From: Agrococcus sp. KRD186
GTDB taxonomy: Bacteria; Actinomycetota; Actinomycetes; Actinomycetales; Microbacteriaceae
Assembly: GCF_017168255.1 (NCBI RefSeq)
Contig: NZ_JABFAP010000001.1
Location: forward strand, 2,179,847-2,241,682
Direction of reading: 5' to 3'
Length of the DNA stretch: 61,836 bases
In this document: piece by piece, positions 1 through 61,836 of the stretch
Position numbering within the stretch: the first letter of the stretch is position 1
How the letters are laid out: each line of letters begins with the position of its first letter
The notes under the pieces: generated by a model
What the model was told of the DNA's origin: nothing
Databases searched by the model: none
What the model saw: only the letters and a program-made list of their open reading frames with translations
Translations under genes and position numbers: made by a program

Positions 1-128
1 GGCGAGCGGGTCTCCACCGGCCGCCTCCCCTCCACCGTGCGGGCGGGAATTCGGGCGGAGTCGCGCGCGGCACCCGCCGGGCGCGTGCACATCTCAGCCG
101 GGGCGACCGCCCGACCGACCTGCGGCCG

Positions 129-1091
129 ATGCTCGCGGCCGCCGGCGACGCATCCGACATCGACGACGAGCGGGAGTGGTCGTTCGAGGTGAAGTGGGAT
201 GGCTGGCGGGCGATCGTGCAGAAGGTCGGCGACCCGGCGAGCGGCGGCTCGCTGCGGCTGCTGAGCCGCAATGGCCGCGACCTCTCGGCGGCGTTCCCCG
301 AGCTGGTCGAGGCGCTCGGCAACGGCGTGCGCACGGGCGACGCGGTGCTCGACGGTGAGATCACGGTGCTGCACCGCTCCGGTCCCTCGCGCGGCTCGGC
401 GAGCTTCGAGGCGCTGCAGGATCGCGCCGGGCTCTCGGGCCGCCAGGCGGCGCGCGCCGCGAAGGAGTCGCCGGCGACGATCATGCTGTTCGACCTGCTT
501 GAGGTCGGCGGCGAGCGGCTCGTCACGCAGCGGCTCGACGAGCGGCAGTCCCACCTCGACGACCTCGTGCACGAGAGCGCGCGGGTGAAGATCTCGAAGC
601 CGCTGCGCGGCTCGCTCGAGCGCATCCTCGAGGTGACCGCCGAGCGGGGCCTCGAGGGCGTCATCGCCAAACGGCACGACAGCCGCTACCGACCCGGCGC
701 CCGCTCGAGCGACTGGCGCAAGCTCAAGCACCAGCTGATGCGCGAGGTGGTGGTGGTGGGCTGGCTCGAGGGCAACGGCTCGCTCGCCGGCACCGTCGGC
801 TCGCTCGTGCTCGCGCTGCCGGGCGAGGGCGGGCGGATGCGCTACGCCGGCCGCGTCGGCACGGGCTTCTCGGGCGCGGACCGGGATCGGCTGCGCGACC
901 AGCTGCGGCCGCGCACGACCGTGCCCGCGATCGACGGGCTGCCGGCCGACGTGGCGCGGAAGGCCCGCTGGGTGCGAGCGGCCGTCGGCGAGGTGGAGCA
1001 CACCGAGCAGACCGCCTCCGGCGCGCTGCGGCACCCGGTCTGGCGCGGACTGCGGCCCGAGAAGACGCTCGCGGACCTCAACCCCGAGTAA
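129..1091 (+). CDS. ATP-dependent DNA ligase (LigD-type ligase domain)
   Basis: Seals DNA nicks using ATP, probably in non-homologous end joining. Nucleotidyltransferase motifs are visible in order: EVKWDGWRA with the AMP-accepting Lys at about residue 22, LDGEI at about 75, LFDLLEVGG at about 120, EGVIAKRH at about 175 and WRKLKHQ at about 195. An OB-fold part follows and ends in the family-typical RPEKTLADLNPE. About 320 residues fits a stand-alone ligase domain. The ATG at 129 is the first in-frame start in the window, but the frame is open to the window edge, so the gene could start upstream or carry more domains there. No Ku or polymerase domain is visible. Confidence 0.9.
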   Translation: MLAAAGDASDIDDEREWSFEVKWDGWRAIVQKVGDPASGGSLRLLSRNGRDLSAAFPELVEALGNGVRTGDAVLDGEITVLHRSGPSRGSASFEALQDRAGLSGRQAARAAKESPATIMLFDLLEVGGERLVTQRLDERQSHLDDLVHESARVKISKPLRGSLERILEVTAERGLEGVIAKRHDSRYRPGARSSDWRKLKHQLMREVVVVGWLEGNGSLAGTVGSLVLALPGEGGRMRYAGRVGTGFSGADRDRLRDQLRPRTTVPAIDGLPADVARKARWVRAAVGEVEHTEQTASGALRHPVWRGLRPEKTLADLNPE

Positions 1092-1198
1092 GGGCGCCGC
1101 GGGCGCGCAGCGGCGGTTCGCCCATGCAGGCATCAGCGCACGTGACGCCGGACAGGCGATGCATGCAACGTTCATGAAGCGCGGGTACGCTGTGGGGC

Positions 1199-1429
1199 AT
1201 GAGCAGCGAGATCATCCAGGTGCGCGACGTGCCGGCCGAGGATGCCCGCGCCCTGCGAGCGCGCGCGGCCGCCCGCAGCATGTCGCTGTCGAGCTACCTG
1301 CGCGAGCTGATCCACGACGACGCCTCCCGACCGGAGATGGCCGAGGTGCTGTCGCGCATCGCGTCACGAGACGGCGTCGAGGCCAGCCCTGCGGCGATCC
1401 GGTCGTTCATCGACGACGACCACCGCTGA
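1199..1429 (+). CDS. VapB/FitA-like ribbon-helix-helix antitoxin
   Basis: A 76-residue protein with an Arc/FitA-style start (IIQVRDVPAEDARALRARAAA) and SLSSYLRELI, the usual ribbon-helix-helix DNA-binding layout, then an acidic C-terminal tail expected to mask the toxin. The gene stops one base before the PIN-domain toxin start, as is usual for antitoxin-toxin operons. It should bind its partner and repress its own promoter. A TACGCT -10-like box lies at about 1185-1192, just before the ATG. The family assignment rests on sequence style and context. Confidence 0.85.
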   Translation: MSSEIIQVRDVPAEDARALRARAAARSMSLSSYLRELIHDDASRPEMAEVLSRIASRDGVEASPAAIRSFIDDDHR

Positions 1430-1430
1430 G

Positions 1431-1835
1431 ATGACGGTCGTCGACGCTTCGATTGTCGTGCGCCTCCTGCAGAATCGGCGCGGCGATGCTGGGCTGCGCG
1501 AGCGCTTCGCCCGTGAACGCCGGCTGCATGCGCCGGCGCTCGTCGACGCCGAGGTGGCATCGGCGATACGCGGGCTGCTGATGACCTCGAAACCCGAGAT
1601 CGAGATCAGTGTCAGCCGTGCGGAGCAGATGCTGGACGACTTCGCTGATCTGCCGCTCGAGCGCTACCCGATGGCGCCCTTCCAGCGGCGAGCGCTGGCG
1701 CTGCGGGTCAACTGCACCGCCTACGACGCGTTCTCTCTCGTACTGGCAGAAGCGCTCGGCATGCCGCTGCTCACCGACGACCGGAAGTTCGAGAGGGCCC
1801 CCGGGCAGGGAACCGCCATCGAGACCTGGGCGTAG
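1431..1835 (+). CDS. vapC: VapC-like PIN-domain ribonuclease toxin
   Basis: A 134-residue PIN-domain protein. It opens with MTVVDASIVV, which holds the first catalytic Asp, has the central acidic residue in the VDAEVASAIRG segment, and ends with NCTAYDAFSLVLAEALGMPLLTDDRKF, which supplies the remaining acidic residues of the Mg-dependent RNase site. The family cleaves tRNA or rRNA when the antitoxin is lost. The start ATG lies one base after the antitoxin stop, so translation is probably coupled. All expected active-site acids are present, so the toxin looks intact. Confidence 0.9.
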   Translation: MTVVDASIVVRLLQNRRGDAGLRERFARERRLHAPALVDAEVASAIRGLLMTSKPEIEISVSRAEQMLDDFADLPLERYPMAPFQRRALALRVNCTAYDAFSLVLAEALGMPLLTDDRKFERAPGQGTAIETWA

Positions 1836-1862
1836 TCGAACCGCAGGTCGGTGGCGGCCTCG

Positions 1863-3008
1863 TCAGCCGAAGCGGCGCACGGTCGCGGCCGTCAGGCCGC
1901 TGGGCGGGCCGGCGAACCAGTCGATCGCCGCGGCCTCGACGTCGAGCGAGGCCGTCAGCAGCGTCGACCAGCGGTCGGCGAACGCGGCACCCGGCGCGGC
2001 GACGACGCACACCGGGGCGTGGGCACCCGCGGCGCCGCACATCGCGCCGGCCATCGCCACCGCATCCGTCGCCACCATGATCTGCTCGCGCTGCGCGAGC
2101 GCATGCTCGAGCCGCCGCCAGGTGGTGGAGCTCGGTCGCGCTGCCTCCCCCTCGGCGAGCGCCGGGTCGAGGTAGTGGTTCGTGTGGGCGAGGAAGCCGG
2201 CGGTCGGCGCGACCGCGGCGACGCCGGCGGGCGAGAGCTCGAGGCTCGCCGCGCCGGCAGTGGCGTGTGTGCCTTCGCGCCGTTCGCGCTCGGGCTGCTG
2301 GCGCTCGCGCCCGCCCGCGGCCGCGCGAGCCGCGCCCTCGACGACTGTCAGCACCGTCGAGGCGCCGAGCGGCGCGCTGCCGGCGATCGCGATGGCGTCG
2401 TCGAGCCCGGTCGCCTCGTCGAGGATGCGGCGCAGCACCACGTGCACCGGCACCCCGATCGCCGAGCGGTCGGAGCGGTGATGGAGGATGTTGAAGTGGG
2501 CGCCCAGGCCGCGCCCGTCGGGCAGCTGCGCGACGCCGATCTTGCCGAGCATGCCGGTCTCGGTGAAGGTGCGCACGACGCGATCGCCGAGCTGCGCCTC
2601 GAGCAGCACCGCGGTGGGCACGAGGTCGCCGTTCCAATCCCACGTCTGCAGCGTCTGCGGGCGGCGGTCGTCGTGCAGCGCGACCACCGTCGAGCACTCC
2701 GTCGGCCGCGCCGGCGCGTGGGCGAGGATCTCGGTGCGGGCGTTCAGCAGCATGAGCTCGGCGAGCGGCACGCCCGCACCCTCGGCGATGCCCTCGAGCT
2801 CCGCCGCCTGCTCTGGCGCCCACGCCCGCGTCACGTCGATCGAGCCGGCCGCGATGCGCTCGGCGAAGCCGGCCGGCACGCCGAGGTCGGCGTAGGCCCG
2901 CCGGTAGCGCTCGACCGCGTCGCGGATCTCGGCGACCACGGCGGCGCCGTAGGCCCGACCGCGCGGCCGCGGGGACGCATCCGCCAGTCTCAGCTCGACC
3001 ACCTGCAT
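1863..3008 (-). CDS. C45-family peptidase / acyl-CoA:6-APA acyltransferase-like protein
   Basis: A 381-residue Ntn-hydrolase-like protein resembling peptidase family C45 (isopenicillin N acyltransferase-like). The signature is MLLNARTEI followed by ECSTVVA, where the Cys would become the autoprocessed nucleophile, then a WDWNGD segment typical of the beta chain. Members hydrolyse or transfer amide-linked acyl groups; the substrate here is unknown. I chose the ATG at 3008 because the family's N-terminal region (VELRLADAS, then RGRAYG) begins there. It is convergent with vapC and divergent from the acyl-CoA dehydrogenase. Confidence 0.75.
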   Translation of the reverse strand: MQVVELRLADASPRPRGRAYGAAVVAEIRDAVERYRRAYADLGVPAGFAERIAAGSIDVTRAWAPEQAAELEGIAEGAGVPLAELMLLNARTEILAHAPARPTECSTVVALHDDRRPQTLQTWDWNGDLVPTAVLLEAQLGDRVVRTFTETGMLGKIGVAQLPDGRGLGAHFNILHHRSDRSAIGVPVHVVLRRILDEATGLDDAIAIAGSAPLGASTVLTVVEGAARAAAGGRERQQPERERREGTHATAGAASLELSPAGVAAVAPTAGFLAHTNHYLDPALAEGEAARPSSTTWRRLEHALAQREQIMVATDAVAMAGAMCGAAGAHAPVCVVAAPGAAFADRWSTLLTASLDVEAAAIDWFAGPPSGLTAATVRRFG

Positions 3009-3080
3009 ACCCGCGATGATGCCACCGCGCCGGGAGGCGGTCGATGCCGCTCTCGCCGTCGCCTGCGGCAGGATGTGGCC

Positions 3081-4253
3081 ATGACCACCGACCTGCTGGA
3101 TCTCGAGTCGCTGCTGACCGACGGGGAGCGCGCCGTGCGGGCGCGGGTGCGGGGGCTCGTCGACCGCGAGATCAGGCCGCACATCGCCGACTGGTTCGAG
3201 CGGGCGCACTTCCCGCGCGCGCTCGTGCCGGTGCTCGGCGAGGCGGGGCTGCTGGGCATGCACCTGACCGGCTACGGATGCGCGGGTCGCTCGGCCGTGG
3301 AGTACGGCATCGCGATGCAGGAGCTCGAGGCGGGCGACAGCGGCATCCGCACCTTCGTGTCGGTGCAGGGCTCGCTCGCGATGACGGCGATCGCGAAGCA
3401 CGGCTCGGAGGAGCAGCGCGAGGCGTGGCTGCCGCGGATGGCGCGCGGCGAGGCGATCGGCTGCTTCGGGCTCACGGAGCCGAACGCGGGCAGCGACCCG
3501 GGCGCGATGCAGACCTTCGCGCGCCGCGACGGCGACGACTGGGTGCTCGACGGCGCGAAACGGTGGATCGGGCTCGCGTCGATCGCGGATGTCGCGGTCA
3601 TCTGGGCGCAGACCGACGAGGGGGTGCGGGGGTTCCTGGTGGAGACCGCTTCACAGGGCGAACCGACACCGGGCTTCACGGCGACGCCGATCGAGCCGAA
3701 GCTGTCGATGCGCGCGTCGATCCAGTGCGACATCGTGCTCGAGGGCGTGCGCGTGCCGGAGTCCGCGCGGCTGCCGGACGCGCGCGGGCTGCGGGCGCCC
3801 TTCGAGTGCCTGAACGAGGCGCGCTTCGGCATCGCCTGGGGTGCGCTGGGCGCCGGCCGCGATGCGCTCGAGGTCGCGCTGGCCTACGCCGGTGAGCGCG
3901 AAGTCTTCGGGCGGCCGCTCGCCGCCATGCAGCTGACGCAGGCGCGGCTGGCCGAGATGGCGCTGTCGCTGCAGCAGGCGCAGCTGCTCGCGCTGCACCT
4001 GGGCCGCCGCAAGGACACCGGCCAGCTGCGGCCGCACGAGGTCTCGATGGGCAAGCTGGCCTCGGTGCGCGCGGCGATCGACGTCTGCCGCGAGGCGCGG
4101 GCGCTCCTGGGCGGCAACGGCGTCTCGCTCGAGCACTCCCCCATGCGGCACGCCGCCAACCTCGAGAGCGTGCGCACCTACGAGGGCACCGACGAGGTGC
4201 ACACCCTCGTCATCGGGCAGGCGCTGACGGGCATCAGCGCGTTCCGGGGCTGA
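3081..4253 (+). CDS. Acyl-CoA dehydrogenase, glutaryl-CoA dehydrogenase-like
   Basis: A 390-residue FAD-dependent acyl-CoA dehydrogenase. Visible marks are CFGLTEPNAGSDPG (FAD and substrate contact), WIGLASIADVAVIWA, and near the C-terminus RTYEGTDEVHTLVIGQALTG, whose Glu is the expected catalytic base. The GRALTGI-like ending and overall order match glutaryl-CoA dehydrogenase (lysine/tryptophan breakdown) more than short-chain enzymes. The ATG at 3081 gives the family length. No glutarate-pathway partners are adjacent, so the exact substrate is inferred. Confidence 0.85.
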   Translation: MTTDLLDLESLLTDGERAVRARVRGLVDREIRPHIADWFERAHFPRALVPVLGEAGLLGMHLTGYGCAGRSAVEYGIAMQELEAGDSGIRTFVSVQGSLAMTAIAKHGSEEQREAWLPRMARGEAIGCFGLTEPNAGSDPGAMQTFARRDGDDWVLDGAKRWIGLASIADVAVIWAQTDEGVRGFLVETASQGEPTPGFTATPIEPKLSMRASIQCDIVLEGVRVPESARLPDARGLRAPFECLNEARFGIAWGALGAGRDALEVALAYAGEREVFGRPLAAMQLTQARLAEMALSLQQAQLLALHLGRRKDTGQLRPHEVSMGKLASVRAAIDVCREARALLGGNGVSLEHSPMRHAANLESVRTYEGTDEVHTLVIGQALTGISAFRG

Positions 4254-4261
4254 GTGGCTCC

Positions 4262-4306
4262 GGTCTCGCGACGGCTGCTGCCCTGCGGGCCGCGGCCTCC
4301 TCGACC
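4262..4306. repeat. Degenerate GGTCTCG...CTCGACC intergenic inverted repeat
   Basis: GGTCTCG at the left and CCTCGACC at the right flank a GC-rich core between two convergent genes. It looks like a diverged member of the repeat family seen at 22294-22390 and 34717-34757, and may act as a bidirectional terminator here. Confidence 0.45.
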
Positions 4307-5145
4307 TACGACCTCAGCAGTCGCTCCAGCACCCGCACCACGCCGTGCTCCAGGTTCGACGGCGCGCGGTAGCGGGCGGCCGCCAGCACCTCGGGGTGCG
4401 CGTTGGCCATCGCGAAGGTGTGCTCGGCGTCGGCGAGCATGCCCAGGTCGTTGAGGTAGTCGCCGAAGACGACCGTCTGCGCCGGTGTCACGCCCAGCTC
4501 GCGCTGCAGCGCCTCCACGCCCAGTCGCTTGTCGACGGTCTCGTGGATGACGTCGATCCAGTGCGGCGAGCCGATCACCACGCGGTGCCCCGCAGGCGCC
4601 GGCTCGAGCCAGCGGGCCGCGGCGCTCACGGAGTCGGGGGTCGCCCACATCGCCAGCTTCAGCACGTCATCGGTGCACTCGAGCAGGTCGTCGACCGACT
4701 CGAACGCCACGTGGTACTTGTGCGCCTGGGCGACGAACTCGGGGTCGCGCGACTCGATCGATGCGACGTCGCGGCGGCTCGCCACGAGCTCCAGCTCACC
4801 CGCCGACTCCCGCACCCGATGCACGATCTGCCGCACCGCATCCGGCTCGACGGTCGTGGTGCCGATCACCTCGCCGCTGTGGGTGACGATGGCGCCGTTC
4901 TCGGCGATGCACGAGAGCGTGCCGACGCGGGCGAAGAGGTGCTCGAGCGTCGCCAGCTGCCGGCCGCTCGCGGGCACGAAGTCGATGCCGGCCGCCTGCA
5001 TGCGCTCGAGCAGCGGCCAGAACGCGTCGGGCACGAGACCGTCGCCGTCGAGCAGCGTGCCGTCCATGTCGCAGACGACGAGACGGATGTCGAGGCCGGT
5101 CGGGAGCTCGGAGGTCGCGTCGGCGACGGGTGCGGGGGTGTCCAC
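4306..5145 (-). CDS. HAD-superfamily hydrolase, Cof-type (IIB) sugar phosphatase
   Basis: A 279-residue phosphatase of the Cof/YidA type. Motif I is VVCDMDGTLLDGDG with the nucleophile Asp, the large C2 cap occupies the middle, and motif IV is VVFGDYLNDLGML with the metal-binding Asp pair. The family dephosphorylates sugar phosphates and FMN-like compounds; the substrate cannot be told from sequence. The GTG at 5145 is chosen because it lies about 23 residues before motif I and the next in-frame Met is inside the motif. It is divergent from the F420-type reductase. Confidence 0.85.
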   Translation of the reverse strand: MDTPAPVADATSELPTGLDIRLVVCDMDGTLLDGDGLVPDAFWPLLERMQAAGIDFVPASGRQLATLEHLFARVGTLSCIAENGAIVTHSGEVIGTTTVEPDAVRQIVHRVRESAGELELVASRRDVASIESRDPEFVAQAHKYHVAFESVDDLLECTDDVLKLAMWATPDSVSAAARWLEPAPAGHRVVIGSPHWIDVIHETVDKRLGVEALQRELGVTPAQTVVFGDYLNDLGMLADAEHTFAMANAHPEVLAAARYRAPSNLEHGVVRVLERLLRS

Positions 5146-5247
5146 GCCACCATCGTCGCAGGCCGGCGCGCAGCCACGGCGCGCATGCGTCGCCGCTGTG
5201 GGCGAATTCGCCGGCCGCGAGCGTGCAATGAGGGCCATACTCAGACC

Positions 5248-5673
5248 GTGGGACTCCAGGGGTCGATCAAGCGCGGTGCTGCCGACTTCCATGCGGCGCT
5301 GTTCCGCAGGCTCAGCTCGCCGAAGATCCACCGCATCGCAGGATTGCCCATCCTGCTGCTCACCGTCACGGGGAGGCGCAGCGGCAAGCCGTTCACGACA
5401 CCCGTCGTCTACCTGGAGCATGAGGGCGGCTACGCCGTCGTCGCCAGCGCTGGTGGCCAGGCGGAGGAGCCGCAGTGGTTCAAGAACCTACGGGTCGCGC
5501 CGCAGGCGACGATCGACCTGCGCGACGGGCCGCGCGAGGTCGACGTGCGCATCGCACCGGAGACCGAGCGGCAGGGTCTGTGGGCGCGGTTCCTCGTCGA
5601 GGGGTCGACGTTCGCCTCCTACGAGAAGAAGACGGATCGGCCCTTCGCGATCGCGGTGCTGACGCCGCGCTGA
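5248..5673 (+). CDS. Nitroreductase/deazaflavin (F420)-dependent oxidoreductase, Ddn family
   Basis: A 141-residue protein with the Ddn-type split-barrel signature: VTGRRSGKPFTTPVVYL, then YAVVASAGG, then EPQWFKNLRVAPQATIDL. Such proteins use reduced F420 to reduce quinones or nitro compounds, and many have no assigned substrate. I chose the GTG at 5248 because the family begins a short helix before the RLSSPKIHRIAG segment. The gene is flanked by convergent and divergent neighbours and is probably transcribed alone. Confidence 0.85.
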   Translation: MGLQGSIKRGAADFHAALFRRLSSPKIHRIAGLPILLLTVTGRRSGKPFTTPVVYLEHEGGYAVVASAGGQAEEPQWFKNLRVAPQATIDLRDGPREVDVRIAPETERQGLWARFLVEGSTFASYEKKTDRPFAIAVLTPR

Positions 5674-5676
5674 CGG

Positions 5677-6198
5677 CTACGGCTTCGTCATGTCCCAGGC
5701 GTGGTGCTCGAGGTCGTGCAGCGCGTACTCCAGCAGCGTGCGCACCGTGAACACCGAGCCGTTGGAGCGCCTGCCTGGCCGATCCCACGCGTCTGCGGGC
5801 ACCGCATCCGCCGCATTGGCCAGGCTCGCCGCGGCGAGGTCGAGCTCGGCGGCCACGCGCTCGGGATCCTGGCTCGCGTAGTCGTCGTCGACGGCCGCCC
5901 GGTCCTGATCCCAGTCCGCGAACTCGGGGTCGTCCTCGTGCAGCAGCTGGTGCAGCCGGGTCTCCATCACGCCGCACACGTCGCGCACATGCGCCGCGTA
6001 CTCGAGCGGCGACCAGGTGGCGTCATCCGGGCGCTCGGTGACCGCTGCCCCGTGCAGACGCTGGTGCATCGCTGCGGCGGCATGGCGGATGCGGCGGCCG
6101 AGGTCGTCGCGATCGACCTCCAGCGGGTCGAACCCGCACTCGGGGCAGCGCTCGTGCAGCACCCACGTCCAGTCCTTGGTATCGGGCTCGATCGGCAT
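5677..6198 (-). CDS. DinB-family protein (mycothiol/bacillithiol-transferase-like fold)
   Basis: A 173-residue four-helix DinB-like protein. The conserved metal-site pattern is visible: WSPLEYAAHVRDV early on and LLEYALHDLEHHAWDM at the C-terminus (the triad His residues). The N-terminal HERCPECGFDP holds a CxxC pair that could bind a metal. Related actinobacterial proteins are thiol-dependent S-transferases or isomerases using mycothiol; no substrate can be assigned. It is convergent with the F420-type reductase, three bases apart. Confidence 0.8.
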   Translation of the reverse strand: MPIEPDTKDWTWVLHERCPECGFDPLEVDRDDLGRRIRHAAAAMHQRLHGAAVTERPDDATWSPLEYAAHVRDVCGVMETRLHQLLHEDDPEFADWDQDRAAVDDDYASQDPERVAAELDLAAASLANAADAVPADAWDRPGRRSNGSVFTVRTLLEYALHDLEHHAWDMTKP

Positions 6199-6295
6199 GG
6201 CTTCACTCTCTCACGCGCCCACCGGCCCGTTCGAGGCGATGGATGCGCGCATGCACGGCCCGCATCGTGGTCGCGCGGCCGCCGCGCAGCTTCGC

Positions 6296-6991
6296 CTACT
6301 CGCCGAGTGCCGCCTGAATCGCCGCTTCGATGTCGCTGATCTGCGACAGCTCCAGCCGCTCCCCGTCGATGAAGATCGTCGGCGTCCGGTCGATGCCGAG
6401 GGCGATGCCGGCCTGGAAATCCTGTTCGACGCGGGCGAGCGTGGCGGGATCCTCGATCGCTGCGTCGTACGCTGCCATGTCGAGACCCAGCTGCTCGGCG
6501 TAGCCTCTGAAGCGTCCGGCCTCGGAGACCTGCGCCTCGCCCCACTCGGCCTGCGTCTCGAACATGCGCTGGTACATCGGCTCGAACGCATCCTGCTGCG
6601 CAGCGGCCTCGACGGCGACCGCCGCGTTGCCGGAGTTGAAGTGCCCCGGCAACGGGAAGTACCGCACCGCGAACGTCACCTCGTCGCCGTACTCCCCGCG
6701 GAGGGCTTCCATCGTCGGGTACACGGCGCCGCACGCCTCGCACTCGAAGTCGAGGAACTCGACCACCACCGGGGCGTCCGGGCCGGCGTCGTCCAAGATG
6801 TGCGTCGACTCCTCCACGAGTGGCGGCGCCGCTGAGGGCGACGCGGCAGACTCGCTCGACTCCCCGCTCGCTGGAGGCGGGCTACCGCCCTCCCACGGCC
6901 GAACGATGAGCAGCACCGCTGCGACGACGATCGCTACAGCAGCGACGATGATGGAGACAGCGATGAGGGGGCGAGTGCGCACCTTCCTCAC
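6296..6991 (-). CDS. Membrane-anchored DsbA-like thiol-disulfide oxidoreductase
   Basis: A 231-residue protein with a positively charged N-terminus, one membrane anchor (a run of Val, Ile and Ala, about residues 7-30), a Ser/Pro/Glu-rich linker, then a thioredoxin-4 domain. The redox motif CEAC sits in VEFLDFECEACGAVYP and the cis-Pro loop is RTPTIFIDG. The active site should face outside the membrane, oxidising or shuffling disulfides of secreted proteins. The start is uncertain: the GTG codons at 6991 and 6982 are both possible and neither has a well-spaced ribosome site. It lies next to the copper block, where Cys-rich partners are plausible. Confidence 0.8.
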   Translation of the reverse strand: MRKVRTRPLIAVSIIVAAVAIVVAAVLLIVRPWEGGSPPPASGESSESAASPSAAPPLVEESTHILDDAGPDAPVVVEFLDFECEACGAVYPTMEALRGEYGDEVTFAVRYFPLPGHFNSGNAAVAVEAAAQQDAFEPMYQRMFETQAEWGEAQVSEAGRFRGYAEQLGLDMAAYDAAIEDPATLARVEQDFQAGIALGIDRTPTIFIDGERLELSQISDIEAAIQAALGE

Positions 6992-7309
6992 TCTACCGCG
7001 CCACGTCGGCCCGACTGCCACGCGCGCCCTCCATCTCACGTGCCTGGGGGTGCCGCGCGCAGTTGTCCTATGATGGCGTGGGACGTCGGCTTGCGCGCCG
7101 AGTTCGTCCAGCATCCTCCGAAGGATCGCAGCGCCGGACCGATGCGCTCTGTGCCAGATCTGGAAGCTGATGGCGGCTCGAAGGCATCGAATCAGGAGCG
7201 GAACCATGTCGCAGGTGACAGTCGGCGTGGGTCGCCCCCGATTCACCCAGCACCAGCGTCCGCCTGGCGGTCGTCGCCGGGCTCTCGCCCCGGATCGCGA
7301 GCCGGCGCG

Positions 7310-8269
7310 ATGAGCTCTGCCGACGCCGGTGCGCTGCCGCCCCCGAGCTTCGATCAATTCCTGATCCTTGGACCCTCGTCCATCACCCTGCTGCCGGTGG
7401 TCGCTGTGCTGCTCGCCGCGGCCTACGTGGCGGGCGTCGTGCGATTGCGACGACGCGGCCAGCGCTGGCCCTGGTTGCGCACCGTGTGCTTCCTGCTCGC
7501 TTGCCTGCTGCTGGCAGTGGTCACCGGCGCTCGGGTCGACGCGTATGGCCAGCTCATGTTCTCGATCTTCATGTTCCAGCAGCTCACGCTGATGATGGTG
7601 ATCGCGCCGTTGCTCGTTCTCGGCTCTCCCGGGACCCTGCTGCTGCGAGCCGTGCCGCATCGCGGCATCGGCAACACGGTGCTCCGCATCGCACTGTGTG
7701 GGCTGCGATCGAGAGCGGCTCGGTTCGCACTGCATCCGGCGCTGGTCATCCCGTTGATGCTGCTGTGCTTCTTCGGTCTCTATCTCGGTGGCATCGCGGA
7801 TGTGATGCTGCGCTCCCCGATCGGCCATACCGTTCTCGAAGCGGTGTTCCTGGTCGTGGGAATCCTGATCACGGCACCGCTCGTGTCATCTGATCCCCTC
7901 CCGCGGCGAACCTCGTATCCGAGTCGGATGTTCGACATCTTCCTTGAGATGCAGGTGCATGCCGCATTCGGGCTGGTGACGCTGTTCGCCGCGACCCCAG
8001 TCGTCCGCTACTTCGCGACCGCCGCTCCGGACTCGTGGGAGGTCGACCCGGTTCGTGACCAGGGAATAGCGGGGATCCTGGCGTGGACCTTCGGGGAGCT
8101 GCCGTTGCTCGCGATGCTGGTCGTGACGCTGGCGCGATGGCAACGACGTGACAGGAAGCGGGCGCGGGAGGACCAGCACAGTGCCGACGAGGAGATGGAC
8201 GCCTACAACGAGTACCTGCAGCAGATGCAGCAGCGCGCTCAGGACGGCGACAGCGGGCGGCGGAGCTGA
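7310..8269 (+). CDS. CtaG/caa3-type cytochrome c oxidase assembly protein
   Basis: A 319-residue membrane protein of the caa3_CtaG family with about seven hydrophobic segments. Family marks include MFSIFMFQQLTLMMVIAPLLVLGSPGTLLLRA, an internal FGLYLGGI segment, MFDIFLEMQVHAAFG, and a C-terminal DAYNEYLQQM tail that recurs in the 8842 gene (DAYNQMLEKL). The family helps deliver copper to the CuA or CuB site of cytochrome oxidase, or works in copper homeostasis. I chose the ATG at 7310; the frame is open further upstream, but that part is not CtaG-like. Confidence 0.8.
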   Translation: MSSADAGALPPPSFDQFLILGPSSITLLPVVAVLLAAAYVAGVVRLRRRGQRWPWLRTVCFLLACLLLAVVTGARVDAYGQLMFSIFMFQQLTLMMVIAPLLVLGSPGTLLLRAVPHRGIGNTVLRIALCGLRSRAARFALHPALVIPLMLLCFFGLYLGGIADVMLRSPIGHTVLEAVFLVVGILITAPLVSSDPLPRRTSYPSRMFDIFLEMQVHAAFGLVTLFAATPVVRYFATAAPDSWEVDPVRDQGIAGILAWTFGELPLLAMLVVTLARWQRRDRKRAREDQHSADEEMDAYNEYLQQMQQRAQDGDSGRRS

Positions 8270-8642
8270 ACAGCGACCCGATGGATGCGTCGGCCTGTGT
8301 GGCGTCCCCGCCCCAGTAGCGGCCTCAGGCGTGCCACGAACAGGTGGGTCACGAGCCGGCACGTCTGCAGTGCCGGTGGCAGCGGCGCGGGCGCGACGTA
8401 TTGGTTCACGGTCGCGGTACCGAGGAAGACGACCACGATGCCGGTCACGAGCACGCCGAGGAAGTTCAGGTCCGCAGCCCGGCAGCGCAGGGGCGAGGGG
8501 GCGGATGGGTCGGGCCCGGCCGCCGACGTCGGCGCCCCAGCACCCGCCCATGAATCTCGGCGACCGGGGGTGCCGGAATCCGAAAGTCGGGATCTTGTAC
8601 AGTTGGGTCGCAGAGTCGGAAGGTGAACGGAGGCAGGGGTTG
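8270..8642. other. Gene-poor stretch between ctaG and the chaperone remnant
   Basis: No confident gene. On the minus strand, 8472 down to 8239 reads as a hydrophobic segment (NFLGVLVTGIVVVFLGTATV) followed by a basic tail with good third-position GC. It lacks a usable start codon and runs 31 bases into the 3' end of ctaG, so it may be the remnant of a small membrane protein. On the plus strand, TTGTAC at about 8595 could be a -35 element for the chaperone/CopD/CopA operon, but I see no clear copper-regulator box. Confidence 0.35.
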
Positions 8643-8857
8643 GTGAACAGGGCAGGCCTGTTCGGCAACGCGGCCACCTGCGTTCTGTGTCAGCAAGCAC
8701 TGCACGAGGACCTGTCGAGCATCCGGGGCTGAGCCGTATTGCTGTGGATGCGAACGGACGCCTGACGGTCACGAGCGAGGGAATTGTGGAGCGAACGGCT
8801 GTGGAGCAAGCGGTCAGCGAGGCCGGAATCGATCTCGTGGCGTGGCAGACGCCTTGA
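8643..8857 (+). pseudogene. Frameshifted heavy-metal-associated (HMA) copper chaperone
   Basis: From a GTG at 8643 the frame reads VNRAGLFGNAATCVLCQQAL with a CxxC motif, then EDLSSIRG and a stop at 8730-8732. In the frame offset by one base the HMA fold continues: GLSRIAVDANGRLTVTSEG, then AVEQAVSEAGIDLV, ending at 8857. Adding one G in the GGGG run at 8725-8728 would restore a complete domain of about 70 residues of the CopZ type. Its stop overlaps the next gene's GTG by 16 bases, as expected for the first cistron of the copD-copA operon. Either the chaperone is dead, or this is a homopolymer sequencing error, or it is read by slippage. Confidence 0.7.
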
Positions 8858-10911
8858 CGTCGCAGCCGTCGACAAGGCCCTTAGCGGCGAGCCCCGTCCG
8901 CAGGCGAACGACCCGCTTCCGCCGCACCGGCGGGCTCGCTCTGACGTGCGCGCTCGTCTGCCTGCTGGTGATCGCTCCCGCGGTCGTGACGACGGTGCAG
9001 GTGGGAGTCGAGCCGTACGAACTGCTCCATACCTCCTTCCCCGGCCTCGACGTGGCAGTGCTGACCGCGGCCGGGCAGAGTATTGCGGATCTGTTCGCGG
9101 TGGTGACCTTCGGGGCGCTCTTGTCGGCGCTGTTCCTGCGCGATGCGCGAGGACGCGACGCGGGACAGCTGGGCGATGTGTTCGAGATGGCTGTGCTGCG
9201 GGTTTCCTCAGCCGGTTGGGCAACCGTGTCTGCGGCGATGATCCTGCTTGAGATGCTGGACAGCAGCGGGCTGCCGCCGTCCCAGTTGAGCGAGCCCAAT
9301 GCGATCCCGTTCCTCTACGAGGCGAGCGCGTTCCCGAAGGCATGGACGGTCACGCTGATCGCGGCACTGCTGACGTGGATAGCGAGCGTGTTCGCCGAGC
9401 GGTGGACGGGACTCCTGATCCCCTTGTGGGCGTCCTGCTTCGGTATCCTCGCTCCTGTCGTCGTGGGTCAGATCCTCGTGGGCCCGAACCACGACCTGGG
9501 CGGCGACGCCGGCGCGTACCAGAGCCTGCTGACGAACGCCGCATTCGGCGTGGTGCTGGTCGCCATCATGCGCGTCGCGACCGGGCGTCCGATCGCCCCG
9601 GAGATCATGACCCGCATCTTCTGGATCTTGGCCGTGGCGCTCCCGGTGGTCGCGGCGTCCGATCTGCTGCTGGCCTGGTTCAAGCTCGCCGGCACGGGAC
9701 TGCTCGACTCGGTCACCGGATGGCAGATCATCGGTCGCTGGGCATTCCTGGGGATCTTCGTCGCGGCATACCTCGGCTGGCGTGTGCTGGGGAAGCGTCG
9801 ACTCAGCGCCACGTGGCCGGCGCTGGCGGCAACGGTCGGCATCGCCGGATGGGTGGGGATGACCGCGGCGATGACCCGGTTCCCTCCGCCGCAGTACTTC
9901 GTCCCGACGAGCATCTCCCAGGTGTTCATGGGCTTCGAGGTCGAGGTCCCGCCGACGGTGCTCGTGCTGCTGACCAACTGGCGACCGAACCTGCTCTTCC
10001 TCCTGCTCGCGATCGCGGCGGTCACCGTCTATCTGTGGGCAGTGCGGAACCTGCGCAGCCGGGGTGACGCGTGGCCGCTCGGGCGCACGCTGTCCTGGAT
10101 CGCTGGCTGGGGCGTGGTCGTGTTCGTGACCAGCTCCGGACTCGGCAAGTACTCCGCGCCGGACTTCGGGGTCCACATGGTCGTGCACATGAGCCTGAAC
10201 ATGCTCGCCCCGGTCCTCCTCGTCATGGGCGGCATCGCCACGTTGCTGCTGCGCGCGACGCGATCGAGCCCGACTGCCCCTGCGGGCGTGCACGACTGGA
10301 TCATGTGGGCGCTGCGCTGGCGTGTGCTGCGCTGGATCTACAACCCCCTCGTCATCTTCGTCCTGTTCGTCGGCTCCTACTACGGGCTGTACTTCTCGGG
10401 GATCTTCGGCGAGTTCATGCGTTTCCATTGGGCGCACCAGCTCATGAACGTGCATTTCCTCATCATCGGCTACCTGTTCTACAGCCTCGTGATCGGCGTG
10501 GACAGACCACCGCTCCCGCTCCCGCACATCGGCAAGCTCGGATTCGTGCTGGCGGCGATGCCGTTCCACGCGTTCTTCGGCGTCATCCTGATGTCGGGCG
10601 GCGACATCATCGCCGAGAACTTCTATCGGAATCTCGGACTGCCGTGGGCCGACCTGGAGGCATCGCAGTACTTCGCCGGAGGGGTGGCATGGGCGGGCGG
10701 CGAGCTCCCGCTGCTCCTGGTGATCATCGCGCTCGGGATCCAATGGTCGCGCCAGGACGCTAAGGATGCTCGACGCAGCGACCGGCACCAGGACACCGGC
10801 CACGCCGACGACCGCGACGCGTACAACCAGATGCTCGAGAAGCTCGCGGCGCGAAGCGCCGGCCCACGCCCGGCACCGACGCGGACATCCGCGACCGAGA
10901 GGACTGAATGA
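8842..10911 (+). CDS. CopD-CtaG fusion membrane protein
   Basis: A 689-residue polytopic protein. The N-terminal half (about residues 20-330) looks like a CopD copper-resistance permease, with repeated hydrophobic helices. The C-terminal half (about 370-650) is caa3_CtaG-like, with HMVVHMSLNMLAPVLLVMG, YYGLYFSGIFGE, AHQLMNVHFLIIGYLFY, AMPFHAFFGVILMSGG and a His/Met-rich membrane core suited to copper. Fusions of this type are common in actinobacteria and are linked to copper import or to delivery to secreted cuproenzymes. It starts at GTG 8842 inside the chaperone remnant and overlaps copA by ATGA. Confidence 0.85.
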   Translation: MADALTSQPSTRPLAASPVRRRTTRFRRTGGLALTCALVCLLVIAPAVVTTVQVGVEPYELLHTSFPGLDVAVLTAAGQSIADLFAVVTFGALLSALFLRDARGRDAGQLGDVFEMAVLRVSSAGWATVSAAMILLEMLDSSGLPPSQLSEPNAIPFLYEASAFPKAWTVTLIAALLTWIASVFAERWTGLLIPLWASCFGILAPVVVGQILVGPNHDLGGDAGAYQSLLTNAAFGVVLVAIMRVATGRPIAPEIMTRIFWILAVALPVVAASDLLLAWFKLAGTGLLDSVTGWQIIGRWAFLGIFVAAYLGWRVLGKRRLSATWPALAATVGIAGWVGMTAAMTRFPPPQYFVPTSISQVFMGFEVEVPPTVLVLLTNWRPNLLFLLLAIAAVTVYLWAVRNLRSRGDAWPLGRTLSWIAGWGVVVFVTSSGLGKYSAPDFGVHMVVHMSLNMLAPVLLVMGGIATLLLRATRSSPTAPAGVHDWIMWALRWRVLRWIYNPLVIFVLFVGSYYGLYFSGIFGEFMRFHWAHQLMNVHFLIIGYLFYSLVIGVDRPPLPLPHIGKLGFVLAAMPFHAFFGVILMSGGDIIAENFYRNLGLPWADLEASQYFAGGVAWAGGELPLLLVIIALGIQWSRQDAKDARRSDRHQDTGHADDRDAYNQMLEKLAARSAGPRPAPTRTSATERTE

Positions 10912-13154
10912 TGACCGTGCAGCAGGATCTCGCCGAGCCCCTCCAGCTCGACGTATCGGGCATGACCTGCGCGGCGTGCTCGACGCGGGTGGAGAAGGCG
11001 CTGAATCGGCTCGACGGAGTGACGGCCAGCGTGAACTACGCCACGGAGCGGGCACTGGTGACCGGGCTCAGCGCAGACCGTGCCGCGGAAGCGCTGGAGC
11101 AGGTGGAACGAGCCGGGTACGGCGCACGCGTCCACGACGACGGTGACGACACCTGGTCGCGGCGTGCCACTGAGGTGAGGATCACGTCGTTGCGGCGCAG
11201 GCTCGTGGTCGCGGCGATCCTGACCGTGCCGCTCATGGACCTCACCATCGTGCTTGCGCTGACCCCCGGGTGGAGGTTCCCCGGGTGGGAGTGGCTGTGC
11301 GTGCTGCTCGCGCTCCCGATCGTGACCTGGGCGGCATGGCCGTTCCACCGAGCCACCATGCAGAACCTCCGCCACGGCAACGTCAGCATGGACACGCTCG
11401 TCTCCTTGGGGATCGCGGCATCCTTCGGCTGGGCGCTCGCCACGCTGCTGTTCGGCGTCGGGGAGGACGGACCTGGATACTGGCTCGGCTTCGGTGTCAC
11501 GCCCGAGGGCGCGAACTCGATCTATCTCGACGTCGCCGCCGGCATGACGACCTTCCAGCTCGCGGGCCGCTACTTCGAGACGCGATCCCGGAGGAAGGCG
11601 GGCGATGTCCTGGGAGCCCTGAACCAGCTCGCGGCCACGCACGTGCGCATCATCCGAGACGGAGTCGAAGCGCTGCATCCGACCTCCACGCTGCGGGTGG
11701 GAGACCGGTTCGTCGTCCGTCCCGGCGAGACCATCCCGGCAGACGGCACGATCATCGTCGGCAACGCCGCGATCGACACGAGCATGCTCACGGGAGAGCC
11801 CGCTCCTGCGGATCTCGGGCCGGGAGCGCAGGTCGTGGGCGGCACGATCAGCATGAACGGACGCCTCGACGTGCAGGCGACCGCGGTGGGAGCCCACACC
11901 CAGCTTGCGCAGATGGCGGCGCTCGCCGAGCAGGCGCAAGCCCGCAAGGCGCGCGTGCAGACCCTGGTCGACCGGATCACGACGTACTTCGTGCCCGCCG
12001 TGATCGTGCTCGCGGTGCTCGTGACCGGTGGGTGGATGCTCGGCGGCGCCTCATTCGAGGTGGCGTTCGGAATCGGCATCACCACGCTCATCATCGCCTG
12101 CCCCTGCGCGCTCGGGCTCGCGACGCCGACCGCGCTCATGGTGGGCATCGGCCGGGGCGCCAGTCTTGGGATCCTCGTCAAGGGACAGGACGCTCTCGAG
12201 GCCAGCGGGACGATCACCACCGTGGTCCTCGACAAGACCGGAACGCTCACGAGCGGAACGATGACCGTCGCCACGATCGCTGCCGCTCCCGGCATTGCCG
12301 AGCACCAGCTGCTGCGGATCGCGGCATCGGTGGAGCAGGGGTCTGAGCACGTCATCGCGAAGGCCATCGTGTCCGCCGCGAAGCACATCACCGACATCGA
12401 GGCGGTTCGGGACTTCCGCGCCGTCCCCGGCAAGGGCGCCTCTGCGGCCGTGGCGGGCGAGCGCGCGCTCGTCGGGAGCCTCGCGTTCATGCGCGACCAT
12501 GATGTCGACGTGGACGCCGCGTCCCTCGCGCAGCTCGGATGGGATGAAGCGAGCGTGGAGACGTCGGTGCTGGTGGGCCACCAGCGACAGCTCATCGGCA
12601 GGATCGGCCTGACCGACACCCTCAAGCCCGGTGCTCGACGGGCCGTGCAGGCGCTGCACCGCCAAGGGCTGAAGACGGTGCTCCTGACTGGCGATTCGGG
12701 AGCGGCCGGAGCGCACGTCGCGGCCCAGCTCGGGATCGAGACGGTGCACAGCGAGGTGCTCCCCGGCCAGAAGGCTGATGTGGTCCGCCTCCTCCAGGGA
12801 CAGGGGGAACGGGTCGCGATGGTCGGCGACGGCATCAACGACGCCGTAGCTCTCGCTGCCGCCGACCTCGGTCTCGCGGTGGTGTCGGGCACCGACATCG
12901 CCCTCAAATCAGCGGACATCATCCTGGTTCGGGAGGACCTTGCCGTCATCCCGGATGCGATCGCACTGTCGAGGCGCACGCTCCGCACGATTCGCGTGAA
13001 CCTCGGCTGGGCGTTCGGCTACAACATCGCTGCCATCCCGATCGCTGCCGCCGGCCTCCTCAATCCGCTCATCGCGGCCGGTGCGATGGCGATCTCGTCC
13101 GTCCTGGTGATCTACAACAGCCTCAGGCTCCAGAACTTCGAAGGCAGCGAGTGA
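10908..13154 (+). CDS. copA: Copper-translocating P1B-type ATPase
   Basis: A 748-residue copper exporter of the inner membrane. It has one N-terminal HMA domain (SGMTCAACSTRVEKAL), the actuator TGEPAP loop, the transmembrane copper motif CPCALGLATPTALM, the phosphorylation site DKTGTLTSG, and the hinge GDGINDAVALAAADLG. All catalytic residues are present. The ATG at 10908 overlaps the copD-ctaG stop as ATGA, so the genes are translationally coupled. An alternative ATG at 10911 would change the protein by one residue. With the chaperone remnant and the CopD-CtaG fusion it forms a copper-handling operon. Confidence 0.93.
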   Translation: MMTVQQDLAEPLQLDVSGMTCAACSTRVEKALNRLDGVTASVNYATERALVTGLSADRAAEALEQVERAGYGARVHDDGDDTWSRRATEVRITSLRRRLVVAAILTVPLMDLTIVLALTPGWRFPGWEWLCVLLALPIVTWAAWPFHRATMQNLRHGNVSMDTLVSLGIAASFGWALATLLFGVGEDGPGYWLGFGVTPEGANSIYLDVAAGMTTFQLAGRYFETRSRRKAGDVLGALNQLAATHVRIIRDGVEALHPTSTLRVGDRFVVRPGETIPADGTIIVGNAAIDTSMLTGEPAPADLGPGAQVVGGTISMNGRLDVQATAVGAHTQLAQMAALAEQAQARKARVQTLVDRITTYFVPAVIVLAVLVTGGWMLGGASFEVAFGIGITTLIIACPCALGLATPTALMVGIGRGASLGILVKGQDALEASGTITTVVLDKTGTLTSGTMTVATIAAAPGIAEHQLLRIAASVEQGSEHVIAKAIVSAAKHITDIEAVRDFRAVPGKGASAAVAGERALVGSLAFMRDHDVDVDAASLAQLGWDEASVETSVLVGHQRQLIGRIGLTDTLKPGARRAVQALHRQGLKTVLLTGDSGAAGAHVAAQLGIETVHSEVLPGQKADVVRLLQGQGERVAMVGDGINDAVALAAADLGLAVVSGTDIALKSADIILVREDLAVIPDAIALSRRTLRTIRVNLGWAFGYNIAAIPIAAAGLLNPLIAAGAMAISSVLVIYNSLRLQNFEGSE

Positions 13155-13382
13155 ACGCGTCGGCTCCAGTGCCCGTCGCCTATCGCTCCGTCGATGCCGG
13201 CGCTTCGAGCACCCGGGCAAGCCTCATCGCCCCCTTGCTCATCTGTTACCGTTCCGTTATATTTGAGTGTCGCCGTGCGCGCTCTTCCCCGTGCGTCGGC
13301 TCTGCAGCTCGATCCGGGCTCACCCGCTCCCGGCCTTGCCGGTGGCGTGGGACAACCATCTCGACCGAGGACATCTTTTCGC
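13155..13382. promoter_or_regulatory. Intergenic region with promoter-like TATATT ahead of the M23 peptidase gene
   Basis: An AT-rich pocket (CCGTTATATTTGAG, about 13253-13267) stands out in the GC-rich background and resembles a -10 element. It argues that the M23 gene starts downstream of it. GAGGA at 13368-13372, ten bases before the GTG at 13383, is a possible ribosome site. Confidence 0.4.
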
Positions 13383-14546
13383 GTGACGCCTGACCCCCGC
13401 AGACCATCCAGGTCGTCGCTGGACGAACCTCAGGTCCTGACTCGCAGAGCCGTGCGTGAACGGGAGCGAGCGGCTGCGGCGATCGCGCAGACCGCAGTGG
13501 AGGCGCGCGCCGGTGCACGAGCCTCGGTGGTCGAGGGCTCGCCTCCGATCTACACGAGCCGGCGCGCCATGCGCGAAGCCGCCACCCGCACGGCACACGC
13601 ACTCCCGGTCCGCATCTCTGAGGCGACGTACGTCGAGCCGAGCATCGTCGTCGACGCGCCGGCGCTGGGTCATCGCGCCGTGCGCGTGCCAACGGCTCGG
13701 CCCGTCCGTGCCGCAAGCCCTCGCGCGGTCCGCCCGGCGGCCGCTGCCCCCCGAGTCGCCGCAGGGCGCCGAGCGCGCAGCATCGCGCGGAAGGTCACAG
13801 CTGGCGCAGCGCTCCTCTTCATCGGCTCACTCGTGGTCGTCACCTCTCTGCCGGCCCAAGCGATGCAGTCGACCGCCGAGCTCGACGCAGAGGTCGCGCA
13901 GCTCGAGCCCGACGTGCAGTCGCTGGCTCCTGTCGCTGCAGAAGCGACAACCCTCTTCGCTCGCGACGACATCGTCGTCAACGACCCGTTCGAGAGCGCG
14001 CTGATGTCACCGGATGAGCTCGCCGCGCTCCAGGCCGTCGCGGACTCCGAGCGTCCCGGCTCCTATTACGGCGGTAGCCCCGCGTTCGCCAGCACTTGGG
14101 CGATGCTCGAGACCGACTACGTGCAGACGCCGTTCCCCCAGATCACACAGCTGCCGATCTCCAGCGGCTTCGGATACCGGTCCGGCGGATTCCACGGCGG
14201 CACGGACATCCCGCTGCCTCCCGGGCAGGAGATCCGGCCCATCGCCAACGGGGTCGTCTCAGCCGTGTGGCAGGGCAACAACCCTGGCGGCGGCGGCTAC
14301 GCAGTCTTCGTCGACCACAACATCAACGGCCAGTTCGTGCAGTCGTGGTACCCGCACATGCAGGCGGGCTCGATCCAGGTGCAGGTCGGCCAGGTGATCG
14401 ACATCTCGACCGTCATCGGCGGAGTCGGCAGCACCGGCCGCTCGACGGGACCTCATCTGCACCTCGAGATGAAGAACAGCGACTACGTGTCCTTCGATCC
14501 GCTTCGCTGGTTGCAGACGCGCGAGACGCGACTCGAGGTCGGCTGA
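13383..14546 (+). CDS. Secreted or membrane-anchored M23 peptidase (lysostaphin-like)
   Basis: A 387-residue protein. A long basic, Ala/Arg-rich cytoplasmic N-terminus leads to one transmembrane segment (GAALLFIGSLVVVTSLPAQA, about residues 142-161), a coiled linker, then a peptidase M23 domain. The Zn ligands lie in HGGTDI and in GPHLHLEM. The family cuts peptidoglycan cross-bridges, or, when inactive, activates other hydrolases. I preferred the GTG at 13383; GTG 13275 or ATG 13194 are in-frame alternatives but sit at or upstream of the promoter-like box. It is not obviously part of the metal-resistance functions around it. Confidence 0.82.
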   Translation: MTPDPRRPSRSSLDEPQVLTRRAVRERERAAAAIAQTAVEARAGARASVVEGSPPIYTSRRAMREAATRTAHALPVRISEATYVEPSIVVDAPALGHRAVRVPTARPVRAASPRAVRPAAAAPRVAAGRRARSIARKVTAGAALLFIGSLVVVTSLPAQAMQSTAELDAEVAQLEPDVQSLAPVAAEATTLFARDDIVVNDPFESALMSPDELAALQAVADSERPGSYYGGSPAFASTWAMLETDYVQTPFPQITQLPISSGFGYRSGGFHGGTDIPLPPGQEIRPIANGVVSAVWQGNNPGGGGYAVFVDHNINGQFVQSWYPHMQAGSIQVQVGQVIDISTVIGGVGSTGRSTGPHLHLEMKNSDYVSFDPLRWLQTRETRLEVG

Positions 14547-14585
14547 CCCCGATCGACGCAGTCGGCCCCGCCGCAACGGGTCTGC

Positions 14586-15830
14586 TCACGCGCCGGTGAC
14601 CACCAACCAGAGCAGCACACCGTTGAGCGCCGTGAGCGCTGCTGCGGCCAGCGAGCCGGCGATGGTCGTCCAGAGCCGGTTGACGTGCTGCCCCATGAGC
14701 CGCCGATCGGCCGTGAAGCGAACGAGCGGAATGAGGGCGAACGGGATGCCGAAGGACAGCACCACCTGGCTCAGCACGAGCGCGAGCGTCGGGTCGACGC
14801 CGATCGCGAGCACGACCAGTGCGGGGATGAGCGTCACGAGCCTGCGAGTCAGCAGCGGCACGTCGACACGCAACAGGCCGTGCATGATCTCCGCACCCGC
14901 GTAGGCGCCTACCGACGTTGAAGCCAATCCGGAAGCGAGCAGACCTACCGCGAAGAGAGTGGCGACAACGGGCCCGAGCGACGCACCCAGCGCCGCGTGC
15001 GCCCCTTCGATGGTGTCGGTGCCGACGACGCCCGGGAGATTCGCTGCGGCGAGCAGCATCATCGCGAGATTGACGCTGCCGGCGATGACCATCGCCACCG
15101 AGACATCGATGCGGGTCGCCCGCAACAGCGTCGGCGTGCTGAGTCCGTCGCGGTCGCGGAAGCGGTCCCGCGCCAAGCTCGAGTGCGCGTAGATCGCATG
15201 CGGCATGATCGTCGCGCCCAAGACACTCACCGCGAGCAGGACGGAGTCCGTGCCCTCGAAGCGCGGCACAAGACCGCCGACGAGGCCTGCGGCGTCAGGC
15301 GGTGCGACGACGACACCCCAGGAGAAGCCGAGCACGATGACAGCGAGCAGTCCGATGATGACGCGCTCGAAGGCACGCGGGCCCCTCCGGGACTGCACGA
15401 CGAGCAGCACCAGTGACACGCCGCCTGTGATGAGCCCGCCGACCAGCAGCGGAACCTCGAACAGCAGCCAGAGCGCGACCGCACCGCCGATCACCTCTGC
15501 GAGATCGGTCGCCATGGCGACGCCCTCGGCCTGGATCCAGTAGGCGATGCGACCGGCACGCGAGCCGATGCGCTCGCCGCATAGCTGCGGCAGGCTCTTG
15601 CCCGTCACGACGCCGAGCTTGGCCGAGAGGTACTGGATGAGCCAAGCGACGAGATTGGCGCAGATGACAACCCAGATGAGCAGATAGCCGTACCGTGCTC
15701 CGGCCGTCACGTTCGCGGCGACGTTTCCGGGATCGAGGTATGCCACCCCGGCGACGAGCGCCGGGCCGAGCAGCATCAGTGAGTGGAACTTCCGCGCCCG
15801 GCCCGTGGCGGTGATCGCTCGCGTATGCAT
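14586..15830 (-). CDS. mntH: Nramp-family manganese/iron transporter
   Basis: A 414-residue, roughly 11-helix proton-coupled divalent metal importer. The metal-binding motifs of helices 1 and 6 are clear: YLDPGNVAANV near residue 31 and MPHAIYAHSSLARDR near residue 210. The second usually reads MPHNxxxHS, so it fits with Ala for Asn. Further family marks are QAEGVAMATDLAEVIGGA and SVGAYAGAEIM. It should take up Mn2+ or Fe2+. Its start lies 14 bases from a promoter with a palindrome in its spacer, which suggests a metal-responsive repressor. It is convergent with the M23 gene. Confidence 0.92.
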   Translation of the reverse strand: MHTRAITATGRARKFHSLMLLGPALVAGVAYLDPGNVAANVTAGARYGYLLIWVVICANLVAWLIQYLSAKLGVVTGKSLPQLCGERIGSRAGRIAYWIQAEGVAMATDLAEVIGGAVALWLLFEVPLLVGGLITGGVSLVLLVVQSRRGPRAFERVIIGLLAVIVLGFSWGVVVAPPDAAGLVGGLVPRFEGTDSVLLAVSVLGATIMPHAIYAHSSLARDRFRDRDGLSTPTLLRATRIDVSVAMVIAGSVNLAMMLLAAANLPGVVGTDTIEGAHAALGASLGPVVATLFAVGLLASGLASTSVGAYAGAEIMHGLLRVDVPLLTRRLVTLIPALVVLAIGVDPTLALVLSQVVLSFGIPFALIPLVRFTADRRLMGQHVNRLWTTIAGSLAAAALTALNGVLLWLVVTGA

Positions 15831-15843
15831 TGCCCCAGCGTAC

Positions 15844-15870
15844 TGAATATTTCGGGATACCGAATTTCAA
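15844..15870 (-). promoter_or_regulatory. Putative mntH promoter with a palindromic operator
   Basis: Read on the minus strand, TTGAAA (15870-15865) and TATTCA (15849-15844) resemble -35 and -10 boxes with a 15-base spacer. The spacer contains the palindrome TTCGG-TATC-CCGAA (15864-15851). AATATT lies on both sides. This is a good candidate repressor site for the manganese transporter; the identity of the repressor (an MntR-type protein) is inference. Confidence 0.45.
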
Positions 15871-15914
15871 TATTGCGGTGTGCCGCGAGCACGTCCCGCA
15901 GCGCGTGCACCCGG

Positions 15915-16853
15915 TCAGGCATGGCGCACTGAGGCGGACTCCTCGTCGCTGATGGCCGTCGTCTCGATCTGGAAGGTGGAATGGTGCACCGCCACGGGAA
16001 AGTGCTCCGAGACGCACTGCTGGATGTCCCGCAGCACTTCGGCTGCGTGCCCGTCTGTGAAGCACTCGTCGGCGACCACCACGTGGGCACTGATCGTCGG
16101 CAGTCCCGTCGCGACGGTGGAGGCGTGCAGGTCATGCACGCCCTGGACGTGCGCGAGCTCGAGGATGTGGCTGCGAACGTCGTCGAGGTCCAGATCCTTC
16201 GGCGTGAACTCCATGAGCACGCCGGCGGTCTCCTTCATGAGCATGAACGCCCGCGGCGCGATCAGTGCGGCGATGAAGAGGCTCGCGAGCGCGTCCGCCT
16301 GCTGGAAGCCGGTCGTCCAGATCACGATCGCGGCGACGATGACGCCCACCGAGCCGAGCGCGTCGTTCAGCACTTCGAGGAACGCCGCACGCATATTGAA
16401 GTTCGCACCGCGACCCGACGACAGCACCACGATCGCGATGATGTTCACGGCGAGCCCGATGATGCCGAACACCAGCAGCTCCGAGCCGGGGATCTCCGGT
16501 GGATCGAAGAGCCGGCGGATGCCCTCGACCGCCGCGTACACGCCGACGGCGAGCAGCAGCGTGGCCTGACCGAGGGCGGCGATCACCTCGATGCGGCGGA
16601 AGCCCCATGTGCGCCTCGAGTTCGAGGGCCGGCGCATGAGCGTCGCAGCGATGAGCGCGACCAGCAGTCCGGAGGCGTCGGTGATCGCATGGGCGGTATC
16701 GGTGAGCAGCGCGAGGCTCCCCGTCAAGATCGAACCGACCAGCTGGGCGACGACGATCGCCGCCGTCAGCCCGAACGCGATGCCGAGTCGGATGCGGAAG
16801 TCCGAGGACGCCCCTTCCTGCAGATCCGCCCCGTGGCTATGACCCGCTCCCAT
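15915..16853 (-). CDS. Cation diffusion facilitator (CzcD/ZitB-type metal exporter)
   Basis: A 312-residue CDF protein. A short His-rich N-terminus (MGAGHSHGAD) precedes six membrane segments with the metal-site pattern LTDTAHAITDASG (HxxxD) in helix 2 and VLNDALGSVGVI (DxxxD-like) in helix 5, followed by a cytoplasmic dimerisation domain. It should export Zn2+, Cd2+ or Co2+ in exchange for protons. I chose the ATG at 16853 because AGAGGAGG sits just upstream; a Met ten codons earlier lacks this. The start overlaps the end of the ArsR gene by 17 bases, so the two are co-translated. Confidence 0.9.
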   Translation of the reverse strand: MGAGHSHGADLQEGASSDFRIRLGIAFGLTAAIVVAQLVGSILTGSLALLTDTAHAITDASGLLVALIAATLMRRPSNSRRTWGFRRIEVIAALGQATLLLAVGVYAAVEGIRRLFDPPEIPGSELLVFGIIGLAVNIIAIVVLSSGRGANFNMRAAFLEVLNDALGSVGVIVAAIVIWTTGFQQADALASLFIAALIAPRAFMLMKETAGVLMEFTPKDLDLDDVRSHILELAHVQGVHDLHASTVATGLPTISAHVVVADECFTDGHAAEVLRDIQQCVSEHFPVAVHHSTFQIETTAISDEESASVRHA

Positions 16854-17247
16854 GAGCACCTCCTCTTTCCGTGACCCTCTCATCGCCGCGAGCGGCGGCA
16901 GTCAGATGGTCGTGCAACGTGTGTCTCGACCCCGTGGCCTCGAGGAGCTCCTCCGCCGCGATGATCACTGCCCCGATCTGGCTCGGGGATGTCAGCCGAT
17001 ACCAGGTGGACCGGCCCTCGAACCGCGCCTCGACCAAGCCGCACTCCAGCAGGAAGGCGACGTGCTTGCTCACCGTCGACTGTGCGAGGGCCAGGTGCTC
17101 GACGAGGTCGCGCACTCGGTGCTCGCCGAGCGCGAGGTGCTGCAGCACCTTCAACCGCGACCCATCGGCGAACGCTTGGAACAGGTGCGCGAACGCCTGC
17201 GTGGCAGCAGCGTCAAGCGCCGCGCCTGCACTTCCTGGCATCGTCAT
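16837..17247 (-). CDS. ArsR/SmtB-family metal-responsive repressor
   Basis: A 136-residue winged-helix protein: LFQAFADGSRLKVLQHL, then the recognition helix LALAQSTVSKHVAFLLECGLVEARFEGRS, then a C-terminal helix with spaced His residues (SRHTLHDHLTAA) that resembles the alpha-5 zinc/cobalt site of CzrA/SmtB proteins. Only one Cys is present, which argues against a thiolate arsenic or cadmium site. It precedes and overlaps the CDF exporter, and a palindrome lies 11 bases upstream, so it probably represses this two-gene operon until Zn2+ or Co2+ binds. Confidence 0.88.
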   Translation of the reverse strand: MTMPGSAGAALDAAATQAFAHLFQAFADGSRLKVLQHLALGEHRVRDLVEHLALAQSTVSKHVAFLLECGLVEARFEGRSTWYRLTSPSQIGAVIIAAEELLEATGSRHTLHDHLTAAARGDERVTERGGAHGSGS

Positions 17248-17257
17248 GCAGCGATGA

Positions 17258-17275
17258 TATCGCGAATGAGCGATA
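17258..17275. promoter_or_regulatory. ArsR-type operator upstream of the arsR-CDF operon
   Basis: TATCGC-GAATGA-GCGATA is a perfect 6-bp inverted repeat with a 6-bp spacer, the spacing usual for ArsR/SmtB sites. It ends 11 bases upstream of the ArsR start codon. Binding by the encoded ArsR protein is inferred. Confidence 0.6.
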
Positions 17276-17291
17276 CGTCAATGCGGCGTCG

Positions 17292-18668
17292 TCAGGCGCA
17301 GCACGAGGTCGGCAACTCGTTGCGAAAGAGATTCGCGGTCAGGCGGATGCCTTCGGCCATGGTGAGGTACGGCGCCCAGATGTCCGCGAGCTGCGTGACG
17401 GTGAATCCCGCGGTGATCGCGTAGGTCGCCGCCAGCATCATCTCACCGGCTGTCTCGGCCAGGGCGTGGACGCCGAGGACCTTGCCGCTGTCAGCGTCGG
17501 CGACGATCTTGATGCCTCCGCGGGTGTCGTGGTTGGCGATGGCTCGAGGCACGTCCGCCAGGCTGAGGTACCGACAGGCGCACCGATGGCCCGCCGCGAT
17601 CGCTTGGGCTTCGGTGAGCCCAGCGGAAGCGAGCTGTGGTGACGTGAACAGCACTTGCGGAAGACCGGTGTAGTCGACGCGATCACCATGGCCCAGCGCG
17701 TTGCGCGCCGCGACCCTGCCGGCCATCGCCGCGACGTAGACATACTGCGGCGCAGCGGTGACATCGCCCGCGGCGAACACGCCCGGGTTCGTCGTCCGCT
17801 GCCGATCGTCGACGCGGATGAAGCCGCGGTCATCGGTCGCAATGCCTGCAGCGACGAGATCGAGCTGGTCGCTGCGAGGCACGCGCCCGGTCGCGACGAG
17901 GACGCGTTCTGCGACGACGGTGCTGCCCGCGCGAGTGCCTACCTCCACTGCGCCGTCTCGCTGCGCGATGCTGACTGCGCGATCGTCCACGACGGCGATG
18001 CCCTCTGAGCGGAAGCAATCGCGAAGCTCGGACGCGAGCTCGGGTTCGGCGTGCGGGGCCAGCCGCCCGACGATCGACACGGCGACTCCCAGACGAGCGA
18101 AGAGCTGAGCCTGCTCCATCCCGACGTGGCCGCCGCCGATCACGATCAGCGAGGCGGGGAGCTCGGTGAGCTCCATCGCCGTGGTGGAGGTGAGATAGTC
18201 GACGTCCTCGATGCCCGGGAGCGCGGGAATGTGCGGAGCTGCGCCGGTCGCGATGAGATACGAGCTGGCGCGAAGCGGCTGCCCGTCGACCAGCAGCGTG
18301 CCCGGGTCTGCGAACGTCGCTGTTCCATGGAGGACGCCGAAGCCGTACGCGTCGGCGATGTCGGCGTACTTCGTCTGGCGGAGGACGCCGACCAGCTCGT
18401 CCTTCTGCTGCACGAGTGTGCTGACATCCACCACCGAGGCCGAGGTCGGTGCGCCGGGGAACGGACTCGCGAGTGCGGCATGGCGCGCATGCGCGGCAGC
18501 GAGCAGTGTCTTCGAGGGCACGCAGCCGACGTTCACGCAGGTGCCGCCCAGGACGCCCGACTCGATCGCGACCACGCTCGCTCCTTCGAGCCGAGCATGG
18601 ATCGCCGCGGACATCGCTGCCCCGCCCGTGCCGATCACCGCCAAGTCGAGTGCGTTGCCATCAGTCAT
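17292..18668 (-). CDS. merA: Mercuric reductase (MerA-type flavoprotein)
   Basis: A 458-residue pyridine-nucleotide disulfide oxidoreductase. GTGGAAMSAAIHARLEG binds FAD, and GGTCVNVGCVPSK holds the redox Cys pair exactly as in MerA. VIGGGHVGMEQAQLFARLG binds NADPH and TNPGVFAAGDV is the second FAD motif. The C-terminus has the vicinal Cys pair (TSCCA) that hands Hg2+ to the active site. There is no N-terminal HMA domain. It reduces Hg2+ to volatile Hg0 in the cytoplasm. The ATG at 18668 follows GGAGGAG. It is divergent from merR; no merT, merP or merB is visible. Confidence 0.88.
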   Translation of the reverse strand: MTDGNALDLAVIGTGGAAMSAAIHARLEGASVVAIESGVLGGTCVNVGCVPSKTLLAAAHARHAALASPFPGAPTSASVVDVSTLVQQKDELVGVLRQTKYADIADAYGFGVLHGTATFADPGTLLVDGQPLRASSYLIATGAAPHIPALPGIEDVDYLTSTTAMELTELPASLIVIGGGHVGMEQAQLFARLGVAVSIVGRLAPHAEPELASELRDCFRSEGIAVVDDRAVSIAQRDGAVEVGTRAGSTVVAERVLVATGRVPRSDQLDLVAAGIATDDRGFIRVDDRQRTTNPGVFAAGDVTAAPQYVYVAAMAGRVAARNALGHGDRVDYTGLPQVLFTSPQLASAGLTEAQAIAAGHRCACRYLSLADVPRAIANHDTRGGIKIVADADSGKVLGVHALAETAGEMMLAATYAITAGFTVTQLADIWAPYLTMAEGIRLTANLFRNELPTSCCA

Positions 18669-18720
18669 CGCCGTCTCCTCCGCATCCCGACCGCCCGTGT
18701 GCGGCCCATCCGCCAGCATG

Positions 18721-18744
18721 GACCTTGAAGTAAGGTTGAAGGTC
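18721..18744. promoter_or_regulatory. MerR-type operator between merA and merR
   Basis: GACCTT-N12-AAGGTC, with the AAGTAAGG core also seen in classic mer operators, lies midway between the divergent genes. MerR proteins bind such sites inside an over-long promoter spacer. The assignment to the adjacent MerR is inferred from position. Confidence 0.6.
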
Positions 18745-18767
18745 AAGGACGTCGCCGGAGGTGCAGG

Positions 18768-19157
18768 ATGCGGATAGGAGAGCTCGCAGCGAGGACGCGG
18801 ATGGCGCCGTCGACGCTGCGGTACTACGAGCAGCGCGGACTGCTGCGCCCACCCGAGCGCACACCGGCGGGGTACCGCAGCTACGGCGACGAGGCAGAGC
18901 AACGCCTGGAGTTCATCGAGCGGGCTCGCGCCGCCGGACTCACGCTCACGCGGATCGCGCAGATCCTCGACATCCGCGACTCAGGCGCTTCTCCGTGCGC
19001 GCATGTACAGGGTCTCCTCGATCGCCGAATCGTCGAGATCGATGAGCAGCTGGCGCAACTCGCGCTGCTGCGGGCGAGCATCGCCGAACTCAGCGTCCGC
19101 GCGGAACAGGTGCCGGCGGAGGCGTGCACACCTGCGTCGATCTGCAGCTACCTCTGA
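18768..19157 (+). CDS. merR: MerR-family regulator, mercury-type
   Basis: A 129-residue MerR protein with the winged-helix start MRIGELAARTRMAPSTLRYYEQRGLL, a dimerisation helix, and Cys residues in the right places for thiolate metal binding: SPCAHV at about residue 82 and the EACTPASICSYL tail at about residues 121 and 126. This pattern matches Hg(II)-sensing MerR better than CueR. It is divergent from merA over a shared operator and should repress it without mercury and activate it with mercury. Confidence 0.85.
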   Translation: MRIGELAARTRMAPSTLRYYEQRGLLRPPERTPAGYRSYGDEAEQRLEFIERARAAGLTLTRIAQILDIRDSGASPCAHVQGLLDRRIVEIDEQLAQLALLRASIAELSVRAEQVPAEACTPASICSYL

Positions 19158-19246
19158 CACTCGCCGGGCTCACCCCTGCGAGCGCGGCAGCCCAGCACCC
19201 GGCCATCCCGTTTGCACGAGGCGCTGGCGCGCCGTAGTGTATTCCT

Positions 19247-19279
19247 GAACGATCGGTCACTAATTCGGTGACCGATCGG
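19247..19279 (+). promoter_or_regulatory. PaaR-type operator upstream of the paaJ operon
   Basis: A perfect 11-bp inverted repeat, CGATCGGTCAC - TAATTCG - GTGACCGATCG (19250-19278), lies 33 bases before the thiolase start. Bases 19247-19267 match 20 of 21 bases upstream of paaA at 36626-36646. TAGTGT at 19235 may be the -10 box. The TetR protein encoded at 34076-34696 is the likely ligand. Confidence 0.75.
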
Positions 19280-19311
19280 GAGCATCACAGCGTCGCGGAG
19301 TCAGGAGTCCC

Positions 19312-20496
<1,185 letters not shown>

Positions 20497-20512
20497 GCGC
20501 CCCGGCTCGAAT

Positions 20513-20577
20513 TCTCAACGTGTCAGGTGCATGCTTGCCGCGATATATGCGCCAAACGACCGCCTCACACGTTGAGA
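20513..20577. repeat. 65-bp palindromic repeat, copy 1
   Basis: Starts TCTCAACGTGT and ends ACACGTTGAGA, a perfect 11-bp terminal inverted repeat around a partly paired core. A second copy of the same length with the same ends lies at 45560-45624. It fills the gap between the thiolase and hydratase genes and would form a hairpin in the operon transcript. Confidence 0.8.
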
Positions 20578-20590
20578 TCGGGGCGGGGCG

Positions 20591-21397
20591 ATGAGCGCCA
20601 CGCTGCGCGTCGAGGAGCACGACACGCACGTACTCGCCACGCTCGACCGGCCTGAGAAGCGCAACGCCATCGACCAGGAGCTGGTCGACGCGCTGCACGC
20701 CCTCTGCGCCCGGCTCGAGGTCGAGCGCCGCACGCTGGTGCTGACCGGCGCCGGCGGCTCCTTCGCCGCCGGCGCCGACATCGCGCAGCTGCGCGAGCGC
20801 CGTGCCGCCGACGCGCTCGAGGGCATCAACACCCGTTGCTTCCAGCGCATCCGCGCCCTGCCGATGCCCGTGATCTCCGTGCTCGACGGCTACGCGCTCG
20901 GTGGCGGCGCGGAGCTCGCCTACGCCGCCGACATCCGCATCGGCACCCCGACGCTCAAGATCGGCAACCCCGAGACGGGCCTCGGCATCATCGCTGCCGC
21001 CGGCGCGACCTGGCGGCTGCCGCAGATCGTCGGCGACGCGCTCGCGGCCGAGATGCTGCTCACCGGCCGCATCCTCACCGCCGACGAGGCGCTCGCCGCC
21101 GGCCTCGTGAGCGCCGTGCTCGAACCCGAGGCAGCGCTGGCCCGCGCGACCGAGCTGGCCGAGCGCATCGCCACGCTCGACCCGGCCGCCACGCAGGCGA
21201 CGAAGCGCGCGCTGCTGGCCCCCGCGAGCGCCCACCCGGCGATCGAGCTGAGCGAGCAGTCGGTGCTGTTCGAGAGCGACGAGAAGCAGCGCCGCATGAC
21301 CGAGTTCCTCGAGCGGCGCAGCCGCTCGACCGCAGACGACACCGAGCGGCGCAGCCGCTCGACCGCAGACAGCACCGAGCGGAAGAGCCAGCGATGA
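20591..21397 (+). CDS. paaF: Enoyl-CoA hydratase, phenylacetate pathway
   Basis: A 268-residue crotonase. The oxyanion-hole segments are GGSFAAGADIAQL (about residue 57) and DGYALGGGAELAYAADIRIG (about 100). It should hydrate 2,3-dehydroadipyl-CoA in phenylacetate catabolism. After the usual crotonase end the protein carries a tail made of an 11-residue repeat (ERRSRSTADDT, ERRSRSTADST), which comes from a 33-bp tandem repeat in the DNA. The stop overlaps the next start as ATGA. Assignment to PaaF, as opposed to another EchA, comes from operon context. Confidence 0.82.
   Translation: MSATLRVEEHDTHVLATLDRPEKRNAIDQELVDALHALCARLEVERRTLVLTGAGGSFAAGADIAQLRERRAADALEGINTRCFQRIRALPMPVISVLDGYALGGGAELAYAADIRIGTPTLKIGNPETGLGIIAAAGATWRLPQIVGDALAAEMLLTGRILTADEALAAGLVSAVLEPEAALARATELAERIATLDPAATQATKRALLAPASAHPAIELSEQSVLFESDEKQRRMTEFLERRSRSTADDTERRSRSTADSTERKSQR
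21311..21382 (+). repeat. 33-bp tandem repeat inside the 3' end of the hydratase gene
   Basis: Two 33-bp units (21311-21343 and 21344-21376) plus six bases of a third. Each starts with the small palindrome GAGCGGC-GCA-GCCGCTC followed by GACC. Being a multiple of three, it adds 11-residue blocks in frame. The palindrome resembles the core of the scattered intergenic repeats ending in CTCGACC. Confidence 0.8.
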
Positions 21398-22290
21398 CCG
21401 AGCACACGAGCGCCAGCATCGACGACACCGACGCCGCGGTCGGCGCGGGCGCCCCCGAGCGCGTCGGCGTGCTCGGGGGCGGCCGCATGGGCGCCGGCAT
21501 CGCGCACGCCTTCGTGCTCGCCGGCAGCCAGGTCGTGATCGTCGAGCGCGACGAGGCGGCGGCCGACGCCGCCCGCGAGCGCGTCACCGGGAGCCTGCGC
21601 AGGAGCGTCGAGCGCGGCTGGTCCGAGTCGCTCGTCGAGCTCGAGGGCCGCATGAGCGTCGCCCTCGACGTCGCCGCGTTCGCAGACGCCGGCCTCGTCA
21701 TCGAGGCCGTGCCGGAGGACGAAGGACTGAAGACGGATGCGCTGGCTCGCGTCGAGGCGGTCCTCACCGACCGCGCGGCGCTGGCGAGCAACACCTCCTC
21801 CATCTCCATCGATCGGCTGGCGGCGAGCCTCGCCCGGCCCGAGCGCTTCCTGGGCCTGCACTTCTTCAACCCGGTCCCCGCATCCGCTCTCGTCGAGATC
21901 GTGCTGGGCGAGCAGACGCAGCCCTCGCTCGCGAACGACGCGCGCGCCTGGGTGGAGGCGCTCGGCAAGACGCCCGTCACCGTGCACGACGCCCCGGGCT
22001 TCGCCAGCAGCCGGCTCGGCGTCGCGCTGGGTCTCGAGGCGATCCGCATGGTCGAGGAGGGCGTCGCGAGCCCCGGCGACATCGACGCGGCCATGGAGCT
22101 CGGCTACAAGCACCCGGTGGGTCCGCTGCGCACGACCGACATCGTGGGGCTCGACGTGCGGCTCGGCATCGCCGAGCAGCTGCACGAGCACCTGGGCGAG
22201 CGCTTCGCGCCGCCGCAGCTGCTGCGCGACATGGTCGCCGAGGGCCGCCTCGGCAAGAAGGCCGGCCGCGGCTTCTACGACTGGAACTGA
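21394..22290 (+). CDS. paaH: 3-hydroxyacyl-CoA dehydrogenase, phenylacetate pathway
   Basis: A 298-residue NAD-dependent dehydrogenase. GVLGGGRMGAGIAHAFVLAG is the Rossmann NAD site, ASNTSSISI follows, and LHFFNPVPAS holds the catalytic His. The C-terminal helical domain has GYKHPVGPLRTTDIVGLDVRLGI and GKKAGRGFYDW. It oxidises 3-hydroxyadipyl-CoA to 3-oxoadipyl-CoA, feeding the thiolase at the head of the operon. It overlaps the hydratase by ATGA. Confidence 0.9.
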   Translation: MTEHTSASIDDTDAAVGAGAPERVGVLGGGRMGAGIAHAFVLAGSQVVIVERDEAAADAARERVTGSLRRSVERGWSESLVELEGRMSVALDVAAFADAGLVIEAVPEDEGLKTDALARVEAVLTDRAALASNTSSISIDRLAASLARPERFLGLHFFNPVPASALVEIVLGEQTQPSLANDARAWVEALGKTPVTVHDAPGFASSRLGVALGLEAIRMVEEGVASPGDIDAAMELGYKHPVGPLRTTDIVGLDVRLGIAEQLHEHLGERFAPPQLLRDMVAEGRLGKKAGRGFYDWN

Positions 22291-22293
22291 CGC

Positions 22294-22330
22294 TGGTCGA
22301 GTAGCCGCCGCAGGCGGCGTATCGAGACCA
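22294..22330. repeat. Intergenic inverted repeat TGGTCGAGTAG...TATCGAGACCA
   Basis: A short imperfect palindrome: TGGTCGAGTAGCCGCC, GCA, then GGCGGCGTATCGAGACCA. It lies just after paaH and is mirrored by a second copy at 22356-22390, so the paaH-paaZ gap holds a head-to-head pair like a REP/BIME element. Confidence 0.75.
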
Positions 22331-22355
22331 CCACCGACAATCGAACAGCCAATAT

Positions 22356-22390
22356 TCGTCTCGATACGGCCCTGCGGGCCTACTCGACGA
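22356..22390. repeat. Intergenic inverted repeat, second copy in opposite orientation
   Basis: TCGTCTCGATACGGCC, CTGC, GGGCCTACTCGACGA. Same family as 22294-22330 but reversed, 26 bases before the paaZ start. The pair could form two hairpins or one long one and may thin transcription between paaH and paaZ. Confidence 0.75.
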
Positions 22391-22415
22391 ACGGAACTGA
22401 AGGAGAGGGACGACG

Positions 22416-24488
22416 ATGACCCGACTGCTGCCCAGCTACATCCAGGACTCCTGGTGGGAGCCCGCCGACGCCGCCGACGCCACCGTCGTGCGCGACGCGA
22501 GCACCGGCGACGAGGTCGTGCGCGTCAGCACCGCGGGCCCCGATACCGCCGCCGCGCTCGAGCACGCCCGCACGATCGGGCAGCACAGCCTCGCCCCGCT
22601 CACCTTCCACCAGCGCGCGATCCTGCTGAAGCAGTTCGCGCTCGCGCTCACCGAGCGCAAGGCAGAGCTCTACGAGCTCAGCTATCAGGCGGGCGCGACC
22701 AAGCAGGACTCGTGGGTCGACATCGACGGCGGCATCGGCGTGCTCTTCACCTACTCGTCGAAGGGCCGCCGCGAGATGCCGCAGTCGACGATCTACCTCG
22801 ACGGCCCGGTCGAAGTGCTGTCAAAAGATGGCTCGTTCCTCGCCCGCCACATCTGCACGACGATGCCGGGCGTCGCGGTGCAGATCAACGCCTTCAACTT
22901 CCCCGTCTGGGGCTCGCTCGAGAAGCTCGCGCCCGCGTTCCTCGCCGGCATGCCGACGCTCATCAAGCCCGCCACCCCCACCGGCTTCGTCGCCGAGCAC
23001 ATGGTGCGCATCCTCGCCGAGTCGGGCCTGCTGCCCGCCGGCGCCATCCAGATCGTCAACGGCTCGGCCCGCGACCTCATGGACCACCTGCGCCTCGGCG
23101 ACACCGTCGGCTTCACCGGCAGCGCCTCCACCGCCGACAGCCTGCGCCGCCACGCCGCCGTGCTCGACCGCGGCGTGCGCTTCACCGCCGAGACCGACTC
23201 GATCAACGCATCCGTCCTCGGCCCCGACGCGACCGAGGGCACCCCCGAGTTCGACGCCTTCGTGCGCGGTGTGGTCGCCGAGATGACCTCGAAGGCGGGC
23301 CAGAAGTGCACCGCGATCCGTCGCGCGATCGTGCCGACGGGGATGACGGATGCGGTGGCCGCGGCTGTGCGCGACAGGATCGCCGCGAAGGTGGTCGTCG
23401 GCGACCCGCGCGGCGAGGGCGTCACGATGGGGCCGCTGGCCTCGATCGAGCAGCGCGACGAGGTGCTGCAGCAGCTGATGAAGCTGCGCGAGGGCGGCGG
23501 CCAGATCGTGGTCGGCGGCGAGGCCGGCGAGGTGCGGCTGGCCGACGGCAGCATGGGCCCCGCCGAGGGCGGCGCGTTCCTCGCCCCCACCCTGCTCGCG
23601 TTCGACGACGCGGGGGCGGATGCGCTGCACTCGGTCGAGGCGTTCGGCCCGGTCTCGTCGCTGGTCGAGTACGGCAGCCCCGAGCAGGCCGCCGAGCTGG
23701 TGGCCCGCGGCGGCGGATCGCTCGTCACCTCGGTCGCCTCGCACGACGGCGCGTTCGTCGCGGAGCTGACGCGTCGCATCGCCGCGCACAACGGCCGCAT
23801 CCTGCTGCTCGACCGCGACGACGCGCGCGCCTCCACCGGCCACGGCTCGCCGCTGCCGATGCTCGTGCACGGCGGCCCCGGCCGGGCCGGCGGCGGTGAG
23901 GAGCTCGGCGGCATCCGCTCGGTGCTGCACCACATGCAGCGCACCGCCGTCCAGGGATCGCCCGCGATGCTCACTGCCGTCACGGGTGTCTGGCACACGG
24001 GAGCGCCCGCCTCGACCGAGGGTCCGCATCCGTTCCGGAAGTCGCTGGCAGAGCTGAAGATCGGCGACCAAGTGGTCTCGGAGCGGCGCAAGATCTCGCT
24101 CGAGGACATCGAGCACTTCGCCGAGTTCACCGGCGACACCTTCTACGCCCACATGGATCAGGAAGCCGCCGAGGCGAACCCCTTCTTCCCGGGTCGCGTG
24201 GCCCACGGCTACCTGCTGCTGTCGTTCGCGGCCGGACTGTTCGTCGAGCCGGCGCCGGGCCCCGTGCTGGCGAACACCGGCCTCGACAACCTGCGCTTCT
24301 TGACGCCGGTCTCGCCCGGCGACAGCCTGCGGGTGACGCTGACGGCCAAGCAGATCACGCCGCGCGAGACCGACGACTACGGCGAGGTGCGGTGGGATGC
24401 GGTGCTCACCAACCAGGAGGACGAGACGGTCGCGCAGTACGACCTGCTGACCTATGTGGCGAAGACACAGCCCGCCGTCGCGGCGTAG
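22416..24488 (+). CDS. paaZ: Bifunctional PaaZ: oxepin-CoA hydrolase and 3-oxo-5,6-dehydrosuberyl-CoA semialdehyde dehydrogenase
   Basis: A 690-residue fusion. Residues about 1-525 are an aldehyde dehydrogenase with the base Glu in FTAETDSIN and the nucleophile in GQKCTAIRRAIV. Residues about 545-680 are a MaoC-like hydratase with the hot-dog motif FTGDTFYAHMDQEAAEANPFF then GRVAHGYLLLSF. In the aerobic phenylacetate pathway it opens the oxepin-CoA ring and oxidises the resulting aldehyde. Length and domain order match PaaZ. It is the last gene of the upstream paa operon; its 3' end is overlapped by an antisense ATPase fragment. Confidence 0.93.
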   Translation: MTRLLPSYIQDSWWEPADAADATVVRDASTGDEVVRVSTAGPDTAAALEHARTIGQHSLAPLTFHQRAILLKQFALALTERKAELYELSYQAGATKQDSWVDIDGGIGVLFTYSSKGRREMPQSTIYLDGPVEVLSKDGSFLARHICTTMPGVAVQINAFNFPVWGSLEKLAPAFLAGMPTLIKPATPTGFVAEHMVRILAESGLLPAGAIQIVNGSARDLMDHLRLGDTVGFTGSASTADSLRRHAAVLDRGVRFTAETDSINASVLGPDATEGTPEFDAFVRGVVAEMTSKAGQKCTAIRRAIVPTGMTDAVAAAVRDRIAAKVVVGDPRGEGVTMGPLASIEQRDEVLQQLMKLREGGGQIVVGGEAGEVRLADGSMGPAEGGAFLAPTLLAFDDAGADALHSVEAFGPVSSLVEYGSPEQAAELVARGGGSLVTSVASHDGAFVAELTRRIAAHNGRILLLDRDDARASTGHGSPLPMLVHGGPGRAGGGEELGGIRSVLHHMQRTAVQGSPAMLTAVTGVWHTGAPASTEGPHPFRKSLAELKIGDQVVSERRKISLEDIEHFAEFTGDTFYAHMDQEAAEANPFFPGRVAHGYLLLSFAAGLFVEPAPGPVLANTGLDNLRFLTPVSPGDSLRVTLTAKQITPRETDDYGEVRWDAVLTNQEDETVAQYDLLTYVAKTQPAVAA

Positions 24489-24795
24489 CGCGGTGACGCA
24501 ACAATGCGCTTCTGAGCTGATTGAAGATCGCCACCCGGAATCGATCTTCGTGGTACTTGCTCGCCTCGAGCTCGACGACTTCCCACGACTGTTCCCGAGC
24601 GATCTCGGCGAATCGCGACAGCAGCACGGTCTTTCCGACACCTCTGAGTCCAGTGATGATCATCGACTGATCCGTGCGGCCGCGCTGCAGTCGCTGCAGC
24701 AGCTGTCCGAATGCCGTCAGCTGATCGTCGCGGCCAACGATGAGTTCCGGGATCGCGCCGGCGTTTGCTGTGTAGGGATCCGGGACGGGATCCAT
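24406..24795 (-). pseudogene. Truncated P-loop ATPase, 5' fragment only
   Basis: From the ATG at 24795 the product reads like the N-terminus of large AAA-type ATP-binding proteins: DPYTANAGAIPELIVGRDDQL, then SMIITGLRGVGKTVLLSRFAEIA (Walker A), then a helix up to about residue 95. It then runs into meaningless sequence antisense to paaZ. No Walker B or sensor region follows. The real homology ends near 24510, about 20 bases from the paaZ stop, so the rest of the gene was lost at this junction. It is probably non-functional. Confidence 0.75.
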
Positions 24796-24878
24796 GTCGA
24801 TGTCTTAGTCGGTTTAGCCCAGTTCACAGAGAGGTCATAAACCGTGGTGATCCACGCAGACCCCACCGCCAAGCACCT

Positions 24879-25694
24879 CTATCCCGAGATGACGCCGATC
24901 GACTTGAGCCACAGCATCAGTGGCACCAGCGGCACCGCGAGCAGCGCGATGCAGGCGACGATCAGCGCGCCCTTGGCATTCGGGCTCATCTTCGTGCGCA
25001 GCCCTGCGGCCTGCACCGCCGCGGTGATCGGCCCTCGCACGTCACCGCTCGAGAAGTCGATGTCGACCTTCTTGCCGATGCCCTGCGCATCCGCCCCGAA
25101 CTCGATGCGGCGGGTGCGCTGCATCACGCGACCGCTCGAGCCACGCGCGCTGCCGGCCGCGAACAGCCTCGGCGTGCCGTCTGCGCCGACGCCCGATTCG
25201 ACCTGCACCGCCGAGTCGTTGAGCCGCACCCGGCCATTGCCGCCCGGCAGCACCTCGGTCGTGTAGACGAAGCGCATCGTGCGCAGCGCGGCGGGCGTGA
25301 GGAAGGCGGCGTCGGCGAGATCGGCGGTGACGCGGATGCGCGCGTCCGACGCGGACACGGTGTACGGGGTTCCCTCGAAGCGCGCGGCGATGTCGCCGGC
25401 GAGCTGCTGCCACGACCACGGCTGCGGCGCCCCGGTGGCGGCCCGCGGCACGACGGGCAGCAGGTCGCCCCCGTGCTTGATGCGGATGGCGTCGCGCAGC
25501 ATGATGCTGCCGTAGATCAGCATGGTCGCGGCCACGATCACGATGAGCGGCCCGACGATCCACATTGCGACGCTGCCGGTGATGCCGGCGAAGATCAGCA
25601 CGATGATCGCGGCGGCCGACATGAACACGCCGAAGCCGATGAGGAAGGCGGCGCGGGTCGTCGGGCTCGCGTTGGCGAGGTTCCAGATCATCAT
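24879..25694 (-). CDS. Membrane protein of unknown function
   Basis: A 271-residue protein I do not recognise. Two hydrophobic segments near the N-terminus (about residues 14-38 and 42-68), a soluble middle region of about 150 residues with mixed beta-like sequence, and a last hydrophobic segment near the C-terminus (GALIVACIALLAVPLVPLMLWL). The layout suggests a membrane-tethered domain. It stands alone between the ATPase remnant and the quinone-reductase gene; no function is proposed. Confidence 0.7.
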   Translation of the reverse strand: MMIWNLANASPTTRAAFLIGFGVFMSAAAIIVLIFAGITGSVAMWIVGPLIVIVAATMLIYGSIMLRDAIRIKHGGDLLPVVPRAATGAPQPWSWQQLAGDIAARFEGTPYTVSASDARIRVTADLADAAFLTPAALRTMRFVYTTEVLPGGNGRVRLNDSAVQVESGVGADGTPRLFAAGSARGSSGRVMQRTRRIEFGADAQGIGKKVDIDFSSGDVRGPITAAVQAAGLRTKMSPNAKGALIVACIALLAVPLVPLMLWLKSIGVISG

Positions 25695-25832
25695 GCCGCT
25701 GATCGTGCCGCATCGCGCTGGGATGCATGCTCAGACAGATCCGCGAGGCGTTTGCACGCGGGCTCGGGCTGGTGAGCGCCGCTGGCGCGCTGGCCCAGTC
25801 GCTGCGCGAGGGGGCCAGCGCGTCCGAAGCCT

Positions 25833-26441
25833 CTACACGGCGGTCACCGGCGCCTCCCGCCGAGCCGGGTCAGCGGGCGCCCGCTGCGCATCCCGCTGAC
25901 CGTCGTGCGCGACGAGCTCGAGCCACCCCCGCCGGGTCTCCTCGCTCGACGATCGCACCGGGCCGAGGTACCGCATCCGCAGCGGCTTGATGCCGCAGAG
26001 CCCGAGCGTGCCGCCGCGCAGGGCGGCCAGGCGCGTGCCCGGCAGCACCGGCGCGAGCAGCGCGGGCGTGTCGGCGCTGGCGACGACGCGGCCGCTGCGC
26101 CCGGCCAGCAGCCCCTCGGGCACGCCGTTCGAGCGGTAGCGGTACTCCTGCTGCGGCAGCAGCGCGCGGTCGAGGAAGCCCTTCAGCAGCGCGGGCGTCG
26201 AGCGCCACCACACGGGCGTGACGATGGCGATGTGCGCGGCGTCGTGCAGCGCCGCACGCGCCTCGGCGAGGTCGGGCTCGGTGGGCATGCGCTGCGTGTA
26301 GCCGAAGCGCATGTGCACGTCGAAGTCGAGCTCGCGCAGCGCGAGCACGCGCGCATCGCCGAAGCCCTCGGCGTACGAGCGTGCGAGCGCGGCGGTGAGC
26401 GAGTCGGGGTTCGGATGGGCGTCGATGACGAGGGCGGTCAT
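25833..26441 (-). CDS. NAD(P)H:quinone oxidoreductase, flavodoxin-like (NQO/MdaB type)
   Basis: A 202-residue flavoprotein. ALVIDAHPNPDSLTAALA is the FMN phosphate loop, FDVHMRFGYTQRM follows, and IVTPVWWRSTPALLKGFLDRAL matches the family's YPLWWxxxPAxLKGWxDRV motif. It reduces quinones by two electrons. I chose the ATG at 26441, where the family's first strand begins. It is divergent from a TetR regulator over a palindrome, an arrangement typical of quinone- or electrophile-responsive control. Confidence 0.85.
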   Translation of the reverse strand: MTALVIDAHPNPDSLTAALARSYAEGFGDARVLALRELDFDVHMRFGYTQRMPTEPDLAEARAALHDAAHIAIVTPVWWRSTPALLKGFLDRALLPQQEYRYRSNGVPEGLLAGRSGRVVASADTPALLAPVLPGTRLAALRGGTLGLCGIKPLRMRYLGPVRSSSEETRRGWLELVAHDGQRDAQRAPADPARREAPVTAV

Positions 26442-26520
26442 GGGGGCTCCGTTCGCGGTAGGTGCACGACCGCCGCTGCGGCCGTCATCAAGATGCGGGC
26501 GAGCCGGGCGACCGGCCATC

Positions 26521-26551
26521 TGGACACTGCCCAATATCTTGACGGTGTCCA
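26521..26551. promoter_or_regulatory. Candidate operator/promoter between the quinone reductase and TetR genes
   Basis: TGGACAC - N17 - GTGTCCA is a perfect 7-bp inverted repeat. It overlaps TTGACG (26539-26544), a good -35 element for the TetR gene, and TAGCAT follows at 26560 as a possible -10. It is likely autoregulation by the divergent TetR protein. Confidence 0.5.
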
Positions 26552-26563
26552 CCATGGCGTAGC

Positions 26564-27145
26564 ATGTTGCGCGTGTCAAGATCCGCGCCGTACCACCACG
26601 GCAACCTCGCCGAGACGCTCGAGCGCGCCGCGCTGGCGCTGCTCGAGACGCACACGGCGGCGGCGCTGAGCCTGCGCGAAGTCGCGCGGCAGGCGGGCGT
26701 GAGCCACAACGCCCCGTACCACCACTTCGGCGACCGGCAGGGCCTGCTCAAGCGCGTCGCCGAGCGGGCCATGGCCGAGCTGCTCGCGGCGCAGCAGCGA
26801 GCAGCCGAGGCCGCGCAGCTGCCCCGCGAGCGGCTGCTGGCAGTCGGCGCCGCCTACGTCGAGCACGCCCTCGCGCATCCGAACGCCTTCGCCGTCATCT
26901 TCGACCCCGACGTCTGCGAACCGGGCCACCCGACCGAGGCGATGGCGGTGAGCATCCGGGCCAACGAAGACCTGCTGACGGATGCGGTGGCCGCCTTCCG
27001 GCCGGAATCCTCGGCCGAGCAGACCTCGCTCTTCGGCGCCGCGCTGTGGGGCGCGGTGCACGGGCTGGCAACGCTCGCGACGGCCGGTCACCTGCCACGT
27101 GAGGCCCTGCGCCCCGCGCTCGACGCGCTGCTGCCGCGCGACTGA
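26564..27145 (+). CDS. TetR/AcrR-family regulator
   Basis: A 193-residue repressor. The helix-turn-helix is LSLREVARQAGVSHNAPYHHFGDRQGLLKRVAERAM, preceded by APYHHGNLAETLERAAL, as in the subfamily with a WHG-type ligand domain (GAALWGAVHGLATLATAGHL). It is divergent from the quinone reductase, which it probably controls along with itself. Start uncertain: a GTG at 26573 is equally possible and fits better if TAGCAT at 26560 is the -10 box. The inducer is unknown. Confidence 0.82.
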   Translation: MLRVSRSAPYHHGNLAETLERAALALLETHTAAALSLREVARQAGVSHNAPYHHFGDRQGLLKRVAERAMAELLAAQQRAAEAAQLPRERLLAVGAAYVEHALAHPNAFAVIFDPDVCEPGHPTEAMAVSIRANEDLLTDAVAAFRPESSAEQTSLFGAALWGAVHGLATLATAGHLPREALRPALDALLPRD

Positions 27146-27191
27146 GGCGGGGCGCCGGCGGCCGACAACCCGCCCCTGCCAGAGTGGTGCA

Positions 27192-27842
27192 ATGTCCGAG
27201 ACGCAGCGCAGCGATCCGCCCACCGAGCCGATCCGGTTCCCCGATCTCGACCGAGTGCGCGACGACCTGCGGGCCGACGCCGCTGCGGGGCACCTCGCGC
27301 TGTGGGGCACCTCGACCGTCGTCGACGAGCTCGCGGGCGTGCCGGTGCTCGAGCAGCAGCGCTTCGACCAGTTGCACGCCGCCGCCGGCATCCGCGCTCG
27401 ATTCCCGGTCGGCAATGCCGGTGTGCTGCACGTCTACGGCTATTGGTTCTCGACGATCGTGACGGCGCACGGGCTCAAGCGCGACCGCTGGGTCGACGGG
27501 CGGCTCGCCGGCGCGTTCGGGCTGGCGCCCGAGGGCTTCCATCTCGGCGACGGCCGCACGACGACTCTGCTGCGGCGAGTCACCGATGTCGCGCTGCCGC
27601 TGCTGCTCGATCCGCCCTGGGACGCCGCGACCGCAGACGTCGAGGTCGAGGGCCGCCACACCCGTACCGTCCTTCACCGTGCCGCCGGCGCGCGCACGAC
27701 CGCGCTGCTCTACGGCGTCGACGAGGGTGCAGGGCTGCGACTGATCACGACCTTCCCGGTCGACGGCGACCCGCAGCCGTTGCTCGACGCCTCCGTGGCA
27801 GTGCCGCGGCTGCGCTGGAATGCGGCACCCGCAGGATCGTAA
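27192..27842 (+). CDS. Conserved-looking protein of unknown function
   Basis: A 216-residue protein, soluble by sequence. Distinct segments include HLALWGTSTVVDELAGVPVLEQQRF, GNAGVLHVYGYWFSTI and LKRDRWVDGRLAGAFGL. I know no domain name for it. It follows the TetR gene by 46 bases and may share its transcript. Codon use matches the neighbours, so I consider it a real gene. The reading frame ends inside a PaaR-like half site. Confidence 0.65.
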   Translation: MSETQRSDPPTEPIRFPDLDRVRDDLRADAAAGHLALWGTSTVVDELAGVPVLEQQRFDQLHAAAGIRARFPVGNAGVLHVYGYWFSTIVTAHGLKRDRWVDGRLAGAFGLAPEGFHLGDGRTTTLLRRVTDVALPLLLDPPWDAATADVEVEGRHTRTVLHRAAGARTTALLYGVDEGAGLRLITTFPVDGDPQPLLDASVAVPRLRWNAAPAGS

Positions 27843-27852
27843 CCGAACGTTC
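27839..27852 (-). promoter_or_regulatory. PaaR-like operator half-site
   Basis: Read on the minus strand the site is GAACGTTCGGTTAC, which matches the paaA operator GAACGTTCGGTCAC at 13 of 14 bases. It sits just upstream of the -35 box of the phosphonate-type operon. It may be a third PaaR site or a chance match, since the core is a common TetR-type palindrome. Confidence 0.35.
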
Positions 27853-27861
27853 ACCTGCCCG

Positions 27862-27910
27862 TTGACGTTTCGTCCACGGAAAGGATCTACTTTGGATGCA
27901 TCGTCCAAAG
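27862..27910 (+). promoter_or_regulatory. Promoter and palindromic operator of the phn-type operon
   Basis: TTGACG (27862-27867) and TCTACT (27886-27891), 18 bases apart, form a promoter. Directly over the expected transcription start lies a perfect 7-bp inverted repeat, CTTTGGA-N7-TCCAAAG (27890-27910). The RpiR protein encoded at the end of the operon is the obvious candidate to bind it. Confidence 0.6.
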
Positions 27911-27922
27911 CAGAGGAGCATT

Positions 27923-28624
27923 GTGCGCCCCACGATCGTGTTCGACTTCGATGGCACCATCGCCATCGGGTCGGGTCCCCTGCTCGCCTACGCGCGCCTC
28001 GTCGCGCCGCACGCGAGCAGCGACTACCTGCACCGCGCGGAGGCAGCCCTCGAGGCGTTCGAGCGCGGCGATGGCGGCTACCGGGATGGCTATGACGTGG
28101 TGGGCTCGCTGGCGGCGGCCGACGGTGTGGGGCAGCAGCAGATGAGCGACGCCTATCTCGGCAGCCGCGCGCAGCTCGGCACCGAGCTCGCGCCGGTGAC
28201 GACCGTGCCTGAGCTCACCGCGTTCCTCGACCGCCTGCGGCAGCACGCCCGGCTCGAGCTGGCGACCAACGCGCCAGAGGCCGGTATCGACCGCGTGCTC
28301 GAGCTGTGGGGCGTGCGCGAGCGCTTCGACGCGCTGCACTTCGCTGTCGGCAAGCCTGCCGGCCTGAGGGCCGTGGTCGCGCGCGCGATCGAGCGCGGCC
28401 CGGTGCTGGCGGTCGGCGACATCGACGCGTTCGACCTCGCACCCGCACGCGCGCTGGGCGCCGACACCGCGCTCGTGGGCGCGACGGCCGCGTCATCGCC
28501 CGCATCGACGACGATGCGCGGCGCGAGCCTTGCCGACATCATCGTCGACATCGAGCACTGGGCCGCGTCCGCGGGTTCCAGCACCGCCGCGCCCTCCGGC
28601 GCATCCACCACCATCGAAAGGTAA
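27923..28624 (+). CDS. HAD-family phosphatase of the phn-type operon
   Basis: A 233-residue HAD hydrolase. Motif I is IVFDFDGTIAIG with the nucleophile Asp, motif II is LELATNAPE, and a VGDIDAFD segment supplies motif IV. An alpha-helical cap lies between motifs I and II. I chose the GTG at 27923 because GAGGAG sits four bases upstream; the ATG at 27896 lies inside the operator palindrome. It is the first gene of an operon with a phosphonate-type importer, so it may dephosphorylate or cleave the imported compound. It lacks clear phosphonatase (PhnX) features. Confidence 0.8.
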   Translation: MRPTIVFDFDGTIAIGSGPLLAYARLVAPHASSDYLHRAEAALEAFERGDGGYRDGYDVVGSLAAADGVGQQQMSDAYLGSRAQLGTELAPVTTVPELTAFLDRLRQHARLELATNAPEAGIDRVLELWGVRERFDALHFAVGKPAGLRAVVARAIERGPVLAVGDIDAFDLAPARALGADTALVGATAASSPASTTMRGASLADIIVDIEHWAASAGSSTAAPSGASTTIER

Positions 28625-28632
28625 GACTGAGC

Positions 28633-29637
28633 ATGCGCAAGACCCTCGTCACCACCAGCACCCTCACGGTCGCTGCGCTCGCCCTGGTGGGCTGCAGCAG
28701 TCCCGCCGCGTCCGAAGGCGGCGACGCCGCTGCCCCCGATTCGATCACCATCTCGCTCGTGCCCTCCGTCGAGGGCGAAGACCTCGCCGAGGCGCTCGAC
28801 CCGCTCACCGCCTATCTCTCTGAGAACCTCGGCATCGAGGTCAACGGCGTCGTCGCCACCGATTACTCCGCCACCGTCGAGGCGCTCGGCGCTGACCAGG
28901 CGCAGGTCATCATCACCGACGCCGGCTCGCTCTACAACGCCACCGAGCGCTACGACGCCGAGCTCGTGCTCCGCGACGTGCGCTTCGGAGCCACGTCCTA
29001 CGCATCCGTCGCGTACACCAACAACCCCGACAAGTACTGCGAAGACGAGCCGGTGATGGCGACCTACGACGCCAGCGGCATCGAGCTGTCGTACTGCAAC
29101 GGCATCGAGGCGGCGGGCGAGAGCTCGTTCGGCCAGGGACCGGCGGGCGTCGACGCGTTCGCGAGCATCACCGAGGGCACCGAGGTCGCGCTGCAGGCCG
29201 CCACCTCGCCGGCCGGGTACCAGTATCCGGTGGTCGCGATGCGCGCGGCGGGCATCGACACCGACACGGGCATCACGCAGATTCCCGTCGAGGGCAACAA
29301 CAACGCGGTGCTGGCAGTCCACAACGGCGACGCCGAGGTGGGCTTCGGGTATTGGGACGCACGCACGACCGTGGCCGAAGAGGCACCGGACGTGGCCGAG
29401 CAGGTCGTCGCCTTCGCCTACACCGAGATGATCCCCAACGGCGGCGTGGCGGTCTCGTCGTCGCTGCCGGACGAGCTGGTCACCGAGCTCACGACGCTGA
29501 TGGACGAGTACGCCGACTCCTCGGAGGAAGCCGCTGCGGTGATGTTCGAGCTCGTGGGCCTGTCGGACTGGACGAGCGAGACCGCCGACGAGGAGATCAC
29601 CCGCTACGGCGAGATCCTCGAGCAGTTCTCGAACTGA
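28633..29637 (+). CDS. phnD: Phosphonate/phosphite-type ABC transporter substrate-binding lipoprotein
   Basis: A 334-residue lipoprotein. The signal peptide ends in LALVGCSS, so the Cys at about residue 21 is lipidated. The PhnD fold is suggested by [54 protein letters not shown] and [14 protein letters not shown]. Internal Cys residues (KYCEDEP and LSYCNG) could form a disulfide. It captures a phosphonate, phosphite or similar oxyanion outside the cell and passes it to PhnE. It starts eight bases after the HAD gene. Confidence 0.88.
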
Positions 29638-29654
29638 CCGACCGGAGGCACTGG

Positions 29655-30482
29655 ATGCATCTCCCCGCACGGGACGCGGAGGCCGGGCAGACCCCGGCCT
29701 CCGCGTCGTGGCACGTCGAGCTCGACCGCGTGTCCGTCACCTATCCCAACGGCACGCAGGCGCTTCGCGACGTCTCGCTGCGCATCGAGCCGGGCGAGAT
29801 GGTCTCGATCGTCGGCCTCTCCGGCTCCGGCAAGTCGACGCTCATCCGAACCATCAACGGCCTGGTCGCGACGACGGCCGGCAGCGTCGAGGTCGGCCCG
29901 CACCGCATCACCGAGCTGCGTGGACGCGCGCTGCGGGAGGCGCGCGGCCACATCGGCATGATCTTCCAGGGCTTCAACCTCGCCGAGCGCACGGATGTGT
30001 TCCACAACGTGCTCGTCGGGCGCTTCGCGCACTCCTCCCAGCTGCGCACGCTGCTGGGCATCCCGACCGCGCACGACAAGGAGCTCGCGCTGCGCGCGCT
30101 CGACTCGGTCGGCATGCTCGAGAAGGTGTGGACCCGGGCCGGCTCGCTCTCTGGCGGGCAGCAGCAGCGCGTCGCGATCGCCCGCGCACTCACCCAGGAG
30201 CCGAGCGTGATGCTCGCCGACGAGCCGGTGGCGAGCCTCGACCCGCCCACGGCGCACTCGGTGATGGGTGACCTGCGCCGCATCAACCAGGAGCGCGGGC
30301 TGACGGTGATGGTCAACATCCACCTGATGGACATCGCGCGGCAGTACACGACGCGCATGATCGGGCTGCGTGGGGGCGAGGTCGTCTACGACGGCCCCGC
30401 GCACGAGGCGCAGGATGCCGATTTCGAGAAGATCTACGGCAGGCCCGTGCGGCCGCAGGACCGGCTGGGCGCGCCCGCATGA
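29655..30482 (+). CDS. phnC: Phosphonate-type ABC transporter ATP-binding protein
   Basis: A 275-residue ATPase. Walker [11 protein letters not shown]-loop IFQGFN, signature [15 protein letters not shown], Walker [13 protein letters not shown] and the switch His in VNIHLMDIA are all present. The family-typical [16 protein letters not shown] segment supports PhnC. It energises the two PhnE-type permeases encoded next and overlaps the first by ATGA. Confidence 0.92.
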
Positions 30483-31285
30483 GCACAGCCAGCACGCTCG
30501 CCGTCCCCGTGCGGCCGACGCACCGGGCGCGCACAGCCGCGATCGTCGCGGCGTTCGCGGCGTTCACCGTCGCGACCTGCCTGCCCGCGATCGGCGGCAT
30601 CGAGCTCGACCTGGCGGCCCTGGTGCGCAACTGGCAGAACGGCGTCGACAAGCTGCTGCAGCTGCTGCAGCCGAACTTCGCCTTCTTCCCCCGCACCGTC
30701 GCGCCGATGCTCGAGACGCTGCAGATGGCGCTCGTCGGCGCGGCCGGTGCCGCCGCCGTCTCGGTGCCGCTGACGCTCTGGGCGGCGAAGGTCACGAACC
30801 AGAACGCGATCGGCCGCAGCATCGTGCGCACGGCCGTCAACGTCGTGCGTGCCGTGCCCGACCTCGTCTACGCGACGGTGCTCGTCGCCATGGTGGGCGT
30901 CGGTGCGCTGCCGGGCGTGCTCACCCTGTTCCTGTTCAACATCGGCATCATCGTCAAGCTCGTCTCCGAGGCCATCGACTCTGCCGACCACGGCTACATG
31001 GAGGCCGGTCGTGCGGCGGGCGGCACGCAGCTGCAGATCAACCGCGTCACGGCGCTGCCGCAGACCTGGCCGCTGTTCGCCAACCAGTGGCTCTACGTGC
31101 TCGAGCTCAACGTGCGCATCTCCGCCATCCTGGGCCTCGTCGGCGCGGGCGGCATCGGCCGCATCCTCGACGAGCGTCGCGCCTTCTACGCCTACGACGA
31201 CGTCTCCCTCATCATCCTCGAGATCCTCGTCGTGGTGATCGTCATCGAAGTGTTCTCCAACATGCTGCGGCGGCGGCTCGCATGA
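30479..31285 (+). CDS. phnE: Phosphonate-type ABC transporter permease 1
   Basis: A 268-residue inner-membrane permease with about six helices. The EAA-like loop that contacts PhnC reads [28 protein letters not shown], followed by [23 protein letters not shown], typical of PhnE. It overlaps phnC and the second permease by ATGA. Two different permease genes suggest a heterodimeric channel. Confidence 0.9.
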
Positions 31286-32136
31286 CCGTCACCACCGCCG
31301 AGCCGCGCACGCTCGCCGAGACGGCACTGCCGGTGCCGCCGCGTCCCTCACGCCTATGGCCGACGCTGATCGCAACCGCCGTCGGCGTCATCATCCTCGC
31401 CTCCGGCGCCGGCCTGCAGATCAGCTGGGCCGAGCTGCCGACACTGCCCGCGAAGGTCGCCGAGTACCTGCGGCTGATGTTCGCCGCGCCGAACTGGGAG
31501 AAGCTGCCGCGGGCGCTCGAGGAGACCTGGCGATCGATCTCGATGGCATGGATCGGCGCGATCCTCTGCGTGGTCATCTCCATCCCGCTGGGCATCCTGG
31601 CGGCGAACGGCGTCGGCCCGCGCTGGCTGCGCACGATCCTCCGCGGGATGTTCGCGGTCATCCGGGCCGTGCCCGAGGTGATCATCGCGCTCGTCCTGCT
31701 GACCGTCACGGGCCTCACGCCGCTCACCGGCGCCCTCGCGCTCGGCATCGCCGGCATCGGCACGCAGGGCAAGTGGGTGTACGAGACGATCGAGTCGACC
31801 CGCTCCGGTGCCACGGAGGCCGTGCGCGCGGCAGGCGGCACGACGGCGCAGGTGGCGCGGTGGGCGCTCTGGCCAGCGGCAGCGCCGTCGCTCATGTCCT
31901 TCGCGCTCTACCGCTTCGAGATCAACATCCGCACCTCCGCCGTGCTCGGGCTCGTGGGCGCCGGAGGCATAGGCAGCATGCTCTCGAACTACACGAACTT
32001 CCGCGAATGGGACACAGTAGGGATGCTGTTGATCGTGGTGGTCGCAGCGACGATGCTGATGGATGCGATCTCCGGAGCGATCCGGCGCCGCATCATGGAA
32101 GGAGCCCGATCCCGTGGCCTGGGCCGGAACAGCTGA
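31282..32136 (+). CDS. phnE: Phosphonate-type ABC transporter permease 2
   Basis: A 284-residue paralogue of the preceding permease. It keeps the coupling loop STRSGATEAVRAAGGTTAQVARWALWP and the ending [25 protein letters not shown]. Its N-terminus carries a Pro-rich segment before the first helix. It would pair with the upstream permease around one PhnC dimer. Its 3' end overlaps the RpiR gene by 23 bases. Confidence 0.9.
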   Translation: MTVTTAEPRTLAETALPVPPRPSRLWPTLIATAVGVIILASGAGLQISWAELPTLPAKVAEYLRLMFAAPNWEKLPRALEETWRSISMAWIGAILCVVISIPLGILAANGVGPRWLRTILRGMFAVIRAVPEVIIALVLLTVTGLTPLTGALALGIAGIGTQGKWVYETIESTRSGATEAVRAAGGTTAQVARWALWPAAAPSLMSFALYRFEINIRTSAVLGLVGAGGIGSMLSNYTNFREWDTVGMLLIVVVAATMLMDAISGAIRRRIMEGARSRGLGRNS

Positions 32137-32980
32137 CGCGTCACCGAGTACGCGCATCGGGTCGCTGCGCCCCTCGATGCTGCCCACCGAGCAGCGAGTG
32201 GTCGACGCGGTCGTCGCCGATCGCAGCGGCACGGTCGAGCGCACGGCGCAAGAGCTCGCCGATGTCGTGGGTGTCGGCCGCACGACCGTCATCCGTGCGG
32301 CGCAGGCGCTCGGCTACGACGGCTACCCGCAGCTGCGCGTGGCGGTTGCGCGCGAGCTCGCTCTCGAGCAGTCGCATGCGGTGCCGGAGGACGGGGATGC
32401 CTCCCTGACGGGGTCGCTGCGCACCGCAGCGCACCGGTTCGGCGCGAAGCTCGTCGACTCGATCGCGGCGCTGACCGAGGAGGCGGTGACGGCGTTCGTC
32501 GACGTCGTCGACCAGGCCGATCGGGTGCTGGTGATCGCCAACGGGCTCTCAGTGCCGCTCGCGATGGATCTGATGCTGCGCCTCAACGCCGCGGGCCGCC
32601 CTGCCGAGCAGCTCTTCGACGCGCTGGCGCAGCAGATCTCCGCACGCCAGCTCGGCCCCGCATCCGCCTGCGTGGTGATCTCCGGCTCCGGCGACAACCG
32701 CGCCTCCCTCGACGCGATCCGCGCGGCACGGGCGAGTGGCGCGCGCGTGCTCGCGATCACCTCGTTCGCTCGCTCGCCCGTCGCCGAGGCGGCTGACGTG
32801 ACGCTGGTCGTGCCGCCGGTCAACGACAGCTTCCACGATGAGCTGGTGCACACCTCGCGGGCGGCGCTACTGCTGCTGGGTGAGCAGCTCGTGGCACTGC
32901 TCATCCGGCAGCGCGGGGATCGCGGGCGCGACGCCAGGGCGGCCTCGCTGTCGGTGCTGGGCGGCTCGCTGCAGGAGTGA
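32114..32980 (+). CDS. RpiR/MurR-family regulator with SIS domain
   Basis: A 288-residue regulator. The N-terminal helix-turn-helix (TEQRVVDAVVADRSGTVERTAQELADVVGVGRTTVIRAAQALGYDGYPQLR) is RpiR-like. The C-terminal SIS domain (about residues 130-260: VLVIANGLSVPLAMDLMLRL, VVISGSGDNRASLDAIRAARASGARVLAIT) binds sugar phosphates in known members. I chose the GTG at 32114, ten bases after AAGGAG and inside phnE. A sugar-phosphate sensor at the end of a phosphonate-type import operon suggests that the imported or derived ligand is a phosphorylated organic compound. Confidence 0.88.
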   Translation: MAWAGTADASPSTRIGSLRPSMLPTEQRVVDAVVADRSGTVERTAQELADVVGVGRTTVIRAAQALGYDGYPQLRVAVARELALEQSHAVPEDGDASLTGSLRTAAHRFGAKLVDSIAALTEEAVTAFVDVVDQADRVLVIANGLSVPLAMDLMLRLNAAGRPAEQLFDALAQQISARQLGPASACVVISGSGDNRASLDAIRAARASGARVLAITSFARSPVAEAADVTLVVPPVNDSFHDELVHTSRAALLLLGEQLVALLIRQRGDRGRDARAASLSVLGGSLQE

Positions 32981-32997
32981 GCGTCGCTGCCTTCACT

Positions 32998-33018
32998 GCG
33001 GCAGGCTCGGCCTGCCGC
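32998..33018 (+). terminator. Hairpin after the rpiR gene
   Basis: GCGGCAGG-CTCGG-CCTGCCGC is a perfect 8-bp stem with a 5-base loop, 18 bases after the RpiR stop. There is no T-run, as is common in GC-rich actinobacteria. Confidence 0.5.
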
Positions 33019-33051
33019 GTCTTCTCGCTCGCAAAGCACAGCGAGCAACGC

Positions 33052-33102
33052 AGAACCGGTACCGGATGGCCGCCCCGAGGGGGACCATGCGGTACCGGTT
33101 CT
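33052..33102. terminator. Large inverted repeat between convergent genes
   Basis: AGAACCGGTACCG (33052-33064) is exactly mirrored by CGGTACCGGTTCT (33090-33102), and a smaller GCCCC/GGGGG hairpin lies inside. It sits between rpiR and the convergent LysM gene and probably ends transcription from both sides, though its length and inner symmetry go beyond a simple terminator. Confidence 0.6.
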
Positions 33103-33141
33103 CTGCAGGACGGTTCGCTGCAGACCGCGCTGCGGTGAGGG

Positions 33142-34696
<1,555 letters not shown>

Positions 34697-34716
34697 CGGA
34701 GCAATCCTCTCAGCCA

Positions 34717-34757
34717 GGTCTCGAGACGCGTGCGCCGTTGGCGCGCGCTCCTCGACC
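34717..34757. repeat. Diverged GGTCTCGAGACG...CTCCTCGACC repeat
   Basis: Lies between paaK and paaR. GGTCTCGAGACGCG, then a GCGCC/GGCGC core, then CTCCTCGACC. Same general design as the repeats at 22294-22390 and 4262-4306. Confidence 0.55.
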
Positions 34758-34764
34758 GGCAGCA

Positions 34765-36111
34765 TCAGCGCAGGTCGTAGACGCGCTTGTACTTGCCCTC
34801 CGAGCGGGGCAGCGAGCCGCACTCCACGATCTGCACCTTCACCGAGGTGCCGATGCGGTCCTTGATGCGCACACGCAGGATGTGGGCAGCGGCCTCGGAG
34901 ACCTCGTGCGGCAAGTGCGGCTCCGGCTCGATCTTCACCGTCATCTGGTCCATCCGACCCGAGCGCGTGAGCTCGAGGATGAAGTGCGGCGTGAGGTGCT
35001 CGATCGCGAGCGCGATCTCCTCGATCTGGGTCGGGAAGAGGTTGACGCCGCGCAGGATGATCATGTCGTCGTTGCGGCCGGTGATCTTCTCGATGCGGCG
35101 CATGGTGGGCTGCGCGCTGCCCGGCAGCAGCCGGCTCAGGTCGCGCGTGCGGTAGCGCAGCACCGGAAACGCGCGCTTCGTCAGCGACGTGAACACCAGC
35201 TCGCCCACTTCGCCATCGGGCAGCACCTCGCCCGTCTCGCCGTCGATGATCTCGGGCAGGAAGTGGTCCTCCCAGATCGTGGGCCCGTCCTTGGTGGAGG
35301 CGAACTCGCTGCCGACGCCCGGCCCCATGACCTCGGACAGGCCGTAGATGTCGACGGCGTCCAGACCCATCCGCTGCTCGAGCTCTGCCCGCATCTCGTT
35401 GGTCCACGGCTCGGCGCCGCAGATCGCGACCTTGAGCGACGTCTCGCGCGGGTCGAGGCCGGCATCCTCGAACGCGTCGGCGATCGTCAGCAGGTATGAC
35501 GGCGTGCACATGATCGCGTCCGGCTCGAAGTCGCGGATGAGCTGCACCTGCCGCACCGTCTGCCCGCCGGAGACGGGGATGGCGGTCGCACCCAGCCGCT
35601 CGATGCCGGCGTGGGCGCCCAGCCCGCCGGTGAAGAGGCCGTAGCCGTAGGCGTTGTGCACCTTCATGCCAGGGCGCACGCCGGCGGCACGCAGCGAGCG
35701 CGCGACGACCTCGGCCCAGTTGTCGAGATCGCCCTGCGTGTAGCCGACCACGGTCGGCCGCCCGGTGGTGCCCGAGGAGGCGTGGATGCGCGCGACCTCG
35801 CCCATCGGCACCGCGAACATGCCGAAGGGGTACGACTGGCGCAGATCCTCCTTGGTCGTGAACGGCAGCCTCGCGAGGTCGTCGAGCGAGCGGATGTCGT
35901 CGGGGCCGACACCCGCCTCGTCGAGCTTCGCGGTGTAGGTCGGCACATTGTCGTAGGCGTGCCGCACGGTCTGCTGCAGGCGGGTCAGCTGCAACGTGCG
36001 CAGCTCGTCGAGCGAGAGCCGCTCGCCGCTGTCTCTCAGATCATCCGTGGCGCGCAGATCCGGCTCACGCCCGTCGTCACTGGCAAGAAGGTGGTCGGAT
36101 GCGGTGCTCAT
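34765..36111 (-). CDS. paaK: Phenylacetate-CoA ligase
   Basis: A 448-residue AMP-forming ligase that activates phenylacetate to phenylacetyl-CoA, the first step of the pathway. The ATP loop is ASSGTTGRPTVVGYT, then NAYGYGLFTGGLGAHAG, IYGLSEVMGPGV, and the C-terminal TGRNDDMIILRGVNLFPTQIE with the catalytic Lys in SEGKYKRV. Length and motifs fit PaaK. It overlaps paaI by four bases and runs leftward, divergent from paaABCDE. Confidence 0.94.
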   Translation of the reverse strand: MSTASDHLLASDDGREPDLRATDDLRDSGERLSLDELRTLQLTRLQQTVRHAYDNVPTYTAKLDEAGVGPDDIRSLDDLARLPFTTKEDLRQSYPFGMFAVPMGEVARIHASSGTTGRPTVVGYTQGDLDNWAEVVARSLRAAGVRPGMKVHNAYGYGLFTGGLGAHAGIERLGATAIPVSGGQTVRQVQLIRDFEPDAIMCTPSYLLTIADAFEDAGLDPRETSLKVAICGAEPWTNEMRAELEQRMGLDAVDIYGLSEVMGPGVGSEFASTKDGPTIWEDHFLPEIIDGETGEVLPDGEVGELVFTSLTKRAFPVLRYRTRDLSRLLPGSAQPTMRRIEKITGRNDDMIILRGVNLFPTQIEEIALAIEHLTPHFILELTRSGRMDQMTVKIEPEPHLPHEVSEAAAHILRVRIKDRIGTSVKVQIVECGSLPRSEGKYKRVYDLR

Positions 36112-36554
36112 GCGGGCCCTCCAGGTCCGGTCGGCGCGGTGCGGTTGGTGGTGAAGGAGCGGCCGCGGAACTCGGCGACCGTCTCCCCGGTCTCATCGAC
36201 GATGGACACGTCGTAGATGCCGTTGCGGCCGCTCTTCCAGCGGCGCTCGGCGGTGGCGGTGAGCGTCTGGCCGGCGTGCGTGGCCTTCGCGAAGGTGATG
36301 TCGGCGCCCGAGGCGACCGTCACGTACTCATCCTCGTTGCAGGCGTAGGCGAAGGCGGTGTCGGCGAGCGTGAACACCAGCCCGCCGTGCGTCATGCCGA
36401 AGCCGTTCACCATGCTCTCGGCAATCAGCATCGTCAGCACCGCGCGGCCGCGCTCGAGCTCGGCGATCTCGATGCCGAAGGCCTCCTTCGCGCGGTCGGT
36501 CTCGGCCATGATCGTGGCCAGCCACGACTCGTCCCTCGTCGTCTCCTGCGGCAT
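36108..36554 (-). CDS. paaI: Hydroxyphenylacetyl-CoA thioesterase
   Basis: A 148-residue hot-dog thioesterase. NGFGMTHGGLVFTLADTAFAYACN carries the catalytic Asp and matches PaaI closely. It removes CoA from dead-end ring-hydroxylated products and so rescues the CoA pool. I chose the ATG at 36554 because GGAG lies seven bases upstream. Its stop overlaps the paaK start. It is divergent from paaA across the operator region. Confidence 0.9.
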   Translation of the reverse strand: MPQETTRDESWLATIMAETDRAKEAFGIEIAELERGRAVLTMLIAESMVNGFGMTHGGLVFTLADTAFAYACNEDEYVTVASGADITFAKATHAGQTLTATAERRWKSGRNGIYDVSIVDETGETVAEFRGRSFTTNRTAPTGPGGPA

Positions 36555-36615
36555 GCGCGCTCCATTGCGTCGGCGTTCTCGGCAGGGGCCGTTGCAGGCC
36601 CGCACGGGGCGAGTC

Positions 36616-36646
36616 TATACTTACTGAACGTTCGGTCACTAATTCG
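36616..36646 (+). promoter_or_regulatory. paaA promoter with PaaR-type operator
   Basis: TATACT (36616-36621) is a good -10 box, and the operator follows at once: GAACGTTCGGTCAC then TAATTCG (36626-36646). It therefore covers the transcription start, ideal for repression. The same 21 bases, with one change, occur at 19247-19267. The palindromic half GAACGTTC is TetR-like. Confidence 0.75.
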
Positions 36647-36678
36647 TTTCCGGACGCGACCACAGGAGGAAGTCGACG

Positions 36679-37683
36679 ATGACGCTCACCGCACCCGACG
36701 CATCCGCTCGCCGTGACGACCAGCGCGGGCTGACCGAGGCAGAGGTCGCCGAGGCGCAGGCCGCCTTCGACGCCATCATCGAGGCCGACCAGCGCATCGA
36801 GCCGCGCGACTGGATGCCCGACGCGTACCGCAAGACGCTCATCCGGCAGATCTCGCAGCACGCGCACTCCGAGATCATCGGCATGCAGCCCGAGGGCAAC
36901 TGGATCTCGCGCGCGCCGAGCCTCAAGCGCAAGGCCATCCTGATGGCGAAGGTGCAGGACGAGGCCGGCCACGGGCTCTACCTCTACTCCGCGGCGCAGA
37001 CGCTCGGCATCTCGCGAGACGAGATGACCGAGCAGCTGATCGAGTCGCGCGCCCGCTACTCGTCGATCTTCAACTACCCCACGCCCACCTGGGCCGACAT
37101 GGGGGCGATCGGCTGGCTCGTCGACGGCGCCGCGATCTGCAACCAGGTGCCGCTGTGCCGCGCCTCGTACGGGCCCTACGGCCGCGCGATGGTGCGCATC
37201 TGCAAGGAGGAGTCGTTCCACCAGCGGCAGGGCTTCGAGATCCTGCTCGAGCTGTCGAACGGCACCGAGGCGCAGCACCGGATGGCGCAGGAAGCCGTGA
37301 ACCGCTGGTACTGGCCGTCGCTGATGATGTTCGGCCCGCCGGACGACGAGTCGCCCAACTCGGCACAGTCGATGGCGTGGAAGATCAAGCGCTTCACGAA
37401 CGACGAGCTGCGGCAGCGCTTCGTCGGCATGCTCGTGCCGCAGGTCGAGGTGCTGGGGCTGACGCTGCCCGACCCGAACCTGCGCTGGAATGAGCAGCGC
37501 GGCGAGTGGGACATGTCGGAGATCGACTGGACCGAGTTCAACGAGGTGCTCGCCGGCCGCGGGCCCGCGAACGCCCAGCGCATCCAGCACCGCCGCGACG
37601 CGCACGAGAGCGGTGCGTGGGTGCGCGAGGCCGCCGCCGCGTACGCCCAGAAGCAGGCCGCGCGCGAGCGCCGGGCCGCGTGA
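36679..37683 (+). CDS. paaA: Phenylacetyl-CoA epoxidase, catalytic subunit A
   Basis: A 334-residue di-iron oxygenase subunit. The iron-ligand helices are [18 protein letters not shown] (ExxH) and [16 protein letters not shown] (ExxH). [18 protein letters not shown] and WWxI-like segments match PaaA. With PaaC it forms the core that adds one oxygen to the ring of phenylacetyl-CoA. The ATG at 36679 follows AGGAGG. It is first of a tight paaABCDE operon. Confidence 0.96.
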
Positions 37684-37694
37684 GGAGACTGACC

Positions 37695-38000
37695 ATGGCA
37701 ACACCAGGCGATGTGGCCGGCGAGGGCTGGCCGCTCTACGAGGTGTTCGTGCGCGCCAACCGCGGCCTCAGCCACGTGCACGTGGGCTCGCTGCACGCGC
37801 CCGACGACGACATGGCGCTGCGCAACGCGCGCGACCTCTACACCCGCCGCAACGAGGGCGTCTCGGTGTGGGTGGTGCGCTCGAGCCTCATCACCACGAG
37901 CGACCCCGACCAGAAGGGCGCCTTCTTCGAGAGCCCGGCGGGCAAGAACTACCGGCACGCGAAGTACTACGAGAAGAGCGCGGAGGTGCCGCACCTGTGA
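37695..38000 (+). CDS. paaB: Phenylacetyl-CoA epoxidase subunit B
   Basis: A 101-residue subunit with the PaaB signature WPLYEVFVRANRGLSHVHVGSLHAPDDDMAL and ARDLYTRRNEGVSVWVV. In the family it links PaaAC to the reductase PaaE and is needed for activity. It starts 11 bases after paaA and its stop overlaps the paaC GTG as GTGA. Confidence 0.95.
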   Translation: MATPGDVAGEGWPLYEVFVRANRGLSHVHVGSLHAPDDDMALRNARDLYTRRNEGVSVWVVRSSLITTSDPDQKGAFFESPAGKNYRHAKYYEKSAEVPHL

Positions 38001-38974
38001 ACGCTCCCCAGCCCCCGGCCACCGGCCGCGACGCGGCCACGGTCAACGCCGCCTATGAGGCCGAGGCGGCCTCTCACCTGACCGAGCACAGCTCGGTCAG
38101 CGCTGGGGTCGCGTCGGAGGCCCACCGGGCCTCCGACTTCAGCTCCACCGCGCACGGCGACGTCACCGTCGACGAGCTCGACCTCGCCGCCGAGCTCTCG
38201 GGCGTGCCCTCGGCGAAGGCCACCGAGACGCAAGCCGAGTACGCGCTGCGGCTCGGCGACGACGCACTGATCCTCTCCCAGCGGCTCGGCTGGTGGATCT
38301 CGCGCGCACCGGAGCTCGAGGAGGACATGGCGCTGGGCAACATCGCCCTCGACCTGCTCGGCCACGCCCGATCCCTCCTGCACTACGCGGGCACCGCATC
38401 CGCCCGCACCGAAGACGAGCTGGCATACTTCCGCGACGAGCACGAGTTCCGCTGCGCGTGGCTGTTCGAGCAGCCGAACGGCGACTTCGCGCACACGATC
38501 GTGCGCGGCCTGATCGCCGCGATCTGGATGCAGGAGCTCTACACCGCGCTGTCGCGGTCGACGGATGCGTCACTCGCGGCGATCGCGGCGAAGTCGGTCA
38601 AGGAGGTGGCCTACCACCGCGACCACGCCGTGCAGTGGACGCTGCGCCTGGCGGGCGGCACGGAGGAGTCGCGCCGCCGCCTGCTCGAGGCGCTCACCGA
38701 CCTGTGGGTGTACACCGAGGAGCTGTTCCGCGACGACGAGCTGCACGAGCGGCTCGAGGGCGTCGCGCCTCGCCCGTCGAGCCTGCGCGCCGGCTACGTT
38801 CGTGTCTGGAACGCCGTGCTGGCCGAGGCCGAGATCGCGCCGGAGGACTACGTCGACCGCAAGATCGGCTCGTCGTCCGGCGGCGGCCGGCACGGCAACC
38901 ACTCGACCCACCTGGGCCCGCTGCTGGCCGAGATGCAGGTGCTCGCCCGCCGCCACCCGGGGGCGACATGGTGA
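37997..38974 (+). CDS. paaC: Phenylacetyl-CoA epoxidase subunit C with N-terminal extension
   Basis: A 325-residue structural partner of PaaA. The family part begins near residue 75 (YALRLGDDALILSQRLGWWISRAPELEEDMALGNIALDLLGHAR) and ends in HGNHSTHLGPLLAEMQVLARRHPGATW. The first 70 or so residues are an extra, low-complexity extension. The GTG at 37997 is coupled to the paaB stop, so the extension is probably translated. An internal in-frame GTG at 38204 would give the usual length but lacks a ribosome site. A perfect 11-bp inverted repeat lies inside the extension (38113-38137). Confidence 0.9.
   Translation: MNAPQPPATGRDAATVNAAYEAEAASHLTEHSSVSAGVASEAHRASDFSSTAHGDVTVDELDLAAELSGVPSAKATETQAEYALRLGDDALILSQRLGWWISRAPELEEDMALGNIALDLLGHARSLLHYAGTASARTEDELAYFRDEHEFRCAWLFEQPNGDFAHTIVRGLIAAIWMQELYTALSRSTDASLAAIAAKSVKEVAYHRDHAVQWTLRLAGGTEESRRRLLEALTDLWVYTEELFRDDELHERLEGVAPRPSSLRAGYVRVWNAVLAEAEIAPEDYVDRKIGSSSGGGRHGNHSTHLGPLLAEMQVLARRHPGATW
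38113..38137 (+). repeat. Perfect hairpin within the paaC 5' extension
   Basis: GTCGGAGGCCC-ACC-GGGCCTCCGAC, an 11-bp stem with a 3-base loop, inside the reading frame of paaC. It could slow translation or transcription between paaB and the family part of paaC, or be a small inserted palindrome that was tolerated in frame. Confidence 0.75.
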
Positions 38975-39477
38975 GCGCGACCACCGCATCCGGCCTCACG
39001 CGTGAGCACGCGTGGAAGGTCGCCGCAGGCGTCGCCGACCCCGAGGTGCCCGTGCTGACCATCGAGGATCTCGGGGTGCTGCGCGCGGTCGAGGTCGACG
39101 CATCCGGTGTGCGCGTCACGATGACCCCCACGTACTCGGGCTGCCCCGCCATCGACCAGATGCGCGACGACGTGCTGCTGGCGCTCACCGCCGAGGGCTT
39201 CCGCGACATCACCGTCGACTTCACGCTCTCCCCCGCCTGGACCACCGACTGGATGAGCGAGGCCGGCAAGGCGAAGCTCACCGCCTACGGCATCGCCCCG
39301 CCCACGCACCGGGCGGGCGAGCGCTCCGGCCCCATCCCGGTGATGCTGGGCGTCAAGTGCCCTCGCTGCCAGAGCCTGCGCACCCGCGAGGTCTCGCGCT
39401 TCGGCTCCACCGCCTGCAAGAGCCACTTCGAGTGCCTCGCGTGCCTCGAGCCCTTCGACCACTTCAAGGTGCACTGA
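38968..39477 (+). CDS. paaD: PaaD, iron-sulfur maturation factor of the epoxidase
   Basis: A 169-residue protein with an N-terminal MIP18/DUF59 domain (DPEVPVLTIEDLGVLRAVEV, then TPTYSGCPAIDQMRDDV) and a C-terminal zinc-ribbon-like part (KCPRCQSLRTREVSRFGSTACKSHFECLACLEPFDHFK) with two CxxC pairs. PaaD relatives help assemble or repair the Fe-S cluster of PaaE or the epoxidase. The ATG at 38968 overlaps the paaC end; a GTG at 38971 is an alternative start. Confidence 0.92.
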   Translation: MVSATTASGLTREHAWKVAAGVADPEVPVLTIEDLGVLRAVEVDASGVRVTMTPTYSGCPAIDQMRDDVLLALTAEGFRDITVDFTLSPAWTTDWMSEAGKAKLTAYGIAPPTHRAGERSGPIPVMLGVKCPRCQSLRTREVSRFGSTACKSHFECLACLEPFDHFKVH

Positions 39478-39493
39478 GCATGGGAGAGCACTG

Positions 39494-40654
39494 ATGGCCG
39501 CCATCAACCTGGGCAGTCAGGGCCTGCGGCCGGGCGGCGGTGCCCCCGGCGCCACGGCATCCGCCCGCCGCCGGGGCCGCTTCCACGCGCTCGAGGTGGC
39601 CGAGGTGCGGCCGCTGACGGCCGAGTCGGTCGAGGTGACCTTCGCGGTGCCCGACGAGCTGCACGACGCCTTCGGCTACGTCGCCGGCCAGCACCTCGCG
39701 CTGCGCAAGACCATCGACGGCCACGAGATGCGCCGCTCGTACTCGATCTGCCGGCCGCCGAGCCCCGGCAGCATCTCGGTCGCCATCAAGCGCGACCTGG
39801 GCGGCCGCTTCTCGACCTGGGCGAACGCCGAGCTGCAGCCGGGCGAGCGCATCGACGTGATGAGCCCCGAGGGCTCGTTCACCTCGTCGCTCGAGCGGGT
39901 CGACGGCGTGCACGTGGTCGGCATCGCGGCCGGATCGGGCATCACGCCGATGATGGCGCTCGCCAGCGAGGTGCTCTCCGGCAGCGAGAGCTCGACCTTC
40001 TCGCTGCTGTTCTCGAACCGCTCGACGCTCGACGTGATGTTCATCGAGGAGCTCGCCGACCTCAAGGATCGCTACCCGGCGCGCCTGGCCCTGCACCACG
40101 TGCTCTCGCGCGAGCAGCGGGCGGCGCCGCTGATGTCGGGCCGCATCGACCAGCAGCGGCTCGAGCGCATCCTGGCAGAGCTGATCCGCCCCGAGAGCGT
40201 CGACGAGTGGTTCCTGTGCGGGCCGTTCGAGCTCGTGCAGCTGTGCCGCGACGTGCTCGCGGGCGCCGGCGTCGACCCCGCGCACGTGCGCTACGAGCTG
40301 TTCACCACGGGCAGGCCGACGGATGCCGCGGGCGACCGGGGCAGGCCGGTGGTCGTCGAGGAGGGCCAGGACACCTGGACGCTCGACTTCACGCTCGACG
40401 GGCAGTCCTCGCAGGTGCAGAGCCCGGTGGCGGCGCGCGAGTCGATCCTCAACGCCGCGCTGCGCGTGCGGCCGGACGTGCCGTTCGCGTGCGCCGGCGG
40501 CGTCTGCGGCACCTGCCGCGCGAAGGTCGTCTCGGGCAGCGTGAACATGACCGAGAACTACGCGCTCGAGCCCGACGAGCTCGAGCGCGGCTACGTGCTC
40601 ACCTGCCAGTCGCACCCGAAGACCGACACGGTGGTCGTCGACTACGACGTGTAG
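39494..40654 (+). CDS. paaE: Phenylacetyl-CoA epoxidase reductase subunit E
   Basis: A 386-residue flavodoxin-reductase-like protein. It has an FAD domain with RRSYSICRPP, an NAD(P) domain with IAAGSGITPMMALASEVL and WFLCGPFELV, and a C-terminal plant-type 2Fe-2S ferredoxin with CAGGVCGTC and a fourth Cys in VLTCQSHP. It feeds electrons from NADPH to the di-iron site of PaaAC. It begins 16 bases after paaD. Confidence 0.95.
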   Translation: MAAINLGSQGLRPGGGAPGATASARRRGRFHALEVAEVRPLTAESVEVTFAVPDELHDAFGYVAGQHLALRKTIDGHEMRRSYSICRPPSPGSISVAIKRDLGGRFSTWANAELQPGERIDVMSPEGSFTSSLERVDGVHVVGIAAGSGITPMMALASEVLSGSESSTFSLLFSNRSTLDVMFIEELADLKDRYPARLALHHVLSREQRAAPLMSGRIDQQRLERILAELIRPESVDEWFLCGPFELVQLCRDVLAGAGVDPAHVRYELFTTGRPTDAAGDRGRPVVVEEGQDTWTLDFTLDGQSSQVQSPVAARESILNAALRVRPDVPFACAGGVCGTCRAKVVSGSVNMTENYALEPDELERGYVLTCQSHPKTDTVVVDYDV

Positions 40655-40721
40655 GCCGCTACGGTGATCGAGCAGGTGATCGAGCCCAGACGGTGATCCA
40701 GCCCAGACGAAGGAGTCCGCA

Positions 40722-41495
40722 GTGATCGAGCTGACCATCGCCGACGACGTGGCCGAGGTGGTGCTGAACGCACCCGAGCAGCGCAACGCCGTCGACGCAT
40801 CCGCTCTGCAGGAATTGGCGGATGCGTACCGGCAGGCCGAGCAGGCGGGCGTGCGCGCGCTCGTGCTGCGCGGGGAGGGCAAGGGCTTCTGCGCCGGCCG
40901 CGACATCTCGCAGGTCGACCCGGTGACCGACGATGCCGCCGGCTTCCTGCGCGGCAGGCTGCAGCCGCTGCTCGAGCAGATGGCGGCCTTCCCCGCGCCC
41001 ACCTTCGCGGTCGCGCACGGTGCGTGCCTCGGCGTCGGGCTCGGCCTGCTGATCGCGACCGACGTGGTCTACGTGGCCGAGTCGGCGAAGCTCGGCAGCC
41101 CCTTCGCGGCGCTCGGCGCCACGCTCGACTCGGGCGGGCACGCGCTCTTCTTCGAGCGGCTGGGCGCCCATCGCACCTTCGACCTCATCTATTCGGGGCG
41201 GCTCATGTCGGGCGCCGAGGCCGTCACGGCCGGGCTGTTCTCGCGGGCCTTCGCCGACGACGAGGTGCTCGAGGCCACCCGGGCGGCGGCAGCGCATGCG
41301 GCGCAGGGGCCGACGCTCGCGTTCCTGGCGAGCAAGGAGATCCTGCGCGGCCTGCGCGATGAGCGGCAGGGGCTGTGGCGCTCGGTCGAGGCCGAGAACG
41401 CGGCGCAGGTCGCGCTCAGTCAGACGGAGGACTTCCGCGAGGGGTTCGCGGCCTTCCAGCAGAAGCGCAGGCCGAGCTTCACCGGGCGCGGCTGA
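40722..41495 (+). CDS. paaG: Ring 1,2-epoxyphenylacetyl-CoA isomerase (crotonase)
   Basis: A 257-residue crotonase. GKGFCAGRDISQV and HGACLGVGLGLLIATDVVYVAESAKLGSPFAALG form the oxyanion hole and active site, and PSLxxP-type C-terminal segments follow. In the pathway PaaG turns the epoxide into oxepin-CoA, the substrate of PaaZ. The PaaG assignment comes from its position after paaE. It follows paaE by 67 bases, with its own AAGGAG ribosome site. Confidence 0.85.
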   Translation: MIELTIADDVAEVVLNAPEQRNAVDASALQELADAYRQAEQAGVRALVLRGEGKGFCAGRDISQVDPVTDDAAGFLRGRLQPLLEQMAAFPAPTFAVAHGACLGVGLGLLIATDVVYVAESAKLGSPFAALGATLDSGGHALFFERLGAHRTFDLIYSGRLMSGAEAVTAGLFSRAFADDEVLEATRAAAAHAAQGPTLAFLASKEILRGLRDERQGLWRSVEAENAAQVALSQTEDFREGFAAFQQKRRPSFTGRG

Positions 41496-41510
41496 ACCGG
41501 CGCGGCCGGT
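41496..41510 (+). terminator. Small hairpin after paaG
   Basis: ACCGGC-GCG-GCCGGT, a perfect 6-bp stem directly overlapping the paaG stop region. It may end the paa operon; no T-run. Confidence 0.35.
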
Positions 41511-41553
41511 CAGCGGCGCGCGACACCCGGCCGAGGCGGCGTAGCCTGCCGCC

Positions 41554-42294
41554 ATGGATCACCTGCGCGCACTGGCCGGCTTCCAGGAGCAGTTCCTCGC
41601 GAGCACCCGCCGGGCCGACCCCGCGACGCCCATCCCCTGGCTCGGCCGCTGGAGCGTCGAGAAGCTCGTCGTGCACCTCGCGCGCATCCACCACTGGGCC
41701 GCCGGGCAGGCGCGGCGCGAGCAGGAGACGCCGCTCGGCCGCGGCCCCTTCGACCTGCCGCAGCTGTACGACGAGTGCGCCACCGAGCTGCGAGAGACGC
41801 TCGCCGAGCTCGACCCCGACGCCCGCGCCTGGGCGCTCGTCGACGACGGTGTGCCGAAGGCCGAGCAGTCCGGCACGGTGCGCTTCTGGCATCGGCGGCA
41901 GGCGCACGAGACGCTCGTGCACCTCTGGGATCTGCGCACCGCGATCGGCGAGCCGCTCGCCGCCCACGGCTTCGATCCGGGCGACGAGGCGTGGGTCGAC
42001 TGCCTCGACGAGGTCGTCACCGTCATGCATCCGCGGCAGCTGCGGCTCGAGCGCGTCGCCCGTCCCGCCGCCCGCATCGTGTTCCGGCCGGAGGGGGCGG
42101 ATGCGTCGCTGACGCTGGGCGGTGCGGCCGACGACGCGCCCGTGGTCGTCATCGCAGGGCCAGCGCGCTCGCTCGCGCTGCTGGCCTGGGGGCGCGGTGT
42201 GCCGGACGACGACCGGCTCGCCGCCGAGGGCGTCGAGGTGGAGGGCGACCGGACGCTGGCGGAGGCTGTGGTGCGGGCCGGGCTGACGCCCTGA
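41554..42294 (+). CDS. Maleylpyruvate isomerase-family (mycothiol-dependent) protein
   Basis: A 246-residue protein with an N-terminal DinB-like helical bundle: IPWLGRWSVEKLVVHLARIHHWAAGQ, with the metal-binding His, and FWHRRQAHETLVHLWDLRTAIGEPL, with further His ligands. A C-terminal MDMPI domain holds RSLALLAWGRG. The family uses mycothiol as cofactor in isomerase or transferase reactions. The substrate is unknown, and it may not belong to the paa pathway despite its position. Confidence 0.82.
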   Translation: MDHLRALAGFQEQFLASTRRADPATPIPWLGRWSVEKLVVHLARIHHWAAGQARREQETPLGRGPFDLPQLYDECATELRETLAELDPDARAWALVDDGVPKAEQSGTVRFWHRRQAHETLVHLWDLRTAIGEPLAAHGFDPGDEAWVDCLDEVVTVMHPRQLRLERVARPAARIVFRPEGADASLTLGGAADDAPVVVIAGPARSLALLAWGRGVPDDDRLAAEGVEVEGDRTLAEAVVRAGLTP

Positions 42295-42439
42295 AACGCT
42301 GACGCCCTGACGCCCTGCCGCCCCTCGGCGAACCCCGGACGCCATGGCCGCACCGACACCGCTGTCCCCCACCTGAAGATCTGCCAAAGGTGGATGCATT
42401 CTCGTTTCGCAACGCCACCGGCCGCGCAAGAATCTGCGT

Positions 42440-43114
42440 GTGACCAGCAGCCACACCGTCCCCATCGGCCAGCCGCTGCCCGGGGCGTCGCTCGGGCAGG
42501 CGACCGGCCGCTTCTTCCGCGGCTACTTCCACTTCGCGGGCCGCGCGAGCCGCAGCGAGTTCTGGTGGGCGATGCTGGCCGTCTGGATCATCAGCCTCGT
42601 GCTGCTGATGCCCGCCATGCTGATCGCGGTGCGGCTCCAGTCGTGGGGCGAGCCCGGCGGCGCGGCCCTCGTCACCCAGGTGGAGGCGCAGCAGTCCGTG
42701 ACGACGTTCTTCGTGCTGCTGGGCGCGAGCGTGCTGCTCTCGCTGGTCTGCACCATCCCGACGTACGCGGTCATGTGGCGGCGCCTGCAGGACGCGAACT
42801 TCCACGGCGCCTGGATCCTGCTGTCGTTCGTAGGGCTGTCGATCATCCCCCTGGTCATCTGCTTCTTCGGGTCCAACCCGGCGGGAGCGAGATTCGGCCC
42901 GCCTCCGCCCGCGGCGCCACCGGCCTTCGGCGTCCCGTCCGAGCACGGCTACGCATCACCGGCGGTGGTTCGCCAGCAGCGGTTCGGCACGCCGCCGCAG
43001 CCCATGCAGCAAGCGCCAGCGCCCGGCTACGGCAGCTACGGCGGCGCGTCGTACGGGGGCGCCTCCTACGGCGGCACGCCCTACGGCCAGCCACAGCGCG
43101 ACCCGGAGCGCTGA
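42440..43114 (+). CDS. DUF805 membrane protein, paralogue 1
   Basis: A 224-residue protein. [23 protein letters not shown] is the DUF805 start, followed by three hydrophobic segments and the family motif [17 protein letters not shown]. After residue about 160 comes a Gly/Ala/Tyr/Pro-rich tail with [17 protein letters not shown] repeats. No biochemical role is established for DUF805. It uses a GTG start without a clear ribosome site. A close paralogue follows. Confidence 0.82.
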
Positions 43115-43248
43115 CACCTGCGAAGCTCCCGCTCCAGGTACGCCGCCGACAAGCCCGCACCGGCAGGCACCGACACCGGCACCGACGGAGGGCAGTGCTC
43201 CCCACCCGACCGGCGGATCGACCTCGCGCCGTGGGGGACAATGAGAGC

Positions 43249-43935
43249 ATGAGCACCCTGAGCGTCGTCCCCGTCGGCCAGCCGCTGTACGGCGCCTCGT
43301 TCGGCGTCGCCGTCCAGCGCTTCTGGAAGGGCTACGTGAGCTTCTCGGGCCGCGCGAGCCGGAGCGAGTTCTGGTGGGCGATGCTCTTCACCACCTTGCT
43401 CATGCTGGTCGCGCAGGTGCCGTTCTGGATCGCCTACGTCGCGTTCATGATCGAGACCATCCAGCTCGACACGACCGATCCGAACGGCGACCCGACCGCC
43501 ATGCTGGGCGCGATGTTCGCGATGCTCGGCTGGATGATCCCCATGCTGCTCGTCGCGCTGGCGATCGTGCTGCCGAGCCTCGCGGTGATGTGGCGGCGCC
43601 TGCAGGACGCGAACCTGCACGGCGCCTTCGCGCTGCTGCAGCTCATCAGCCTCGGCATCGTGCCGCTCATCATGTGCATCCTGCCGAGCCAGCCCGAGGG
43701 CATCCGCTTCGACCCGGCCTACCGGGCGCAGACGGCCGCGCAGCTGGGCTACGGGCACGAGCCCTACGGCCAGCCCGCGTACGGCCAGCAGCCCTACGGC
43801 CAGCCCGCGTACGGGCAGCAACCCTACGGCCAGCCGGCGTTCGGGCAGCAGCCGGCAGCCCAGCAGCCCTACAGCGGCAGCTACGCAGAGCCGCCGAACG
43901 GCCCGTACGACCAGCCCGGTCAGCCTCGCGCCTGA
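43249..43935 (+). CDS. DUF805 membrane protein, paralogue 2, with [10 protein letters not shown] repeats
   Basis: A 228-residue paralogue sharing the start [38 protein letters not shown] and [17 protein letters not shown] with the upstream gene. The C-terminal 65 residues are low-complexity, built from about 10-residue [10 protein letters not shown] units (DNA repeat of about 30 bp, 43765-43850). Such tails can self-associate. The last 16 bases overlap the convergent kinase-like gene. Confidence 0.83.
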
Positions 43936-44507
43936 GGCGCGAAGCGCACCTCGGCTGCCTCCCGTGGCCGGTAGCGCGCGTCGAAGCCGCGATCGTTCGG
44001 CGCCCACACCTCGCGCCACAGCGCGTCGTGGTCGTCGCCCGCCTCGCGGTCGCGACGCATCCCCCGCTCCGTCGCCGCCTCCAGCGGCACATCCACCCAG
44101 ACGGTGAGGTCGAGCAGCGGCACCAGCACGGGGTGCAGCAGGCCGACTGCGTCGACGAGCACGATCGGCGCGGGCTCCTGCGTGCGCGCCGGTTGCCGCC
44201 CGCCGGTGGCCCAGTCGACCGGGTGGCACATGGCCGGACGGCCCGCGCCCATGGCCTCGAGCACCGACGCGAGCTCGTCGCGGTGCAGCGCCGCCCAGTC
44301 GTCGCTCCGTTCGCGGCTGCCGAGCGGATCGAGGAAGTCGTCGCCGCGCACCCGCGCCGCCTCGGGCAGCCGCGCCTGCAGGGCCCTGGCGAGCGTCGAC
44401 TTGCCCGAGCCGCCGTAGCCGGCGATGCCGACCACGAGCACGTCGCGCTGCTCGGCCCGGCGGCGGATGCGTTCGGCCAGCTCGTCGACGTCGGTCACGG
44501 TGGTCAT
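43920..44507 (-). CDS. Uridine-kinase-like P-loop kinase
   Basis: A 195-residue P-loop protein: [25 protein letters not shown] (Walker A), [11 protein letters not shown], a [13 protein letters not shown] Walker-B-like strand, and a lid region with [11 protein letters not shown]. It resembles uridine/nucleoside kinase-like proteins of actinobacteria; the substrate is not determined. It overlaps the oxidase gene upstream by four bases, so the two are co-translated. Confidence 0.78.
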
Positions 44508-45475
44508 CGGGCCTGCGCCACGAGCTCCACCGCGCGCTCGGCGGTGCCCCAGGAGAGGGTCATGCCGGCGCCACCGTGCCCGTAGGCGGCGATGACGCGC
44601 AGCGGATGGCCGGGCACCTCCTCGATGCGCAGCGTCGCGCGGGCCGGCCGCAGGCCGACGGCGCGCGAGAGGATCTCCGCGCCGACGAGGCCCGGCACGA
44701 GCGCCGCGGCGCGAGCGAGGATGCCGGCCTCGATCTCGGGATCGGGCTCGAGCGAGATGGCACCCACCTCGTGCGTGCCGCCGAGCACCAGGCAGTCGCG
44801 CCGCGGCAGCACGTAGGTGATGCCCTCCGGACCGTCGTCGTCGATGCGGAACTCCCAGAAGCCCGGGTTCGCCACCCGCACGACCTGGCCGCGGATGGGC
44901 ACCACCGTGTCGTCGTCGCCCAGCAGCGCGCCCGACCGCACCCCGGCGGCGACGACGACGACGTCGAAGTCGTGCGCCAGCGCATCCACGCCCTGCTCGT
45001 CGGCCGCGGCGACCGACCGCTGCTCGAAACTCACGCCCAGCGCATGGCACTGCGCCTGCAGCCACGGCAGGTACTGCGTCATGGTCGCCAGCGGCAGCCG
45101 GGTGCGCATGCCGGTGGCGCCGGCCGGCAGCTCGCCGGCGTCGGCCTCGTGCGCGTCGACCCACTGGGTCCAGGAGCGGTCGGGTTCGCCGGCGCGCTCG
45201 ATGATGATGCCGTCGCGCAGGTCGACGCCCGCATCGGGATCCTCGGCGATCGCGCGGAAGCGGCGCAGCGAGGCATCGAGCATCACGTCGACGGCGGGTG
45301 AGCGCTCGGCCTCGTAGGGGAACCAGATCGCGCCGGCGGCCGCCGAGGTGGTGGCGAGCGAGTCGAGCTCGGTCAGCACCGTGACGGTGCGGCCGGGCAC
45401 GCCGGAGGCGGCCAGCTCGTGCGCGATCGAGAGCCCGATCACGCCGGCTCCGATGACGGCGATGCGCTCACTCAT
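44504..45475 (-). CDS. FAD-dependent D-amino-acid oxidase family protein
   Basis: A 323-residue flavoenzyme. The N-terminal IAVIGAGVIGLSIAHELAASG binds FAD, TTSAAAGAIWFPYEAE follows, IRGQVVRVANPGFWEF lies in the middle, and the C-terminal VIAAYGHGGAGMTLSWGTAERAVEL is the DAO signature. It should oxidise D-amino acids to keto acids with H2O2 as product. It is cotranscribed with the kinase-like gene downstream. A 65-bp palindromic repeat lies behind its start. Confidence 0.88.
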   Translation of the reverse strand: MSERIAVIGAGVIGLSIAHELAASGVPGRTVTVLTELDSLATTSAAAGAIWFPYEAERSPAVDVMLDASLRRFRAIAEDPDAGVDLRDGIIIERAGEPDRSWTQWVDAHEADAGELPAGATGMRTRLPLATMTQYLPWLQAQCHALGVSFEQRSVAAADEQGVDALAHDFDVVVVAAGVRSGALLGDDDTVVPIRGQVVRVANPGFWEFRIDDDGPEGITYVLPRRDCLVLGGTHEVGAISLEPDPEIEAGILARAAALVPGLVGAEILSRAVGLRPARATLRIEEVPGHPLRVIAAYGHGGAGMTLSWGTAERAVELVAQAR

Positions 45476-45559
45476 GCCGCCATCCTCTCAGGGCGGCACT
45501 CTCGCCGGCAGACCTGCTGCGGTGTCACGCAGCGCGTGCTGGATCGCCGGCTCCGCGGA

Positions 45560-45624
45560 TCTCAACGTGCGAGGTGCTTGTTCGCTGCAACTATCTGCAC
45601 GAACGCGCACCTCGCACGTTGAGA
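45560..45624. repeat. 65-bp palindromic repeat, copy 2
   Basis: TCTCAACGTGCGAGGTGC at the left is mirrored exactly by GCACCTCGCACGTTGAGA at the right: an 18-bp perfect stem around a 29-base core. Same length and same ends as the copy at 20513-20577. It sits between the divergent oxidase start and the ClpC-like gene's 3' end. Confidence 0.85.
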
Positions 45625-45632
45625 TCGCGGCG

Positions 45633-48170
<2,538 letters not shown>

Positions 48171-48196
48171 GTGCATCCCCTCGTGGTCATTCCAAA

Positions 48197-48217
48197 CTTG
48201 AGTGTCTTTGACTCAAG
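48197..48217 (-). promoter_or_regulatory. HAIR operator (HspR site)
   Basis: CTTGAGT-N7-ACTCAAG, an exact match to the HspR-associated inverted repeat known from actinobacterial heat-shock genes. It is centred about 37 bases upstream of the ClpC-like start codon. HspR itself is not in the window. Confidence 0.9.
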
Positions 48218-48283
48218 TTAGAACACCCGAGGCGCGAGCGCATTCCCGTTCGCCACCAGCGAGCGCGGCGCGCCTGAGGTGAC

Positions 48284-48721
48284 TCAGCCGGCCGCCTTCT
48301 TGACGAGCTCGCCCACCTGCTTCCGCACCGCATCCGTCACCTCGACGATCGCGTAGGAGGCCGGCCACATCGGGCCGTCGTCGAGCGCCGCGTTGTCCTG
48401 GAAGCCGAGCGTGCCGTAGCGCGCGTCGAACTTCGAGGCCTGCTGGTAGAACACCAGCACCTTGCCGTCGCGCGCGTAGGCGGGGAAGCCGTACCAGGTC
48501 TTCGGGTCGAGCTCGGGGGCCATCTCGGTGACCACCTCGTGGATCATCTGCGCGATCGCCTTGTCGGGCTCGGGCAGACCAGCGATCGTGTCGACCACAT
48601 CCTGCAGGTCCTTCTCCTTCTTGCTGCCGCCCTTGCGACCGGCCTGCTTGCGCAGCTCGGCGGTGCGCTCCTTGAGCGCCTGCTTCTCGAAGTCGGAGAG
48701 CTTGCCGTCGTCGTCAGCCAT
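48284..48721 (-). CDS. DUF1801-family protein (YdhG-like)
   Basis: A 145-residue protein. A charged N-terminal helix region rich in Lys and Glu leads to a DUF1801-type domain: PDKAIAQMIHEVVTEMAPELDPKTWYGFPAYARDGKVLVFYQQASKFDARYGTLGF. Relatives have been called iron-chaperone-like, but the function is not established. I chose the ATG at 48721, which gives MADDDGKL; an upstream in-frame Met lacks support. Confidence 0.75.
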   Translation of the reverse strand: MADDDGKLSDFEKQALKERTAELRKQAGRKGGSKKEKDLQDVVDTIAGLPEPDKAIAQMIHEVVTEMAPELDPKTWYGFPAYARDGKVLVFYQQASKFDARYGTLGFQDNAALDDGPMWPASYAIVEVTDAVRKQVGELVKKAAG

Positions 48722-48879
48722 GGGTGCCGTTCCTCTCGTGTGGCGTGCATTCGCTGCCACCGATCATGCCGCGCCGCCCGCCGTTCGCGCTTCTCCAATC
48801 CTGCTTGATCGCGTTGCACTCTCCACAACCTCAGTATGCGATCGAGCAGTACCACGCAGAGCGGGTCTATGACTGAAGG

Positions 48880-49326
48880 ATGGCGCCGCGAGAAGGGTTG
48901 GAGCAAGACGCTCCGCGAAGTCAAGCGCTGCAGGCTTGGGTGGATGAGTCGATCCAGGCCCGGGCAAGGAGCTACATCCTGGCCGCCGTCGTCGCATCCG
49001 ACGACAGCATGGCTCTCGATCGTGCGCGAGCCACAATGCGCGCCCTGGTGCATCGACCCCGTCGACGCCTGCACTGGCGAGACGAGTCAGCGAACGACCG
49101 ACGTCGCATCATCACCGCCATCGCCGCGCTCGGAGTATCACCGCCATCGCCGCGCTCGGAGTCCGCGCAGAGGTGGTGGTCGCAACCGGGATGGACCCGA
49201 AGCGTCAGGAACGGGCGAGGCGGAAATGCCTGGAGCGTCTCCTGCATCGGTTGTCTCTGCTGAACGTGGAACTCGTCTGGATCGAATCGCGCGGTCAGGT
49301 CGGTGCTGCACGAGCTGCCCCTGTGA
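48880..49326 (+). pseudogene. Decayed DUF3800-like gene with 26-bp tandem duplication
   Basis: The first part reads LQAWVDESIQARARSYILAAVVAS, then LHWRDESANDRRRIITAIAALGV, with the DES motif and LHWRD of DUF3800-like (RNase-H-fold) proteins. A 26-bp tandem duplication (49111-49136 and 49137-49162) shifts the frame. Removing one copy continues the protein as RAEVVVATGMDPKRQERARRKCLERLLHRLSLLNVELVWIESRG. A last piece, VRSVLHELPL then stop at 49326, lies in yet another frame and resembles the usual C-terminus, so a middle segment of some 50 residues seems deleted near 49295. The gene is non-functional unless the first frameshift reverts and the deletion is tolerated. Confidence 0.7.
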
Positions 49327-49334
49327 CAACGCGA

Positions 49335-49396
49335 AAGCCGGGTCCCGTCATGCGGCGGGTTCCCGGCTTCACTTCCTCGCACCCCTCAGGGGGAGG
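49335..49396 (+). ncRNA. Two stacked hairpins after the DUF3800-like gene, candidate structured RNA
   Basis: Nine bases after the gene's stop: hairpin 1 is AAGCCGGG (49335-49342) paired with CCCGGCTT (49362-49369), with an inner CCCG/CGGG stem. Hairpin 2 is CCTC-GCA-CCCC-TCA-GGGG-GAGG (49375-49396). Candidate structured RNAs linked to DUF3800 genes (the DUF3800 RNA motifs) are known as a class; membership of this element is an inference. A plain double terminator is the alternative. Confidence 0.5.
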
Positions 49397-49533
49397 CTCA
49401 TCGTCAGTATACCGAATGCGCGTACGCAGTGAGTGGCGCAGTGACTCATGTGGAGAACGCTCAAGTTCGGCGCCCAACGAGATGGCGCGCCCGGCGAAGC
49501 TGGAGCAACGCCGGGCGCGCCTGGGGGCCCGCG

Positions 49534-51039
49534 TCAGGCGACCGGTACCGGTTCGCGGCGCTCGTCGCGACCGCCGCCGGGCGTGGTGTCCGCGCCTGCG
49601 TCGGTGGACGCATCCGCACGGTCAGCCGCCTCCGCGTCGGCCGATACCGAGGGCACCGCCTCGTCGAGGTCGTCATCCTCATCCGCGAAGGGCACGTCGC
49701 CGCGCTCGGCGTTGTAGAGGCTGAGGTCGAGGATGCCCTCGCGCTTGGCGACGATCGTCGGCACCAGGGCCTGGCCTGCGACGTTGATCGCGGTGCGGCC
49801 CATGTCGACGATCGGGTCGACGACCAGCAGCAGGCCGACGCCCTCGAGCGGCAGGCCGAGCGTCGACAGCGTCAGCGTGAGCATGACGGTCGCACCCGTG
49901 GTGCCGGCCGTGGCCGCCGAGCCGACGATCGAGACGAAGGCGATCAGCACGTACTGGATGAGCGTGAGCTCGATGCCGAAGAACTGGGCGACGAAGATGG
50001 CGGCGATGGCCGGGTAGATCGCGGCGCAGCCATCCATCTTGGTGGTCGAGCCGAAGGGCACGGCGAACGACGCGTACTCGCGCGGCACGCCCAGGTTGCG
50101 CTCGGTGACCCGCTGCGTGAGCGGCAGGGTGCCCATCGACGAGCGGCTCACGAAGCCCAGCTGCACGGCGGGCCAGACGCCCGAGAAGTACTTGCGAATC
50201 GACAGCCCGTGCGTCTTGATGAGCACCGGGTAGACGACGAACAGCACCAGCACGAGGCCGAGGTAGATGGCGGCGACGAACCAGGCGAGCGTGCCCAGCT
50301 TCTCCCAGCCGTACTGCACGACCGCGTTGCCGAGCAGGCCGGCGGTGCCGATCGGGGCGATGCGGATGATCCACCACAGCACCTTCTGGATCACCTTGAG
50401 CGCCGACTGCGTGAAGTCGAGGAAGGGCTCGGCCTTCTTGCCGAGCTTGAGCGCGGCGATGCCGATGGCGGCGGCGATCACGATCACCTGCAGCACGTTG
50501 AAGCCGACCGATGCGCTGATGTCACCCGACTCGGCTGCGCTGGTCGAGACGGTCAGGCCGAGGAAGTTCTGCGGCACCAGGCCGATCAGGAAGTCCCACC
50601 AGCCGCCCACGCGGCTCGGCTCGGCGGTCTCGAGCGCGCCGGTGTCGACGCGTGAGCCGGGCTGCAGGATGGTGCCGAGAGTGATACCGATCGAGACGGC
50701 GATGGCGGCGGTGATCGCGAACCACAGCAGCGTCTGGCCGGCCAGGCGTGCCGCGTTCTGCACCTTGCGCAGCTGCGCGATCGAGGCGATGATCGCCGTC
50801 AGGATGAGCGGCACGACGGCCGTCTTCAGCAGCGCCACGTAGCTCGAGCCGATGGTGCCGAGCGTCTCGGCGAGCGCGTTCGGCGCGTCCTCGGCGCCGG
50901 GCCCGATCTGGCGGGCGATGAGGCCGAGCACGATGCCCAGCACGAGGGCGAGCGTGATCTGGAAGCCGAACGAGCCCAACAGCTTGCGGGCTCGGCTCTT
51001 CGGTGCGCGCGCGGGTGCGCTCTGTGTGGTCGCGGACAC
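49534..51039 (-). CDS. Dicarboxylate/amino-acid:cation symporter (DAACS family)
   Basis: A 501-residue transporter of the GltP/DctA/TcyP type with eight helices and two re-entrant loops. Key segments are SRSSMGTLPLTQRV (serine-rich hairpin 1), VPFGSTTKMDGCAAIYPAIAA (helix 7) and GTTGATVMLTLTLSTLGLPLEG (hairpin 2). The helix-7 motif with Cys-Ala-x-x-Tyr-Pro is closer to TcyP-like members than to glutamate carriers. The C-terminal 50 residues are an acidic, Asp/Ala-rich tail of unknown role. I chose the GTG at 51039 because GAGGAG precedes it; the ATG at 51051 is also possible. Confidence 0.88.
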   Translation of the reverse strand: MSATTQSAPARAPKSRARKLLGSFGFQITLALVLGIVLGLIARQIGPGAEDAPNALAETLGTIGSSYVALLKTAVVPLILTAIIASIAQLRKVQNAARLAGQTLLWFAITAAIAVSIGITLGTILQPGSRVDTGALETAEPSRVGGWWDFLIGLVPQNFLGLTVSTSAAESGDISASVGFNVLQVIVIAAAIGIAALKLGKKAEPFLDFTQSALKVIQKVLWWIIRIAPIGTAGLLGNAVVQYGWEKLGTLAWFVAAIYLGLVLVLFVVYPVLIKTHGLSIRKYFSGVWPAVQLGFVSRSSMGTLPLTQRVTERNLGVPREYASFAVPFGSTTKMDGCAAIYPAIAAIFVAQFFGIELTLIQYVLIAFVSIVGSAATAGTTGATVMLTLTLSTLGLPLEGVGLLLVVDPIVDMGRTAINVAGQALVPTIVAKREGILDLSLYNAERGDVPFADEDDDLDEAVPSVSADAEAADRADASTDAGADTTPGGGRDERREPVPVA

Positions 51040-51248
51040 GATGCTCCTCATGGATGCGGTGGGTGGGGTGTCCGGGCCACGTCGCCCGGGTGCACATTCA
51101 GTTATATCTCCCATCACGAGCCGTTGCATCCATATCGTCACGGTTCGTCACATTCGGTGCAGGGCGAGCGGCTGAGCTGCGCGCGCGAGACGGCCGATCT
51201 GCACCCGCGCAGCGGAATGCCCGCGATCGCGCGGCGGTTCCACCGAGC

Positions 51249-52271
51249 ATGCGCAAACGCATCGGCTTCCTCTCCTTCGGGCACTACCGCGACGTGCCCG
51301 GCTCGCGGGTGCCGACCGCCGGCGACTCGCTGCGCATGCACGTCGATCTGGCGGTCGCGGCCGAGGAGGCCGGCCTCGACGGCGCCTGGGTGCGGGTGCA
51401 CCACTTCGACCAGTCGCTCAGCACCCCGTATCCGCTGCTGGCCGCGATGGGAGCGCGCACCTCGACGCTCGAGCTCGGCACCGGCGTCATCGACCTGCGC
51501 TACGAGCAGCCGCTGGCGATGGCCGAGATCGCGAGCGCCGCCGACCTCATCACCGGCGGCCGGCTGCAGCTGGGCATCTCGCGCGGCTCACCCGAGCGCG
51601 CCGTCGACGGGCAGCAGCGCTTCGGGCTGCCGCTGCCAGAGGGGGCGAACTGGTCGGGTCATGCCCGTGACCGCGCCGCGCACGTTCGGCGGGCGCTGCG
51701 GGGCGAGCCCCAGGCGACCTCGGCGCTCGCACACGAGCAGGGCAAGGGCCCGGATCTGCCCGTCGAGCCGCATTCCCCCGGGCTCGCCGATCGCCTCTGG
51801 TGGGGTGCGGGCAACCACACGTCGGGGCTGTGGGCCGCCGAGCACGGCTACCACCTGCTCTCCTCCACGCTGCTGACGCAGGACGACGGCCGCCCCTTCC
51901 ACGTGCAGCAGGCCGACCAGGTGCGCGACTACCTCAGCGGGTACGCCGCGGCGGGCCATGCGGTCCCGCCCCGCACTGCCGTCACGCGCAGCGCCTTCCC
52001 CTTCTTCAACGACGACGACCGCCGCTACTTCGGCCTCGCCGACGAGCAGCGCGACGGCCAGGGCCGCATCGAGGGCGGCGCCGTGCGCGGAGGCCCGACC
52101 TACGCCGGCGAGCCGGAGCACGTCGCGCGGCGCCTGCTCGCCGATGACGCGGTGCAAGCGGCCGACACCGTGCTGTTCGCACTGCCGAGCCAGCTCGGCT
52201 ACGACTACAACGCGCACCTGTTGCAATCGCTCGGCGACCTCGCGCGCGAGCTCGGCTGGCACGAGCGCTGA
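51249..52271 (+). CDS. Luciferase-like (LLM) flavin-dependent oxidoreductase
   Basis: A 340-residue TIM-barrel monooxygenase-like protein. RIGFLSFGHY begins the barrel, EEAGLDGAWVRVHHFD and ELGTGVIDLRYEQPLAMAEIASAADLITGGRLQLGISRGSPE form the flavin pocket, and AGEPEHVARRLLADDAV lies near the end. It uses FMN or F420; the substrate is unknown. It is divergent from the symporter and convergent with the PNPOx-fold gene. Confidence 0.85.
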   Translation: MRKRIGFLSFGHYRDVPGSRVPTAGDSLRMHVDLAVAAEEAGLDGAWVRVHHFDQSLSTPYPLLAAMGARTSTLELGTGVIDLRYEQPLAMAEIASAADLITGGRLQLGISRGSPERAVDGQQRFGLPLPEGANWSGHARDRAAHVRRALRGEPQATSALAHEQGKGPDLPVEPHSPGLADRLWWGAGNHTSGLWAAEHGYHLLSSTLLTQDDGRPFHVQQADQVRDYLSGYAAAGHAVPPRTAVTRSAFPFFNDDDRRYFGLADEQRDGQGRIEGGAVRGGPTYAGEPEHVARRLLADDAVQAADTVLFALPSQLGYDYNAHLLQSLGDLARELGWHER

Positions 52272-52287
52272 CGCAGCCTCTGCGGCT

Positions 52288-52776
52288 TCAGGCCCCGCGA
52301 TAGCCGACGAGCCAATGCGGCTCGATCCGGTACATCCGCACGTCGTCGCCCCAGCTCGTCGGATCCGATCCGTAACGGGCGCTCCAGTGGGCGATCGTCT
52401 CCTCCCAGGCGACGGAGTCGGGCGTCAGGCGCACCGCCCACCCGTGGCAGAAGACGCCGATGCGCTCGCCGTCGACGTGGGCGGCGCTCACCGCCGGACG
52501 CGCCGCGATGTGGCGCGCCTTGGCGGCCGCGCCATCGGTGCCGAAGGTCCACGCGCCATGCAGGAAGTGCCCGTCGACGGCGCTCACGCGGGGCTCGCCC
52601 GCAGCGGTGACCGTCGCGAGGGTCAGCACCTTCATGCCGTCGAGCGCGCCCGCCACGGCACGCGCATCCATGACGTGGTCGCCGCTGATGATCTCGCGCA
52701 GGTGGCTGGTGCCGCCCGCGCGGGACGTGTCGATCAGGCGCTGCAGGTCGTCGAGCTCGGCTTCGGTCTCACGCAT
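52288..52776 (-). CDS. Pyridoxamine 5'-phosphate oxidase-fold (FMN-binding split-barrel) protein
   Basis: A 162-residue split-barrel protein: VLTLATVTAAGEPRVSAVDGHFLHGAWTFGTDGAAAKARHIAARPAVSAAHVDGERIGVFCHGWAV. This is the actinobacterial PNPOx-like layout that binds FMN or F420 or breaks down haem. The function is not known. It lies 28 bases upstream (in its own direction) of nothing co-directional but the PfpI gene, with which it may share a transcript. Confidence 0.78.
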   Translation of the reverse strand: MRETEAELDDLQRLIDTSRAGGTSHLREIISGDHVMDARAVAGALDGMKVLTLATVTAAGEPRVSAVDGHFLHGAWTFGTDGAAAKARHIAARPAVSAAHVDGERIGVFCHGWAVRLTPDSVAWEETIAHWSARYGSDPTSWGDDVRMYRIEPHWLVGYRGA

Positions 52777-52804
52777 GCGGCGACGCTAGCGCCGCCCGCC
52801 CACA

Positions 52805-53344
52805 TCAGCCGGCGTGCGTGCCCTCGGCGAACTCTTCCAGGATCTTCGCGTTGAACGCGGGCAGATCGTCCGGCGTGCGGCTCGAGACCAGCCCCTTGTC
52901 GGTCGCGACCTCCTGATCGACCCAGTTCGCGCCGGCGTTTTGCAGGTCGGTCTTGAGGCTCGGGTAGCTCGTCATGGTGCGCCCCGAGACGCCGCCGGCC
53001 TCGATCAGGATCCACGCGCCGTGGCAGATCACGCCGATCGGCTTGCCCGACTCGACGAACCCGCGCACGAGCGCCACCGCATCCGCATCCATCCGCAGAT
53101 GGTCGGCGTTCACCACGCCGCCGGGCAGCACGAGGGCGTCGAAGGCGGATGCGTCCACGTCCTTGGGCGCGGCGTCCACCGTCTGCGTGTGGCCCTTCTT
53201 GCCCTCGACCGAGCCGTCCTTCGACGAGATCAGTGCGGGCTTGCCGCCGGCGCCCTGCACCGCCTCCCACGGGCTGGTGAGCTCGGAGTCCTCGTAGCCG
53301 TCCGTGAGCACGAACGCGACCTTCTTGCCGGTGATGTCAGCCAT
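52805..53344 (-). CDS. DJ-1/PfpI-family protein (YraA/YhbO-type)
   Basis: A 179-residue protein. KVAFVLTDGYEDSELTSPWEAV holds the conserved Glu, and GKPIGVICHGAWILIEAGGVSGR holds the nucleophilic Cys followed by His. LVLPGGVVNADHLR also matches. Members are called intracellular protease I, glyoxalase III-like or deglycase; the reaction is debated and I assign only the family. The ATG at 53344 follows AAGGAGG. Confidence 0.88.
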   Translation of the reverse strand: MADITGKKVAFVLTDGYEDSELTSPWEAVQGAGGKPALISSKDGSVEGKKGHTQTVDAAPKDVDASAFDALVLPGGVVNADHLRMDADAVALVRGFVESGKPIGVICHGAWILIEAGGVSGRTMTSYPSLKTDLQNAGANWVDQEVATDKGLVSSRTPDDLPAFNAKILEEFAEGTHAG

Positions 53345-53408
53345 GACTGCCTCCTTCAAGTTCGGGATTCGGCGGCGACGGTACCCGCCGCACCTGAGCA
53401 CGGCTCTT

Positions 53409-53424
53409 GCAACATATTTGTTGC
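53409..53424. promoter_or_regulatory. Operator ahead of the RES-Xre toxin-antitoxin pair
   Basis: GCAACA-TATT-TGTTGC, a perfect 6-bp inverted repeat, lies 18 bases before the antitoxin start. TATCCT at about 53431 could be the -10 box, so the site would lie in the promoter spacer. Autorepression by the Xre antitoxin is likely. Confidence 0.65.
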
Positions 53425-53442
53425 GCGCAGTATCCTGACAGC

Positions 53443-53808
53443 ATGACGATGCAACTCGATCTTGACAGCGCAGTACGCGAGGGCGAGGACGCACGTCTCC
53501 GCATCGCCATCGCCAGCCTCGGCTCGCCGGCCGCATTCGCGCTGCTGGCGGGCGTGCACCGGTCGCAGCCGACCCGGTGGCTCAATCACCAGGGTCGGCC
53601 CAGTGCCGCCACGCAGCGCCTGGTCGACGACGTCGCACTCGTCGCGACGAAGTTTGTGCGCGTCTGGCCGGCCGAGATCTTCCAGGACTGGCTCGACGGA
53701 AGCAACTCGTTCCTCGCAGGCGCGAGCCCGAAGGAGTGCCTGCGCGCAGGACGGGCCTCCGACGTGCTCGCAGCGCTGGAGGGCGAGCTGGCGGGCGTCT
53801 ACGCCTGA
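53443..53808 (+). CDS. Xre/MbcA/ParS-type antitoxin
   Basis: A 121-residue antitoxin. The N-terminal part holds a helix-turn-helix-like stretch (SPAAFALLAGVHRSQPTRWLNHQGRPSAATQRLV). The C-terminal DUF2384 toxin-binding part reads VWPAEIFQDWLDGSNSFLAGASPKECLRAGRASDVLAALEGELAGVYA. It binds and blocks the RES toxin encoded next; stop and start overlap as TGATG. Confidence 0.88.
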   Translation: MTMQLDLDSAVREGEDARLRIAIASLGSPAAFALLAGVHRSQPTRWLNHQGRPSAATQRLVDDVALVATKFVRVWPAEIFQDWLDGSNSFLAGASPKECLRAGRASDVLAALEGELAGVYA

Positions 53809-54353
53809 TGCGCGCGTTCCGCATCTTCCCCTTCGACGGCGGTGCGGCGGCGGGCGAACCCGGCCATCCGCTGTTCATCGCGCGCTCACTCCAAGGCTCC
53901 GGCCGCTGGGACAACCCGGATCGCTACGCTGCCGGCTACTTCTCGCTGTCGGCCAGAGGAGCGGTGAGCGAGGTCTTCGGCGGCATGGCGGTCTGGCGTC
54001 CCGCGCTGTTCGACGACCTCCCGATCCCCCGCAGGCTCGGAGAGTTCGAGATCCCCGAGGACTTGGAACTCGCGGACTTCGATGATCCCGCGATGCTCAG
54101 TCGGTTCAAGCTGCGCGTGGCCGACGTCGGCATCCGCGACCCCCGGCGCACACAGCAGATCGCCGCGCACGTGCACGATGCCGGGTTCGTCGGCATCCGC
54201 TGGTCCTCGCTCTACCATCCGGGGCTCACGAACCTCGTGGTCTTCGATTCCGCCGAGCGCGGCGTCAGCTTCCTGAGCGCCGAGCGCCTGTCGATCGAGC
54301 ACCCGGCGGTCATCGCTGCCGCCGAGCGGATCGTCCGCCACATCGCGCGGTAG
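53808..54353 (+). CDS. RES-domain toxin (NAD+-degrading)
   Basis: A 181-residue RES protein. The family landmarks are present: an Arg near the start (MRAFRIF), SGRWDNPDRYAAGYFSLSARGAVSEVFGG with the conserved Arg, Tyr and Glu, and GFVGIRWSSLYHPGLTNLVVFD. RES toxins such as MbcT destroy NAD+. It is paired with the Xre antitoxin one base upstream and seems intact. Confidence 0.88.
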   Translation: MRAFRIFPFDGGAAAGEPGHPLFIARSLQGSGRWDNPDRYAAGYFSLSARGAVSEVFGGMAVWRPALFDDLPIPRRLGEFEIPEDLELADFDDPAMLSRFKLRVADVGIRDPRRTQQIAAHVHDAGFVGIRWSSLYHPGLTNLVVFDSAERGVSFLSAERLSIEHPAVIAAAERIVRHIAR

Positions 54354-54703
54354 CGTCACCGCTCACGGCGCGCCCGCCGCATGTGGGCGGTCGGGTGGAG
54401 AGTGGTCACCACAGCCCCCGGAGGTGCCCGATGGAGACCGCGAACCACACCGTTGTAACTCGTGCACGGCGTGTCGGAAAAGTCTTTCCGGGCGCGCTGC
54501 ACAGCTGTCAGCGAGCACTCTCCACAGGCACTTCCGCGTCGTTCCGCGGCGGGAATCACAACTGTGGACAGGTTGTTGAAACAAGTGTGGAGAAACACAC
54601 CATCTTGTGTCCTTGATCGACGCGAGACCCCACATATAGTGGGAGCCCGGCCCCGGCCGCACAGCTCCCAGCACCGACCACCACACCAACGAGGAAGGCC
54701 GAC
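54354..54703 (+). promoter_or_regulatory. nrd promoter region with paired NrdR boxes
   Basis: A 350-base gap before nrdH. Two NrdR-type boxes are visible: ACACACCATCTTGTGT (54595-54610) and CCCACATATAGTGGGA (54629-54644), centred about three helical turns apart as required for NrdR. Upstream, CTCCACAG (54523), TGTGGACAG (54563) and TGTGGAGA (54586) resemble degenerate DnaA boxes. The encoded repressor NrdR is outside the window. I see no gene in this stretch. Confidence 0.7.
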
Positions 54704-54931
54704 ATGACCGTCACCGTCTACTCAAAGCCCGCCTGCGTGCAGTGCACGATGACCACTCGTGCGCTCGACGCGCAGGGCATCGAGTACGAGATCTTCGACG
54801 TCACCGCCGACGACAAGGCACTGCAGACCGTCAAGGATCTCGGCTACATGCAGGCCCCCGTCGTGATCGCCGACGCGGACCACTGGTCTGGCTTCCAGCC
54901 CGACCGCATCAAGGCGATCCACGCGGCCTGA
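54704..54931 (+). CDS. nrdH: NrdH-redoxin
   Basis: A 75-residue glutaredoxin-like protein with thioredoxin-like behaviour. [22 protein letters not shown] contains the CxxC redox motif, followed by [18 protein letters not shown]. It supplies electrons to the class Ib ribonucleotide reductase NrdEF. It is the first gene of nrdHIEF; the start follows GAGGAAGG. Confidence 0.95.
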
Positions 54932-54963
54932 TCGTCGTGCCCACGGCTGTGCTGGGGGCCGAG

Positions 54964-55362
54964 GTGGCTGACATCGTCTACTTCTCGAGCGTCTCGGGCA
55001 ACACCGCCCGCTTCGTGGAGAAGCTCGGGCGGCCGGCCTCGCGCATCCCCCTGTATGCCTCTGAGCCGCCGCTCGAGCAGCGAGAGCCCTACGTGCTCAT
55101 CGTGCCGACGTACGGCAGCGGGAATGGCAAGGGCGCCGTTCCCAAGCAGGTCATCCGGTTCCTCAACGACGAGCAGAACCGCAAGCATCTGCGAGGCGTG
55201 ATCGCGGCCGGCAACACCAACTTCGGCGCGGGCTACGGGCTTGCGGGCGACATCATCGCCCGCAAGTGCGGAGTGCCGCACCTCTACCGCTTCGAACTGT
55301 TCGGAACTGCTGACGACGTGCGCGTCGTACAAGATGGATTGGATGCACTATGGCAACGGTGA
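54964..55362 (+). CDS. nrdI: NrdI flavodoxin-like protein
   Basis: A 132-residue flavodoxin: [20 protein letters not shown] binds the FMN phosphate, [23 protein letters not shown] and [37 protein letters not shown] complete the site. NrdI makes the oxidant that builds the Mn(III)2-tyrosyl radical in NrdF. I chose the GTG at 54964, which lies five residues before the first FMN-binding strand and six bases after GGGGG. Earlier in-frame GTGs at 54937 and 54949 would add up to nine residues. It overlaps nrdE by 13 bases. Confidence 0.92.
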
Positions 55363-57500
55363 CGCCCGAGATGACGACGGGCAAGACGTCGGCGATGGAT
55401 TACCACTCGCTGAACGCGATGCTCAACCTCTACGGACCGGATGGGAAGATCCAGTTCGACAAGGACCGTGAGGCTGCGAATCAGTACTTCCTGCAGCACG
55501 TCAACCAGAACACGGTCTTCTTCCACTCGCTGAAGGAGAAGCTCGACTACCTGGTCGAGAACGACTACTACGAGAAGGAAGTGCTCGACCGGTACTCCTT
55601 CGAGTTCATCAAGTCGCTCATGAAGCGGGCCTACGGCTACAAGTTCCGCTTCCCGACCTTCCTCGGCGCGCTGAAGTACTACACCTCGTACACGCTCAAG
55701 ACCTTCGACGGGAAGCGCTACCTGGAGCGCTACGAGGACCGCGTGGTGAACGTCGCGCTCGCGCTCGCAGAGGGCAACGAGACCCTCGCCGAGCAGATCG
55801 TCGACGAGGTCGTCAACGGCCGCTTCCAGCCGGCCACCCCGACCTTCCTCAACGCGGGCAAGAAGCAGCGCGGCGAGCTCGTCTCGTGCTTCCTGCTGCG
55901 CATCGAGGACAACATGGAGTCGATCGGCCGCTCGATCAACTCGGCGCTGCAGCTCTCGAAGCGCGGCGGCGGCGTGGCCTTCAACCTCACGAACATCCGT
56001 GAGTACGGCGCCCCGATCAAGCAGATCCAGAACCAGTCCTCGGGAGTCATCCCCGTCATGAAGCTGTTCGAAGACAGCTTCTCGTACGCGAACCAGCTGG
56101 GTGCCCGTCAGGGCGCGGGCGCGGTGTACCTGCAGGCGCACCACCCCGACATCATGCGGTTCCTCGACACCAAGCGTGAGAACGCCGACGAGAAGATCCG
56201 CATCAAGACCCTCTCGCTGGGCGTCGTCGTGCCCGACATCACGTTCGAGCTGGCGAAGAAGGGCGAGGACATGTACCTCTTCTCGCCCTACGACGTCGAG
56301 CGCGTCTACGGCGTGCCCTTCAGCGACATCTCGGTGACCGAGAAGTACCACGAGATGGTCGACGACTCGCGCATCAACAAGACGAAGATCAATGCGCGCG
56401 AGTTCTTCCAGACGCTCGCCGAGATCCAGTTCGAGTCGGGCTACCCGTACGTCATGTTCGAGGACACCGTCAACCGGGCCAACCCGATCGACGGCCGCAT
56501 CAACATGTCGAACCTGTGCAGCGAGATCCTGCAGGTCAACACGCCGTCGACCTACGACGACAACCTCGACTACGAGTCGATCGGCAAGGACATCTCCTGC
56601 AACCTCGGCTCGATGAACATCGCGCTGTCGATGGACTCGCCCGACTTCGGCAAGACCGTCGAGACGGCGATCCGCACGCTCACCGCGGTCTCCGACCAGT
56701 CGAACATCGGCTCGGTGCCCTCGATCGCGCGCGGCAACTCGATGAGCCACGCGATCGGCCTCGGCCAGATGAACCTGCACGGCTACCTCGGTCGCGAACG
56801 CATCCACTACGGCTCCGAAGAGGGCCTCGACTTCACGAACATCTACTTCTACACGGTGCTGTTCCACGCGCTGCGGGCGTCGAACCTGCTCGCGCAGGAG
56901 AAGGGCGAGACCTTCGACGGGTTCGAGCGCTCGAAGTACGCGTCGGGCGAGTTCTTCGACAAGTACACCGAGCAGGAGTGGAAGCCGGCGACCGCCCGCA
57001 TCCAGGAGCTGTTCGACACCGCTGAGGTCGCCATCCCCACGCAGGACGACTGGCGCGAGCTGCAGGCGCTCGTGCAGCAGCACGGCATCTACAACCAAAA
57101 CCTGCAGGCGGTGCCGCCGACCGGCTCGATCTCGTACATCAACAACTCGACGTCGTCGATCCACCCGATCGCGTCGAAGATCGAGATCCGCAAGGAGGGC
57201 AAGCTCGGCCGCGTCTACTACCCGGCGCCGTTCATGACGAACGACAACCTGGAGTACTTCGAGGACGCGTACGAGATCGGCCCGGACAAGATCATCGACA
57301 CCTACGCCGCGGCCACGCAGCACGTCGACCAGGGCCTGTCGCTGACGCTGTTCTTCAAGGACACCGCCACGACGCGCGACATCAACAAGGCGCAGATCTC
57401 GGCATGGCGCAAGGGCATCAAGACCATCTACTACGTGCGACTCCGCCAGCTGGCGCTCGAGGGCACTGAGGTGGATGGTTGCGTCAGCTGCATGTTGTGA
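55350..57500 (+). CDS. nrdE: Class Ib ribonucleotide reductase, alpha subunit
   Basis: A 716-residue catalytic subunit that reduces ribonucleoside diphosphates. Active-site segments: [39 protein letters not shown], then NLCSEILQ with the catalytic Cys and Glu, [13 protein letters not shown], and the C-terminal CVSCML redox pair re-reduced by NrdH. There is no N-terminal ATP-cone, as expected for class Ib. Confidence 0.97.
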
Positions 57501-58661
<1,161 letters not shown>

Positions 58662-58679
58662 GACGGATGCGTCCACACC

Positions 58680-58736
58680 GTCAGGCTGTCGCCGACCGTC
58701 CCTTGGGCGGTCGGCGGTAGCCTGACAGTCACCGAT
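58680..58736 (+). terminator. Strong hairpin terminator after nrdF
   Basis: GTCAGGCT-GT-CGCCGACCG at the left is mirrored by CGGTCGGCG-GT-AGCCTGAC at the right with a short CCCTTGGG-type tip: about 20 paired bases. It begins 18 bases after the nrdF stop. Confidence 0.8.
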
Positions 58737-58750
58737 CGAGAAGGCAGAGC

Positions 58751-59011
58751 ATGAGCACCAGCACCAACCTCGACACCCGATCCCCGGAGCAGATCGCCCA
58801 CGAGCTCTCGATGGGCGAGGTCTCAGACGTGCTCACGAACCTCGACTTCGCGATCGGTCGTACGAAGAAGGCGCTGACGAAGCTCCGCAAATCGGGCGTG
58901 CAGACGAACGTAATCGAGCCGCTGGAGGATGCGCTGGCCGAGATGCAGTCGACACGCAAGCGGCTGCTCCATGGCACGTACTACGTCGGCACCGACACCA
59001 GGCTGCTGTAG
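58751..59011 (+). CDS. Small helical protein coupled to the restriction-modification gene
   Basis: An 86-residue protein I do not recognise. It is probably all-helical: SPEQIAHELSMGEVSDVLTNLDFAIGRTKKALTKLRKSG, then EPLEDALAEMQSTRKRLLHGTYYVGTD. It has no helix-turn-helix of the C-protein type. Its stop and the next gene's GTG share a base (TAGTG), so the two are translationally coupled. A role with the restriction-modification enzyme, as partner or modulator, is inferred only from this. Confidence 0.7.
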   Translation: MSTSTNLDTRSPEQIAHELSMGEVSDVLTNLDFAIGRTKKALTKLRKSGVQTNVIEPLEDALAEMQSTRKRLLHGTYYVGTDTRLL

Positions 59012-61740
59012 TGGCGTCGAAGTCTGGCCTCGAGATCCAGCGTGATCTCGAGGCCTTCGTCGCGAAATGGCGACACTACGAGGGCAGCGAGCGCTCGGAG
59101 GCGCAGACCTTCCTCAACGAGCTCTATGCCGCGTACGGCACGGACCGCGCAGAGGCGGGCGCGAAATTCGAGGACTTCCGCTCCTCGGCCGGCTTCATGG
59201 ATCTGCACCAGCCGGGCGTACTCATCGTCGAGATGAAGCGGCCGGGCACCCCGCTCGAGCAGGCAACGGATCAGCGGCGCCGCTACTGGCAGGAATCCAG
59301 CGATCCAGAGCTCGACATCCAGGCTGCGCGCTGGGTCATCGTCTGCAACTTCCAGTCGTTCGAGATCTGGGAGCCCGGCCGATTCCCCAACCACCCACGG
59401 CTCCGGTTCTCTCTCACCGACCTGACCGACCACTACGACGCGCTGCTGTTCCTGCAGTCGGAGTCGATCGAACCGGTCTTCTCCGAGCACCGCCGTGAGC
59501 TGACTGCTGACGCGGCCCGCCACATCGCAGACCTGTACGTCTCGATGGCCGAGCGCAGCGCAGCGCCGGACGACGAGATGCAGCGCTTCACGATGCAGCT
59601 GGTGTGGACGCTGTTCGCCGAGGACCTCGGCATGCTCGAGGGCTACCCGCTGCAGCGCACTGTCGAGAAGCTGCTCAGGGAGGACGACCCCGATTCTGCC
59701 CGCGACCTCGGGTACCTGTTCAAATTGCTGAACCAGAAGGGCAACCAGAACCGCCACGGCATCTACGAGGGCACCCGCTACGTCAACGGTGAGCTGTTCG
59801 CGCAGTCGGATGCCGTCTACCTGACACGTGAGGAACTCGAGCATCTGAAGCGCGCCTCGGAGTTCGACTGGCGCCAGGTGAACCCGACGATCTTCGGCTC
59901 GCTGCTCGAGGGCGTGCTCGGCGACGACCGCCGCGCAGAACTCGGCGCGCACTACACGCACGAGGCCGACATCATGAAGATCGTCACGCCGACGATCGTG
60001 CGGCCGTGGCGCGAGCGCATCGAGGCGACGACGACGTCGAGCCAGGCACGTGATCTGCTCGACGAGCTCTGCGGCTTCCGCGTGCTCGACCCGGCCTGCG
60101 GCTGCGGCAACTTCCTCTACGTCGCCTACCGAGAGCTGCGCGGCCTCGAGGCCGGTCTGAAGTCGCGCATCCACGACCTCGCTGCTGACGCCGGATTACC
60201 CCGCCCGACCGATCTGCCGTATTACCCACTGGCCAACATCCAGGGCATCGACATCGAGCGCGTCGCGGTGCGCATTGCGCAGGTCACGCTCTGGATGGGC
60301 CACCGCCAGATGGTCGACCGCTACGGCGAGGCCGAGCCAGTGCTTCCCTTGCAAGACCTGTCCGCCATCCGCGCCGCCGACGCCCTGCGCATCGAGTGGC
60401 CCGAGACCGACGCGATCATCGGCAACCCGCCATTCCTCGGCTCGCAGCTCATCCGCGAGTCGCTCGGTGACGACTACATCGACTGGCTCGAACGACGGTT
60501 CGGCGTCGGCATCCGTGACCTGGCCGTGTACTGGTTCCGACTCGCTCACGATCGCCTTGCGGCTGGTCAGCGGGCGGGCCTCGTCGGGACCAACTCTGTC
60601 AGTCAGAACCGCGGCCGCGATGCATCCCTTCAGTACATCCTGGACCGCGGCGGCGTGATCACCGACGCCGTGTCTACCCAACGCTGGCCGGGAGACGCCA
60701 AGGTCCACGTGAGTATCGTGAACTGGATCAAACAACCCGACCATCAGCCCCTCGGCTTTCTCCTCGACGACACCGAGGTGGGCGGAATCTCTAGCTCATT
60801 GCGCGAGATCCGCCAGAACGACTGGCAAGCCTTGACTCTTGCCCCCAACGACGGCCGCGCATTCATCGGCGTGAGCCTCCATGCCGCTGGCTTCCGTGTG
60901 GCACCAGCTGAAGCCGTCGCGCTCGGGCTGAGCGATAGCACCGTAGTGCGACCGTTCTTGGATGGACGAGACATCACGCGCACCATCGACCAGAGAGCGT
61001 CCCGAGTCGTCATTGACTTTAAACTCGCAACGCTCGAAGAGGCCTCGAAGCATCCCCGCGAGCTCGAATTGGTGCGGCAGCGTGTCAAGCCGGAGCGCGA
61101 TCTCAACAATCGAGCGCTCTATCGGAACTACTGGTGGCGTCATGGCGAGGCTCGCCCGGGGATGATCGAAGCAGTGTCGAATCTGCGTCGGCAGGCGGTC
61201 GCTGCCAGAACCGGGAAGCGGCTACTTCTCACTTGGCAGGACATATCCTCAACGATCAGCGACGCGGCAGTCGTGTTCGCGTTTGACGACGACTACTCGA
61301 TGGGTGTGCTGATGTCGAAAGCGCATGACGCCTGGGCCTGGGAGCAGTCGTCGACGCTGAAGGGTGACCTTCGCTACACGCCAACGACCGCGTTCATGAC
61401 TTTCCCGTGGCCGGATCCTGCCACCGATGCGCATCGCGAGGCGATCGCCGACGCATCGCGCGTCCTCTACGCCCTCCGCAGCGCGCTCTGCATCGAGCAC
61501 GACATGGGGCTGACCAAGCTCTACAACCTCATGGACGACGGTGCGTTCCAGGATCTCGCAGCACTCCACAAGCGTCTCGACGAGGCGGTCGTCGACGCCT
61601 ACGGCTGGCCGAAGTCGATCGCGCAGGATGCCGACGCCCTCGTCGCCCGGCTCACCGAGCGCAACCGCCAGATCGTGCGAGGCGAGTCCCCCTACGCGCC
61701 CTTTAACAGCAATGCCGTTCGGTTAGCCGTCGGGCGGTGA
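59011..61740 (+). CDS. Type IIG (MmeI-like) restriction-modification enzyme
   Basis: A 909-residue single-chain enzyme. The N-terminal nuclease has FMDLHQPGVLIVEMKRPG, whose E-x-K matches the D/E-x-K catalytic core. A helical connector ends in IFGSLLEGVL and GAHYTHEADIMKIVTPTIVR. The adenine methyltransferase has VLDPACGCGNFLYVAYREL (SAM site) and AIIGNPPFLGSQ (catalytic NPPF). The last 350 residues, with FLDGRDI and KGDLRYTPTTAFMTFPWP, form the target-recognition domain. Both activities look intact. The enzyme should methylate one strand and cut some 20 bases away. The GGATGCG word is absent from this gene, which fits acquisition. Confidence 0.9.
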   Translation: MASKSGLEIQRDLEAFVAKWRHYEGSERSEAQTFLNELYAAYGTDRAEAGAKFEDFRSSAGFMDLHQPGVLIVEMKRPGTPLEQATDQRRRYWQESSDPELDIQAARWVIVCNFQSFEIWEPGRFPNHPRLRFSLTDLTDHYDALLFLQSESIEPVFSEHRRELTADAARHIADLYVSMAERSAAPDDEMQRFTMQLVWTLFAEDLGMLEGYPLQRTVEKLLREDDPDSARDLGYLFKLLNQKGNQNRHGIYEGTRYVNGELFAQSDAVYLTREELEHLKRASEFDWRQVNPTIFGSLLEGVLGDDRRAELGAHYTHEADIMKIVTPTIVRPWRERIEATTTSSQARDLLDELCGFRVLDPACGCGNFLYVAYRELRGLEAGLKSRIHDLAADAGLPRPTDLPYYPLANIQGIDIERVAVRIAQVTLWMGHRQMVDRYGEAEPVLPLQDLSAIRAADALRIEWPETDAIIGNPPFLGSQLIRESLGDDYIDWLERRFGVGIRDLAVYWFRLAHDRLAAGQRAGLVGTNSVSQNRGRDASLQYILDRGGVITDAVSTQRWPGDAKVHVSIVNWIKQPDHQPLGFLLDDTEVGGISSSLREIRQNDWQALTLAPNDGRAFIGVSLHAAGFRVAPAEAVALGLSDSTVVRPFLDGRDITRTIDQRASRVVIDFKLATLEEASKHPRELELVRQRVKPERDLNNRALYRNYWWRHGEARPGMIEAVSNLRRQAVAARTGKRLLLTWQDISSTISDAAVVFAFDDDYSMGVLMSKAHDAWAWEQSSTLKGDLRYTPTTAFMTFPWPDPATDAHREAIADASRVLYALRSALCIEHDMGLTKLYNLMDDGAFQDLAALHKRLDEAVVDAYGWPKSIAQDADALVARLTERNRQIVRGESPYAPFNSNAVRLAVGR

Positions 61741-61836
61741 TGTCAAGCAGCGCGTCCGCGTGGCTCCCGTTGGAGAGCCGCAGCCCTTGTAGAAGTGGAT
61801 CTGTCCGCCAAGACCGATCTCTTCACAAGGGCTGCG
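61741..61836. repeat. Palindrome at the window edge after the restriction-modification gene
   Basis: CGCAGCCCTTGT (61779-61790) is exactly mirrored by ACAAGGGCTGCG (61825-61836), with GAAG/CTTC extending the stem inward after a one-base bulge. The arm may continue past the window edge. Either a terminator of the restriction-modification gene or one end of an inserted element. Confidence 0.55.

Follow-up and report, generated by a model that had tools for sequence, protein, structure and literature searches.

A broken DUF3800-like gene of Agrococcus sp. KRD186 is followed by two hairpins, raising the question of whether these belong to a structured RNA that works together with the protein. The window examined here is the whole stretch of 61,836 nt (GCF_017168255.1, NZ_JABFAP010000001.1, positions 2,179,847-2,241,682, forward strand), in which a sequence-only reading had placed two adjacent hairpins at 49335-49396 and had proposed that they may form a structured RNA directly downstream of the gene and one system with its protein. 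The hairpins are present and more stable than chance: the segment 49310-49420 folds on the plus strand at -50.4 kcal/mol, where shuffled sequences average -38.8 (z -3.38), and 0 of 200 shuffles were as good. The DUF3800-like remnant ends in frame with TGA at 49324-49326, so that the hairpins begin nine bases downstream, as had been stated. The position was thus read correctly, but the RNA is encoded by the other strand, the gene beside it is a pseudogene, and the protein branch to which that gene belongs falls below the Pfam cut-off. A covariance model built from the relatives described below matches the window at 49323-49411 on the minus strand with 83.4 bits (E 2.7e-17; this copy is itself in the training set). 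Since minus is the transcribed strand of the structure in relatives, the window RNA would start at about 49400 and end at about 49327, and the locus reads as follows.

49327..49400, minus strand: conserved structured small RNA of about 75 nt; ends approximate, start placed from the -10 box.
49406..49411, minus strand: promoter-like -10 box TATACT of the small RNA; TANNNT stands at a fixed distance in relatives.
49375..49396, minus strand: hairpin P2, with outer CCUC/GAGG, inner CCCC/GGGG, loop UGA and bulge UGC.
49331..49374, minus strand: linker AA, long hairpin P3 and tail UUUCGC (helices 3 and 4 of the covariation analysis).
48880..49326, plus strand: broken DUF3800-like gene remnant, about residues 2-117 of 187 and a short C-terminal tail.
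49111..49162, plus strand: 26-bp tandem duplication that shifts the reading frame, from repeat search and sequence.
49285..49300, plus strand: approximate junction of an internal deletion, where alignment to the intact relative L002 stops (49293).
48868..48873, plus strand: possible -10 (TATGAC) of the DUF3800-like gene, proposed from sequence, six bases before the ATG of a putative leaderless start.
48805..49480, no strand: interval holding gene and RNA relative to congeners without them (nine empty congeneric loci among 17 compared).

A profile of relatives matches the remnant in two pieces, 2-71 and 55-117 within 187 positions. Beyond 49293 only the short C-terminal tail remains; the internal deletion takes the C-terminal third of the gene, including a near-invariant Asp159. 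The spacing from TATGAC to ATG is also seen by eye in three Microbacterium relatives (L026-L028). A strong inverted repeat at 49484-49521, 3' of a symporter-like gene, is probably the terminator of that gene and lies outside the RNA element.

To place the RNA among relatives we searched with DNA, with protein and with covariance models. The DNA search, run over 398 family genomes, picked up 21 genomes in addition to Agrococcus sp. KRD186. Seven were strong (L002-L008, E<=6e-5) and all seven lay directly 3' of the stop codon of a DUF3800-like gene, six of these genes being open and one (L006) frame-shifted. The other fourteen (L009-L022) were short partial matches, and no DUF3800-like gene stood beside the five whose contexts were inspected (L009, L016, L018, L020 and L021). 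We then used 68 loci picked by a protein-only search of species genomes, in which the RNA played no part in the choice and which we take to span Microbacteriaceae, Micrococcaceae, Promicromonosporaceae, Nocardioidaceae, Pseudonocardiaceae, Streptomycetaceae, Coriobacteriia and others. The same element is visible on most of their 3' sides. A first model, R1, with a 16-sequence seed that includes 14 of the 68 loci, detected the RNA in 46 of the 54 non-seed loci at E<0.01; a wider model, R2, trained on matches from the 68 loci, gave a full-length convergent match in 62 of 68 at E<=5e-4. The covariance search after homologous genes that had been suggested thus returned the RNA at most of them.

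The RNA 3' end falls between -10 and +20 nt from the stop codon at 57 of the 62 full-length convergent loci (median -1.5 nt), the others being L040, L052, L058, L059 and L061; the broken frame of L058 continues past the RNA. Between stop codon and RNA, at about 6126-6230, L040 carries several tandem copies of a short GGACAGCGCACTC-like unit that resembles the conserved tail of the RNA. Partial matches were found at L064 and L068 (E 0.035 and 0.014), a weak full-length match at L086 (E 0.11), and at L060, alone among the 68, an RNA on the gene's own strand (6651-6746, E 0.002) with its own TACACT box. R2 found no RNA at L090 and L091, where only N-terminal gene fragments are left. It had been considered that the hairpins might be missing after intact homologues; instead, all 57 loci whose frame is open over 165-240 residues carry the RNA, 55 of them full-length and convergent, with L068 partial and L060 on the same strand. 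More than one RNA occurs at five of the 68 loci: at L062, L065 and L074 the additional copies have no gene of their own and stand upstream of the gene or at a distance from it, at L077 a second copy stands by eye beside an apparent gene tail, and L043 is the fifth. The Atopobiaceae contig of L066 holds, besides its DUF3800-like gene and RNA, two ROOL RNAs (780-1352 and 8837-9416; 204.6 and 238 bits).

Across the 398 family genomes R2 found 28 places in 27 genomes, 26 of which have a single RNA match, and the protein profile A7 had matches in 53 genomes. Twenty-one of the 28 RNA places adjoin a protein match, and all 21 are convergent. RNA stands without a detected gene at L129, L133, L136, L138 and L139, of which L136, L138 and L139 resemble the gene-bearing L135 in the bases adjoining the RNA; the solo model matches L140 and L142 resemble plain terminators by eye. 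From the protein side, 23 places with E<1e-28 have the RNA in 17 cases from the genome scan and in 3 more from a later R2 run; it was seen by eye at L153, which R2 missed, and at L156, to which R2 was not applied, and no RNA is visible at L154, whose frame continues past the expected end. Sixteen protein-only regions were fetched and 11 run through R2, giving 6 matches at E<=0.01, 3 at E<=0.25 and 2 without a match. Several weaker protein relatives carry RNA variants of the same kind by eye, and the more distant relatives L162 and L166 show no clear RNA by eye. Computation therefore supports the RNA as a regular partner of the gene in this protein branch.

The structure of the RNA was assessed on an alignment of 71 copies (69 distinct) fitted to the structure, with 500 shuffles. 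Standard pairs fill 92.2% of pair cells, and none of five covariation measures was reached by any shuffle (0/500). Compensatory changes, whose absence would have spoken against the hairpins, are seen at 19 of 23 pairs, with 178 double-change cells against 55.5 in shuffles, counts that are not of independent events because some of the 71 copies are close relatives. In P2 (helices 1 and 2) 86.9 and 88.1% of cells are paired, with double changes at all 8 pairs; in P3 (helices 3 and 4) 94.1 and 96.0%, with double changes at 11 of 15. Relatedness among sequences can lift such measures above those of shuffles, and the structure guided this alignment, so most weight goes to the gap-free part of P3, whose columns 67-73 show the exchanges A-U/G-C, G-C/C-G, G-C/A-U and C-G/U-A. 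An unfitted MAFFT alignment of 40 sequences has double changes at 6 of 12 predicted pairs, and the linker GAAGU is invariant in 40 of 40 aligned close relatives.

The DUF3800-like gene and the small RNA converge, the RNA being encoded on minus. Read on minus, the wobbles are 133 of G-U type against 30 of A-C type (one near-invariant U-G pair makes up 63 of the 133), and the core is more stable on minus in 47 of 66 sequences; the window copy is among the 19 that are less stable, folding slightly better alone on plus (-37.0) than on minus (-35.3). Of the 71 copies, 56 have a TANNNT box 13-20 nt before P2, whereas four control windows gave 3, 4, 0 and 1 of 71, and 12 of the 56 box-bearing copies have TTG at 16-19 nt from the box (controls 1-3). 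Close relatives among the copies mean that the strand and box counts, too, are not of independent events. The window copy has its TATACT at 49411-49406, without TTG at the expected spacing. These results support by computation the strand of the RNA and its promoter-like box; the RNA would start from a putative sigma70-type promoter of its own, be read toward the gene and end about at the gene's stop codon. A plus-strand reading of the hairpins was rejected on the evidence of relatives, from wobbles, energies of folding and the promoter-like box. Some folds also pair 5' leader and tail in a longer closing helix, P1; the 5' strand of this helix would run into the -10 region, and P1 was therefore set aside.

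The protein branch lies below the curated 21-bit cut-off of Pfam DUF3800 (PF12686), the first member reaching 13.0 bits and the L008 protein 14.7 bits. At E<=1, PF12686 matches 9 of 46 relatives of intact length (best E 6.3e-4) and RuvX matches 6 (best 0.0049); the L002 and L003 proteins and the open part of the window remnant have no PF12686 match at this threshold. PADLOC and NCBIfam gave no useful name for five proteins, and a sequence search against solved structures returned one chance-like match (E 0.26). The AF2 model of the L063 protein has a pLDDT of 95.6 and a pTM of 0.90. Foldseek against solved structures placed human MutSbeta first (E 5.3e-4), a protein with an RNase H-like domain, followed mainly by RNase HI chains from E 3e-3 at a TM of about 0.3, weak matches; in the viral set an uncharacterised siphovirus protein (E 2.6e-5) was followed by a phage ribonuclease H (E 2e-4). 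Invariant residues among the 46 relatives include Asp11, Glu12, Glu115 and Arg117, and Asp159 is kept in at least 90%. On the model, the best explanation is a DUF3800-like protein of about 190 residues with a predicted RNase H-type fold, probably nuclease-like. The excerpted text of PMC10910872 assigns an RNase H fold to DUF3800, places it beside a Cas12a2 branch and terms the RNAs next to its genes putative ncRNAs, and within that excerpt no role is stated for them.

We next compared the RNA with what has been described. The full series of DUF3800 RNA motifs runs from I to XI, and the original survey reportedly found structured RNAs beside DUF3800 genes. The window RNA class, too, is a conserved structured RNA adjoining DUF3800-type genes. 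There was no Rfam 15 match at gathering in the whole 61.8-kb window, and at the locus, up to E=10, nothing of a DUF3800 family and nothing reaching the gathering score; none of 13 relatives matched at gathering and none of 19 further loci at E<=1. The RNA therefore differs from the DUF3800 motifs in lacking an Rfam model match, as its protein branch does in lying mostly below the Pfam cut-off. As an undescribed candidate it holds up against Rfam, with the DUF3800 models standing without a positive control because RF02969 (DUF3800-I) matched 0 of 198 genomes of the phylum and 0 of 14 controls. The Rfam motifs include DUF3800-I (RF02969) and DUF3800-IX (RF02968) according to the excerpted part of PMC11701678. 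Among the matches listed from the open-licence literature, titles and abstracts held no description of this RNA class. A structured RNA beside DUF3800 is thus a known kind, and this RNA class is absent from Rfam 15.

Other pairs of protein and RNA offer points of comparison. The abiF RNA is likewise a conserved motif beside a protein gene; in the part of PMC12373285 available it binds and neutralises a toxic protein (RCd22-AbiF) and so is an RNA antitoxin, the protein family is linked to Cas13 ancestors and the RNA lies upstream with two repeats. The window-type cassette differs in having a predicted RNase H-like fold and an RNA that is convergent and usually single. Toxin-antitoxin systems of the ToxIN type (type III) resemble it in joining a nuclease, as proposed here, to a structured RNA, and in the extra RNA copies at a few loci; unlike them it has no upstream tandem repeat and no co-transcription, and the ToxIN-type toxin has a protein fold different from the DUF3800-like one. 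TnpB/omegaRNA and IS110 bridge-RNA elements resemble it in that a protein of RNase H/RuvC-type fold has its cognate RNA where the gene ends. In contrast to these, no element ends, target duplication or guide segment were found for the window-type cassette, and the RNA copies are alike along their whole length in aligned relatives.

The fate of gene and RNA is not symmetrical in this branch: 0 of 57 intact-length genes lack the RNA, while RNA sometimes stands without a gene. A broken gene accompanies a full-length RNA match in the window, at L006, L055, L058, L069 and L089 and in an internally deleted copy in L043. Decay without a full RNA also occurs, with a broken gene and partial RNA at L064 and fragments without RNA at L090 and L091. 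Retention of the RNA need not mean function because the breaks may be recent or assembly errors.

That protein and RNA form one system, as had been proposed, agrees with their joint placement. Between any two of the Arthrobacter loci L029, L031, L033, L050 and L030, the common sequence begins near the start codon, ends 75-150 nt beyond the stop and is set in different flanks, apart from a second common stretch, farther downstream, in L031 and L033; L032 is the same site as L029. Computation thus supports a cassette-like placement of gene and RNA in some relatives. Other groups, for example Curtobacterium and Nonomuraea, share flanks and therefore appear to have inherited it in place. At the window site, we looked in 24 congeneric genomes for the DUF1801-like neighbour (a name taken from a Pfam match below threshold) and compared 17 loci; at nine of these the DUF1801-like and symporter-like neighbours (the latter a reading of the ORF) are present with no cassette between them. 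The nine congeners in the 398-genome set gave no protein or RNA match. Exact insertion ends, inverted ends and target duplications were not found by repeat search, at empty sites or in relatives' flanks; in the comparison with empty sites the intergenic region is too variable for exact ends or a target duplication to show. No phage copies of the relatives were found at E<=1e-5 and no viral-contig copy was confirmed with one peptide pattern. A serine recombinase gene lies at 595-1287 of L003 (same contig and place as L024), just beyond the RNA. We also scanned the nearest called gene on each side of 66 loci (L090 and L091 excluded; 112 genes of <=700 residues), using a home-made caller and no control set. 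PADLOC matches were scattered in the 25 of 46 families seen, with mads models in 3 and JetD, RmrA, PDC-S04 and SoFic in 1 each; the Pfam families were mostly housekeeping in the 25 of 106 seen, with Resolvase in 5 of 112 genes. The suggestion that the system is mobile or defensive thus gains indirect backing for mobility from the Arthrobacter cassette, and the neighbour scan did not show the defensive part.

Taken together, our tentative reading, to which we give not quite an even chance, is that the window holds the remnant of a two-part cassette in which a DUF3800-like protein and a two-hairpin RNA of about 75 nt would form one RNP, most likely RNA-antitoxin-like. Protein and RNA would bind each other and the RNA would restrain or license the nuclease; in the most likely version it would be an RNA antitoxin neutralising the protein by direct binding, type III-like, by analogy with the abiF RNA. 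The protein would be released when transcription fails, for instance during phage infection. In this genome the protein would have been lost and the RNA would be a leftover, possibly still transcribed. Four points favour the antitoxin role: in this branch no intact-length gene was found without the RNA, the RNA can outlive the gene, some loci have several RNA copies, and the abiF RNA turned out to be an antitoxin. Counting against it, the repeats of a classical type III antitoxin lie upstream of the toxin and are transcribed together with it, whereas the RNA here is usually single and convergent; some more distant relatives and canonical loci show no clear RNA by eye, and genes also decay without a full RNA being kept; the defence matches among neighbours are scattered, and the predicted fold resembles solved nucleases weakly (RNase HI E 3e-3).

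Two other readings also give the pair a joint function, and each seems to us improbable, about one chance in a handful. Protein and RNA could be an RNA-guided or RNA-dependent mobile element, with the protein as transposase or nuclease, the RNA as an omega-like or bridge-like cofactor and the cassette as the element. The gene and RNA common to Arthrobacter genomes with otherwise different flanks, the absence of the cassette from the window site in nine congeners and the predicted RNase H-like fold would suit such an element, as would the position of DUF3800 beside a Cas12a2 branch (excerpt of PMC10910872) and internally deleted copies (the window, the L043 relic) that keep the gene's two ends and the RNA like non-autonomous elements. 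Yet no target duplication or inverted ends were found, the RNA has no long variable guide-like segment, 26 of 27 genomes have a single RNA match, no relative was found in phages or confirmed in viral contigs, and several groups share flanks as if inherited in place. Alternatively the RNA could activate or target the nuclease rather than act as an antitoxin, making the RNP a sensor or defence effector. The same association and structure evidence applies to such an effector, and the linker GAAGU, conserved in 40 of 40 close relatives, would fit it; however, an RNA in trans could then suffice for intact genes, which is not seen among the 57 of intact length, and defence-model matches among neighbours are only scattered.

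The remaining readings rest on where the RNA lies. With its 3' end at the stop codon (median -1.5 nt), the RNA would be complementary to the tail of any mRNA that reads through, and it could be a cis-antisense regulator that controls by base pairing, type I-like, with the structure serving both; the one-strand preference of wobbles and energies, the L060 RNA on the gene's own strand and the extra copies upstream of or away from the gene (L065, L062, L074) make this quite unlikely. An ordinary bidirectional terminator between convergent genes would explain a GC-rich hairpin followed by UUU, the plain-terminator look of the solo matches L140 and L142 and the slightly better plus-strand fold of the window copy alone, but a conserved linker, a promoter-like box reading into the structure, a wobble bias to one strand and covariation of the second hairpin are all unexpected from it, and we regard it as very improbable indeed.

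The arrangement may extend beyond this branch. Ten of 13 canonical DUF3800 loci from outside the class search have a convergent two-hairpin RNA of another sequence class: L023, which is this genome's second DUF3800 gene, and the proteobacterial plasmid loci L167-L172 and L191-L193. This RNA has AARUGG near its start and UUCGCUU at its end, and is more stable on minus in 10 of 10 with wobbles of 26:1. Its covariation is suggestive at n=10, with 97.3% paired and 5 double-change cells against 1.1; the 2 pairs with a double change were reached by 57 of 500 shuffles. L194 has no anchor and part of a similar RNA at the edge of its stretch, Brevibacillus L173 has a candidate RNA, and Ligilactobacillus L174 has no evident RNA by eye. 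The Streptomyces plasmid relatives L175 and L176, of the window-type branch, carry the window-type RNA. In 197 genomes of the class PF12686 was found at 15 places; about 9 of the 14 besides L023 show a plausible convergent RNA by eye, and L178, L179, L183, L186 and L190 show none evident by eye. The pairing is thus not universal, since L162, L166, L174 and five canonical loci show no clear RNA by eye. The L023 RNA (2206-2289, convergent) weakly matches the Xanthomonas sRNA sX12 (RF02231; 26.1 bits, E 0.008), far below the 106-bit gathering score. According to the excerpted part of PMC3771888, sX12 is needed for full virulence of its host.

For this one class of a known kind of RNA, our work adds the strand, a promoter-like box, approximate ends, structure, protein partner and position relative to the gene. 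With the boundaries worked out, the pair can be cloned sensibly and tested for binding, toxicity and neutralisation. The asymmetry of gene and RNA in the branch yields a specific prediction, and abiF is a precedent for a motif of this sort acting as an RNA antitoxin. We are led to speculate, with more doubt than confidence, that DUF3800-type proteins across bacterial phyla could supply the protein to a large and so far unrecognised class of cassettes, either RNP toxin-antitoxin systems or RNA-licensed nucleases. The RNA half would be convergent, promoter-driven and end at the stop codon, and the known DUF3800 motifs, perhaps with orphan sRNAs such as sX12, would belong to it.
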